Shown: positions 1 through 64,000 of the stretch, piece after piece
Position numbering within the stretch: position 1 is the stretch's first letter
Layout: every line of letters starts with the position of its first letter
Source of the DNA: Sipunculus nudus
Taxonomy: Eukaryota; Annelida; Sipuncula; Golfingiida; Sipunculidae
Assembly: GCA_026874595.1 (NCBI GenBank)
Contig: CM049316.1
Coordinates: forward strand, 23,149,839-23,213,838
DNA: 64,000 bases
Reading direction: 5' to 3'
Program-made: the position numbers and the translations under genes
The notes under the pieces: generated by a model
Seen by the model: the letters and a program-made list of their open reading frames with translations, nothing else
The model's database searches: none
Told to the model about the DNA's origin: nothing

Positions 1-296
1 TTAAGAATTCCATTTCCACAATCTGACATAATGGGACTTTTGTTACAAATTTAACTTTGTCTCCAAATCACAAACAGAGGGAAATTGATCTCCAACAGAG
101 ATGTTGACAGCCATGGGGCTGACAAGCCACTATTAACTATCCTTGATTTCAAACCTTTATTCTATGTGAAGCCCAAAAGACCAACATATATTCAATATCT
201 ACTTACTCACTACTCACCAGGAACTCAGAATCTGCTTTCTCACTACTTGTGCCCTATGAAATCATTGGTGTACCTGATTGCCAAACCATTAAGCTA
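1..296. other. Unassigned sequence, inferred UBA2 intron 1
   Basis: I see no coding exon, RNA gene or repeat terminus here. It lies to the left of the UBA2 first coding exon, so it is probably intron, because no second UBA2 exon is visible in the window. Confidence 0.4.
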
Positions 297-3222
297 ACTA
301 GATATTTCTTTCACCGCAGGTGCCATAGTTTTCCCAGACAATTAATCCCCCCCTTTAAGAATAGCCCCCCCCCCCCCCCCCCCATGTTCAGCAACAATTA
401 ATATCAGACCACACTCATAGAAAAGGTCACATTCACAGAAAAGGTCATGACCCCAATTTCAATATACATCATCCCATAACCCATATCTATGTATATGCAT
501 AATATGAAAGAAATTTGTCCATTAGCTTTTTACTTCTAATGCTCACAGTACTGTTAAGTGACAATGATGGGGTATTAAACGGCATGAAAACAAGTAAAAG
601 AATAACAGGTGGCGCTATCAGTTTCTGGTACATGACAACACTATCCAAGATATTCGGTCAAGTTGATTTTTGGACCAATCAATGCATCCCTTATTTTTGG
701 ACCAATCAATGCATCCCTTATTGAGATATTAATGATTTTGTGTGATTTTCACCATATATGGCAATATATAAGGTCAAGGCCACTCTCATAGGAAAGGTCA
801 TGACCCCAATTTAAATATACATCATCCCATAACCCATGTCTATGTATATGCATCATATGAAAGAAATCTGTCCATTATTTTTTTACTTATAACGCTCACA
901 GTACTGTTAAGTGGCAATGATGGGGCATTAATTGGCACGAAAACAAGTAAAAGAATAACAGGTGGCGCCACCTGTTTCCGGTACATGACAATACTATCCA
1001 AGATCTTCGATCAAGTTGATTTTTGGACCAATCCATGCATCCCTTATTGAGATATTAATGATTTTGAGTGATTTTCACCATATATGGCAATAATTGTCTG
1101 GGGATACAATTAAATTCTTATGTACTAGATTACATATACCAAGGAGTTTACAGGGATGGAGTATCAAGTGAGAGTCTGGCCATGTCGGATGTTGCTGACG
1201 GGGGTCATAAAACTCGCTGCTCAATGGCACACAGAGATGCCGCTGATAAGCCCGGCGCAAATTGATTCAGCGCGAGAAACCACCCTTCGGCGTGACTTCG
1301 GAACAGCTCGTTATGAACTAACGTTATGTGAACTAACGTGAGACCCACTGAAATTCCAAATAAAAATGTACATTAAAACTCAATGCGATAAATATGTTTC
1401 CACAGTTTAACAAAATAATTACAGGATTTTATAGTGCCGGTATTTTTATAAATATTTTGACAGGGATGAGTAAGTTTCTCCCGAAATTTATCTCCGGTAG
1501 TACTTAATATAAATTTTTTAAACAATCATAAGTTTGAACACCATATTTCCATATGTGTGGGAAACGTGTGTGAAGGTTTCGTTGCTAATGACGCCTGAGC
1601 TATAGCTTGCTGCGGTACATATGGGCGATAATACGAGAACAACGCCGTCAGTGACAGAGCGGACAATGGCTCGCTGTAATCCATCAAAATGAAAGTCATC
1701 CGAGCATTAGCTAACAATTTTTTTTTATCGTCGGAATACTATAATACATGGCCAATTATTAATATAAGTCAGAAGTGTGGGAACTGATGGAATTTTTTAT
1801 AATTCCGAAGTTATTCAGGGAAAGTAAGGTTTACACTTACCAGTTGTCCGTCATGAATCACGGCATAAGTTGATGTAGAGTGTCCGCATCTATCCAAAAA
1901 TTGGTCAAGTGATTCCTCAACACGAGACCTCTCTAGATATATTTGTTGCGCATAATTCTTGACAAAACAAACCATTTGCGCATTCATAATTCCGGTCAAT
2001 GTTATTCCAGTGATTTACTGCTCAGTTACTGGATATATCGCTCTCCCCTTCAGCGAGCTACAGCGGACCGCAGAAGTAACATCTAGCAGGCTTGTTTTAT
2101 CAAAGGCCGTGCCGCCGCTGCGCCTGACACCGCGGCACAATAGGCGTACAATAGAGTTAATGGGCCTATCATGTCTTAATTGCAATTAGCGCACGACTGA
2201 CACTCGCGACCTGGCAGGGCTTCTGACAGTTGTTACTCCAGTCCTGTAAACTCCTTGCATATACCTACACTACATGTTTTTCAAAAGCATGTATTTGCAT
2301 TTCATTGACTGACCAGGTCAGATGATTAATGCATAGTACAGTTTATTGTGTCTCTGTTTTGCACTAGACCCCTTTGATGATCCTTTGATGTTATTGTGGG
2401 TATTTATTGTATCCCAAGACAAAGTCAGGTGATACTGTGTTTTCATACCGGTTGTGCTGCCGCCGCCGCATATAAATCTTGTTGGCGCGATAACTCAAAA
2501 AATATTCCACGGATCATACCAAACTTGGTATATGTATAGATATGGGTGAGAGGACGACGCCTAATTAAAATGAGGTCATGACCTTGATTAGGAGAGTGTC
2601 CTTCACCATGAATAGGTCCAATTTTGGGGAAAATCACACAAATTCTTAAATATCTCAAGAAATCTTGCATTGATTGATCCCAAAATCAAGTTGATGAAAG
2701 ATCATGGAGGGTTGTCAAGTTCCAGAAACTGGTGGCGCCACCTATTATTCTTTACTTGTTTTCATGCCGTTTAATATCCCCAAAATTGCTACTTGACAGT
2801 ACTGTGAGCATTATAAGTCAAAAACTAATGGACAGATTTCTTTTATATTAGGCATATACATAGATATGGGTTATGGGATGATGTTTATTTAAAATGGGGT
2901 CATGACCTTTCCTATGAGAGTGGCCTTGACCTTGAATATTGCCATATATGGTGAAAATCACACAAAATCATTAATATCTCAATAAGGGATGCATGGATTG
3001 GTCCAAAAATCAACTTGATCGAAGATCTTGGATAGTATTGTCATGTACTGGAAACAGGTGGCGCCACCTGTTATTCTTTTACTTGTTTTTGTGCCGATTA
3101 ATGCCCCATCATTGCCACTTAACAGTACTGTGAGCGTTATAAGTCAAAAAATATTGGACAGATTTCTTTAATTAATTGTCTGGAGATACTACGGCACCTG
3201 CGGTGCCTAGAAATATCTAGTT
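297..3222. mobile_element. Long inverted-repeat (foldback-like) element in UBA2 intron 1
   Basis: The two outer ends are inverted copies. The left end, from about 297, reads AACTAGATATTTCT, then CACCGCAGGTGCC, then CCAGACAATTAAT. The right end, to about 3222, gives the same three blocks on the reverse strand. Each arm holds two degenerate monomers of about 340-375 bp in tandem: about 430-775 and 775-1110 on plus, about 2480-2850 and 2850-3175 on minus. The monomers share CTCACAGTACTGTTAAGTG, the palindrome GGTGGCGCCACC and the block TTGATTTTTGGACCAATC. The central 1.3 kb (about 1120-2450) is unique and contains a possible small exon. No transposase is recognisable, so this is probably a non-autonomous DNA element. 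A related fragment lies at about 24300-24480. Confidence 0.75.
1841..1987 (-). CDS. Candidate first coding exon of an unknown gene inside the foldback element (49 codons)
   Basis: On the minus strand an ATG at 1987 opens 49 codons ending at a consensus 5' splice site (CTG|GTAAGTG at 1841/1840). The frame is closed upstream by a TAA about ten codons before the ATG. The peptide starts MNAQMVCFVKNYAQQIY and continues with a charged stretch containing RSRVEESLDQFLDRCGH. This looks like ordinary soluble protein rather than translated noise, but I do not recognise the family. A continuation exon is not secure: an AG at about 1682 could accept, but the resulting peptide is unconvincing. The upstream 200 bases (about 2000-2200) are unusually GC-rich for the window. 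It could be a transposon gene remnant, a captured host exon or chance. Confidence 0.3.
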
Positions 3223-3980
3223 TTTACCATATTTTTATACTTAAATTACATGAAATGTGATGCTGCATTTTGTGTTTTCATTTTCCAAGTAAAAATCCAA
3301 CCCTGTTACCATTTTTTTCTTAATTTAGCAACATTTTACTAACTATTACTACAAGGTCTAGAATGTCAAACACCTAGGCAGCTGACACTTCTTGATATCA
3401 GTTAAAGCATTGTCCACCGCGCAGTGGATGGAGTGTCAACTGTCTAACTGACAAATGTCTGCTGCCTAGGCAGTCCAGGGGTCTGTCACTCCTCAGTCGA
3501 CACTGTCGGCTGCCTAGACACATCCTATAATTGATGTATCAAGAATATTAAGGAAGAGGATTCATAAACTCATATTCACAATGGTTTTAATTTCCCAATA
3601 ATTGCCCTATCATGAATATTGCAAATTCGAAACCCTTCCTAAAAAAGCCGGCCACAGTATATCACACACGAAGGAACATATATATATGTGTGTGTCTGTG
3701 TGTTTGTGGACACAAAATCATCTATTATCGCTCACGCCTTGAACAAAGGCCTATCTATGGCACTCCGCTTGTGCATGAAAATAGTGATAATCGTGTTATT
3801 TCACTTTTCCGAAGTCATCTGAGGCAATGAGAGACACTTTCCCAATTACTAGACGAAACAAAGCGAATGTTATTTTATTTAAAAGGCACAAAACCAAAGG
3901 CATCATGAAACTTGGCCGGTGTCCATTCGGTCGCCAATGGCGGCCAATCGGTAAACAAAACTGATGAGTAAATACGTTAC
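3223..3980. other. UBA2 intron 1, proximal part
   Basis: Non-coding. Around 3365-3530 there is a short inverted-repeat patch built on CCTAGGCAGCTGACA-like segments, read forward near 3371 and in reverse near 3500-3520. It resembles a small degenerate MITE. A short GT/TG run lies at about 3680-3710. Confidence 0.4.
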
Positions 3981-4124
3981 CAGCTCGATATCTGTGAATC
4001 CAGTCAAGACGAGGTTCTTAAGAAGTTCACAACCGATACCTCCAGCTCCAACCATCAATACTTTAGCCCCATTTACGCTATTTCTGACCGGCTCCGGCAG
4101 AGATCCTTTGACGCTTGCCGCCAT
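3981..4124 (-). CDS. UBA2: UBA2 (SUMO-activating enzyme subunit 2), first coding exon only
   Basis: UBA2 pairs with SAE1 to adenylate the C terminus of SUMO and then holds SUMO as a thioester before passing it to UBC9, mostly in the nucleus. This exon encodes residues 1-48. It contains the start of the adenylation domain with the nucleotide-binding glycine motif [14 protein letters not shown] (about 25-38), followed by VLTGF, which closely matches animal UBA2. The ATG at 4124 is the first ATG in frame and has A at -3 and G at +4. The exon ends CTG|GTAACG at 3981/3980 in phase 0. The catalytic cysteine, ubiquitin-like domain and C-terminal tail would be encoded further left, and no later exon is visible, so intron 1 is at least 3.98 kb. 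A single intact exon could also be a retained duplicate, but the conserved reading frame, start context and splice site favour the real gene. Confidence 0.85.
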
Positions 4125-4462
4125 GATGGCTAAAAGTGTCTCAGGTATAGAAGGCTTCCATAGTTTTCGTCTGTCTTTTTTCCCTGCCTGTACTTGCTTC
4201 ACGGGGTCTCGGCCACAGGGTCATGGAGATTAGGGTCAGGGTCTAGGAACATTATTATATATGTAATACTTAAGAATTCTTGTTTGCCAAACCATTCTGT
4301 GAGGGTTCATTTAATTAATAAGATTTGGTTGCTTTTATGCATATGAAGACTTCATTGAAGTGATACAAATGCTCTCAACCAATCTGAAATAATGTCGGGA
4401 TATTTGTTTACAAATTAATTTTTTTATTGGTAAATGCACGTATGCTATTTAGTTGTCAGCTT

Positions 4463-4497
<35 letters not shown>

Positions 4498-5390
4498 TTC
4501 TCTCTCTCTATATAGTATATATGTGTGTGTGTGTGTGTGTGTGTATATTTCCCCTTACTAATGCTCACCTGAATATCAGTTTATTCTTTCAAATAAATTT
4601 TAATGATGGTGCAATACAATAATCATGTATCATTATGCATTTGTAACTGGACAATAGAGTGATCGCTATAAGTTAAATTTTTTTAAGCTAAAATTAAGTA
4701 AATGGAGCAAATATAGAGTGTACATAAAAGATTTCCATTCCAAATATAGTAACCAACAGGAGGTATATGTGCTTAAAACATATTTTATATATTGATAAAC
4801 CTGTGATCTATTTTGTGGTGTTATATCCATGCCACTGTATCGTAAATATAAAATGAAACTTATGCATGTGCTTGAATGGATAGCTCACATATTACAGATG
4901 TTTCTAGAAGATATAAAATGTAAATGCAAGGTGATACTGCATCAACACCTGTTGTGGCATAATCCAACTTTATGCAAAAAGATTACCTGGATTAATTGGG
5001 AGATGATCAATTATTGCATGCTGACATAAGAAATAGGTCCAAATTAAAGGAACCAAGAATCAGATTATTCAAATTTAGTGACCATGCAAGCTGGTCAGTG
5101 ACTGGGTCAAATGTCAGGTCAAACATGCTTAAATCCATCACTGGCAGCAGGGTTTATTCATATGCACAATGACCTTAACCCTGCACTACAGGTTTGCCAA
5201 CATCAGGATGCAAGAAGTGTGGCGCCCTCTGGTGGTAAGGGGCAAACATGTGCTGAAATGCCAAAGAACTTCTGTCCTGGCAAATATTGCAGTGAAGCAT
5301 TCAAATTAATACTATGCAACACCGGCCCTTGATGGTCTGATCACACTGGTTCTGGCGCAGGGCCAAGAAACAGACCAATGAGAGCCGGTG
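4125..5390. other. Region upstream of UBA2
   Basis: This holds the presumed UBA2 promoter and 5' UTR just above 4124. No TATA box is evident. A compound microsatellite follows. The rest, about 4600-5390, shows no convincing exon. Confidence 0.4.
4453..4550. repeat. Compound (CT)n / (GT)n microsatellite
   Basis: An interrupted CT run is followed by a short TATA segment and a GT run. Confidence 0.9.
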
Positions 5391-5590
5391 TCACATGTTA
5401 AAAATATGGAGCTGGATGCACAGTGCGATACCGCACACTCATTGGTCTGATTACAATTGTCCTCTGTGCCCACCCTAGTGGTTGAACCCAGCTAGAGAAC
5501 CTTGCCATACAATGCAGCGGTTAAAACAAAGGAGATCTGGGATGACTGCAGTGTATAACTGCTTTGTGAGGAGCATAAAGCCCCAAAGAT
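5391..5590 (+). repeat. Dispersed repeat, copy 1
   Basis: It shares blocks with 52015-52200, including AAGGAGATCTGG followed by ATGACTGCAGTGT, a preceding ATTGG...GTGCC stretch, and GAGCTGGATGCA in inverse form. No terminal structure or coding content was seen. Confidence 0.55.
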
Positions 5591-8150
5591 GATTAATAAA
5601 CGTAACCCAAAATATTTCTAATTTAATTCTATCCATAGTCAAATTTGTTTCCCAGTGACCACAATTTTACTATGATAATAAACAAAACATTTTGCTTTTA
5701 AAATACATCTTTTATTTACAAATTAAAATCTGTACAAAATCATTACGATAAATACTTTCCACATAGAGACATGAACAATAAACAAGAGAGTAGGCATTAC
5801 AAACAACAAGTTAGACTTCATTCATTCATTATGGGGTGGTTCACTTTCATTATCAGCTGTGGATGTCAGCTGTATGCATGCCAAATTCATGGAGTCATGG
5901 AGCCTCTTGCAAAAAAGAAAAAACACTAATAATATTATGAAGAATGTAAAAATAAAACCTAAACCTAACAATATACAGAAGAACCACTCAAGATATACAA
6001 TGATATACTTTATCCTCTAGCATTCATGTTTGTGTACTTTAACAGATGTAGCATTTAAAAAGAACATTTCACTTTGCCTAAATGTAAACTAACACAATAT
6101 CTGGACTAGAGGTTTTATGAGGTGTATCAGAACAAGTCAAAGCCCTTAACCTGAGGTAAAAAAAATATGAAAAAAGGGAAAATATTTACACACCCAAGTA
6201 GGTATGAAGTGGCAGCACTACACTATTTTATTATGACAGATTTATGGTATTTTTGTATTTTAATATTTTATGTCAATAATATACATATATAACTTAAAAT
6301 GTGTCTTGCTGGTGATCAGCAACCAGTTGGTTTTAGGAGAATTATATTACAAAGTGGCAATACTTATTTTAACTTTGGATAAACACATACAACTTGCCCA
6401 TACAACTTTAACTTAGGTGACAAAAAGAGGCATTTACAATGTTAATGAGATACATTGTATCAGAATAATCTAAGTAGTAAATAATTTGTTGGTGGAGAGG
6501 AGGTTTGTGATGATCTATGTGAACCATATATATATGTATATAATAATCAGTAATTAGATGCTTGCATTCATTAAGCAATCACTTGAAGCCGCCTCTCAGT
6601 GCCCATCACTGACGGTGATGAAAGGGAATCAGTTATGGAGTGTATTACCATGGAAATTCAGTCAAGGTCAAACATAAATACCAGGTGCACATCTGTGACT
6701 CATACTGTGCCCCCAAGTCAGGGGCGTGTTTCCATTCTCCAAACATGTTTCTGCTCCCGTTTGTAAAAATGATGCAAACAGGAACATAATCCTGTTCAGA
6801 TATCATATCTGATTGGTCACATACACACAAACATGTATCTTTAAAATACCAGTCAATAGTGTATATCATTTGATTTCAATGAAATTTATCATATATAAGA
6901 GGTGCATTTCAAAGATGACAAATTTAGCGTTATATCAGTAAAAAAAATTTAAATTGAACAGTTGGAGTGTGGGTAGTCACTTTTTAGCGTGCCACCGTTG
7001 CTACCACCCTTTCAATTTGTTCCTGTATCCCCTTCTCTTTTTCTTGAACAATGAACATGTTCGTGTCTGTGAGCAAAAACTAGTTTTGTTCATTAACAGA
7101 TGTATGAACAGGAACATGTTCCTGGAACAAAACAAGCCCCAGTTTTTGAAAATCAGCCAAATTTGGGATTTAGCTTAGATACAGGCAGATAAAAAATATG
7201 TAATTAATGGTTTTGCACTCCGAGAGACCTAAGAAAGTCCAGCTGTAAAGACTTTAGACCAAAATATTAATGTAGAAACAAACTCATAAACCTTAAGCCT
7301 CCCTTCCATACAGTGGGGGGGGGGGGGCGGGAGGCTTAATATATGATAATAACTTAGATGGTGGAAAGGAGTTCAGTGATGATATGATGGTACAAGTGTT
7401 GACAAACAATTACCTATATTTTCTCCTATATTAAGTATCAGCCACCAGTATGTTGTCTATTTGTCAGTGCAGACACCGGAAAACATTTTAGTATATAACA
7501 AACCATTAAGAACTTTGGTGCAGTAATTGCAGTCATGCACAATAACAAACTTAAGGCCTTCAAGGATATATCCTAAGAAAAATATAAAGTTACTGTGATG
7601 CAAAAGACATCTAACATGCTGTAATCATATGTTATCCACTAATTTTACAGAAGAAAATAAATCAATCTAATCCACAGATATCTACTGGAAGCTAAAATAA
7701 ATAGATAAAAAAAAGATAAAAAAATGCAGCTGTGTGTTTTGAAGATTTCCTGATCTCTATATTTTCCCAGGAAAATAAATGATAGAGAAGTATCATATTC
7801 TTTTGAATACCTGTGGTATAATTATGAAGTGGCATGCTCTTCGGAGTACCACATTTTACCAACAGGTGTCTACAGTGGTCATTCAATCCACAAGTTATGG
7901 TTCATCAGGTTTTGCTTGTGTCAGTTTTCTCAAGCAATCAATCAATAAAACTGCCCAAAAAAAAGGAAGTATAACAGGCAATGATCAGTCAGATATCATA
8001 GGCTGAAGGGAGTGTTTACTCCTGAAGATAACTATATTAATCTCACTCACTTTTGACAAAAGACTAAATTAAGTATCACATATGCACATGAAAACACCCC
8101 ACACATACAACTTTTAACAGTAACAAGTTATCTTCTGTATGGTGAGGTAC
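5591..8150. other. Intergenic or 3' UTR sequence downstream of the ABHD gene
   Basis: AT-rich, no coding exon found. TTTATT at about 6226 and 5710 gives AATAAA on the minus strand, so either could be the polyadenylation signal of the minus-strand hydrolase gene. A small hairpin at about 7293-7340 has TTAAGCCTCCC, then a G-run, then GGGAGGCTTAA. Confidence 0.3.
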
Positions 8151-8152
8151 TA

Positions 8153-8336
8153 CAGTGAAACCTACCTGAGAGACCACCTGTTTAATATGACCACCTGTCT
8201 ATAAAGACCTTCCTTGAATTGAATATACCATGCAATTCACGTCAAAAGTTGTAACTGACCTGTCAAAAAAGACCAGCTGTAAAGTAAGAACAATCTTGCC
8301 TGTCACACAGGTGGTCTTTTACACAGGTTTCACTCT
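8153..8336. mobile_element. Short TIR element (MITE), about 184 bp
   Basis: The left end reads AGTGAAACCTACCTG and then AGACCACCTG. The right end on the reverse strand reads AGTGAAACCTGTGT and then AGACCACCTG. The ends sit next to TA dinucleotides. AGTGAAACC-type ends with a TA target resemble pogo/Tc1-like non-autonomous elements; that assignment is by motif only. Confidence 0.65.
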
Positions 8337-8353
8337 ATAATTAAATGCTGATA

Positions 8354-8758
8354 TCTATAAATAGAGTAGATCCACTTGTGGTTCTGAAGTATACAGAGCC
8401 ACAGGCTTCTGGCTTAAATTTTCTAGCAGACAGTGCGCATACAACCAGCTGCACAGCACTTGTTATTGCCCCATGTGTTGGGTGCCTGTCCTAGTGATAC
8501 TGCAGGATTATTTCAGCCAGGTGTGTGCATCTGTTACATCATCACTGCTCACTTCCTGGCCCACCCAGCTCAAATGTAATACATGCACCCTGCAGGCTGA
8601 AACAATTGTGTATGTTACAAGTAGTCAACTCACTAAGACAGGCACCTAACATGTGCTGTGCAGCATTTTGCAAGCACTCAGTCTGCTAGAAAAATGTAGG
8701 AAGGGACCTGTGGCTCTGTAGTATATACAGGGACACAACTGGGTCTATAAATAGAGTA
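8354..8758. mobile_element. Foldback MITE family F, copy 1, ending 7 bp from the ABHD stop codon
   Basis: The two halves are near-complementary over about 150-200 bp. Shared blocks include AGCCACAGG, TTTTCTAGCAGAC, GCTGCACAGCA and GGTGCCTGTC, with their reverse complements in mirror order. The direct repeat TCTATAAATAGAGTA flanks it at 8354-8368 and 8744-8758, which looks like a target-site duplication. It occupies the start of the presumed 3' UTR. A second copy lies upstream of the same gene at 16346-16873. Confidence 0.75.
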
Positions 8759-8764
8759 ACTACA

Positions 8765-11700
8765 TCATGAGGTTTCAGGTGTTACATTTTCTCTTGTTTC
8801 AGGCACAGTCTGTTTCTCATCCCCCGGGATGCCTAAGGCACTGTCTGTACTGTCTCCCACTCGGTTAATGATGCGGTTAAACGCATCACACTGGTCAGCA
8901 TAAACATGGTGACCTGCTCCCTTCACAACCTACAAAAGACCAAACAGTTAGTTATTATAAAGCCAGAACATTTTTTATGATAGCTATATTTTCATCTTCA
9001 TTATTACATTTAATAATAATATAATATTTCTGTATTGGCTTGTTTGAGACTTTGCTTGTCAAGTTATGAATACATATTATGAAATTCTGTTGGGGGTTAA
9101 ATAATGCCAAAGAATCAAATCATTCAATTTTGGAGGTAATCTGGATCACCAAAGGTTTATTTTTTTATAACTTGCTCTTGCTAGATATTGAAATCTGAGC
9201 CAACAGAAAGGGAGAGCCTGTCACCATTCCCTGGTTTAATTGGCCAACTTTGGCATTGCTTACCTTTGATGCAATAAGAGAGTTGGTAAGCAATGACACA
9301 AGATTGCTCTATGCTAGGATTCATATATTCCTGTACTTACTTGACAAAACCCTAAAGCGTATCCAGAATCCTGGTAATATTCTGTATCTGGTGAAGGCAA
9401 GACGTATTGAGGGGAAATATAACTCATAATTAGAGTCATTACAGGGATCAGTCATTACTAAAGGTCATAAGCTAAATCTATAGGGGCAACCCAGACAGAT
9501 TTTCCATGAATATTGTAATTCAAGCTATTCATGGTTATCTTTCATATCCTCTTTCCCCAAAACTGAAACACTTTTTTCATTTAACAAATTAAAAAATATA
9601 AATGAATACTAACTTGATATTATAACTTAAATATATATTTAAATTGAAAGTAAGCCTTTTTTTGCCTCCATTTTATGGGTATCACATACTCTGAACAAAT
9701 ACTGATTTATCTAACAATTATATACAATGTAGGATTCACAATAGAAAAGTAACAAAACCAGTGGAAACTCGCCTGTATATCTACATATGAATTATTCCTG
9801 AGGTATTTGATTTCATAGCCTGTTCCACTATCCATCCATGACCTTGACCCATAAATCATGGTGATTGGCACGTTGGATGGTATGTCTGTGATTCTACGGA
9901 TCATTGGATGCTTGGCCCAGCCGAATGATTCCACCATGTTCTTGAATGCTGCCTCACCACTGTAACACACATGAATATAAATGGACATGAACCACCATGA
10001 GCTTTCTTAAAGGTAAAAAAACATTTGCAATAATATGTTTATTATCTCATGCTATTAGTTCATTTTGGCTGAATACAAAGTCCCCTAGCAAAACTAACCC
10101 GGCACACAGAATTTATATCTCTGGTTCACCTGTTTTGTACGTTGTTATGTTCTGTGTTTAAGTCAACACCTTACACATGAGTCTGTCTACCATAATAACA
10201 CTGCATAACCACAGATCTGGTCTAAAGAATATGCAACAACTCCCTAACAAGGGGAGGAAACATGAAAGAAGAAACATAGGTGGTAAGCTTGATTTGTGAA
10301 GTTGCATAGTATGGCTACCAGGTGGCGTGCATGTGTATATTATGGAACTGATTGGGCCCTATACAAGCTTTTTTGCCACTTGTGTACAAGAGCAAGCAAA
10401 CTGTTTTAGATGAAATATTGTCAGATACCATATTATTTTAAGGAAATAACAACATATTCCATTTATATTTACATCAATAGGTCCTTTTAAATATAGGACT
10501 AAAAACTTGAGAAGTTATGTAGAAGGTTCTGTCCAATTACACAGTATCTGGTGTAACATTCAACTACTGATTATTGCTGTGCACTGCATATATGCTAGGG
10601 TGTAACAATGCATCGGAGAAATGGTGCAATGAATTGCAAGCCCTTGAATAAATTGTAATCAATTATTAACCTCTGAACTGATTCATTTCGATAATTATTT
10701 TTTGTGCATGTACCATCCCAAAGTCCTCTGTAACCTCTCAAAGCTGACAGACCAGTTTGCAATGACTAAGTTCTTTACCATGTATGTGCTCTGAATCTTC
10801 TTTAAATGTTCGCTGGTGGACCACTCCACTTATAAAGTCGCAACAAACAAAAGAGAGCTACATTTTTCTTATATTTACAGGAATTTACTAACATCTATTT
10901 TGCTAAAAATGCATATATTTTTTTTAAATTCTGAAATTTATTACTCAAGTAAGAAATGAATTGAGAATAGAGTCAAAGGTTAGGAATTGATAATTGAATA
11001 TATTTTTTGAGCACTCACAATTCACAGGCCTAATATATGCGACACAAAGATGAAATCTTGAATGTAATGCATTATTTTGGTAATTACTAATAGTATGGCA
11101 TGGTAGTAGCACCTGTACCTGGGATGCTGGGCATTACAGTGGTAGATGTATTGTACTACATCCTCTGCATTGTGCTTCAGGCTGAACTTCCTGACCAGAT
11201 CGGGACGGAACCTCTCAACCATAGTGGGGCCTGGAACACATACACATCATAAATTAAAACCATCATTTTCATAAAACTAAAGATCCATGGGTCATGATAT
11301 GTAGCTGATATTTGCGGCAAAGGTTAAGATTTCCATCTCTGTTGAATCTACTCCAGAAAAGGACACAGGTTTACACAAGTCCTGCAGTAAAATACTAAAT
11401 TTATTGAGTATTATATTCAGATCTGTTATCTAAGTTATTGAAAATGTGTGATATGGTGAAAATGCTGTGTTAACATGAGCATTTACATTAGAATATAATT
11501 ACAACTACATCTAATATTGTGAAAGCTTGAACAATAACTTCACTGATAGTTTCTCCCATCCAACACTTAAAACCCGAGTAAACAAGAGCACCGCAAACGT
11601 GCATAATAAGCCGGTCATGTATCTGGTGACCTCTGATCTCTTTAAATATACATGAATTTTTATAAGAAATTAGTTCAGGTGGGAAACTCTATTGGTAAAA

Positions 11701-14700
11701 ATGTATGATAAGTTTCATGAAAATCTATAGGAAATTTGGTAAGTCATCAGGGTGCCTCCAAAGTGCTGTGACCTCTGTCCTCATCAAATCCGCATGGGTT
11801 TTGCTGGAAATTGAACTTAGGTGAGACTTTTTTAATTATTAATATATCTGATGAGTTTGAACAAAATCCTTCATATTCTTCATAAGTTACTGCGGTGACA
11901 CCACAAAATAGCCTTGTGACCTTACTAAATATACGACTTATTTTGCGTGGATGTTGCGCATAATCTGGGAGAGATAATCTGTTGGTTAGTAGTTATGGTG
12001 AGTAATGTGAAAATCCATTAAAGCCCCAGTAAGATATGGCAGCGACACTAAAAGTTACTGATTGATGGATGGTGGGTATACATACCATAATACTCCTGTC
12101 ATATGAAGGGCGTATAAAAATACATACATGTGAGAATAAATATACTGCAAAACTTTGAAATCACAACCACCAATTGGACCTTGGTAAAATGGTAGCATTT
12201 TATAAATGGTTTTCTAAGCCAGGTCTTATATTTATAAAGAACGAAAAAAAGAACAAGTGGTCACTATTTTGAAGTAATCGCTTCAAAATTACTAGGCGGT
12301 CACTAGGCGAGGTTTAATTGTAGTTGGTCAAACCTGTGTTACTTTCAATTACCTGTAAGCATCATTATTTAATGTTATCATTTCAACAACAATTTTGGTA
12401 TACTCACCCCAGGGACCAGCTGCACGGAGACCAGCCAGAGGATTAAAATGCATTAACACTGAAGCAATAACCCTGGCCCACGCGGGGATGGGAGTCCTGT
12501 TGGCTTTCTCTGAAGGTCGTTCAGGGAACCCCCACGGATCAGCGAGAATTAAATGTCCAACACGACCTGGGTATCTTAACGTATAGGCAGCAGCAAGGTA
12601 ACCTCCGAGACTGTGGCCTAACAAAACAAACTTTTCTAAACCTACAGCTTTCCTCCATTCTTCAATTGATTCTACAAATTCCATCTCGGCGATGATTGGA
12701 TCTTTGCTGAAGTCTGGCCTGGAACTCTGTCCAAAACCCAGCATGTCAAATGCATACACTGGCCTTTTTTTGCCCACACTCTCCAGGTTCAATGTCCAGA
12801 GACCCACACCTGAGCCGAGACCATGCACCATGACGATTGGAGTATTCTTGGATTCCTTGTTCATCACAATTGTCCTTATTCTCTTTGAACCATTGGAGAT
12901 GCTCACAAAACTGGCCTCTAGTTTATCCCACAAACCTTAAAATGTATAAAGGTTTAAAATCTATAAAACTGGAATCTAGTTTATTAAACAAACCTGAAAA
13001 TGTATATATGGTAATAATCTACAAAACTGGCCTCTAGTTTATCCCACAAACCTAAAACTGTAATTTTTAAATGTATAAATATTAATATTCTACAAAACTG
13101 ACCTCTAGTTTTAATCCATAAACCTGAACATAAATACATATGTTAATAATATACAAAAGTGTCCTCTAATTTATACCACAAACCTGAAAATGTGTAAAAC
13201 GAAATAATCTACAAAATTGGCCTCTAATTTATCCCACAAACCTGAAAAAATGTATAAAAGAAATAAATAATTAATCCATATTCAGCTCAAGCATACATGA
13301 AGTATGTAACAGAATACAAATATAGCAGTACATGCTCAGTCAAATTAATGTGTAGAGAGATGTCCTCCAAATGAAAAAAAAAACTCATCCCTGGACATCT
13401 CTTCCACTGACATACAGTGAGATGTAAAAATTGAAACTTTTAAATGAATGACTACAAGTTCAATATGATAAAATCAAAAAGTTTATGCCAGTAAAAACAC
13501 TGTAAATGACTGAGAGTGAGAGAATGGTAAACAAGTAAAACAGAAAACACTGAAACCTTACAGGAAAGCATTTTCCTCTCCGCTTGTGCAAGAGCCATGG
13601 TTGAAGTAGGTTTCCACTTTAACCAGCTGCCAAAATTAATCCAGCCATGTCTGGAAAAAATGTACATCATATATTATGATAAATCTACCCTTCCAAACAA
13701 TCTGATAAGTGCTAAAATTTATCAGAGAATGTATTACTACACTTTATGTAATTTCACTAAGTACTTACAAGAAAGTTGAATAACCACATTCTTAAGTGGA
13801 CAGTGATGTGTTTTTTTAGGCTACTTACCCGATACTCAGAAGTTATTTTAATTTAGCAAGATATTGGAGCCCTCACAAAACAGTGTAAAACTGACAAATA
13901 CAAGAATTTATCACAGTGAATTTGTCGCAAAACACAGAATATTTATAAGGGGCCCTGGCCGCATCACTCAGTAATAAATTTGACTCATGGAAGGTTTCAA
14001 GCATAGAGGCTCCAATACATCATCATTATAGTCATGTTTGAAAGTTCACATGAACATCTACTAAACACAGTGGGTCTTATGACTACATCACCCTAATAAA
14101 TCCTAATTAGTCTTATCAAGCATGGCCCTCCTCTCTGATACCCACCCTTAGTAGAGGGCTACTGAAGGCTCTATTACATCATTCCAGGTAGCAGGATACT
14201 CATCAGGAAACCCAAAGGGTCCTGATAATGACATTACCTGGACCTGTGAAACCATGTACAATACAAACATGGTCTCCTGCTCAGAAACCTATACAGGCTC
14301 TTAGAAGACTGCATGATTCCATCAACAGGGAATTATGCATTACTAAATACCTAAAACCTACCACATACCCTGACCCAGTAAAGCCTAATGAATGCATCAT
14401 CCCCACCATTGTGGTAGTATTTAAAAATGCATTAGTCACAAATTTAAACAAAATAACCTGTTTTAAGCAGAGCAGTTTTAACCAGTTTATAACCTATGGT
14501 TAAAACACATCCTGCCTAAAACTTGCTAACCCTGTTGGAAACTGAAAGTACCACACACGTGGAAGTATCAATGCATCCTAAAATATTTGCTGTTTAATAT
14601 TAAGTTTCCATATCCAGTTATATTCAGATCCGAGTTCAGGTTTGAATATGAAATGAACTAGAATTGAAGGGGAAATTGTATGAACTGAAATAAGTTTTAA

Positions 14701-15997
14701 TTTTGAAAAAATCTTACTTGACCTTAGATAAGGATTTAGTAGACTTATTTACAAATATTTCACCAGGAAAATCTTTAAATTGTAAGAATTAAGTACATGA
14801 ACAATTTTCTATTTATATGAAATACTAATACAGTATAACCTCAAAATTATGACCACAAGCAAGACCTCTTTAAAGTGGTCAAATTTTCTAGATGGTTGTT
14901 AAGAAATCAAGGTTTTATTGCAATATCATAAATATATGTGAATTTCATTCAGAGATTAGAAATAATTAGCAGTGAACATTCAAACACCATTACCTGCGAG
15001 CAACTTCTTGTGACTGACCCTCCAGATTTGTTCTTGCCACTTCTGTCATTGTGTGTGAATTCTGATTATAAACTCAGTAAAAAAAAAAAAAAACTAAAAA
15101 AATACACTACTAGCCTGTCCTGGGAGAACTTCTTTAATTTCACAATAAATGCAACAATTTATTATCAATTCATAAATTCTCCTTTTTTTAAGGTTTATGC
15201 CAAATTCCACTTCTGAGTCTTCTAATCACCAGGTGAAGCCGATATGTAATTAAAAGGCACAAGGCACATCTTGTTGGGACAGGTATTGCTAATTAAACTT
15301 CACCCACTGACACACATGTAGAACAAAGTTTACAAGTACGTAGATCCAGTTGCTTTGTGCTCACTGCTCAAACCTGTATTTCTTCAGTACTTATCAATAC
15401 ATGTATGTATGTATAACATCAAGACCTGCTTATATGCATCTCTCTATTTTCGTTCACTCGGCACCTGTTGAATCAGTTCTATAATAAAAATCATAGTGAC
15501 TTGGCAGAATTGAGAAAAGAGGCAGATCTATTTCACTGTGTCACAGGCCTGGTCTGTTTTGGATCCGGGTGACTCACCCACTTGAGATCCTACCTGACGC
15601 AAGCTTTCCAGAACTTTGTGGAAGTTAACATTAAATTTCGCGCAAAGTAGTATCTAGTTGTAACTATATTAATTTGTCACGCCTAAAGAGTCCATCGATT
15701 TTTCACATGATGTGTCAGGCACTGTGACTGTGTTTGTTTACCCCTTTGATTGTTGAATCCAGGCAAGGGTGTTTCCTGACCTCGTCGGGGTCATCCTTCT
15801 GAGGTCTCTGTGCGATAGTTCGAAGGGCTGAAACTGGGACACCGAACTATCCTAATTTTTCCACTTCCCTTATCATTATGATCTATAGCTACACACGTCA
15901 TCATCATGATCTTTTCAGTTTAAAAACACATGAGACGGATGGATTTTAGAAATACTCACGCAGGAACCACTGGCCCCGAGGACTCGCCATCTGCCAT
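8765..15997 (-). CDS. ABHD4: ABHD4/ABHD5-type alpha/beta hydrolase, six coding exons, 372 aa
   Basis: Coding exons on minus are 15997-15960, 13650-13562, 12935-12408, 11230-11119, 9959-9773 and 8929-8765. All junctions keep frame. ABHD4 is a (lyso)-N-acylphosphatidylethanolamine lipase; ABHD5/CGI-58 is a lipid-droplet co-activator of the triglyceride lipase ATGL. Visible features are a Trp-rich N-terminal segment W16/W22/W25 followed by KPTS (lipid-droplet anchor in ABHD5), the oxyanion-type HGLGSG at 80-85, nucleophile motif GHSLGG with S151, a likely triad Asp at D299, and the H-x4-D motif H325 to D330. Length is close to the 342-349 aa of the human proteins, with a longer Ser/Thr/Glu-rich tail. 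The start ATG has A at -3 and G at +4. S151 argues for an active hydrolase as in ABHD4, yet R295 and G324 match ABHD5. It may be the single invertebrate ABHD4/5 gene, so the symbol is provisional. Intron 5 has a GC donor. Confidence 0.93.
8930..9772 (-). other. ABHD intron 5, GC-AG type
   Basis: The donor reads CAG|GCGAGT (exon end 9773, GC at 9772-9771) and the acceptor TTTTGTAG ends at 8930. Joining gives Asp-Ile-Gln then Val-Val-Lys-Gly-Ala-Gly-His, matching the family through the catalytic histidine. No nearby GT gives this frame. A 12-nt-stem hairpin, CATTGCTTACC with GGTAAGCAATG, lies at about 9254-9294. Confidence 0.8.
9960..11118 (-). other. ABHD intron 4 with two dispersed repeats
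   Basis: About 10080-10220 resembles 33490-33720 (shared TTGTTATG then TTCTGTGT and a trailing ACATTGTTATG-type block). About 10300-10480 shares the CAAACTGTTTTAGA...AAATATTG...CAGATACCAT block with 27560-27720 and 54895-55010. No coding content. Confidence 0.5.
11575..12110 (+). repeat. AACAAGAGCACC-type dispersed repeat, copy 1 (ABHD intron 3)
   Basis: About 530 bp, starting GTAAACAAGAGCACC and ending near ACTCCTGTCATATGA. It aligns along its length, with gaps, to the reverse complement of 21796-22236. Shared blocks include GTGCATAATA, GAAAATCCAT and AAAGCCCCAGTAAG. A partial third copy lies at about 34205-34560. It contains GTGACCTCTG-type half-sites. The family is unclassified; similar abundant elements occur in marine invertebrates, which is recollection rather than a search. 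Confidence 0.65.
12902..13260 (-). repeat. 60-bp minisatellite derived from the ABHD exon 3 acceptor
   Basis: Six units, at about 12902, 12965, 13019, 13090, 13151 and 13211, repeat the block that reads on the minus strand AGGTTTGTGGGATAAACTAG followed by AGGCCAGTTTTGT. The first unit is the true start of exon 3; the others lie in intron 2. Several intronic units keep an AG immediately before GTTTGTGG, and the most upstream has a better pyrimidine tract (ATTTTTTCAG) than the real acceptor (ACATTTTAAG). Confidence 0.85.
13651..15959 (-). other. ABHD intron 1
   Basis: AT-rich with no recognisable exon. A possible lone end of a CAGT-type TIR element (ACAGTATAACCTC) lies at about 14829. A poly-A stretch lies at about 15080. 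Confidence 0.4.
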
Positions 15998-16345
15998 GTT
16001 GTTACGAAAGGGAATGGCCTGATGGCTGATGACGTCACGGAAGGGATTCCAAAAGGGGATTCCCTCGTACGCACGTTGTTCAACAAGTGACTGCACTGAT
16101 AACCTGAACAGACCTTTTTGAATACTGTATTTAAAAGGTAACACCCAGGCCTGTAACTATTTTATGTGGTAAATCAGAAGCGTTCAGTTGATTAATACTG
16201 ATTCGTTATGAACTTTAATTATTCTTTAATCTCATTCTAGGCTCAGCGTACTTCTAAGGATAACCCTGTGGCTGTGCCAATACTACATTACATACCTGGA
16301 TTATCAGCCCAGTATAAGTATACCTGAGGAAGTCATTTGTGGTTT
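15998..16345. promoter_or_regulatory. ABHD 5' flank and probable promoter
   Basis: Immediately upstream of the minus-strand start codon. TGACGTCA at 16029-16036 is a perfect palindromic CRE (CREB/ATF site), about 30 bp upstream of the ATG, so it is in the 5' UTR or core promoter. No TATA box at the expected spacing was seen. Confidence 0.45.
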
Positions 16346-16873
16346 GGAACACCTAGAGCCAGTTGTGGCTCTGTTGTAAACACAGAGCCATCTGAGGTCC
16401 CAGCCTTCATATATCTAGCAGATGGGAGTAGGCTACACCTGATGTTGGGTGCCTATCCCTGTGCCCCATGCCATTGTTTCAATTGAGCAGGAGTGTACAT
16501 AGATGTGTTCATCATCTCTGGTGCATGGTGTGAGTGTCCTGTAACTGGACCACTGGATGCACACTACCACTGGCTACAGGCAGGGTTGTTACTAAGGGAA
16601 CACACTGGATTGTTTCAGCTGGCCAGGCGCATGTATCACATTTCAGCTTGGTTTGCCAGTAAGTTGGCAGTGATGATGTAACAGGTGCAGTGCACATGGC
16701 TAGCCTGAAACAATCACCAGCCCATCACCCCAGGCTAAATGTCCTTAAAATAGGTACAAGAAAAAAATTTGTGGTCACCTGCATGCCCTCCTGTCCTCTA
16801 GATAAATGAAGGCAGGGACCTGTGGCTCTGTGTTTACAACGAGAGCCACAACTGGGTCTAAGGGAACACCTAG
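16346..16873. mobile_element. Foldback MITE family F, copy 2, upstream of the ABHD gene
   Basis: Inverted termini of about 75 bp are visible: left AGTTGTGGCTCTG then GTAAACACAGAGCCA, and the same on the reverse strand at the right. Both ends carry the direct repeat GGAACACCTAG (16346-16356 and 16863-16873), a likely target-site duplication. Internal blocks GTTGGGTGCCT, GTTTCA and CATCATC match copy 1 at 8354-8758. Duplications of 11-15 bp with long terminal inverted repeats would fit a Mutator-like or foldback element better than Tc1/mariner. Confidence 0.75.
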
Positions 16874-19188
16874 CCCTAGCACCCGTCCTCTCTAGTACTA
16901 TACACTACGCTGTGTGAGAGCCCTAGAAGATGATTTGAGGAAACTTGAGACATTCCACATGACAATAAAATTCTTATATTTTGTCTGAAAATGTCGTATT
17001 CGTTAAGAAATGAAGATATTCTTATCAAATACGTATATAACATACCACTAAGACAGTGTTTGTCCACTTTTAATGTTGATTAGAAGAATATGTATTATCC
17101 CTATAAACGGTGAAACACGGGGAACAATGTCTGCTCTGGGTTTTCCCCCAGCCACAGCTGGCCGGCAGCCGCCTGTGTAACCAGTGGTTACGGGCCGTGT
17201 TGGCTCAGTGAGCAAAGGTCACGCAGTTCATTGTTTCAGATTCTGAGACAGTTTCAAGCGTAAGGGTTGCAAAGTTTTAAAAGTGAGTCTTGTTTACATA
17301 CTAAAACATAATATTTAGCTGAATTTCTTGGTCATTCGAATAAAGTACTATATCTCCCTTAGATTACTTAAAGTTTCATTGTCATAAACGCACTACTGGT
17401 ATTTGATTTTACACATTTTTTTTCCGACAAGGGTTTGAAGTTCACCAGGGTCCTGGATACCGCCGCATTTAATGCAGTTAGGGAACACCCTGCAATACCA
17501 ACACCCCTCTGCAGGTTATATGCATGGATGAACAGTATTATTTCAACATACTTTTAATTTAGCAACAGTACTATGGTAAATCAGTTTATTTGAGACCTTT
17601 GAGCCTATAGGCCTTCTATCTGCTTTATGAATAATTAAGCAGCTCAAGATTTATGCAATTTAAACTGACTTGCATGTTTAACTTTCTATGTGTTAATTAT
17701 GTGTTTATGTTTATTTGTGAAAAAATAAATGAAACATGTGCACTGTATGGCTTGAAAAAAAATCAGGAAAATTATTCTTTATAATATATACTGCACTGTG
17801 CCACAGCATTATTAGTGCCTGCTGAATAGAGGGGGGGGGGGGGGAGAGACATTTCATCAGGAAAATCATTGTTTAAAAGTCAAGTTGGGCGAGTTTTTTT
17901 TAATGGGACACAGTCAAGGGGATATCCTGACTGCAGACTTTTTACAAAAACCTTTCATTTTATAATTTTGCATCCAATTTCGTAAAATAATTTGTGATTA
18001 AAAAAAATGTTGTAAAATATTTTCCTTCTTATTTTTAAACTTTTTGTTTCATTTTTTTCTGAATAATTATCAGGATGTCGTAAAATATAAACTACATTTA
18101 ATGATAAAATCTTTCATTGACCTTTAATACTTTGTTGCAATTGTGTTATATGGTAAAATGTAAGAAATATTATTAAGAAGCTTTTCAGAAATTAATTTAG
18201 ATTTACTAATATGTACACAGTTTAATACTGGGTTTGATAATACTGTCAGGCAGAGACCAGAGAAGGCGATTAGTCTACAAGTGTAGACTATCAGTACTCT
18301 AATATATCAGACTCGGAGTCAGAGTTCCCTCAAACTATCAGTGGTCCATCTGCAAACAGTGGACATGGTATTGAGACCAAACTAACGTGCAATAAAGCAA
18401 GGAGTGTGAACATATGACCTGTTATGAGAAAATAAACAGCAAATCACCAAAATGTGCATTGTTTTGGTGCATACTTCATAAACCTGAATTTTTGTATGGT
18501 TTTGAAGTCAAAACCATTATTGAGATGGAAACCAGTTTGCTTTGAGACCAAGACTGAGACCACAAATTCCTAGCCCAAGACCATGCAAGACTGGGATCCA
18601 TGAAAGTTAGTCTTGAGATGGTCTTGAGACTTACATCACTGGTAAGGACTGTAAGGGACATTTGACTCTATTTAAGTCTGCATTCTGCAAGAATGCAAGA
18701 AATTTGAGGACAAATATTTGCCTACTGCAATATTGCCAGTTCACAAATCTTATGAAAAACCTTATTTAAGCTTGATAGCAGACATATAGAAATAGCAGGG
18801 AATGAATATTATACAATCTTTTTTTTAGACTGAACTTTACATAATATTTTGGGTACCAAGTAAATTTATGTTCTGCGACTGGATAAAAGCCTGAGGTCCC
18901 AAGGTAGAAATTTGTATGGTTTATTGCATATGATACATTGGTACTGAACCAAATTGAAAACAAAATATTATGTAAATACATTTATCAAAATGCAGTAGCT
19001 TGGGCTGTTTGGTTATATTTTGCTATGTATTATGTAAGGGTTAGGCAGAAGATTTGTAAACTTATTTGCATATTGCCATGTGGTATGGTAAATAGATTGG
19101 GTCTCCTGAATTGCCTGGTGGTATAACGCCTTAATCAGTGCAAGTTTATTAGCAGAATTGATAATTGTAGAATGCTTATTTCTTTCAG
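16874..19188. other. Intergenic region between the divergent ABHD and RMP24 genes
   Basis: About 17130-17282 is locally GC-richer and ends at a GTGAGT (17283-17288). It is a candidate non-coding first exon and promoter for RMP24, since that gene's first coding exon begins with a 3' splice site 3 nt before its ATG. At 18270-18287 lies the perfect hairpin AGTCTAC-aagt-GTAGACT. About 18500-18650 has repeated GAGAC/AAGAC words typical of a dispersed repeat. No coding exon was seen. Confidence 0.4.
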
Positions 19189-19191
19189 ATA

Positions 19192-22100
19192 ATGACAAAT
19201 ACAGGCAGCAAAGAAGATGCTTTGATCCTAGCACTAGAGAAACATGTAAACGCAGCCCAGATGTACCAGGACACAAGCCCAGCTGTTGCTCTAATTGCTT
19301 TGTGAGTACTAATTAAACAATTTGCTGTATATTTTGGAATTTATATTAAAAAAAACATTTTTTTAAAACTGACTTTAAGAATTAGTATAAGTTACCATAC
19401 TATCCACCTAGTGAAGAAAATGTGTATTACTGCAACCCAAGAATGAACCCAAATTTAGTTTGAACTTTGCAGAAATATGTAATTATATAGATGATATTAT
19501 GAAAATCATATAATAAGAAATAGATATAGAAATTTTAGTCCAATTCTGACATACCTAGTACTTGCTACTAGTTTTAAACAAACCACAGCAATATAATGTC
19601 CTCAATGATATGTGAAAACTTAAAAACAAATTTAAATCACATTAAGTAATATAAACTTGATATAATACTTTATATTGTATAATTGATACTAAATATTAAA
19701 ATATTATTGAATATCAAAATACATAATACTGTAACACTTAAAACTTATACTAATTGATTATGAAATAGATAATATTATTGTACTTGATATAATAATAAAT
19801 AATAGTGTAAAACATACTCTTATGCAGCAGTTATGCTTAATACAATAATAATTATACAGGGTGTCAAGTGAGAGGAAGATTTGCTGACACTTTTGTTGTG
19901 CATTGTCTGTTTACTGATTGAAAATGTTGTTAAATAGAATATTAGAAGTATCCAACATCACATAGAGGATGATATTGTGTACTTTACAGACATAATGCAA
20001 AGCAAAAACGCTCTGAGCTCAGACTTGGTGAAGGAGGGAACATGCACGTACAGTGTCAGTACTGTGGAATGATGTTCAAGCCAGAAAACCATCATGTGAC
20101 CCTCAAACCCAGAATGAGGCTGTCAAAAAAGATCAAGAAACTCTTACGGTGGCAGCAGGCAGGGAGGCCTATCACAAAGCAGTACCACAGCAAGCTGCTT
20201 ACCATGTATTTAAACAGCGGAAACAGAATGGTAAGCAAAATCCCCTGTGAAAGCAGACTCAGAGGTAATAACAGGACTGTTTTACATTTAAGACATGTTT
20301 ATTAATAACAGTTTTATTTCTATTTTGATTTTCAGCATAAATTTACCAATTTTGAGCTCCAGCCACTCAGACATTTCTGTCAGGAAAATGAAATAACAGA
20401 ATTTCTGTAAAATTTCCTTTTCTTATTTGTACCTTTGCATGTAAAGCAAAGTTATTTTCATGTTGTCCACTGATCATATGAAATATTATATAAAAATAAA
20501 AAATAAAAAGTTTTGAATAAATTTCCCACCCATATTGATTCCCTAAAATGAAAATGCCTGAGAAACCTACCGTCTTTTGGCTTAATTAGTATCTCTCTAC
20601 TGTATTCTCTCTAATTAAATATAAGTTCCTCTCATTGGTGTTTATCTCTAATATGGGTTCATCTCTACCATAAACTGTCTTATAGTGGGGTTTTCTTTAC
20701 TGTAACCTCTATTATATGGGCTCCTTTCTACAAGAAGCTCTCTTATAATGGTTCTGTCTTCCTTAATGAATAAAGGTACTGGTATTTGTAATTTTGTCCC
20801 TGAAATGGGGAGCGTCTCATGGAGAGTGTCTGCCCGAAATGTGGAGCATCAGCCGGTCTTCCTGTTCATCTGGTCATCTGTCATGCTCTCCATCCATCCA
20901 TCAAAGATATGATGTTATATTATTAATGCAATAATTTGAAATGAATTTGAAGACAGTCACCAGTACTGATAGACCTCATGAAGGACTAGGTCAGGTTCAA
21001 ATATTGAAGACATTGACACATTTTCCTAGGTCACAGGTCACAAGGTCAAACTTGCAGCATTGACAAACCTCATGGAAGGGCTACTTCCACCAGGCAGAAG
21101 ACATACCAGATCTGTACCACAGATCAGCATTTTCCATGTTTAAATAGCACTACATAGCTTTTTTTAATATCTTTCACTAAATGCCAGAATCATTTTTGAA
21201 CAGGTGACTTTAACATGTTTTCCTTATTTTACAGACTGTGTGAACTCAGGGAAGCCATATTACTCACCATATTGTATGAACTGTGTGACCTATATCATCA
21301 ACAATGATTTCAGGTGTATCATTACAATTTCAGCATTATCATTGTAAGACATGTAAGAAAGTGAGCATCAGGTACTGTGAGAGTCGAGATGAATCAGACA
21401 GACGTAGGGAGGCACAGAAACAGAAACAGCAGCCTCCTGAAGAAAGTCTAGTGCAGCCAGGTATAGCATTCTGTAGTTCCCCTGCATTGTTGTCCTGAAA
21501 TCATACTTTATGGACCATGAATTTGGGTATGGTCATAAAAAAATGTTACCACGCTCTAAACTTTGCTGATAGTACATGTCTCCTTGCCAACACACTCTCA
21601 CTGCAGATTCTTGCCTTGATGCTGACCTTGGGGTATTTTGTGTCACATCCCTGCACCCTTACAAACTCTCAAGAGATTTTTTTTCACAATAGTTCATGGC
21701 ACCTGCCAATCTGCATATACACTAAAACCTGAATGTCACAGATCATATGTTGATATTATAAGTACCTGGTATACTGCTAGTAATTAATTTTTATAGGTCA
21801 ATCATATGACAGGAGTATTCTCGTAAACTCACCTTTAGTCTGTCTGACATTTAGTTTAACTGTGATAACTTACTGGGGCTTTGATGGATTTTCACGAAAC
21901 TAACAATAACTACTTATCAACTTACCCTGAGTTTGATTATGGGCAACATCAAAGCATTTTTAATAAGGTCACAGGTCACTACTTAGTGGTGTAGCCACAA
22001 TTAGAATATGAAGGATTTGTTAAAAAATCTCATCAGAAATGTTAATCAATAAAATAACCACACTTTGGAAGCACATTGGTGACTAACCAAAAATCCTATG

Positions 22101-25100
22101 GATTATACATATTTACCAATAGATTTTCTCACCTGAATTACCTTCTCATCAAAGTTCATGCATATTTCATGAGGTCACAGGTCATGAGATACACAATGAG
22201 TGTATTATGCACATATGTGGTGCTCTTGTTTAATTGTTTTATGGAGACAACCTCTTGGCCTGGTTAGAATGCACCTTATTTGCTGCCAATATTCTCACAT
22301 TAGGCAGCCATTAGCAAGTTTGGTGTCTTTATGTTAGATACTTCAAGTCTTCAACTATATAGCTGGCCTGGTTTAGTACTTGATTATTACCAGTAAAATG
22401 TCAGCACAAAAACAGAAACAAAAGTAGAATTTTGACATGATGACAGTAGAGTTTTAAAGAACTGATCTTATATTGTGTTTTCTTGCAGGAACTTTATCTA
22501 AATCTGCACGGAAGAAGAAAAAGAGAAAACAGAAACTTCTTGGTACAGAGATGTCTTCAGATAACAGCATCATTTTTGAGTCCCCAGCACAAAGTCTAGG
22601 CCAGTCTCCTATACTTGGCAGCACACAGGGCAGACAAGTTGGGGCAAGGTAAGCAAAGTCATCTTAAAACAATTTAAAACTAGGGAGCCGTGGGTCTTGA
22701 CGCTCTGCTGCATTTGTCTATATGTTTATGAAGTTTTCCAAAATATTGGTCCTGTGATCAGTTTGAAGCCAACCTGTTTACCCAAACTGGAGTTATTATC
22801 CATAAAATAATTTGTGAATTGATAGGCCCTGTGACCTAAACCTTTGACCTAGTAACCCCAAAATCAAAAGGAAACTTCCCCTATTGGCAGATGCACCACA
22901 TGTCAATGACGGAAGGATTAAAATGAAAAGTTTGGCTTAAAATGCATCCACAATCTTACTAAAGTGTTGGGTCCTGTGACCTTGACCTTTGATCTCATGA
23001 CCCCAGAATCAACAGTTCTTACTTAGTTGTGGGCTATATATAAGTCAAGTTTGAACCAATATTTCAAACCAAACTGGTGTTATCATCTGGAAACTAATAT
23101 GTGGACAGATGGCCTCCATGACCTTGACCTTTGACCTTGTGACCCCAAAATATATAAGTCACTTCCACTATTGGCAGGTGAGCAACACCTGGAAGATTGA
23201 AGGTTTTGGAAAGAAAGTTTGGATAAAAAGACATCAACAGTCTTTTTAAAGAAGTGGGTCCTTGACCTTTGGCCTTATGACCCAAAAATCAAAAGGGTTC
23301 TTACATTAATGATGGGTCATATGTAAGTCAAAATTGAAACCAATATGTCAATCCAAACTGGATTTATCATCCAGAAGCAAATATGTGGACAGATGGGCCC
23401 CTGTGACCATAACCTTTGATTTAGTGACCCCCAAATCAATCAGGTTCTTCCCCTATTGGCAGCTCAGCTATATGTGCAAGATGGAGGGTTTGGGATGAAA
23501 AGTTTGGTTTAAAATGCATCCACAATCTTTCTCAATAACTGGGTACTGTGACCTTGACCTTTGACCTCATGACCCCAAAGTTGAACAGAATCTTTCCCTA
23601 TTGGCAGATAAGCAACATCTTGAAGATGGAAAGTTTGAGATGTAAAGTTGGGCTTCAAATGCATATGCATTCTTTTTAAAGAAATGAGTACTGTGACCTT
23701 GACCTTTGACCTCTCGACCCCAAAATCCACACAGTTCTTACTTTAGTGGTGAGCCATATATAAGTTCAGTTTGAAACCAATATGTCGACTAAATTGGAGT
23801 TATCATCTGGAAACTTATTCATGAACAGATGGCCCCTGTGACCTTGACCTTTGACCTTAGGACCCCAAATTCATTTATGCTCTCCTCATACTGGCAAGTC
23901 AGCTAAATGCACAAGATTGTGAGTTTGAGGTGAAAAGCTTGGCTTAAAATGCAGCCATAATCTTTTTAAATAAGTGTGTCCTGTGACCTTGACCTTTGAC
24001 CTCGTGACCCCAAAATCATTTATGTTCTTGCTTTAGTGGTGGGCCATATGTAAGTCAAGTTTGAAATCCATATGTCAATCCAACCTAGAGTTATCATCTG
24101 GAAACAAATTTTTGTGGATGGACGGATGGGCAGACAGACAGCTAGAAAAACAGACAGACAGGGTGATTACTATGGGGCATCCACTTGTGAACAGTAAACA
24201 CACAAGGTTTTTGAACACTAGATGTAATCACAGCTGAGAAACTGACATAATTGTTGTCATTTTATAGTAAAAAAAATACAAACATATTTGTTAAAATATA
24301 AAAAAAATACAGGTGGTGCCACCAATTTTTGGGGAACTGACAAAACTAGTGGTGGTCAATATTCAAGGCAAGATTCATGACATTCCATGCATTAATTATC
24401 AAGATATTGGAAGTTTTGTATAAATTTTTTTATTATTCTGGGGGTACTTTCAAGCCCCATAGCTCAAAGAATATAGGTTGCAGTGACCTAATTTCAGGTT
24501 TCCAAGGAGATTTTTTATTGACCTCTTTGGTTAATCACTTCTAAGTTTCTAGGGCCAGCAGTTACGATTTATGCCTTGCTGACGGATGGCCGGACGCTCA
24601 GACAAACGACGGACAAAGCACAATCCCTTTACCTCAGTTGACCTACAGTCAACTGAGCTAAAAATATATTTTTGGTGGTTCTACTGCAAATAGCTGCACT
24701 GACAAACTTTTTAAGTATTGAATGAAAAAAGCAAGAAAACCATGCATTTTTATCGGTTTCAAAAATGGTGAAACAGGATTTCAGAAATTATAATTTTCTT
24801 TTCCAACATGAATTATGCCATACACCAGTCAATTAGTACCCCAGTCCCCAAACAGAGGTCAGTAAAAACCAGTGCAAAAATGAAGCTCCTTGGTCTGGTA
24901 GGAGCTGTCTGTGAAGTTATGATGAAAGTGTTTGCCTGGATGGTTGCAGGATGCCTCTGCTAAATTATTTCTTTTGGGAACTTGAAAATAAATTTTCACT
25001 TAACTGTCAGTCAGTGTGTAGGTGGAACATAGCTCTGCCTTTCTACATCACAGGTATTTTTCTGTTAATGATTTAAAGAAAGAATTCACCTGTGGCATGG

Positions 25101-25626
25101 CCCTGCATCTACTTAATATTTTTAAAAAGTATTATTTTTCTGGGAATACCATTTTTTATTTTTTTAAGATATTAATATCTATATTCTTTCCTCCTCATCT
25201 TAAAGATAGTTAATTTTAGGTTGTGCACCTTTATGTTTTAGAATTAGGTGAAACTTGGATATACACTTTCATTATTGGGGACCCAGAAAGGTTTTATCAT
25301 ATTAGAACTGTTTACATAATTTTACCTCTGTTTCCAAAAAAATACAAAGTCATTAAAAGAATAGTTAAGTTCAAATTTAAAAAAAAAACATTAAAACTTA
25401 TACGTCTTATTTCAGTGCCCAGCATATGAAACCATCACCGGTAACACCATTCAGGACACAAGGCAACAAGAGTCATGGACTGCTGATGGCAGCGCCACCT
25501 AGTAGCAAGAAAAAGGACAAGAAAAACAGACATAAAATGTTACAAAATATGTTGGCTGGAGAAGCAGCTGAAAGGGAGAGTAGTGGAAATAATTCACTTC
25601 AAGCATTTTTGGACTCTGTTAAGTAA
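19192..25626 (+). CDS. RMP24: C18orf21 / RMP24 homologue (putative RNase MRP subunit), five coding exons, 282 aa
   Basis: Coding exons are 19192-19301, 19990-20230, 21334-21460, 22489-22648 and 25416-25626. Phases match at every junction. Human C18orf21 has been described as RMP24, an RNase MRP-specific relative of RPP21; RNase MRP processes pre-rRNA in the nucleolus. The match rests on the N-terminal helix, Cys pair C59-x2-C62 (CQYCG), the LKP-R-RLSKKIKKLL block, the second pair C121-x2-C124 (CKTCKK), the SPVTPFRT block and the C-terminal QAFLDSVK, all in the human order. The four Cys form a zinc ribbon of the Rpr2/Snm1/Rpp21 type, split by intron 2. A basic KKKKRKQK stretch at about residues 166-173 could be a nuclear or nucleolar signal. 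The protein is longer than human (about 220 aa), mainly in the linker between ribbon and tail. AATAAA at 25680-25685 is a good poly(A) signal. Confidence 0.85.
19302..19989 (+). other. RMP24 intron 1
   Basis: Very AT-rich, with many ATAATA and TAATAT words and no feature beyond the splice sites (TT|GTGAGT and TTTACAG). Confidence 0.7.
20231..21333 (+). other. RMP24 intron 2
   Basis: About 20335-20480 is a diverged dispersed repeat also found at 48420-48550 (ATTTCTGTAAAATT-like and TTTGAGC...CAGC blocks). About 20580-20790 is a degenerate tandem repeat with a period near 50 bp, built on CTCT, CTGTAA and TATAATGGG words. A stretch at about 21235-21313 translates to a Cys-containing peptide but cannot be spliced in frame. 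Confidence 0.5.
21796..22236 (-). repeat. AACAAGAGCACC-type dispersed repeat, copy 2 (RMP24 intron 3)
   Basis: Inverted relative to copy 1 at 11575-12110. The minus-strand end reads AAACAAGAGCACC at about 22236-22210 and the other end CTCCTGTCATATGA at about 21810-21797. Confidence 0.65.
22700..24140 (+). repeat. Tandem array (period about 145 bp, alternating units) rich in nuclear-receptor half-sites
   Basis: Nine to ten units, each centred on TGTGACCTTGACCTTTGACC then TNNTGACCCCAAAATC, at about 22830, 22975, 23115, 23260, 23400, 23545, 23690, 23836 and 23980. Two unit types alternate: one preceded by AAATGCATCCACAATCTTT, the other by ATCTGGAAAC then AATATGTGGACAGATGG, so the higher-order period is about 290 bp. 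TGACCTTTGACC(T) is a DR1 arrangement. It lies inside RMP24 intron 4. Confidence 0.85.
24300..24670 (+). repeat. Composite of two dispersed repeats in RMP24 intron 4
   Basis: About 24300-24480 is a diverged monomer of the 297-3222 element (ACAGGTGGTGCCACC, then TTCCATGCATTAATTATCAAGATATT). About 24480-24660 carries CAGTTACGATTTATGCC, GACGGACAAA and an AGTTGACC...TCAACTGAGCT palindromic end; related sequence recurs inverted at 56620-56780 and in part at 57360-57430. Confidence 0.55.
24671..25415 (+). other. RMP24 intron 4, distal part
   Basis: Non-coding and AT-rich, ending at the acceptor TCTTATTTCAG. No repeat structure was recognised. Confidence 0.5.
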
Positions 25627-27096
25627 TTACAGTGTGATAAAAATATATTTTTCTAACTGCCAAGAATGAGTTCCTGCACAATAAACAATTGTTTGATTTT
25701 TCTGATTGAGTTTTGTTAATAGCTTGTGTTCAGTTCAGGCACCAAATTTGAGTTTTTGTTCAGTATTTTTGTATCACATTTTACTTTAGGTAACAAAAGT
25801 AATTGGTAATATGTTTTAAAGTGATTCACATCAAGTATTCCTCAATTGTTTAAGATATATGGGTCATAATATATATGAACGAACTGTGTTGCAGCTTGTT
25901 GGTAAATGACACACTGAGAAATATGCAGACCATGTATGGAGTACTTATTTTTTACATACCTGGTACATGAATATTCATGGTCTTGTTCAGTAAACAGACC
26001 AAAACATACTTAATCCATCATTATAACAAAACATCTAATAGCAACAAAACTTTTATTACAGTCAACCACATATGCATTCATTATATATATATATATATAA
26101 AATATATATATTTATATATATATATAAAATTAAAATAGTTCATGTGAAGCAACTTAACTGTTAAAAAAATCTGTCCTTTTTTTGTCCATAGATTAGTGTC
26201 ATTGAAAGGAAAATTTCTCCTGGAATTTAACATGGCATTATGGACTGGATTATTTAATTCCAAGTATACATTTTGGATTATTTTCCATAATCTGACATGT
26301 CAAAATGTCTCCCACTGTGATCAGCTCTCCTAAGTGTCTTTGCTGAATGGAGCAGGGGTAGATATAGGGGGGGGGGGATGCATGCCCTCATTTTCAACCT
26401 AAAAAAATCTAGAAATAATAAAACCTTTCACACAGTTTTCTTACATACACATCTACTAGCAGTCAAGCACTTGTGCCAGGGTGTTGAGCCTCCCCCTCAC
26501 CTTTTTATAAGATTTTGTATCTGGACCTGGTAAGTGTTTAACAAACATCTTGCAATAAGCTGCTGCCCAGGTGAAACTATATCCCCCCCAAGAAAAAACA
26601 ACAACAAAAAATACAGGCAGATGTTTGTTGATGACACAAAGCTGAGGACATTCACAAGTGTCATCTACAGTACATTTCTTTATGATCTGTTATGATATTC
26701 TTTATAAATTAGATATTTTTTAATTTTACTGCCAGGTGGAGTGTCTATCACTTTGGCATTACCGGTATTGTGGCATTTCCACATTTCTGTTTTCTATCTG
26801 GAGATTACTATCTGTTCCAGTACCTGTCATGTGCATCTGTAAATCAGTACTCCATGGCCTTTGTGCTCCTCAGTACAAGCCAGATGTTTTGTATGGAGGC
26901 ACTCCTCCAAAGCTGTCAGTGGCCACCGGTATAACCAAACTTGCATTTAAGACCACCTTAGTTATATGGCAACTCTGATTTAAAGACTTGACAGATGCAG
27001 TCCCAGTGCCACAGCCGATCTTTGATACATATCATACTTGTCCACTACACCTCATATGGTGAATTTATTAAATTAATGCTAGGTATTAACTGTTGG
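25627..27096. other. Tail-to-tail interval between RMP24 and MRPL3
   Basis: Contains the RMP24 3' UTR with AATAAA at 25680 and, at the other side, TTTATT at 27064-27069, which is AATAAA on the minus strand 28 bp past the MRPL3 stop. A TA microsatellite lies at 26075-26127. I see no gene between. Confidence 0.6.
26075..26127. repeat. (TA)n microsatellite
   Basis: TA runs interrupted by AAA and TTT. Confidence 0.9.
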
Positions 27097-30000
27097 TCAC
27101 TTTTTGCTTTGTTCTTGCAGTGTAATTGTTGGTTCTGTAAACTGGTACAAATCATCATCACAATATTCCTCTGGTAGTTGTTCCTCGGCGTCTTCGGGAT
27201 ACCACGTTGGCATTGGTGGGGGTCGCTCTGCCAGCTCTCTCTTTCGATTAGGCAGAGTACTATCAAAAACTCTAACGTAGCAGTGGGTTGGCCCTGGTAC
27301 TGTACCATTCACATATAAGACATTGTACTGGGTGTTTATCCTCCAAATCTGAAAGTAAAGGAAATATATACTACTTGATAAAAATTCAATATCTACGGTG
27401 GCTGATTTAGAACATAAGAAATATTAAAACTAGAATATGTTAAAACACTATATGTTAAAAAAATTATCTTGTTCACAAGAAATACACAGACAACTACGGT
27501 GACCACGCCTCTGCTGACAGACCAAACACTATATATCTCCCCTCATTTGATAATTTATTTATGTTGAGATCTCATGCAAGTTGCAAGCCTTTATTACCAT
27601 GTGTAAAGGAGTAAGCAAATGGTTTTAGAACAAAATATTTACAGATACCATAATATTAACAGATGAAGTAATTATCATAACTATGCAAGTATCATATTGT
27701 CAATACCCCATTAAATCAAAAGTTTTTTTTTGTTTTTGCTTTTTTACAAGCTTTATTCTGCAATAAAAATACAAAGTACAAAAGTAAATCCATTTCTCTT
27801 TCAATCTATTAAACATTTTAATACTGAACACTTTTCCAATGAATCTTGATACTTATTGTTCTTTGCGATAATTTATTCAATCTGCATGTAACGCTTTAAA
27901 TATTGTTCAAATCCTGTTATCATTACATCAATATTGTTACACCTGCATCTATAAATATATCCTTTACTGATAACAAAAAAGTCATTTTCCCCATTTTTCT
28001 TCACCTAACACTCCAAGAAAGACTCCTTTCTTATATATATTCAATATTAAAAATTGCAAATTTCAATGAAGCATATTAATTAATTGTATGGAGATAATGA
28101 ATTTTTTCTTCAAGATATGTGGACACACTATCACATAAACACTTCTTATACTGCATTGCTCACATATCAAACCTACCTTGAGACCCTTCATGGTCCTCCA
28201 TTCCATTCCCATATGCCCCGGCATCTTGGTTCCTTTCCAAATGGCTGCTTTGTTCTGTGAAAATAAATCAGAATAAACCCAGCATATGCAAAACAACACT
28301 CAAGAGAGAGATCATACCCCCCCCCCTACAGCCACAATTTTTATCAAGATAACTGCTTGCCTCTATAATTGGCATGCTTATATTATTAAAGTCTTATAGT
28401 ACCAACTTTTCCATCCAGAGGTCAGCACAAGAGGCAGTACTTTGTTGGTAGACAGATGTATACTCAGAATGCCCCTACCTCCAAAATGCCAAACTTTTAT
28501 CCAGATAACCTGATATCCCTCAATACCCTACTTGATTAGTCTTGTAGTACCAATATCCCCACTCTGAGGTCAGCGCCAGTGGTAGTTCATGCTTTGTAGA
28601 CAGATGTGTACAATGAGCGAGCAATGGACCAAGATCCTGAGCTTCAGTATATGGCTTGTTATGTATATAAACATATCTACATACCAACACTGAGTAGATC
28701 ATAAATTGTCAATCAATGGGTTATGAGGAGCTGCTGAACTAGAAATACAGGATATTTATATAGTATACAAATAAAGTATCATATATTTATATAATATTGA
28801 AAGATATTATAAATGAACTTTCCTGGTTTTAAAGTAGTTTTAATATACATCAGGAATATTCCTAAAATTTGGGTAAAGGTCCATATCAGTCCAGAGACCT
28901 CCAACACCAGGCCATTTATTATACTGGCCACAAGCATTCAGTAGCATGCAATATAGGCTGAGGGGGTCCACTTGGGAACTGACACTTAGTCAATGAGATT
29001 TTCTGATATCCAACATATTCATATGTGTAAATCTAAAAACAACATGTATTATTTGGTATCAAAACATATTTATAGTATACTTGAGGTGAAAACCAATGAA
29101 TATTTTGTCATTAAGTGTTAGTTTCCTCAACCAATTAAACAGAATGTTTAGTTAATTTATGACCCAGAAAAATCCCTGTATGCCCTGGTGAAAACCTGGG
29201 GAAACTTCCGGAATTTGATTTACCAGCTTTATAGGAACACTGGTCAAATATATCACTACTAAGATTTAGGATTTATTTAACAATAATGAAATCAAAATGT
29301 ACTCATTCTGTACTCTTCATGCTGAGAAATCTATTCCAAAGATTTTTTTGTCCCCGCATCCCTGGAAGGAATGGGGGACATTCATTTGGGTTTGTCCATC
29401 TCTCTGTCCATTCATCAGGTTTTTAACTTTCCTAAATTAATCTAATTTCATTCAAATTTTGGTCAGTGGTTGCTCTCGTGCTTACCTTGGGTTGGGATTG
29501 GTTTTGGAGTGTCTGTCTCACAAGATTATAAAACAATATGATATTTCATTTTTTATATGATTAATCAACACATTTAGTTGTATTAATTACCAACAGGTGT
29601 CACTAGCAGTGGACATAAAAATGCTTGAATTTTTTTTAGTAACTGCCAGGTGCTGCCATCTTTTGAGCATGGTTAAAATTATTTGTGCCACAGACTTCAA
29701 AATCATCCTGGACTTGAAGGCGAAAGTGAATTCTTGAATTTGCTTGTTGTTATATAAAGTGCCTGATTTTTTATCATTCTGCCATTATGACAGATACATT
29801 TCATATAAGTCACCAATATATCACACTTACCCCACCCCCTCCTGTAGCACCCCTTCGCCTGTGAGCTTTTGTTGTACCATGAGATGCGGGGCCTCCCTTC
29901 ATTCCCCAGCGCTTCACCACACCCTGAAAGCCGTGGCCAATACTGGAAAATGAAAATATTAAATCCATAAACATCACATATTTTTCCATCGGAATTAATA

Positions 30001-33000
30001 TCAATTCACATTACTGGGTCACTAGGACCTGATGGCCAAATCATATTAGGAAATTCCCTGTCACTTACTGTCTAGGCTTTTTGTTTGCATGAGTTTAAAA
30101 TTTGGGATGTTCACAAAAAAGGGAATTATCATGAAATTGAAACATCTGTGAAATAGACATCCAACCTACACGTGAACATTCAAACTGTACAGCCTCATGA
30201 ACTGATATCTTATGTAAGTCATCTCTCCCTGCATCATCACAGACCAAAGATTGATACTTTCAATAAAATAAGCGAATTCATAGAATTATTATCCCCTGCT
30301 TTGGGTTCTTGTTGTCTTTTATGCTTGATGAGATAAAGACATGTGAAGACAATATCTTACGAGCACTTGAAAAACAGTTACACATTGACAAAGGAGACAT
30401 CTGCAGGTGAACTTAAAAACTAAATCAGACTGAAAAATAGGACCAAAAATCCACTATGACATGTGAAGACATTTGCAGGCGAACATAAAAGTAAAACACA
30501 CTACGAAATTTGACCAAAATTTGAGAATGTTGTTTTTGAGCTGGAGAGAAATAATTTTCAGATAGACACTCCAAAATTATCCGAGGTATGCATAGGAGCA
30601 ATCAATGTTCAAAATTTGAATGAAATTGGATAAAACTTAAATATGTTATCACACCAAAACACAAAAACCTGGCAGAGAGAAACACAGTGAGACAGACAAT
30701 ACCATATCAATGTCCCCTGCATCCGCTGAGCGGGGGACAATCAACAGAATTTTATGTTTTATCAACGGATTATAGAAAAGATAATATCAGAGAATTTATT
30801 TTATCTTGTTGTATCATAAAGAAGAAATTTCCATTCATTAGGTGTTCCTGCAGGCCATAATCAAATATTTATATATAGTTATGATTACACAGTGTTTTGT
30901 ACTGTTCCATGAAATTATGAAAATGAAAACCTTGCAAAAAAATTGGAAAGAGAGATAATCACAAAAATGTTACCTTGTGAATATGAAACCAACCACATTA
31001 TTCCATTTTATTCAACATCTCTTCAAATAAGGTATTATCAATCAAGGATTATTGTAATGTGAAAAGATTATTCTTAGGTGAAAATATTATTGTATGTGAA
31101 AAAGATTACTCACGTTTTAGCTTGGCAGTCTATGTAGTCTCCTACTCGGAAGTGCATTGCATTTAATGGTGTGCCTGAAAGACAAAGTGAATTGTATGAA
31201 GAGCACAAAGTTTTTCTTTTTATCAAATCTTTAACTAGTATGCTCTGATATAAAAATCTTAGATGACACTTTGCACTTCACAATAATAGAAAAGGAAAAG
31301 CTGAACGAATTTCAGATTTAGCAGACTATTTCCAAAAATATGAATATGCAATACCCTGTATCATAAATAGGACTGTGATTGTGTGAAACTTCTTAGGTAT
31401 TTAATTCATTACGTTTCTTAAATAAAATGTATGATTTTGATTTTATTCTAGTACTCTATTCTATGTCTCATTCCTGAATGCGAAATCTATTAGAAATGAT
31501 CAGGCTATTCATACAAATATTCCTAATTCTTTATGGATACCCCTGAGGCTGAACCCCCCCCCCCCCCCCCCATGTCCTGGCCCTGAACTGTACATGGACA
31601 ATGGGCAGAGAGCACGTCAGTATAGTTACCTGGCTGGATGGCAGCATCAGGGGTTACCAGGAACCTGCCAACTTTTCTCTTTGGTGGGAGGCCTGACGGT
31701 AAAAACATGCTGTTGTACTCCTTTGTAAACTGAAATATGATAAATTACACCTTATTAACCTTGTGCAAAGCAAGGGTTTTTGTATTCAATCAATATTCTT
31801 TGTGCATGTGTGTGGGTATCTGTATGATTTGACTGAAATTTAACATATATGTCAGTGTGAATGACTTCAGGATAACCAATTTATTGGGTTTGATGTTTGA
31901 CAGCATATTTTTACTGGGTACATCAATATGATATTTTTTACATCATGTGATCATATTTTTTACGTCATGTGATCTTATTTTTTACATCATGTGATCATAT
32001 TTTTTACATCATGTTATCTAATTTTTTACATAATGTGATCATTATTTTTTCATCATGAGATAATACCTCCATCTATGAAGTGTTTCCTGAGAACAAGGAT
32101 GTCAAAGGATTTTGTGAAAAGTGGCAGTGAGTAGATCAGCATACAGCAATGTTTCAAGACATGTTTTCATTGAGAAAACAGTTCCCAAAGGCAATATATA
32201 GGTTAACATTCACGGTCACCATATTTACAGTGCAGAATTTGCGTCCTCACATCAGACAGTTTTTCATTCAGGTGTGCCATCTAGTAAATTCCCATTAAAA
32301 CATTAAACTTTAAGGGAAAATGTACCAACATCAAAATTTTGTCACTAAAGTATAATTTCTAATTGTAAAATCTTATTTTTAAATCTTATGTCATTGTACA
32401 GATTTCTGAAAAGTCTGATATTTAATGATACACAGATACATCTGCAGGCACCCATTATCAGTAAAAACTTCACAGCATATGCTCAGATGGTTCTTTAGAT
32501 CATGTGTGTGAACCAGAATTTCAGGAGGGCTGCCTGGGAGGCTAAGATGGTCTGGAATTTGTCAAAATATGTCTTCTCATACCAGTAGATATTATTCTGT
32601 AAAAATTTCATCAATTTGAATGAATTTAAAGTAAAAATGCTTCAAATATATGTGAATTAAAAAAACTCTTACAAGGTTAGGGTCACAGGAGAGTGCACCA
32701 ACTATAGCACATCCGTAACCCTTCCTCCATCTCTGACGGTAAGAGGGATATGTAGTGTATATTTCTGGAGGGATATAATTCACCACATGGTTATCCAGTA
32801 CCTACAAAACAAAAAGAAATTAGAGGGAACTACAATACCAGGTTTGTTAAATATACATAATTTCTCCTTAAAATATTATGGTATTAAATATTATATTAAT
32901 ATTATTCAATTTTAATAGTTATATTTAGAACATTATTGTGCAGTGAAAATAATATTGGAAAATATAGGAGATTAAGGCAAAATAACTGGGAAATACAGGA

Positions 33001-34924
33001 AATTATAAGAGGCAAGTTTGCACATGAACATATAGGAATATACAGGATAATAGGTCAACATGGGAGCCATCGGAAGCCCTGAAATAGAGATTAGTACTCC
33101 TCATATCTCCATTCAATTCACTGATGGACCACAAGTGTTAACTAACCATTGTATCTATAATCCTGTATGTTAACTTCTGTCACAATTCTGGCGAACAAAA
33201 ATAAAAAATTTGTCTGTAGGGATAATATTTCCGTAATGATAGAAAATACCACAACATTTGTGTGTTTAATGCCTACCTGTACCAGTGTGGTCACAAACTT
33301 CTGTCCGTCTTTGGTCCACTGTGGCAATACACCCAGCTTGATTCCTATCACTCCAGTTCTCAATGTTCTGAAAAACAAGCTAAGTAATTTTTGTAAATAG
33401 TTCTGCGCTAAATATTTTTAAATTAACACAAACATTTGCATACACATTTACTATGTGTATCAGTTTATCATGAGGTTAGTTTTAGCTTAATACAAAAGTT
33501 AACTAACGAAACCATACTGGCACATAAGATTTGCTTTTTCAAAATCACAAATTTTATACATTGTTATGGTTCTGTGTATGAGAAACACAGACCATTCTGT
33601 TAACCATAAAAAAAGACTGCATGACCTGCAGTCTGATCTTGCCCAATTCCAAACAACAGATTTTGAAGACAATTGACCTAACCACCACAACCCTTATGCT
33701 CCGCCCCTTTGACCTAAGAATGTTAAATTGCCCCTAAATGCTCCTACACAGAAGGCTTTCCATATCTATGGTTACAAGCTATTTATAAGACAACAATGAT
33801 GTCACAAAGGTTGTTTGCATATGACATTGCATTGACTGATGTCATCAGCCAGAATTGCCATATCTCTTTTCTTTAGTGATGAATATATAGCAATCATTGT
33901 GAAGTGTTTTGCAATATTTCAAATAATTTGTCTCATATGACTGCTGTGTAAGGTAAGACATTAATATTCACTCGGCAGACTGTGGTCAAGCTCCTGCAAC
34001 TTTTGGCCTTTAAAAAAATACTGGAAAAATATCCTGTAAATGGACAGACCACATGATTTCTATTTTGGACAGTGGCCCAAGTTATACAAATTTTGCACTT
34101 GTCAGGTGATTGACTGTTTACATTTCCAATGGTAACATGATTTGTTTTTTGCAAACTCACTGCTCATGATTATTCACTGAATGAACATGTGATTCAAGTC
34201 ACATAGAGTTCATAGTTACGTCAACTGAATCCAGGGGAGTTACTGTCAAGGTGTAACATTAATACGGTACTGAATGTCAGCAAAACGTATCAATTTCCCA
34301 GTTATCACAGCATTACCACAATGTAGTCTGGTGACCTCAGACTTCTTTAATAATGCATGGATCTTGTTGAAAATTACACTTAGGTGAGCTATTTTATTGG
34401 TTTATACCTCTGTTCACAATCAATCATATTCCTGGTAAGTTATCCTGGCAATACCAAAAAGAAGCTGGTGAACCCTGACCTCATTAAGTATGAATGGATT
34501 TTGCCTAAGATCAAGACTCAAATACTGAGAACACTGGCTGTTTTAATTCCTATGGTGTCAAGACTGTCTAAGGTGTGTGTTAAAGTTTTGTTGAACTCTT
34601 TTTCATAAAATTTTTACCCACCTAGTGACCAACTGATGTGAAACCACTTACCATGTCCATATTTTGAAAGCTGAGACAGTTCTCTATTTTGTGCAACATC
34701 GAAACTTTTTAACTTCAATTCTAATGAATTGTAATATAGGGTTTCAAGATATATCTGAATTTCAAGTAATGTGCTTTAGAAATGTGTATTTCTACATTGT
34801 CTAAAAATACATAATTCTACAATAAAGATGGTAGGCTAAGATGTTTTTCACTAGGGTGTTAACTTAATATATTATTGCATAATGTATTTAAAATCAAACT
34901 GTACATAATTAATTTTTTCATGTT

Positions 34925-34964
<40 letters not shown>

Positions 34965-37900
34965 AAGCTTCCTTTTTAAATACTGACAAAAACAAATGCT
35001 AAAAAGATACATTTTAAGACCATATCTTTATAACTTACAGAATGGAATGCTTTGAGCACATTGTATGAACAATATCAATGAAAAGTTAGTTAAGATTAAT
35101 AAAATTCAGAATTTCTTTTAGAAATCTGAGACCCTAAACCTGCATTAAAAGCAGGCTGTACTTTTTACCTTGTTGTCCATGTATTCCTCGCCACTGGTTC
35201 CACCTTCAGTGGACTCTTACTGTAAGCGTCTTCTACCGCCTCCTCTATGAATGCTCGGTTCTCGGGAGTTAAAGGTTCTGCATACCCACTACTCCTCTTT
35301 GGCCAGTAATACTTTGGTTTAGATGTTCGTCGTGCTCCTCTGGTAATAATCAACTGGCAGGAAGCCCTATACAAAAGCAGACATTTAAACAGTTGACCCA
35401 CGGTCATAATGCTCAGCTGACTGTGACCATAAGGGAGCCTCTTTACATATACAGTAAAAACAGGTCTAACGGACACCTCACTTAGGCGGACAAATGGCTA
35501 TAACGGATAAGATAGTTAAGTCCCTTCGAAATTCCCTATATGTTATGTATAAGCGGAACCTCTGTAAGGCGGACACCTCACTACTGCTGACAACGGACAG
35601 CAGATTTGACCTCAAACGAACATCTTAAGAGTAAATGAACCTGACAAATGCGGACACGATACGCCACCTCCGGCGGACAATGATCACTCGCCCTGGGCAA
35701 CATCAAAGACCACCGGTACTGTTTCTGTTCCCGGGACTGGAACACATAGGATTATACAATCCCCAGTTGTTACCTTAATGCATGTCCCTGCTCATGTAAT
35801 GGTGTGATATGCTCCTAAGTTTAACACACCAAATATGAAGCGGTAAACATTGTGTCACTTTATTTCACGGTTTATCATTCACACGTTGCGAAGCTGCATA
35901 TTTTTCACTCGACTGCGGGGTCATTAAATTGATTAAACGGCTACCGATTTGCCATGCTTCCCTGATCTCACCATGCAATATCTAACTGTAAAATTAGCCA
36001 CTTTGTTACAGCAGGCTGTTTGATATTAATTTATCGGTTAGCTCAGTATATCCCAAACTGATCTGCTCAGTGTCAAACATCTGCTCCCTCCGTAGCTGTT
36101 TGTACCGTGCCGCCGTGCACAAGCTCCTCGGGGTTCGTTTAATCTCAGGTGCCCTCAACATTAAAGCAAATCAAACCAAACAACCATCATCAAAGAAAGT
36201 TTATTTTAGGCTAAAACTACATCCACCAATAAAAAAACATATGTTCCCAGGTTCCTTACCATTACAATCTTCGCATTATCGACGTCATAAATTTTGAGAT
36301 TATCGCTGAACAAAGAGTGTTTTAGGAAATGCCGCCAGATGGCACCACACGTACTCCTGGGGGGGAGCTTATGCTATCTGAGAAAGTCAAGCTTATTCGA
36401 CTGAGTGAATCAGCGAAAAAGAGCGTACGCAAGTATATGAACATTGCTTTTATGGATGTCTTCATGGAATTTTCTCCTTATATTGTTCACTACTTGAGAT
36501 AAGTAAAAATAATCAGTTTGTATATGGCTATTGAACGTATGATGTGTGCATGAATATGTTGTACATATACATGAAATCTGATATAATACAATAAACACGT
36601 TCTTGCAGCCGTTTGTTGTCTTTTTTTATAATGCCTCAGTTATCAACCAAGGTCAACCTGCCTAATAAGGACACCTCACTATTAGGGACAAAATGATTGA
36701 GTCCCTTGACTGTCCGCTTTAGACAGGTTTCACTGTATTTACGCTTTTTGCACAGTGCTTTACCTATAGGCCTACTCTTAATCAGTACCGTAGACCCGCG
36801 TTTTGCCGCCGCACGTCGTCTAATGGCCGCACCCCATGTTTTTAAAATATCAGGAAGGCTCCTTCACTGGAGTAAACAATTCCCAAAACCTTACTTAATG
36901 GCCGCACCAAATTCTCACCACGTTCCATTGCCGGGTGGTGTATGGGAACAACGAAATAAAAGTTTTTTTCTTAAACGCTAGGCTGCAGCTAGGAACGCTG
37001 CGGTATGCTGATATGCGGTCAGGCATAACAGTTTTGGGGAAACAGTTGCAACTGTGTATGTTGCTTGGCTTAGCTAATTAATTAATTTAATTAATTGGTT
37101 AAACAGCCTGATCTTCCCGATTAGAATAGATGACAATTTGTTCGGTTTATGACGACTCATCTAAGACGAATCCTAGTAGGGCCACGAAATTAATTTGACA
37201 CATCACTGAATGCCGGAGAATCTTGCGCCTTTATCTTGGCTAATTAAAGTTCAATGGGACATCAAATCATTGTATGGCACGACGGTAATTTAAATATTGT
37301 TTAGGCATTATAGATCGTCGGTCATTTAACAACAAAACATTTGAATAAACGACACCCGTGTCGGTGATCATATTGCCAGAACACCTCGGGTTGTGCTGAT
37401 CATAATACCGGTATATGCAAAATGGTGTCCGAACCGTCAACCGGCAAAACATGCCACATAAAATGATTACGGAACTAGCGGGCCTTGGGGTACCTTGCGC
37501 CTTTGCCCTGGCTAATTAAACTTCAAAGGGACAACAAAGCCAACGGTACTCTTTGTGATGACTTTTATTTACACTCTATACAACGTCGGTCAATTAACAA
37601 CCTTGACAAAACCTTTGAATAAACGAATCCCGCGTCGATGTTCACACAGCCTGAACGCGTACTCCCAGGGTCCTGCGGATCATAATATATGCACACTGGT
37701 ACCCGAACCGTCTGCCATACGTGCCATATTAAAAGATTACGGAACTAGCTGGTGAGGTTATGACCTTTGAGCGCCATCTATTGGCAAAGTGATGAACGAA
37801 GAAGTATCTGAATGTGAACGCGGGTTTCATTGCCGGAGAACGTATGGTCTTTGGTTATCTTTTGTTTTACAGTTTATTTAAAAAGAAATGATATATTCAA

Positions 37901-39696
37901 GAAATATCTTAAAATAATATTTTACTGGTATTGCAGCCATACTCAAATATAGGTACAACCGTTAATCTGGTTAGAGTGCATAATTTGGCGAGTGAATATC
38001 GATCTTTTATCAATCATTGCGTGAAAATGGCCGTGGCTTATAACGGACTCAGAAAAGATTTATATTCATATAAGCCTTTTTTAAAATATCAATTTTACAT
38101 TAAATAAAATTACAATGAATAAAATTAATTTACAAATATATCATTATCATAAAATATACGTTCTCAGTATTTACTTCCTCCTTTCTCAGCCTATTATCGC
38201 CAATTGCGCCTCGGCGGGCCGTCGAGTCTCTTGAACATGTTTGAATTTAGCCTAACCTGCGTTTTATAGCCGCATCCCTTGTTGAGATATATTGGTCAGG
38301 ATTTTCAGCTGCAAGTCTTATTTTATGGCCGCGGCGGCAAAACGCGGATCTACGGTAGCTTCTTTGAAGTGCAAGATTTCCACCACATCAGGAGCATACA
38401 TATATTATACACACAGCTTTAGAGAGATCAAGCAGCTGAAGAGTTATATATATATGTTAAATACATTAGACTTTACAAAGAGTGAATCAAGACTTTACTT
38501 CACTAAAAAAACTTTTAAAAGTGTTCAATTCACAATGATCAATTAAAAAAAATAACTTACAATTTAATTATCAAAGGTAATATAAATCATACTTTTGATA
38601 GAAAGAATATTTCTATTCCACATTAATTCAAAGTTCAAACAATCATGTAAATACCTTGTAACAGCTGCGAATTTTTTAAATTTTACTTTTGGTTCTACTT
38701 AAGCTTTGATAATGTGGAAATTAAGGAACTTATACTTAATAATCAAAACAATGACTTAGAACATCAGAAAAGAGGTCTGTTTTTTGTTTTGATTATTTGG
38801 AAATGGTTTGCACACCCAGGTGATAAATTACATTAGTTTATTACTGAGAAGGTAATTGTGTGATTTATTTAAAAATCTATGCCCTCGCACGCACACCATT
38901 TTAATGATTTTAAAAATACCATAGAGAGCTTGTAAGCCTCACTGGAAGGCTAGAGGAAGCGTGTTAAAAATTTGATCTTCAAAACTCATGAACAGAAATA
39001 AACATACCCCCAGATTAGTAAAGAAACTTGCTATAAGAGCTGGCCAAGGAACATTGGTGTATTTGGCCCGGCTCAGCCTTTTCCAGTTTTATGCACTGAT
39101 TGTGTCTAACTTGTCAGTATTAAGTTTACATAAATTACCCTGCATCTACAACTTTTAAATAGTTCTTTTGTACTGAGGTGTCTGTTACCAGCCATATTGT
39201 AAGCAGTGGTTGGGTTTTGTTTTATAATATGAGAGGCTGTCATGCAGATTGTACTTCTTACTGGCGCAACGGTTGTGCCAATAGCCTCGGCCATTTAAAC
39301 TGAGCGGACATGCAGGCCGAATTCTTTATAAATGCCGCCCTAAGTATACATAGGCTAACTCCTGTCTGAATGCAGGCCAGCATATGACTGTGAGAAAAAA
39401 ATGAATGATTGGTATATGATCTGCTGTTATCTCTGGTTATAAGAGTTCCTGGGTTAACTGTGAAACTCCTTGGAGGTTAGCAAGGATCTGTCAAACGGGT
39501 CACCTTCGCCGGACACGGGATATACAGAGGTCAACAACGCAAAAAACGAAGGCATGTGATGCAGAACCATATGCAAAATAAATATGCGATAAGTGTTTTA
39601 TTCCTGAAATACTCACCTGCACCGGCCTGCAACACTGTCAAACAGAACACTTTTGACAACTGGGAGAACACACGCCAAAACTGTGGGAGCTGCCAT
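27097..39696 (-). CDS. MRPL3: MRPL3 (mitochondrial large ribosomal subunit protein uL3m), nine exons, 366 aa
   Basis: Exons on minus are 39696-39617, 35366-35169, 33367-33277, 32801-32673, 31729-31630, 31174-31114, 29942-29831, 28254-28177 and 27348-27097. All phases agree. uL3m is a core 39S subunit protein near the peptidyl-transferase centre. The N terminus ([19 protein letters not shown]) is hydrophobic with no acidic residue in the first 19 and fits a mitochondrial import sequence. The body matches human MRPL3 in order: [20 protein letters not shown] (about 97-116), [16 protein letters not shown], the L3 signature [16 protein letters not shown] (221-236) with SHG and [14 protein letters not shown], and [15 protein letters not shown]. 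Exon 1 has ATG with A at -3 and G at +4. Human MRPL3 is 348 aa, so this is full length with a slightly longer C-terminal tail. Intron 1 is 4.25 kb and holds two transposons. Confidence 0.95.
27349..28176 (-). other. MRPL3 intron 8
   Basis: About 27560-27720 is a copy of the dispersed repeat also seen at 10300-10480 and 54895-55010 (AGTAAGCAAATGGTTTTAGA then ATTTACAGATACCAT). The remainder is AT-rich. Confidence 0.5.
28310..28650. repeat. Tandem duplication in MRPL3 intron 7
   Basis: Two diverged units of about 160-170 bp share TTTTATC(A/C)AGATAAC, then GTAGTACCAA, GAGGTCAGC and GTAGACAGATGT. Confidence 0.6.
28651..29830 (-). other. MRPL3 intron 7, remainder
   Basis: No exon. A GTCCCCGCATCCCTGG...GGGGGACATT segment at 29350-29381 recurs inverted at about 30698-30730 in intron 6, suggesting ends of related dispersed elements in opposite orientation. 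Confidence 0.4.
29943..31113 (-). other. MRPL3 intron 6
   Basis: Non-coding. The stretch 30340-30730, ending TGTCCCCTGCATCC then GCGGGGGACA, pairs with sequence in intron 7. A repeated ACATGTGAAGACA word occurs at about 30338 and 30459. Confidence 0.4.
31920..32065. repeat. 28-bp tandem repeat in MRPL3 intron 4
   Basis: Five to six copies of a unit reading TTTTTTACATCATGTGATCA with small changes. Several copies carry the palindrome TGATCA or a near match. Confidence 0.85.
32802..33276 (-). other. MRPL3 intron 3
   Basis: AT-rich intron between CAG|GTAGGC and TTTTGTAG; nothing else recognised. Confidence 0.6.
33368..35168 (-). other. MRPL3 intron 2 with dispersed repeats
   Basis: About 33490-33720 pairs with 10080-10220. 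About 34205-34560 is a partial AACAAGAGCACC-family member (GGTGACCTC, CATGGATCTTG, GTGAGCTATTTTATTGG). A (TA)n microsatellite lies at 34925-34962. Confidence 0.5.
35452..36735. mobile_element. pogo-like non-autonomous TIR element, 1.28 kb, in MRPL3 intron 1
   Basis: Left end CAGTAAAAACAGGTCTAA then CGGACA; right end on the reverse strand CAGTGAAACCTGTCTAAA then GCGGACA. Both are flanked by TA. Subterminal sequence also repeats in direct orientation: GGACACCTCACT followed by GGACAAA and AGTCCCTT occurs at about 35472-35527 and 36668-36706. No transposase frame is visible. CAGT...ACTG ends with TA duplication are typical of the pogo/Tigger branch of Tc1/mariner. Confidence 0.8.
36786..38357. 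mobile_element. TIR element, 1.57 kb, 50 bp from the previous one
   Basis: Terminal inverted repeats of 27 bp: TACCGTAGACCCGCGTTTTG at 36786, and on the reverse strand from 38357 TACCGTAGATCCGCGTTTTG, both continuing CCGCCGC. GGCCGCA words recur under both ends. The interior has a diverged direct duplication (about 37218-37460 and 37492-37745; shared CTTGCGCCTTT and CTGGCTAATTAAA). No transposase was recognised; the superfamily is uncertain. Confidence 0.8.
38358..39616 (-). other. MRPL3 intron 1, proximal part
   Basis: Non-coding; no repeat terminus recognised. Confidence 0.4.
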
Positions 39697-40750
39697 GTTG
39701 CTTTGGGCCCCTTATATCAATGGGGTTAAGGTCATTTATTTCTCAGGGTTTTTTGTATTTTTGTACTTTGACTCACGTGCTACATATTGTTAGAGAAGAT
39801 TTTTTTTCAAAATATTACTTAATATTGTATCAGAATATCCCATTAGATGTGTTAAAGTAATTTGTGTTTTATGATATAAGTGGCCCTACTGGAAAACCTC
39901 CACAACATGTGCCAAATAGAATGGTGAAGCTGAGCAGAATGCCCTGGTAGTAAAGGACTGTTACAGCATAGAGTGTGAACTGTTATATGTCAGTCAACTG
40001 GTTATAAATTATATTTTGGTAAGATATCAATGAATGTCAATCAAAATTACAATTGTATTTGCAGGCTTTGCATTTGAAAAAGTACTTTTTAAAATGTTTT
40101 GGATTGAATTAAAAATGAATATGGAATCAGATAGCCTGCTTTATTGCACTAGTCAGAAATATAAGCAGTTCCCAGTTGTGAACTTAAGTATATGTATTTA
40201 GAATCAAATCCCTTACCAAGTACTTAACTGATAGTTTAATGGAAATTTAAGTCGGCTTGATTCCTGCTATCATGTGGAGTGTGATAATATTGGTGATAAT
40301 AATTTCTTCTTTTTTTTGGGATATTTCAACCTTGATTTTAGGGTTTCTCCAATTTTTTATTAGTAAAATTGCATGCTGAAAACATGACACCCTTTGGATT
40401 CAATGAAAATGGTTAACATTATATGAGGGTGGTTTGCTTTTCTGTACTCCAATGAAGATAAAATATAAAGTTTACTTGATGTATGTATATTATATACAAA
40501 TACCAGTCAGGCTAACTTGACTAAGGGTATATCAGATTTGCATAATGTTCTATTACTTCATGATCTTTCAAGTGGAAATAAAAAAAAGTAAATCTTTTTG
40601 TATGAATTGTTTTATCTTGCAAAAAGACATCATGTTCAGGTTTAGAGTTCAGATAAAAGGTTTACAACATAAACAGTGTTAAGATAATTAATTGACTCTC
40701 CACTGTATATCCATTATTTTTTTATTATTTTTTCTTTATTTTAAAGAGTC
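39697..40750. promoter_or_regulatory. Shared 5' region of MRPL3 (minus) and URI1 (plus)
   Basis: The two start codons face away from each other across 1,054 bp. The first URI1 coding exon begins at an AG (TTTTAAAG|AGTC) 4 nt before its ATG, so a non-coding URI1 exon should lie in this interval; I could not place it. The layout allows a bidirectional promoter near 39700-39800. Confidence 0.5.
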
Positions 40751-43700
40751 ATGGATCCTACAGGTGCTCTCCAGATGGATGAACCTAAAGGGATGACCCG
40801 TCTCCAGGAAGAACAAAGACGGGCTGTACAAGAAACCCAGGGCAGGATAAATCAAATGTAAGTATAGATCGGAGCCCAATTTACCAATCTTCTGCTGTAC
40901 CTGCCAGTGTTATCCCTGAAAGGAGTATCATACTACATGGGGGAAAATGTAACTTATTGTAAGAGTACTTAATTTTATCATCAGTGAACAAAAACAGAAA
41001 CAGGTGCTGGATATGGTTCAAGATTATGTGAGAAATGGGAATTTCTGAAGACACTGAATTAGCTGATTGAGTGTTCTTCGCCTTTTTCATATTGTTTGCA
41101 TGAGCATTTGGTTCTGTTTTAGAAACACAAACAATTCTGAATAACCCTATTTTAACCTATAACTTATGTTCTTTAACAGCGTGTGAGTACTTCTGTTAGC
41201 CCTGCACATTACTTGAGGTTTATTCGAGTCCTTATCATGCAGTCATTGAAGAAATCTGTGTTGGATTTAAATTTTTTTTTACAAGTTTTTGTCTCTTTAA
41301 CTCAGATTTAAACAGTTGCACTTTGGAGTGCTGTTTCAAAAATAATGATTTCTTGTATCATGTTGATCTTGCAGCTGTTAACTGTTTGAACCTAAAACAT
41401 ATCATCCATACAAAAGTCACCCTGAAAATCTACATGGGTGTTTATATGTTTCTGATGAGAAAAAATATTATTAGTTGGATTTTTCTAAACTTTGCACTGC
41501 AAGGTTTTCACAAAGGAAACATTGAGTTTTTTTATATATATATATTGCCTTATTATGTTAAGCTGATTATCTTTTGGGTTTTGCTTTTTAAATAAAGTAT
41601 GCATTTAAACTTATAATGGCAAAAGTCTCCAGGAACTGAAAATGTATAATTGGAAATGGTAATATTTTCACTGGGCTGTGTATTTTGAAGCATAAGTGTA
41701 CCCAGCATTTCGATGATGAGTTTAATTATGTTTTAAAGGGAGTCATTTATGAGGGATTACACAGCTTTACAAGACAGACTGAAGACTCTACCAGATAAGG
41801 TGACTCATGATGTAATGGTAAGTACAGAAGGTGACCCATGATATAATGGTTAGTACATAAGGTGACCCATGATATAATGTTAAGTACATAAGGTGACTCA
41901 TGTGGTAATGGTAAGTACATAAGATGACTCATGATGTAATGGTAAGTACATAAGGTGACCCATGATGTAATGGTAAGTACATAAGGTGACCCATGATACA
42001 ATGGTTAGTACATAAGGTGACTCATAATGTAATTGTAAGTACATTAGGTGACTCATGATGTTATGGTTAGTACATAAGGTGACTCATGATGTTATTGCAA
42101 GTATATAAGGTGACTCATGATGTAATGGTAAGTACATAAGGTGATTCATGATGTAATGGTAAGTACATAAGATGACTCATGATGTTATTGCAAGTATATA
42201 AGGTGACTCATGATGTGACGTAAAGTACATAAGGTGACTCATGATGTAATGGTAAGTTCATTAGGTGACTCATGATGTAATTGTAAGTACATAAGGTGAC
42301 TCATGATGTAATGGTAAGTACATAAGGTGATTCATGATGTAATGATAAGTACATAAGGTGATTCATGATGTAATGGTAAGTACATAAGGTGATTCATGAT
42401 GTAATGGTAAGTACATAAGGTGATTAATGATGTAATGGTAAGTACATAAGGTGACTCATGATGTAATGGTAAGTACATAAGGTGATTCATGATGTAATGT
42501 TAAGTACATAAGGTGACTCATGATGTAATGGTAAGTACATAAGGTGATCCATGATGTAATGGTAAGTACATAAGGTGATTCATGATGTAATGGTAAGTAC
42601 ATAAGGTGACTCATGATGTAATGGTAAGAACATAAGGTGACTCATGATGTAATCGTAAGTACATAAGGTGATTCATGATGTAATGGTAAGTACATAAGGT
42701 GACCCATGATACAATGGTTAGTACATAAGGTGACTCATGATGTAATGGTAAGTACATAAGGTGATTCATGATGTAATGGTAAGTACATAAGGTGATTCAT
42801 GATGTAATGGTAAGTACATAAGGTGACTCATGATGTAATGTTTAGTACATACAGTGTTTCATGATGTAATGGTAAGTACATAAGGTGACTCATGATGTAA
42901 TAGTAAGTACATAAGGTGACTCATGATGTAATGGTAAGTACATAAGGTGATTCATGATGTAATGGTAAGTACATAAGGTGATTCATGATGTAATGGTAAG
43001 TACATACAGTGTTTCATGATGTAATGGTAAGTACATAGGGTGATTCATGATGTAATGGTAAGTACATAAGGTGACTCATGATGTAATGGTTAGTATATAA
43101 GATGACTCATAATGTGATATAAAGTACATAAGGTGACTCATAATGTAATAGTAAGTACATTAGGTGACTCATGATGTTATGGTAAGTACATACATCATAA
43201 TACACAGGTCTCACAAAATAAAATGTGGTTGGCTTTACAGTTGCATGGTTAAATTCCTGTGATTTTGCTAGGGTTCCTTTTTGGCAATTCCACAGTAGAG
43301 TAAACTTTACAGAATATTTTCATTATCATAAGAATTATTTAATTTTAACTAAGTGCAAAAATATCAACAATTTGCAAAGGACCCAGTGGAGCATCATATA
43401 AGTGCAAATTCTTGTTCAAAAAGGCAAATAATTTAAAAAGTCTCATATTGTTTGAATTATCAGTCTTTATCTTCAATTTACTGAATTTGTCAATATTTTG
43501 TGTTTTGTCTCACATGGCTAAAGAAATAGACAATATGCATCAGTTGCATAGAGAGATATGGTGTCAAATGAATGCTCACATGTGTAGATGGTAGGGCTTG
43601 GTATCAGTCAGCCTTTCAGGTACAATATACTTATTGCAATACAGATAAGCGTTGACCATACGTTCCATTTTTGTTTGTGTATCACTTCAGATTAAATGCT

Positions 43701-46700
43701 CTGTGGATAATAAAACAAAACAAAAACAAGACTGGATTTTAGGCTAGGGTTGTATAATTTGTATCTATATTTCTCAGCATTTAACATGTTTCATTGATTC
43801 GACAATACAGCATGCATTTTGTATTGGTAACCATATCCACGTGACATATAAATAAGTAGATATGTCGGTATATTGATAAAACCCTAGTAGATGGTGCATA
43901 TTCATGACCCTTTTGTTTTCATGATAATTTCTAATTTGCATTTATCACAGATTTGATCACCCTTGCAAACAAAAAGCTAACCACAATATAGCAGACAGTC
44001 CTCAAGGCAAGTTGTATGTTTCGTGTTATAATAAATGGTTAGAACTTAAGAAGACCACACAGGAATAAGGCACTTTTGTAAAATGCATTTGCTTACGCAC
44101 TTAATGCATTGTGTACCGTATTTTATTTCATGAACAAACCTGAAACGTAGGTAAACATAAAATAAACATGCACATTCTTCATCCATTATCATTTGAGGAT
44201 TTGGCTGTGGTCAGAAAGTGTTATTCAGATCTCTACTTTGCCAGCACATGTCCCCTTGCCATCAGACTATCTCCAGAGACAGATTCTCACCTGGACACTG
44301 TCCTTGCAGTACTTTTGTGTTGAATGCCCATGCCCTTAGATGTAGAAATTGAAATGAACTTAAGAGATGGTCAAGACTTATGTTTTCTTGCATGAGCATT
44401 TATAGTTAACAATTTATAGTCCTTTTCTGGCATAAATCAGCAAAATTCAATGAAAAATCTTACATGAGGATATGCAAGATTGAAGAAAATTTGTGCCAGA
44501 TATTTTATGCCAGGAAATTTATGCAAGCAATGGTTTCATGCAAGAATCTTGTGAGCTTTAACAAATCTAGCATGCCAGATTATTCCTGAAATTAGGCCTG
44601 ATGGATCTAAACCCCATCTAAGGATGACTGACAGTGAGTCTATTAGCATTGGGGGCTGCACTAAATTTAGTGAAGTATCTAGGTGTTAAGATTGATCGTA
44701 ATCTTTTAATGCATGATTATATTAGTAGTATATGTTGTGCAGCCTTACTCTAGCTTCAATCTGGTGTTTCCTCTCTATTAATGTGTGCTGTTGGCTCATT
44801 TCCGCCACAGTAATGTCTCGCCTGGATTACTGTAATTCAGTTTTTGGTGGGTTACCTGCAGAGCAAGTCTCGCGGCTACAGATGGTCCAGAATAATGCTG
44901 CGCATCTTATTCTTAAGAAGCTTAAGACTGACCACGTCACCTCGCTGCTCAAACAGCTCCATAGGCTTCCTGTCAAATACCGCATACAATACAAAATTCT
45001 GTTTTTGTTTACCACCGTTTTCATGACTCACTTCCATCATATTTGACTGAAAAAATAATAACCTATCGGCCTTTGCATACGCTGCGCTCAGCTGGCAGAA
45101 ATCTCTTTAAGTACCAAAGTGTAATATGAAAATCTGTGAACTTTCCTTTCCATTTCGTAGCCCAAAAAGTTTGGAATTCACTTCCCATAACACTTAGAAA
45201 ATTTCCAACTCTTGTATCATTTAAAACTTATTAAAAACGTATCTATTTTGGCAAGCTTTTGGTAATTAATATGCATAATTTTTTTTCTGGATCAGTAGAT
45301 TTCCATGAAATTGTATGTGGGTAGGTGTGTGTGTGAATTTTGCTGTGAGTCCAATCATCGGAGCTATATAAATACTATATATTATTATTATTCAAGAAAT
45401 GTTTCAGCAAGAATCTTGTTAGTCTAAGCAAGAAATTACAAATCTGGCATATTTCTTGCATATAAAATTATATGAGAGAAAATTTTGTATGGGCAGTGAA
45501 TATCCTTCTGTTTGTGTTAGTCTTTTTATATTGTTAGCACAATAAATTGAAAACAAATAGACAAACAAACTGTATGCTTTCCCACTTTTGTCTTCTCTGT
45601 AGGTTCCATTTGGATGTTTGGCCATGATGCCTGGTCAGCTAATACACACAAATGAAATAATGGTCCTTTTGGGTGACAACTGGTTTGTTGAAAGGTCAGC
45701 AAAACAAGCAGTGGAAATTGTAGACAGAAGAAAAAAAGGTATTATGCATATTTTTATTAAATTCTGTATGCATCTGCATTAAGTGTGAACTTAAGGTGGC
45801 CAATCTGGTAACCTTTGTTTATCAGATTGGATTTTGTTTTTCTTTTTTACATTTGAAGGATCCTATTCTGATATCTAATGTGTATTCCATAAAGATAATC
45901 TCTTGGAAAATATTGTAAAAAATAAGTAAAAGTTGCCTATCCCTTAGTGCAAAGGCCCTCAGCTATGTTTGTAACATGTGGGGGCCCTGACATAATGAAC
46001 TTTATCCAAACATGTTAAACAAGAACATCTGGTGGCTAATAGAGAGGAACTACAGGTTTGTAAATGACAAAAGATGGTGTTGCTAAACATGCTTTTACCA
46101 ACAACAACATCAACAAGTGCTTTATCAGCCACTGGGTATAAGATGTTTTTTTCCCATATTCTCAGCATAGGCATGTGTACCATGATTACTAACAGCTTGT
46201 AGATAAAAAAATCTCATGTGCCCATTACAGCAGCGTTATAATACTTTTCTTAGGAGGTTTGCCCTGAATAAGCCAGAAATAATATAAATTAAATAAGGCA
46301 AGTGAAAAGCTGGCCTTAAACATTAGTGCCAAACCGTAGATCACCAGTGTTGACCTAATGTTTTGTTGTTGTGTTTGTCAAGAAATTGTGAACACTTGCC
46401 CTGCTAGGTTATATCATACATATAGCTCTAATTATCTCTCTCTATGAATTTTCTGGTCTTCTTCAGCTATTGAAGAACAAATTAAAGAGTTTAAGAAACA
46501 ACAAGGACTATTAGAGCCAAGGCTTCAGTTTACATCCCAGCTGAAGGAGGCAGTAAGTGTGACCAAAGTTTAGTAACAGATTACTGTTATTCCAGGACAT
46601 ACTATGAAAATGAAACCTGTGGTTGTGAATATACCTCATTATATGTCTAATTGGACAAAATTATAAAGTATGAGTTAACAAGTAAATTTTGAAAGAAAAT

Positions 46701-49700
46701 CTTGATGAATAAATGATAACTACTGGTAACAATTAAGAGGAGTGGTCAAGACTGTGACATTGTGGTCTTTGAACACAGTTCAAATTGTTTAAAATTGAAT
46801 GTGAAATCTTTTTACTTTAAAAGTCATGAAACTTTAGAAAAGGGAGAAAATTCATGAAAGTGTTAACATTCATTGAGTAAGAATTCTGTATTAATTAATT
46901 TGGTGCACTGGTGTGTCTCTAAAAGAAAAAGTCTGAAAAATAAAAAGTATTTAGTAATGAACTTTTTTCATTTACCTAAAACTGGCACCAGCTTGATGTG
47001 TTGTACAGTATCTACAATTTCACAAGTATATAAGTTTTTCCAGCATGTTTACTATTTCTTGTATTGTTTATAATTTATAAAGTGTGTAATGTAAGATTTC
47101 AGCCTTTTACTTTAAATTGGCATGCAATAAATGGACCTCTTAAGGGAAGTGGATATAAATTCACTGAACTTGGATCTGTATGGTAAATTGCAATATGACA
47201 AATCCTTGATAGTCCTCATTATAATTTTTTTTCTTCAGGCACAGTTTAAACCAGACCCAAATAGCCTAATTCATGCTTATAAGTCCTGGCTCAAACCAAC
47301 CAAATCTAGCTCGCACCAATATATCACCCTATATTGACACTGGGCCAACCAAGTGGCCATTTAAACTGCTCTGAATTATTACATTGATGGCAAGCTTGGT
47401 CCAAATCTTGCCTCAGATTTACACTTGGAAATCTTCTGTGTTTTATACTGTGGGCATGCAGTATTTGTAGTAGCAGGTATAGTATTGGACTGTTGGGCCA
47501 AATTCTTTTTTCAAATAAGATTCATCAGTCTAGCAAGTGCTAGACCCACCATCTGTCAGTATAGTTTAGACCACTCTGAACTAAAATATAGCATGTTAGC
47601 CCACATTTAGTGTTTCTATAGAATCTAGAGCAGTCTAGATTTTGCATGTAAATGAGGGTAATGTTTATGTTTTGCATATCTTTACCAGGGCCAGGGAGAC
47701 ACATTTGAAATTAGAGAAGACTATGATCCTGAAAAAGAGAAAGCATGGAGAGGTATTATAAATTGTATAGTCCATACCTGAACCTGTGTCTGTATGTTAC
47801 TTCAAGATAATTTCTTATATTTTAACAGAGATTGTATAGAGATTTTGGGAACTTTAATGGGAGCTATTCAGCTAATCATCTGAGTGAAAAATGTTTTACC
47901 GTGTATTGAATTTGTATAAGACAAATAAGCCAAAATATTTAACACATTTAGATAAATTATGTATGTATACATTGAACAGGTCACTGTTACGACAAGCTTT
48001 ATATTCCAGTATAAAATTTTTATGACTTTGTCAATCAAAGCCACACAGATTAAGTGCAGAAGATAGAACAGATATATTAAACTTGTGCCACCTTAACATC
48101 TTAACATGATATACTGAGTTCATTTTCAATAAACAGAACAACACAAGAAGAACGTAGAGGCTTACAAGCATGAACTAAAGAAAACCCAGAAAACCGAAAC
48201 ACAGGATGTTCCTGAGGAAAAGACAGCACAGTCAGATGACCAGCTCTGGGAGAGACTGCGGGAGCTTGAGATCAAAGAGAGGCTGGGAAATGAGTTTGCA
48301 TTGTAAGTTGAAGTGGCGATGTAGTGTTCAGCAGAAAATGATACATAAGGGCTAAATAAAAAGGTTGATTTCTCAGGCAACGCATGCATCAGTTTTCCCA
48401 GCCTGCATAAAAAGTTAAGTTTGATCTTCAGTATTTATTAACCAATTTGAGCCCAGCTGCTCTGATATTTCTTTCCGTAAAATAAATAATAAAATTTTGT
48501 AAAAATTGTTTTGTCATGATGTGCTTTAGCCGCTTTAGCAAAGCAATTCTGCTATTATAATGCAAAAAAAAACTGTGTGCATCTGTTGAGTGGAGCAACC
48601 TGATGGCTTAAATCCAGAAGATTGATACACTCAATTATGTGCAAAACAAACCACTTCAGTGACTCTTTTATGTCTTGTGCAGTGGATTTGTTCAATAAGC
48701 ATATGTAAAGTATTAACATTTTATTTTCTAGTCAGTAATCATATGCTTAATTTACACAGTATAATTTTCTGCATATTGCCATGTGACAGTTGTTTGACAC
48801 CCAAATTCCTCATAAGCAAATTAAAAAAGAGTATGATATGGGATGCAAACCTGTGTTCAAAGGTAGTCCCTTGGATTGTTAATTAAATCTTCGTCTTCCT
48901 GTAAATTATTTTATTGAAAAATTTTTGAAATAAAAAACCAGGACATTGTAACTTTGTTGACTTCTGTCAGGGAAAGGGCACTTAGAGTGACATCATTGTC
49001 CTCTGTGACCACACGTCCTGCACTACAGAGATAGACATATGATCACATGCTATTTTTTAGTGTAAACAAATGTGCTTTAAAACCCCATAAAAAGCACATA
49101 CCCGGGTTATTTTAAGCTTGGTATTATACCAAAATTTTAATCACTAGGAGATTTTTACTATACCAGCCTATATTTTAAATTATTAATACCATCTGTGACA
49201 CTTGTCTTCAGATTTCTTGCAGACACACACACAGAATCAAGGGAAAACAAAATTCTCAATTTATGCAGGGTTAATAAATGATATAGATCTTCTTGATTGC
49301 CAGAGCCATGGATAACCATGTCTGCTAGGCCATATCTGTTGATATATGGAATCAGAACAGGAAATATAACATCTGTATAGACCTTTATCTGAAACCCCAC
49401 ATCCGGGACAAAAAGGCTGTCTTGTCAATAAATTTACTAACTACTATTCTCTTATGTGACCTCAAAATGTAAATGTACTTTTAATTTACTTTTTAGGATA
49501 GATGAAGAGGTCACCACATCAGAGAATGCAGCATCACTTAAAACAGTCAGATGGGAAGATGAAGAAGAGGAAGAGGAGGATAGTGAAGAAGATGATGATG
49601 ATGATGATGATGATGATATCAGTGATGATGATGATGACAGTGATGATAATGAGGAAGATGAAGTTATTGAACCTGATGGCCCAAGGCTTCCATCAAAAAT

Positions 49701-51894
49701 TACCTTTAGCCACAGCAATATTAAAGAAATAGTAAGCTGTTTTATGTTTAATAATAATTTGTTTTCACAAAGCATGGTTGCATGGTTTTTAGTGGGCTAT
49801 ACTTGTTATGGTAGGGTTGTGGGTTCATGTCCTGATCTCTTCACCTTCCATGTTAAGCCTTCTGGCCAAGTTCTTTACCACAAGGTTTAGCCCTCTTCAC
49901 CAAGGGGTGAATGGGTACTGGTCTTGGGCTGCAGGCAGACATAGAATGAAAAACCTTCTAGCATCTATTATGACACCTTTGGCTTGTTTATTTGCTGGGA
50001 TGCTGAGAAAAGTCATGAGAACTGACCAGAAAAATTTGTTATTAAAGGACTAGCACTCACTCCCATGGTTTGCCAGGCAGAATCTTCCCAGTATGCTCCC
50101 CCATCACATCTTGTAATTAGCCACCCTCATTTTATCAGGTTGGTCACCCTGCTGTGTCACTGGTGTCCAGTGTCTATGTACAGCCAAGGCAGTTACAGGG
50201 ACAGGCACAAGTTTATAAAGGCAAACCATAGGATTGAGTGGTTGCGTTGTAACTTTAAATGACATGGATATCAGATTATCCCAACCTACCTGCCTGCCTT
50301 CCTGCTTACAAAGTGATGAGTGTTGCCACAGGTTCACCTAAAAGTATAATTAATGGCATCAAATTCTTTCACTGCATTATGGTCTGCTTACTAATTCAGG
50401 ATTGATGCAGTTCCTCAACTGGTGGAATAATTGTGTAATCCACATCTTTTGGTCTAAATATTCAAATTTGGTGGGAAAATTGCATATACTGCTCAAGGAA
50501 TCTCAACGTTGAGTAATTTTGTGAAAATTCAGGCCAGAAATATCTCTCAGATTAAACCATTCAAGTGATAACTTTATAGGCTTTAACTGACATTTTGATG
50601 TACACTAAAAAGGAGTTGTATGTCAGAAAATTGACCAAATTTGATGTGTTTTTTTTTTTTGTTTATCTTTCTCAAACAACACAAGTTTCATAATCAGTTT
50701 ATGTTTAATAAAGATGCTAGTATTCTTTCTTCACATCTTAATAAGAAAAACAAGAATGGGGGGGTGGGGGTTCAGTTTTGCTCCATGGCTTAGTATCATA
50801 ATTACTTCAACCATTGAAGGTATCAGGGGGTTATTTGATTGGCCAGGTTTGTTTGCTTTTGTATCTGAGATGTATCTCCAAAATATTTCAATGAATTTAC
50901 ATAAAATTTTGCAGGGAAAATAATGTAAGTATGGATTGGTACACTTAAATTAAAAAATGTGGATCTGTAACTTGATTCTACCAAATTTGCCCATTTTGTC
51001 TGCCATCTTGTTTGTTTTCTTTACATCTCTTACATTATATTAATCTGCCCCAAAATGTTATTACTTCTTCCTTAGCGTATTACTATATTTCCACAAAATT
51101 ATTTAAAATCATGTGAGAATTTTTCGAGATATTTGTGAACAAGGAAGTGCCTTTGACGTTATGTCTGCATTTTACTTCTCTTTGCAGGAATCTTCATCAG
51201 AACAAGGAGTAGCAGAGGGTTCTGATGGGTTGTCATTGAAAAGTCCTTCTGATATCTACAAACACTTCTGTCCCATGCACAAACCTAAGTCCATACTCAA
51301 ACCACCTAAATCACCAACTGAACCTGTCATAGGTCAAAGGTCAGAGACACTGGAGTCAAAATTAACCAGTATCACAGAATCTGTGGTGGGTCAAAGGTCA
51401 GAGGTCCTGGAGTCAAGGTTAACCAATGTTGGACCCAGGGAAACACTGTCAGACAGACCAGAGGTAAGAATAACACAGTTGAATTTCAAAATGAAATATT
51501 TAGTAACATATTACCAATTTACAACTGATGATGAAAGTGACCATATTATATTAACTTAATTTAAGGTTAAAGATCTTAAGAACAAAGGATGGAAAAAACA
51601 ATGTGTTTACTTTTAAACTGTTGCATAATATTTTTTCAAAAAATTTTTCCAATAATTCAAGTTTCTGTATATTTTCAGTAACAGTTTTATAACTGACATT
51701 TTTGTATATCCTAGGAATAATTACTTTTGTTATGATTAAAGCAAATATAATAAGCTGAATGTTTTCAACAGGCATTCTCTGGAGCAGTGAAAGAGAGAGT
51801 GGTTCAGCCTAGTGCACAGGGACTGCCACAAAATGAGCCACAAAAGAGAATATCCAAGTTTAAACAACAGAGAATGAGTCAGCAAAAAAGGTAG
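40751..51894 (+). CDS. URI1: URI1 (unconventional prefoldin RPB5 interactor), nine coding exons, 423 aa
   Basis: Exons are 40751-40857, 41739-41817, 45603-45738, 46467-46552, 47689-47752, 48137-48302, 49497-49731, 51188-51463 and 51772-51894, with all phases consistent. URI binds RPB5 and works in the R2TP/prefoldin-like complex that assembles RNA polymerases and PIKK kinases. The N-terminal two-thirds of the prefoldin domain matches human URI: LQDRLKTLPDK, VPFG-LAMMPGQLIHTNEI, LLGDNWFVERSAKQA. Then come a coiled helix, an EIREDYD block, LWERLRELE, an acidic D/E tract (about 233-270), the ITFSHS block (found as YFSH in human), an SILK motif at 326-329 (PP1-docking type, as in human KSILK), and the C-terminal AFSG and RISKFKQQR. 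It is shorter than human URI (535 aa), mainly in the linker regions. Exon 8 has an internal 19-residue duplication. Intron 2 begins in a 31-bp minisatellite built from the exon 2 end. Confidence 0.95.
40858..41738 (+). other. URI1 intron 1
   Basis: Intron between AT|GTAAGT and TTTTAAAG. No repeat or exon recognised. Confidence 0.6.
41795..43191 (+). repeat. 31-bp minisatellite, about 45 units, seeded by the URI1 exon 2 5' splice site
   Basis: The unit is ATAAGGTGACTCATGATGTA followed by ATGGTAAGTAC. The first unit is the last 20-odd coding bases of exon 2 plus the authentic donor ATG|GTAAGT. The remaining units are intronic, and most keep a full GTAAGT. By my count 45 units are present, 24 of them containing TGACTCA. 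Common variants are GTGATTCATG, GTGACCCATG and ACAGTGTTTCATG. There are no unique spacers, so it is a minisatellite. Confidence 0.95.
43192..44619 (+). other. URI1 intron 2, middle part
   Basis: Non-coding. No clear repeat boundary. Confidence 0.4.
44620..45392 (+). mobile_element. 3' fragment of a CR1/L2/Jockey-type LINE in URI1 intron 2
   Basis: Broken reading frames encode the C-terminal part of a non-LTR reverse transcriptase polyprotein: a KYLGV-type block at about 44668, then SRLDYCNSVFGGLP, LQ-VQNNAAHLIL and LLKQLHRLPVKYRIQYKIL at 44814-45010, then after a frame change remnants reading RPLHTLRSAGRNLF and VWNSLP to about 45190. It ends in a short ATT microsatellite at about 45378-45392, as is usual for CR1/L2-like 3' tails. 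Frameshifts and stops show it is dead. Confidence 0.85.
45739..46466 (+). other. URI1 intron 3
   Basis: No further feature recognised. Confidence 0.5.
46553..47688 (+). other. URI1 intron 4
   Basis: Non-coding. About 47240-47640 contains recurring GACC, AACC and TAGACC words suggestive of a degenerate dispersed repeat, but no terminus was identified. Confidence 0.35.
47753..48136 (+). other. URI1 intron 5
   Basis: Short AT-rich intron, G|GTATTA to AATAAACAG; nothing else seen. Confidence 0.6.
48303..49496 (+). other. URI1 intron 6
   Basis: About 48420-48550 is a diverged copy of the repeat in RMP24 intron 2 (20335-20480). A minus-strand open frame at 49158-49400 is not recognised. Confidence 0.45.
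49775..50045 (+). mobile_element. tRNA-derived SINE in URI1 intron 7
   Basis: The 5' part resembles a tRNA gene: a box-A-like TAGTGGGCTATAC at about 49789 and a box-B-like GGGTTCATGTCC at about 49821 (compare GGTTCGANNCC), about 35 bp apart. It is followed by a body with CTTCACCAAGGGGTGAATGG and GTACTGG, a body type I recall from invertebrate tRNA SINEs. Diverged and probably inactive. Confidence 0.65.
50046..51187 (+). other. URI1 intron 7, distal part
   Basis: Non-coding, with a T-run at about 50649 and a G-rich patch at about 50757-50770. The intron ends at CTCTTTGCAG. Confidence 0.5.
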
Positions 51895-52347
51895 CACCAG
51901 ATGGCAGTATGCCACAGACTAAGAAACAAAGATCTAGACTCTATGCACAACTGAATGCAGTGATCAGCTGATACAAGATACTGAGATAGAGCATTACCAT
52001 GTATGCAAACTATTCTATTCACTTGATATCACATTTTGCATCCAGCTCCGAGCTTCAAACCTGCAACACTCCACTCTCATGGGTTTGATTGCAATCATTG
52101 GCCTTGTGCCAGTTATTTCTTTATGAAAGCAGCAGTTAAAGCCAAGGAGATCTGGAATGACTGCAGTGTGTACCCACTGCATAAGGAGTGAAGGTTTATA
52201 CCATAAACACACCACAAAACTTCTGATCTCCCAGCAGCCCTGTTCACCCCTGCAGACTGTTAACAAAATTATCAAAGTTGCACATGTAAAACTCACTGAA
52301 GCATTCAGAGATCATTACCTCTGCCATTATTCTGAAGTGTTGTGTTT
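51895..52347. other. URI1 3' flank with dispersed repeat copy 2
   Basis: The presumed 3' UTR begins here; no close AATAAA was found. About 52015-52200 matches 5391-5590 (AAGGAGATCTGGAATGACTG and neighbouring blocks). Confidence 0.5.
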
Positions 52348-52416
52348 CAGGCCTGCCAAATCACTCTCATTAAAAAAGAGTCGCTCTTTTATTACAGATT
52401 TACTGAAAATGACACT

Positions 52417-54436
52417 TACCGTATTCGACGTAATAAGCGCCCCGGGCGCTCTCAAAATTAAATTATTCTAAATTTGTTTAATACCCTAATAAGCGCCCCC
52501 CCCCTCCCCCCCCCCATCTGCCAACTTCCAAAGTGCATTACGATCCTCCAATTTAACACTGCGGCTTGTGTACACGTGTTTGACTTCACAGCACATTCAG
52601 GACAATTCAGAAAAAAAACAATGGTTGTGTAATCCAAGTGATACCGATTTGCAGACGATTTTATTTTGTGTTGCATGAGAGAATTGTCTGAATGACTGCA
52701 GTTCGAGATTTCCTTTGCAGGCGAAGAGGAAAAATAAGGATGGTAATAAATGAACGCTTTTATAAAAGTCAACGCCTAATAAGGTAGCAGAATGTATAAA
52801 ATGTTCATATAAAAATATATAAAACAGTATTCATTTGAATGATAAAAAAAAATAATACAGGACATCGGTACCCCGATTATGTCAGTCACCTTGCGCAAAT
52901 ACCTTTGACAGCTGAGCCGATTAATGACATGGAATGGCATCGACAATAATTGTCTTTTTGTCTTTCATTGTGCTTGATATTACATGCAAAAGTTAAAAAA
53001 AAAAAACTGAATTACTGGCCCTCAGACTCCTGCGTATTATAATTTCTTCAGTGCGTATACGAACCAAATCCGGGGTTTTGTTTTAAAATTGTTAGGAAAT
53101 TTGTCATATTTATATCCCGCGGAAACACGGTCCCTTTCTTGAACTTTGTTGACCCGTTATAATACATTCATTTTCTCGACGTAGTCCAATAATACAAGCT
53201 TGACATTGTCACCTGAGGATAGGCCCCTTCATATTTATAATTATAATGCGTTACTGGTTGTCTTGTAAATGAAGTGCCATGAGCGAGTCTCCGTGTATGT
53301 CAGTGTGCAAGCAAGCTGACAGCGTCCGCATTCACTGGACTCGTGAACATTTTACGCAGTAAATACGGCACCATATGAAAAAAATCATCCTTGTTTTAAC
53401 ATGCATATTACGTGCTACTGGATGGCACTTGGTTTGGCAAATTCCCAGCATCCCTTGCGCGAGCGCTGTATACACACAGATTAACCCAGGGCACTGGGAT
53501 CTTGAGAACACGGGTAAGCCCTGCACGCTGTCAGCGGCATCGACAATTATATTACTGTGTACATGTTTCAAGTGATACCAAGATCTTTTTGGCAAAAAAT
53601 ACATTAAAACATATATCAGGATTGGGAATTCCGTTTTGGTCCGTCAATTCCGCAATTCCGTCCGCGGTCGCGTAAATTCACTGGCTCTACTGTCAGAAGG
53701 GCTTTCATATATTGATTCAGTCTGTGTCAATGCGGCAAGGGCAAACCTTTTCTTACCAATTATTTAACTATGTGCACATGGAAATCTGATGTATAAACGA
53801 TAAATTCAAACAAAAACAAAGCATTGTAATGCTCTTTATTGAGTGTATATTACCACCATACGGACATGATCACTGATATTCACGGCATCAAGTTCGGCCG
53901 ACGTAATAATTCACATTGCCGTAAATTATCCTTGGCGGCCCTGAGGACGCTGAGAAACTTGTACCAGTGTATAAGACGGCCGCCCTTCTTTGCCGATATT
54001 TTAGGATAAAATTTATCGCCCATCACGAGCAAATACGGTAAGTAATATATATTTCATTGCATAATACATCCACATACGTACCTGAATTCAGGTCACCCGA
54101 TCAGCATGGCCACCTGCAGGGTCTGCCTTCACGGACACCGTCATCCAGTGTTATCTATGATACACTTGACCACTGATTCTGTTATGTGTAACTAATATTA
54201 TTATTATATTAGATGATAAACCTTAACGGAGATTGAATAAAAACTGGTGGTAACTTTTAAGCTTGGCGGGGAGAAATGAAAGCATTACGTTGTCCTGTGT
54301 TATATTGGCTAGGGAGAAAAGTGAGGTTAGGATGGCTCATCCTTTAGTTTCATAAAGTGATCTCCAAAATCCGGTGGGGGGGGGGGGGGGGGGGGCGCTT
54401 ATTACGGGAGGGGCGCTTATTACGTCGAATACGGTA
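52417..54436. mobile_element. Inner TIR element, 2.02 kb, nested in the above
   Basis: Perfect inverted ends: TACCGTATTCGACGTAATAA then GCGCCCC at the left, and the same on the reverse strand from 54436. The right side repeats GGGGCGCTTATTACG twice, next to a G-run of over 20 bases at about 54375. No transposase was recognised, although the interior is less AT-rich than its surroundings. Confidence 0.85.
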
Positions 54437-54541
54437 TTACCCTTTTATCACTCTTTTTCAAGCAGTACTCTTTTTTAGCACTCTTTTTTACGCTCTTTTT
54501 TCAGTGAAATAATGTCCATATAATATATTTTTCTCTTGCTA

Positions 54542-54676
54542 AAATGGTCCAGTGAAAACAAGAATGGGAAACTTTGCAATTTTTGTGTATGCAAATGTCC
54601 AGCATGTGGCACAGTGTGTGGGAAATGTTCTTATCTTCATGCAGGGGGATGTGCAATGTGTGTACTGACTATTTGA
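54542..54676 (+). pseudogene. Cysteine-rich open frame fragment, unknown
   Basis: The plus-strand frame ending TGA at 54674-54676 has nine Cys in about 30 residues (core CNFCVCKCPACGTVCGKC), spaced mostly x1-x3, resembling a zinc-binding cluster. It has no in-frame ATG in the visible stretch and sits within the hAT-like element. It may be a relic of a transposon protein or chance. Confidence 0.25.
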
Positions 54677-54847
54677 GCAATACATATTCACATACTGCGA
54701 AGCACATACTATAGTCAGTTTGTGACAAAAACTGGGAATCACTGCTAATATTACTCTTGTCTTTCACTCTTTATTTCAAAGAAAGCTACTCTTTTTTTAC
54801 CAGAGCACTTACTCTTTTTTCCTGGTCATTTACGTTCGTCAGGCCTG

Positions 54848-55600
54848 TGTGTGTATTTTGCATCATTGTTTGTACCTGGTGGAATTTTTTTCTTCACATG
54901 TGAAAAAGAGTAAGTAAATGGTGTTAGAATGAAATATTGGTGGATTCCATGTTTTAAGGTAAAAATACTATATTTAGTGTGTATTTAACATACCTGGTAT
55001 AAGAATGGGTCCCTTAAAGTGAAGGAAATATATGAATCCTAATCAAGAGAAATTTCTGTCACACTTCACCAACTCTGTGGTTGCATCACAAGTCTACTCT
55101 GCTCACCAGAGCATAGGTTGCTCAGATTTATTGATACCTGTGCAGTCACCCTGTTAAGATATTACAAGACAATGTTCTTGGCTTAAGGTGGGACACACAA
55201 ATTGCCATGTTAAAGAAATAACCATAAAGTGGCACACCATGTATGGTAACATATTCTTGTGTGCACGTGGCTTGCTTAGGAATGGTGCCTTGGTCACAAA
55301 ATGCTTCAACACAATAATGATTTAATCTCTGGATAAGAGAACCCCTATGTAATAGCCAGGTGATTAACAGATCAGAAAAGCTTGTTATGATTGCCTATGA
55401 ACTGTTGTTCTTTCAGTTTGCTTTATAGTTGTGATTTTGCCTGAACACTTGCAGGCTTGTCATTATTCATGAAATAGACACCAGAGTGGCTAAATGAATC
55501 AAGGTCTATGAAAGTGTAGCTGCCAAAAGCTTGATAGTATGAAGATGATATATTTATATCTTGTACAGATCATGAGATATCAGTATGCATCACATTCTGT
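54848..55600. other. Intergenic, contains a dispersed repeat copy
   Basis: About 54895-55010 belongs to the family seen at 10300-10480 and 27560-27720. No gene seen. Confidence 0.45.
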
Positions 55601-55618
55601 CACTCTTTCTCTCTCTCT

Positions 55619-55688
<70 letters not shown>

Positions 55689-55698
55689 TATATATATA
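55601..55698. repeat. (CT)n-(CA)n-(TA)n microsatellite
   Basis: A long CT run passes into CA and then TA. Confidence 0.95.
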
Positions 55699-56867
55699 CA
55701 TAGAACCTTTTGGTCCTAGAGGAGAGATTTGTTTTCTTTGGAATTACTTTCTTAATGGTCAGTAAGTATGCATTAAATATGTATTTGTTCTTTATCAGAT
55801 TTGTGTACTACTCAGATATTTGGATATCTCCATGAGGGTCGGTCACTTTTCATTGGATAATTTCTCAGTTTTGACTTGATTGTGATTGTTTGTATTGATA
55901 AAAATATTTTTATTTTTTGTATAAAAGAGATTGCATATATAAAAACAGGTTTTTGAAGTTGTTTGTGCATGTTTGTCTGCATGAGTGAAAGTCCAAAGGG
56001 CATGAAATCACATGTTTATCATATTTATGGTCAAATTTGATAATGAAATGAATAAAAGAAGCTGTAAATATGATTTAAAAATAAATGATAAATAAGGTAA
56101 TTAATTACACAGCACCAAAGCATTTTTTAAAGGCTTCTTTCCAATTTGATAAACCTATCATAATTAAAGTCTTTGATTCCACTGCATTCAATATCATTAA
56201 GCCAAATAGTTCCAATGGTCATGTGCCATTCCCTTTGAGACATGATCTAACTTTTTCAATTTGTGGGCAATTTCTGTCCCATTTATAGGTCAGTACCCCT
56301 CAAGCTCAGTGAAAGTTTACCCTCAGTAAAAGTTTAAGGATGGGGTATGTTTGGTAAGGGCAATAGGCAAAACCCTACATGGTCAAAGCCTGTCAGAAAA
56401 TAAACCCTGGTACAAAGCCTTTCCCTAAAAAGAAAATGAAATTCTATTATAAGGCCAGATATATCTATTTTTTTGGGGGGGGGGGGGGGAGGGGAGCTGG
56501 GGGCTTCTTAAAATGTGTTAAAAATAAATGATTTTCCCTGGCCTACCTATATAAGGGAACATCCCATATAAATGTAAGCAGGGTAAAATCTACAGACCTA
56601 AAGCAATAAAGGTTTCTCCTTATCAGCTCAGCTGAGTCTCAGCGATCACTTTTTGTCCGTTGTCAGTCCACCTGGCTTGCCACTATCAAGGCACAAATCA
56701 TAACCGCTAGACCTACAAACTTCTAACTAAACACCCATATAGTTCCATGAAAGATCTTGAAAACCTGGATTAAGGTCAATGCAAATCCCTATCCTCCGAG
56801 CTATAAGGCTTGTAAATATCTCCAGAATAATTTAAAAATTTATACAAAAGCACCAGTGTCTGAATAA
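55699..56867. other. Intergenic, repeat remnants
   Basis: No gene. A G-run lies at about 56475-56491. About 56620-56780 is an inverted relative of 24480-24660 (GCTCAGCTGAG, TTGTCCGTTGTC, GGCACAAATCATAACCG). Confidence 0.45.
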
Positions 56868-57210
56868 GGCCAAAATAAAAAAAAAAAGGTATGGTTCTCA
56901 GGAACTTTTTTTCAGAAATCAATGCGGGTGGGCGTTTTTTTTTTTTTTTTGTTTTTTTTTTAATGTTTCCATAAAAAATGTCAAATAATAAGGGAAAACA
57001 TGATAATAACAGATTTATTTTGCTAAACAAGCTAAAGCACTACATAACAAATGAAACTGAATGATTTTATCTACTTGAAAGAAATATCAGAGTGGCTGCA
57101 GCTCAAATTGGTAAGTTTCTGTTGAAAATCAAAATAAAAATGTTTTATGCGGGGGGTTGAAATTGATGCGGGCAGTGCCTGAGAACCATACCTTTAATTT
57201 TTGTTTGGCC
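56868..57210. mobile_element. GGCCAAA MITE, copy 1, 343 bp
   Basis: Inverted ends: GGCCAAAATAAAA...AAGGTATGGTTCTCAGG at the left and CCTGAGAACCATACCTTTAA...TTTGGCC at the right. It is internally collinear with copy 2 at 59358-59720 (TTTTTTTCAGAAATCA, GCTAAACA, AAAGCACTACATAAC, AAGTTTCT, ATTGAAAATCAAAATAAAAA-type blocks). Confidence 0.85.
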
Positions 57211-58281
57211 TAACTAGTTTATTGATTGCCATGATACTTTCCATTCATATTGATCATGTAGTGTTTCATCAGTTCCTGCAGACTGGTTGTCAACCTATAT
57301 ATTTTTCTCTTTTTAATGCATTCTTTTCTCTATTTTTGAGACCTTCAAATGAAGTGGTCTGGTTGTTTATAAGGCACACACCGTAACCGTTAGACCTAGA
57401 AAGAGCTACCAAACACCCCTCTTAAGTGTAAATGGACTGAACCATTTAAAGGCTATCATTCACACTGCGCGCGTGCATGCGCAGACTGACTCGGGTCTAA
57501 TGTCAAACTGTCAAAGTTTAACATCGAAATTTGTTACATTTCAAAGAAACAACTTCTGTTTACATTTGACCTGTCCATGCTTATGAATACTACTTATTCA
57601 GTGAAGTCTTTACCACATAAAAAACAAACACACATGTCTACGTAATTTGGGCTTAAACAATACAATACAATACAATACAGTTTATTGGCTCAAGACAATA
57701 TATACATTGTATGGAGCACCAGTGTACATGGGTGCATGATCATCTTAAAAATACAATTGAACTGGAAATTACATACATGATCACAGAGTAACACAACCTG
57801 AGTGCACATAGGACTAGAACTTTAAAAGAATGAGAAAAAAAAAGAAAGAAAGACATTGCTACGTTTTGGCAAGTATTTGTGCGAATTGTTTAAGCGAAAT
57901 AAACATACCCTAGTGGTCCAGCCACTGGGTTGTTGATGATGATACATTACTTGTATAAAATTATGTTACCTAAGCTACTGACAGAGAATAAAGTATAAAT
58001 ATGCTGCATAAATATGTGCATGTTACAATATACACTCTAGGAACTGAGATGCATAATAAGTGAATACTTATTTGTCATAGTGTAAGTTTGGTATTTGTGT
58101 GTCAGGCACAAACAATTCTAAGCCAACACATTTGAACAGACTACATCGCCTCTTCACCAGTTCATTGCATTTGTACCTATTCCACCTGTGTATTTTGAAG
58201 CCGCGGAGCATTGTAGGGTTCAGCTTTTGACGCCCACAAACCCTAGCCGGCAGAGTCTTAATCGTATGAGTCCGAACTGTC
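57211..58281. other. Intergenic, probable retrotransposon tail
   Basis: About 57655-57800 begins with an AATAC pentamer array, then CAGTTTATTGGCTCAAGACA. This looks like the reverse-oriented 3' end of a non-LTR element (TTGTATTGTATTG tail). Similar wording recurs at about 60740-60790. No gene seen. Confidence 0.4.
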
Positions 58282-59127
58282 CAGTTCTGCGCAGTGTGAG
58301 TTGTCCTTAGAGGGAAACAGTCGTTTCGTCACCACAGTCATTTCGTAACCAAAGAAATGGTGACGAAGTGACCGTCAAAATACATCAGGCTGGACTTGGC
58401 CGAGCACGTTCTTAAAATCAGAAATTCAAATGCATAAGGAATGACAGAAGAACAGAATATTGATTGACAGAAGAGTGAAATATATTGCTGGGAAAATAGT
58501 TACTGCAAAAAAAAAAAGCGTTTATACTCTGCAAATGCCGTTTAAGATTTTTAAAAAGTTCTTTTGGAGACTTGTTTCTCTGTGTCAATTGTGGACGTGG
58601 ATTTTATTTAACGAAAACACCTGCGTGTGTGAAATAAAAAAACATTTCAAACGGGCTGCCGTGAGGGAATCGTTTGCGGTGAGCGGTGACGTAAATAGCC
58701 ATGGCGGCCAGTTGGCCATGCTGTGCAATGTTTGTATTTACATGTAATCCACTCCTTGCATGGTGTATCCTGAGCCGTTATTAAAAGAATCAACAACCAA
58801 TCAAACTGTTCAGTAAAGGTATCATTGTGTATCTTAATTTTAATTGTAACAGGTAACATTTCATGTGTATCTATTATATAAACAAGTACCGGCAAACGAT
58901 ATAACATGGTTAAAAGCTCATTAAACGGTAGGGGATTGTTGTTAAGGTAAATTGAACACTATTTAAACCAAGATCAACACAAATAGCGATTCAAGCGCCT
59001 GTGGCCTATCATACAAAACATTGGTGACGAAATGACCATTTGGTACCGCATGTAAATTGGTGACGAAATGACTGAGGTGACGAAACGACTGGTTCCCCCT
59101 AAGGACAGCGCACACTGCGCAGAACTG
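58282..59127. mobile_element. TIR element with repeated TGACGAAA motif, 846 bp
   Basis: Long inverted ends of about 65 bp: CAGTTCTGCGCAGTGTGAG then GTCCTTAG, GGGAAACAGTCGTTTCGTCA and CAGTCATTTCGT at the left, mirrored at the right. GGTGACGAAATGAC words recur in both arms. No transposase in the interior. Confidence 0.8.
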
Positions 59128-59357
59128 TATCCTCCTTAGGCAGGGGAAAAAAACTTGTCTCTAGCGCCCGAGTGAGTTGGACGTGTCCTGCTATCCGGCC
59201 GTTGGGCGGCTTGGTATGCTGGACTCTCATAAGATTACACTTTATCAAGTTATGGTGACGGGCTATAAGGAGCTAAACGTTAATCGACGTAATGGGGAAC
59301 ATTTTGATAGCACATGTACCTGGCGGTTAATGGGTAATATGAAAAACTAAGTTCTTT

Positions 59358-59720
59358 GGCAAAAAATGAGGTTTGGTTCACAAGCACTTTTTTTTTCAGA
59401 AATCATTGCGGGCGGGCGATTTTTTTTTTTTTTTTTTTTTTTTAACTTTTTTTCGTATGTGTCGATAAAAATGTCATATGATCAGGGAAAAGCATGATCA
59501 TAACAACAGAATGTTTTAGCTAAACAGGTAAAAGCACTACATAACCAAGGAAATCTTTTCAAAATCGTATTAATTTACATTCTTGAAAGCAAAGTCCGAG
59601 CAGCTGGAGCTCAAAAATTGGCAAGTTTCTATTGAAAATCAAAATAAAAATTTTTGATTCGGGGGTTTAAAATTGACGTGGGCAGTGCCTGAAAACCAAA
59701 ACTTTAATAAATTTTTGGCC
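59358..59720. mobile_element. GGCCAAA MITE, copy 2, 363 bp
   Basis: Same family and orientation as 56868-57210, more diverged at the left terminus (GGCAAAAAATGAGGTTTGG) and with a longer T-run. Confidence 0.8.
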
Positions 59721-59813
59721 TTAAATTGTGAATTTAATTTTTTTGTATACTTATACATAAAACAGCTCCTGTCAGTTATGCACTTTATCGTTGTGTAGTT
59801 TAACACATGCCTG

Positions 59814-59823
59814 ACTATATATA

Positions 59824-59887
<64 letters not shown>

Positions 59888-59914
59888 GTGTGTGTGTATG
59901 TGTGTGTGTGTGTG
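59814..59914. repeat. (TA)n-(GT)n microsatellite
   Basis: TA tracts broken by GTATATAC steps pass into a GT run. Confidence 0.95.
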
Positions 59915-60092
59915 TCAACAAATGATCACTCATTGGTTGATCACAATTGGAATCTGTAAAGGTACGATTGTCAATTGTGCCAAGTGGTTTTGTATCATAA
60001 TGCATGTCTAACAAATACAGGTCCGTATAGCCTAAGCAAAGTCTGAAGGGAGGGGGTAGTAAATGCTTTGTCAGATCAAAGCATTACGAGTT

Positions 60093-60403
60093 CAGGCCTC
60101 CCACACTGGCATAAAATCATAAAATTCGTAAAATTTCCCAAAATGGCATAAAATAGCATAAAATAATTAAGTTACAAAATCATAAAATCATAAAATTTTG
60201 TTGTAATTACCCAAAAACATTTGTTTCAACTTCAAATTCTATGGATATTTTGCATAGTGCCCAAACTACCATGTGTGAATATTTGCTTTGCATTTTACAC
60301 AAGTGGTGTGTGGGCTAGAGTAAAAATAGTTGTTTCTTGTAAGTGTGAAAATGTCATATGCAATATCCTTAACAGTTGTTGAGATAATCATGACCTAAAC
60401 TGC

Positions 60404-60464
<61 letters not shown>

Positions 60465-62393
60465 TATGTCACAGTGTAGATGGGAATCCAGTTGAGTTCG
60501 GAACTCAACCAGTTGAGGTGGGAATTCCGATCTATACAGCTGCGATGGAAATAGTCACTGTTATTCCAGTCACAACTAGCTGACATTGGAATATTCCAAT
60601 GTACACTGGTTAAGATTGGGATTGCCAGAAGTGAATCAGTTTACTGATATCATGAAATACACTGGTTCACTTTTAAATATCTATAAAGTCTACAGTTTTA
60701 TTGTTTACACTTTATGACAAATGCTTTTAAATTAAGTCAAATTCAATTCATTTATTTGCCACAAGATTATATATACATTATACATGAAATTGTTCATTTT
60801 TATATATATTTCTGTGACAAAGAGGACTGACTCATAGAGTGTATGTCCCCTTAGTATTATCACTAAATGTAGTAGGTTATATGGTCTACTGTGCAATAAG
60901 AAAACTAAAATTTCAGAGAAAACAAACTATAAATAAAAATTGGATCATGAAAATGGAGTAAAATATAATAAATATGGTTCTTAAATGGAGGAAAAGTATT
61001 CTCTCAGACAGCGTTTAAATGTTGATATTGTACAACAAGGATCAATATCTTATTATCTTAATAATATTGTTCCAATTACTCCAGCCCTTTTGAATTGGAA
61101 AGTTTTACTGGAGGCTGCAGTTTTACATACTGCTACATGGAAAAAAAAATGCATTCTTCTTGTTCTGTAATGATGTACATCTCAGTTTACAGTATAATTC
61201 AAATAAAATTAAATGTAACATTTCATAGTTAACCTTATACATAAACAAACTAACACTATAATTGTTTATATATTCTGGATAAGCTATTGAAAAAAATATC
61301 ATTTTGTTGTCATAATTAATAAATATGTAAAACCATGATAGTGTGGTTAATTGTTTTAATGTTTTATTCCTTAATACTTTTATCTAGTCTATTTTGAAAT
61401 AAAACTGCAGCTAGATTTCATTGTAAATTGTTGTTCATGAGCTGTGGTCTCCATTCTCCAGCTGATGTTCTTAAAATCAGGTTTACATCATATGAAGGCT
61501 CCACAGAAGAAAACTTTATGACCCTTCATGTCATATGTTACAATATTAAACCAAATCATCTCTAGGAATGGACGCTGTAGCTGTTGTGGAAGTTGTTTCA
61601 ATGAATGCCATATTTGGTTTAAACAATATTTTTTATTGCAAAACAAAGCAATGAGGATTGGAAAACAGGGCACAGCCCTATATCAATTCCTCTCCTCTAT
61701 GCCATATTTTAGTAAAACAAATTTGTTTTCAATATCATTACAGCTTTATAACAGTACTGGATGTTGTTTCATAAAGTGCTGTATTTAGAAGGAAAAAAAA
61801 TTTCATTATAAGCTTGGAAGCTTTTATAACTTTAGAATTATCATTAATCATTTAAAGCCAAAAGATTCACTCTATAAAACATTTTTTCTACATTTGATGT
61901 GCTTATCAGTGTTAAATAGATCCTTGAGTGTTTAAATTATTTATTGTAAATGCTGCATACTGCATAGTTTAAATTGTGGTTACAATTTAGTTCTGGAATT
62001 GCTTTGTTTTAAAATAGTGCTGGAAATATAGAAAATAAGGCCAGTTTGAGGAAAAGGATAAACTTCTTATGCTGTAGTCCTAAGAAGAATCATAATTAAC
62101 ATTACTAGCTTACTTGTTGAGGTTCTTTCTGGCTCATTTGTGTGGGGACTCCTACATTGGTGTCCCAGTAGTAGGAGTCAGAAACTATAGAATCAGGTTT
62201 CTGTTTTTTTTTCTTCAACTGTATTACCTATGTTATAATCATGTGCAAATGCTATGAATATTATAGGGACGTAGTCTGAACAACATAAACTAACATATAA
62301 AAGGCGCTTGTAAAGAGCATAAAAATGTCATAAAATTTTACATTAAATGTCATAAAATCATGAAAAAATTCTCAAAAGTGAGTGGGGGGCCTG
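60093..62393. mobile_element. hAT-like TIR element, 2.3 kb
   Basis: Left CAGGCCTCCCACACTGGC then ATAAAATCATAAAATT. Right, on the reverse strand, CAGGCCCCCCACTCAC, then a gap, then CATGATTTTATGACATTTAA. CATAAAAT words recur in both arms. The flanks share only CGAGT, so a full 8-bp duplication is not shown. The interior has a long TA microsatellite (60405-60461) and no transposase frame. Confidence 0.65.
60405..60461. repeat. (TA)n microsatellite
   Basis: Uninterrupted TA run. Confidence 0.95.
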
Positions 62394-63940
62394 CGAGTGG
62401 ACGAAGCTTTCGAGGGGTGAGGGGGGAATCCCCCTCACAAGGTGTGGAAATTTGTTAAAGTACATGCTTTTAACTCGCATTTCTGGGGGTATATTTCTTA
62501 TAATATAAGCTCTTTCAATATAAACTTTTATTTACGTGGCTTCAAGCATTTTTCTGAAATCAATAAATAAATCATTTTGAAGTTAATATGTCGAATCATA
62601 TATTGAATAAATTCCCAGCATGGATATTAATTATTACTGAAAATCGATAGGTGGATATGTGAATAATTACGAATGTAGCATATTGTGTGAAAACGAAATG
62701 ACAACGCAAGATTAGTACATGTTATAATTTTAAAGAAATGACGCAGAAAACCAAGAAATTCAATCGAATTTGGTAAATTTATACTACTTTAAAAATAGCG
62801 CCTGTCAGCTGAGGGAGGCCACAATCCTATGATGGTCGGTTAATAGCATGTGAAGAATGTGTCCGTCGCATGGCGCCACCTACCGTCAAATGACATAAAC
62901 ATTTGTAAAATGCATACTTGAAATAATACCCCCCTTTATTCTACAAATTTATTCAAAGGCAACCTGTTCTTACATAACATATATGATTTAAAATGTTGCT
63001 ATTTGATAACAGGGAGTTTTGTCTTTTTTTTAGATCTTGAGACTATCAATTTTAAAATAATAATTTTGAGACTACCTAAAATATACTTTTAAGATTATTT
63101 TATAAAAAGAAATCGACTTTGCACCCGTGCATTTTTTAACAATCGTTTTGTATTTTTGACGTCCCCTCCGTCATGGGAACAATTTTTAACCAGAAAACAT
63201 CAGGTTCATAGAATATGAATCACTACCTGCAGTTGAATTTTCACCGTACGTGTTCGTTCATTGGCAAAATAAGTGTATTGTAGGGAGCGAAATGCAGGTG
63301 GGTTATATTACTGGAAAACATGATGCGGAGATCCCCTTTGACATGTATAATAGAACTTAAATAGGATATTGGTAGTAAAGACATATAGTCACAATTAAAA
63401 AAAATGCTTTAAATCCCCCAAATCTATAGAGCTGAGAAAGAATTCCGAAAAAAAATCATGTTTCGGAAAAAAAAATAGATAACCACAAGGAGCTTAAAAA
63501 TCAAGATTATTTTAGTAGTGTATGATATAAATGGCCGTGGAAATTGTGAACTAAGCCGGGTGTATTCTGCATATTATGCCGATTTGGACGTACGAAAAAA
63601 AACCCGAATAATTCCGCTTCATACTCAACATTGACAAAAAAAAAGCTGAGAGAGAGATAGAGAGACATAAACTTTACCTGTATATATGTCCTATTAAAGG
63701 CAAGATAAATGGAAAATTAAATGGTACCCAGTTCACCTCACGGGTCTTATCCACACCCACAATATCGTGATATACTACAAACAAGATTACACATCGTGTC
63801 TCCCCTGTGGTGAAGTGAGCAAAAAGGAAACTAATGCATGGATGTTGTAAGTCTATCTTGGTGTGGAAACGAATGTGAGAGAATCCTGCCGGTTGGTAAC
63901 AAGCATACATTAATTGTTTTAACTTGCTGCTGGTCGCGTA
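62394..63940. other. Intergenic, no gene recognised
   Basis: AT-rich, with G-rich GGGGTGAGGGGGGAATCCCCC at about 62414-62434 forming a small hairpin. A minus-strand frame at 63674-63910 is not recognisable. Confidence 0.4.
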
Positions 63941-64000
63941 AAATCTATCTATATAAAGTTTGGCGCAAAAAAGGCGGCCTACTTATTGAGAGTCATGGTG
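63941..64000 (+). promoter_or_regulatory. Possible core promoter and start of a gene running off the right edge
   Basis: TATATAAAG at 63950-63958 is followed directly by TTTGGCGCAAA at 63959-63969, a match to the E2F consensus TTTSGCGC. An ATG with G at +4 begins at 63995. TATA-to-ATG distance is about 45 bp, which would give a very short leader. Only two codons are visible, so no product can be named. Confidence 0.3.

Follow-up and report, generated by a model that had tools for sequence, protein, structure and literature searches.

The window analysed, a 64,000-nucleotide stretch of the Sipunculus nudus genome (contig CM049316.1), carries on its forward strand a gene resembling URI1. Three coding exons, at 40751-40857, 41739-41817 (79 nt) and 45603-45738, form a continuous reading frame when joined. 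Exon 1 is followed by a donor at 40858 (AAT/GTAAGT) and is joined to exon 2 in frame via a split ATG codon; the junction between exons 2 and 3 is in phase 0, with exon 3 preceded by the acceptor ctctgtag/GTTCCATTTGG. The joined product has a single match to the Pfam Prefoldin family (PF02996, E 2.8e-15), which runs across the exon 2/3 junction, the prefoldin domain carrying on into exon 3. The product also aligns without gaps across the same junction to the N-terminal region of human URI1, with 51 of 93 residues identical. These two results uphold the first-pass annotation in its claim of a URI1-like gene with a donor at the end of exon 2, and it is the protein alignments that supply the evidence for use of the first donor.

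Matches of the product to solved prefoldins are weak (best E 1.2e-4), and its score against NCBIfam TIGR00293 (prefoldin alpha), at 35.6 bits, lies below the cut-off of 53.9. With the C-terminal pieces joined by hand, no Pfam family scores above its cut-off, so that the name URI1 depends on the comparison with the human sequence. A protein search of the 1.43-Gb genome at E values up to 0.1 returned three matches, which are the three exons of this gene; one copy was found, and the search revealed no URI1 retrocopy showing the exon 2/3 junction. Directly before the start codon lies a T-rich stretch ending in AAAG (40722-40750). This suggests an upstream non-coding exon, in which case coding exon 2 may be the third exon of the transcript. 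Further downstream, a C-terminal coding exon at 51188-51520 contains an internal duplication of about 20 amino acids, TE(P/S)V(I/V)GQRSE(T/V)LES(K/R)LT.

A minisatellite begins within exon 2 and extends into intron 2 on the same strand. Tandem Repeats Finder (TRF) reports a period of 31, with 45.1 copies and 90% matches at 41795-43192, and the array can be cut in register into 45 full units, the two approaches together confirming the earlier count of about 45 copies of a 31-bp unit made of the exon 2 end and its donor. Such a unit of tens of base pairs in many similar copies (31 bp x 45) is what characterizes a minisatellite or VNTR. The consensus, ATAAGGTGACTCATGATGTAATGGTAAGTAC, is exactly unit 1, which straddles the exon-intron boundary, the final 23 nt of coding exon 2 being followed by the 8 nt with which intron 2 opens (GTAAGTAC). 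Its exonic part encodes DKVTHDVM, aligned without gaps to DKLSYNIM in human URI1. The unit thus includes the exon's own donor, GTAAGT at 41818-41823, which is the authentic 5' splice site for intron 2, and the array has its start at the edge of the exon.

Within the array there are 31 occurrences of GTAAGT. The full donor word ATGGTAAGT (ATG/GTAAGT) is present in 26 of the 45 units, the authentic donor included, and these 26 sites equal the authentic donor in strength when scored with position weights. The GT at the donor position is intact in 37 of the 45 units, and two of the remaining eight have GC. By the same scoring, the array holds about 18.6 sites per kb that match or exceed the authentic donor in strength, as compared with 0.08 per kb on the forward strand and 0.19 per kb on the reverse strand elsewhere in the window, a density so far above that of the rest of the window that chance is excluded. 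Across units 2-45, 84 of 1,364 positions (6.2%) differ from unit 1. The two nearest decoys (41849-41885) are among those affected: unit 2 reads ATGGTTAGT, with the donor weakened to GTTAGT, whilst unit 3 reads ATGTTAAGT, in which the donor is lost (TTAAGT). The first decoy equal to the real donor is therefore that of unit 4, at 41911, and over units 4-45 (41911-43187) 25 of 42 carry a decoy identical to it. Dozens of near-identical donors had been proposed, with the spliceosome perhaps having to choose the first of many equal sites. Many equal sites do exist, 25 of the 44 decoys being identical 9-mers, but not all are equal, and the nearest equal competitor lies in unit 4 rather than unit 2.

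An in-frame TGA at 41839-41841 is present in all 44 decoy-extended exons, so that splicing at any of the downstream donors would cut the product to 69 amino acids. The earlier statement that decoy use would truncate the protein inside its prefoldin domain is supported. The 69-residue product has no Pfam match at E 0.1. Splicing at the unit 4 decoy would give an exon of 172 nt, and the lengths for units 4, 5 and 6 range from 172 to 234 nt. Special RNA folding was not apparent in the 300 nt that open with exon 2 (41739-42038), where z is +1.16 and 179 of 200 shuffles are at least as stable.

Sites resembling acceptors, in contrast to donors, are scarce in the array. Counted at a threshold of at least 10 pyrimidines in 17 positions, they number 0 in the array against 30 in the rest of intron 2 when YAG is required, and 2 against 43 when AAG, the acceptor of exon 2 itself, is also allowed; at 11/17 none is found in the array. 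Since the array is so poor in these sites, alternative donor use is the main risk, and decoy exons within it are unlikely. This bears on the suggestion, by analogy, that the decoys might cause detention of intron 2, as described for the decoy exon of OGT intron 4 (PMC12017769). Both loci present intronic donor-like sites that potentially compete for the spliceosome, and in that study OGT detention needs the decoy 5' splice sites; the two sites found here with AAG allowed are, moreover, at exon 2's own pyrimidine level. However, a decoy exon requires splice-like sites of both kinds. The OGT type consists of a small number of weak donor-like and acceptor-like sites, with several 3' splice sites, whereas the URI1-like array is made of tens of strong donors with few or no acceptors, and intron detention would be very unlikely. 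Elsewhere in intron 2, open reading frames at 44555-45234 resemble the final part of the reverse transcriptase of a non-LTR retrotransposon (SRLDYCNSVFGGLP...); two of them have no Pfam match above cut-off.

Donor-bearing minisatellites are already known. The units of human IFI6 (6-16, G1P3) are 12 bp long, so that added units keep the reading frame. Here, by contrast, the unit is 31 bp and a stop codon follows the first donor, so that any decoy use truncates. The present array also lies in another gene and has 45 units. The likeness lies in a minisatellite that offers multiple splice donor sites within a transcript, as reported for IFI6 by Turri, Cuin and Porter (1995, Nucleic Acids Res 23:1854), and, according to a paper that cites their work, two of the downstream repeat units act as donors, giving rise to three mRNA species (PMC4526556). 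The URI1-like array, with donor consensus in 25 of its 44 downstream units, is another case of this kind. Because downstream units of IFI6 are used, leakage to nearby units is likely by analogy, and downstream use is predicted, here with truncation as its outcome. Internal tandem repeats at exon-intron boundaries have also been reported in human genes within segmental duplications, where they alter splicing (PMC2812944). The position of the repeat is similar; however, those repeats form novel introns, and their genes lie in segmental duplications, whereas the URI1-like unit brings a donor and hardly any acceptor-like sequence, and its gene was found in one copy.

Divergence is 6.6% in the donor 9-mer and 6.0% at the other 22 positions of the unit. 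The 9-mer contains 10 distinct variant types against 8.4 expected (p 0.28), and the GT itself 4 against 1.9 (p 0.06), whilst positions -1 to +3, an interval chosen after seeing the data, have 8 distinct changes against 3.7 expected (p 0.004). Thus, neither divergence nor variant-type counts give any sign of selection to preserve decoy donors. A mild tendency toward decoy loss is possible but not established, the excess at -1 to +3 being post hoc and not borne out by the value for the whole 9-mer; the 25 decoys that are still perfect also speak against it. Loss of both nearest decoys could be chance, the probability calculated by hand from the 19 of 44 decoys that are non-consensus being about 0.18.

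These observations weigh on the proposal that the array acts as a rheostat, in which a fixed fraction of transcripts would be spliced at decoys, carry the TGA at 41839 and be degraded, with array length setting URI1 output. One stop is common to all 44 decoys and 25 of them are as strong as the real site, which would suit such a device, and the use of two downstream units in IFI6, with its three mRNA species, provides a precedent (PMC4526556). Nevertheless, decoy donors are conserved no better than the rest of the unit, and the two that lie nearest are weak or dead. A regulatory device of this sort seems improbable.

In other systems, the binding of multiple U1 snRNPs can promote exon recognition and protect against premature polyadenylation. 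By analogy, the array may bind many U1 snRNPs, not as donors, and in this way aid recognition of exon 2 or shield intron 2 from premature polyadenylation. The pyrimidine tract of exon 2 is the weakest of seven acceptors checked (10/17 as against 12-14/17), U1 pairing is predicted at -10.5 kcal/mol for 25 of the 26 consensus sites and at -9.1 for the one in unit 15, and AATAAA, found five times in the rest of intron 2, does not occur in the array. On the other hand, the donor word is unconstrained, and exon 2 was presumably already spliced before the array existed; a role limited to U1 binding is distinctly unlikely. The array has also been considered as a landing strip for multiple U1 in which 25 perfect 5' splice sites, lying downstream of a short exon whose 3' splice site is weak, would either boost exon 2 recognition or set URI1 output through regulated decoy splicing and decay. 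This is rather unlikely; if it were true, array length would be a heritable dial.

The donor word might also be incidental to a cluster of AP-1-type sites (TGACTCA) acting as an intronic enhancer. TGACTCA is found in 24 of the 45 units, but it belongs to the coding exon, where it contributes to the V-T-H codons, and it has been lost from the other 21 copies; no position of the unit has changed more often than the centre of this word (C to T in 16 of 45). Variant counts per position for this word amount to 4 types in 25 cells. An enhancer of this description would be extremely unlikely.

As to how the array arose, the exon predates it, because unit 1 equals the consensus, its exonic part aligns to human URI1 and the junction lies inside one Prefoldin match. 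By this evidence the array derives from the exon by copying, in agreement with the proposal of the first-pass annotation that the array was founded on the exon 2 donor. An ATA opens unit 1 and another directly follows the last unit, which suggests replication slippage between short direct repeats. The same annotation had the array growing outwards from the exon edge, and this is not supported: how far a unit lies from the exon has no discernible bearing on its divergence from unit 1 (rho -0.085, p 0.58). Instead, units are less diverged the farther they lie from the nearer end (rho -0.38, one-sided permutation p 0.006), the copies being most similar in the middle of the array and least so toward its two ends. 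On this pattern outward growth is rejected: the array started at the edge of the exon but appears to have lengthened chiefly in its interior, where it would also have been homogenised, as in an ordinary minisatellite. Higher-order blocks, defined as at least two identical units carrying at least four variants and repeated, are absent from the array; single variant units do recur at distant places, as in units 7 and 30 and units 35 and 40.

The array is probably a passive minisatellite, seeded by the end of exon 2 and tolerated, with minor leaky splicing removed by decay. Its sequence shows that a 31-bp segment, made up of the end of coding exon 2 and the 8 intronic nucleotides next to it, was duplicated in tandem, perhaps through replication slippage given the two ATA trinucleotides, and the divergence pattern points to enlargement and homogenisation chiefly inside the array. 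The spliceosome would then take the first donor, with exon 2 defined as a short unit beside its 3' splice site, a choice that the weak or dead decoys of units 2 and 3 may also favour. Occasional use of unit 4, 5 or 6 would lead to the stop after 69 amino acids and to nonsense-mediated decay, at a small and tolerated cost. What speaks against a tolerated accident is that 25 of the 44 decoys are still perfect, whereas an array that was strictly harmful should have been purged or disabled.

An exon edge can thus itself seed a minisatellite, and the locus provides a natural test of how the spliceosome chooses among dozens of identical 5' splice sites with a fixed 31-nt spacing and the same local sequence. 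As every wrong donor choice gives the same stop, truncation is uniform, and junction counts could tell first-come, exon-definition and proximity rules apart.

In searches of the genome DNA, which skip very common words and whose counts are lower bounds, the array was found at this locus only. Triplets of GTAAGT spaced 10-40 bases apart gave 8,988 matches (4,094 forward, 4,894 reverse) and triplets of the reversed word, used as a control, 17,927 (9,622 and 8,305), overlapping matches within one array being counted many times. The matches listed, a subset of the total, group into nine places within the first 2.3 Mb of contig 1. Six of these places are clear arrays, and the other three are single matches resembling copies of one dispersed sequence. 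Arrays of donor-like words are thus common in this genome but show no enrichment over the reversed-word control, whose triplets are more numerous; what sets the URI1 array apart is its start on an exon edge. On a rough estimate that assumes 200,000 donors, a random 31-bp seed would overlap a donor in about 0.4% of cases, and with many thousands of arrays some exon-edge cases are therefore expected. Another GTAAGT minisatellite, at about 883493-886015 of contig 1, has a 45-bp unit, often CAG followed by 11 bases and GTAAGT, which resembles a tiny exon with both splice signals. Within the window, a 145-bp tandem repeat at 23401-23727 contains CTGTGACCTTGACCTTTGACC, which reads like nuclear-receptor half sites.
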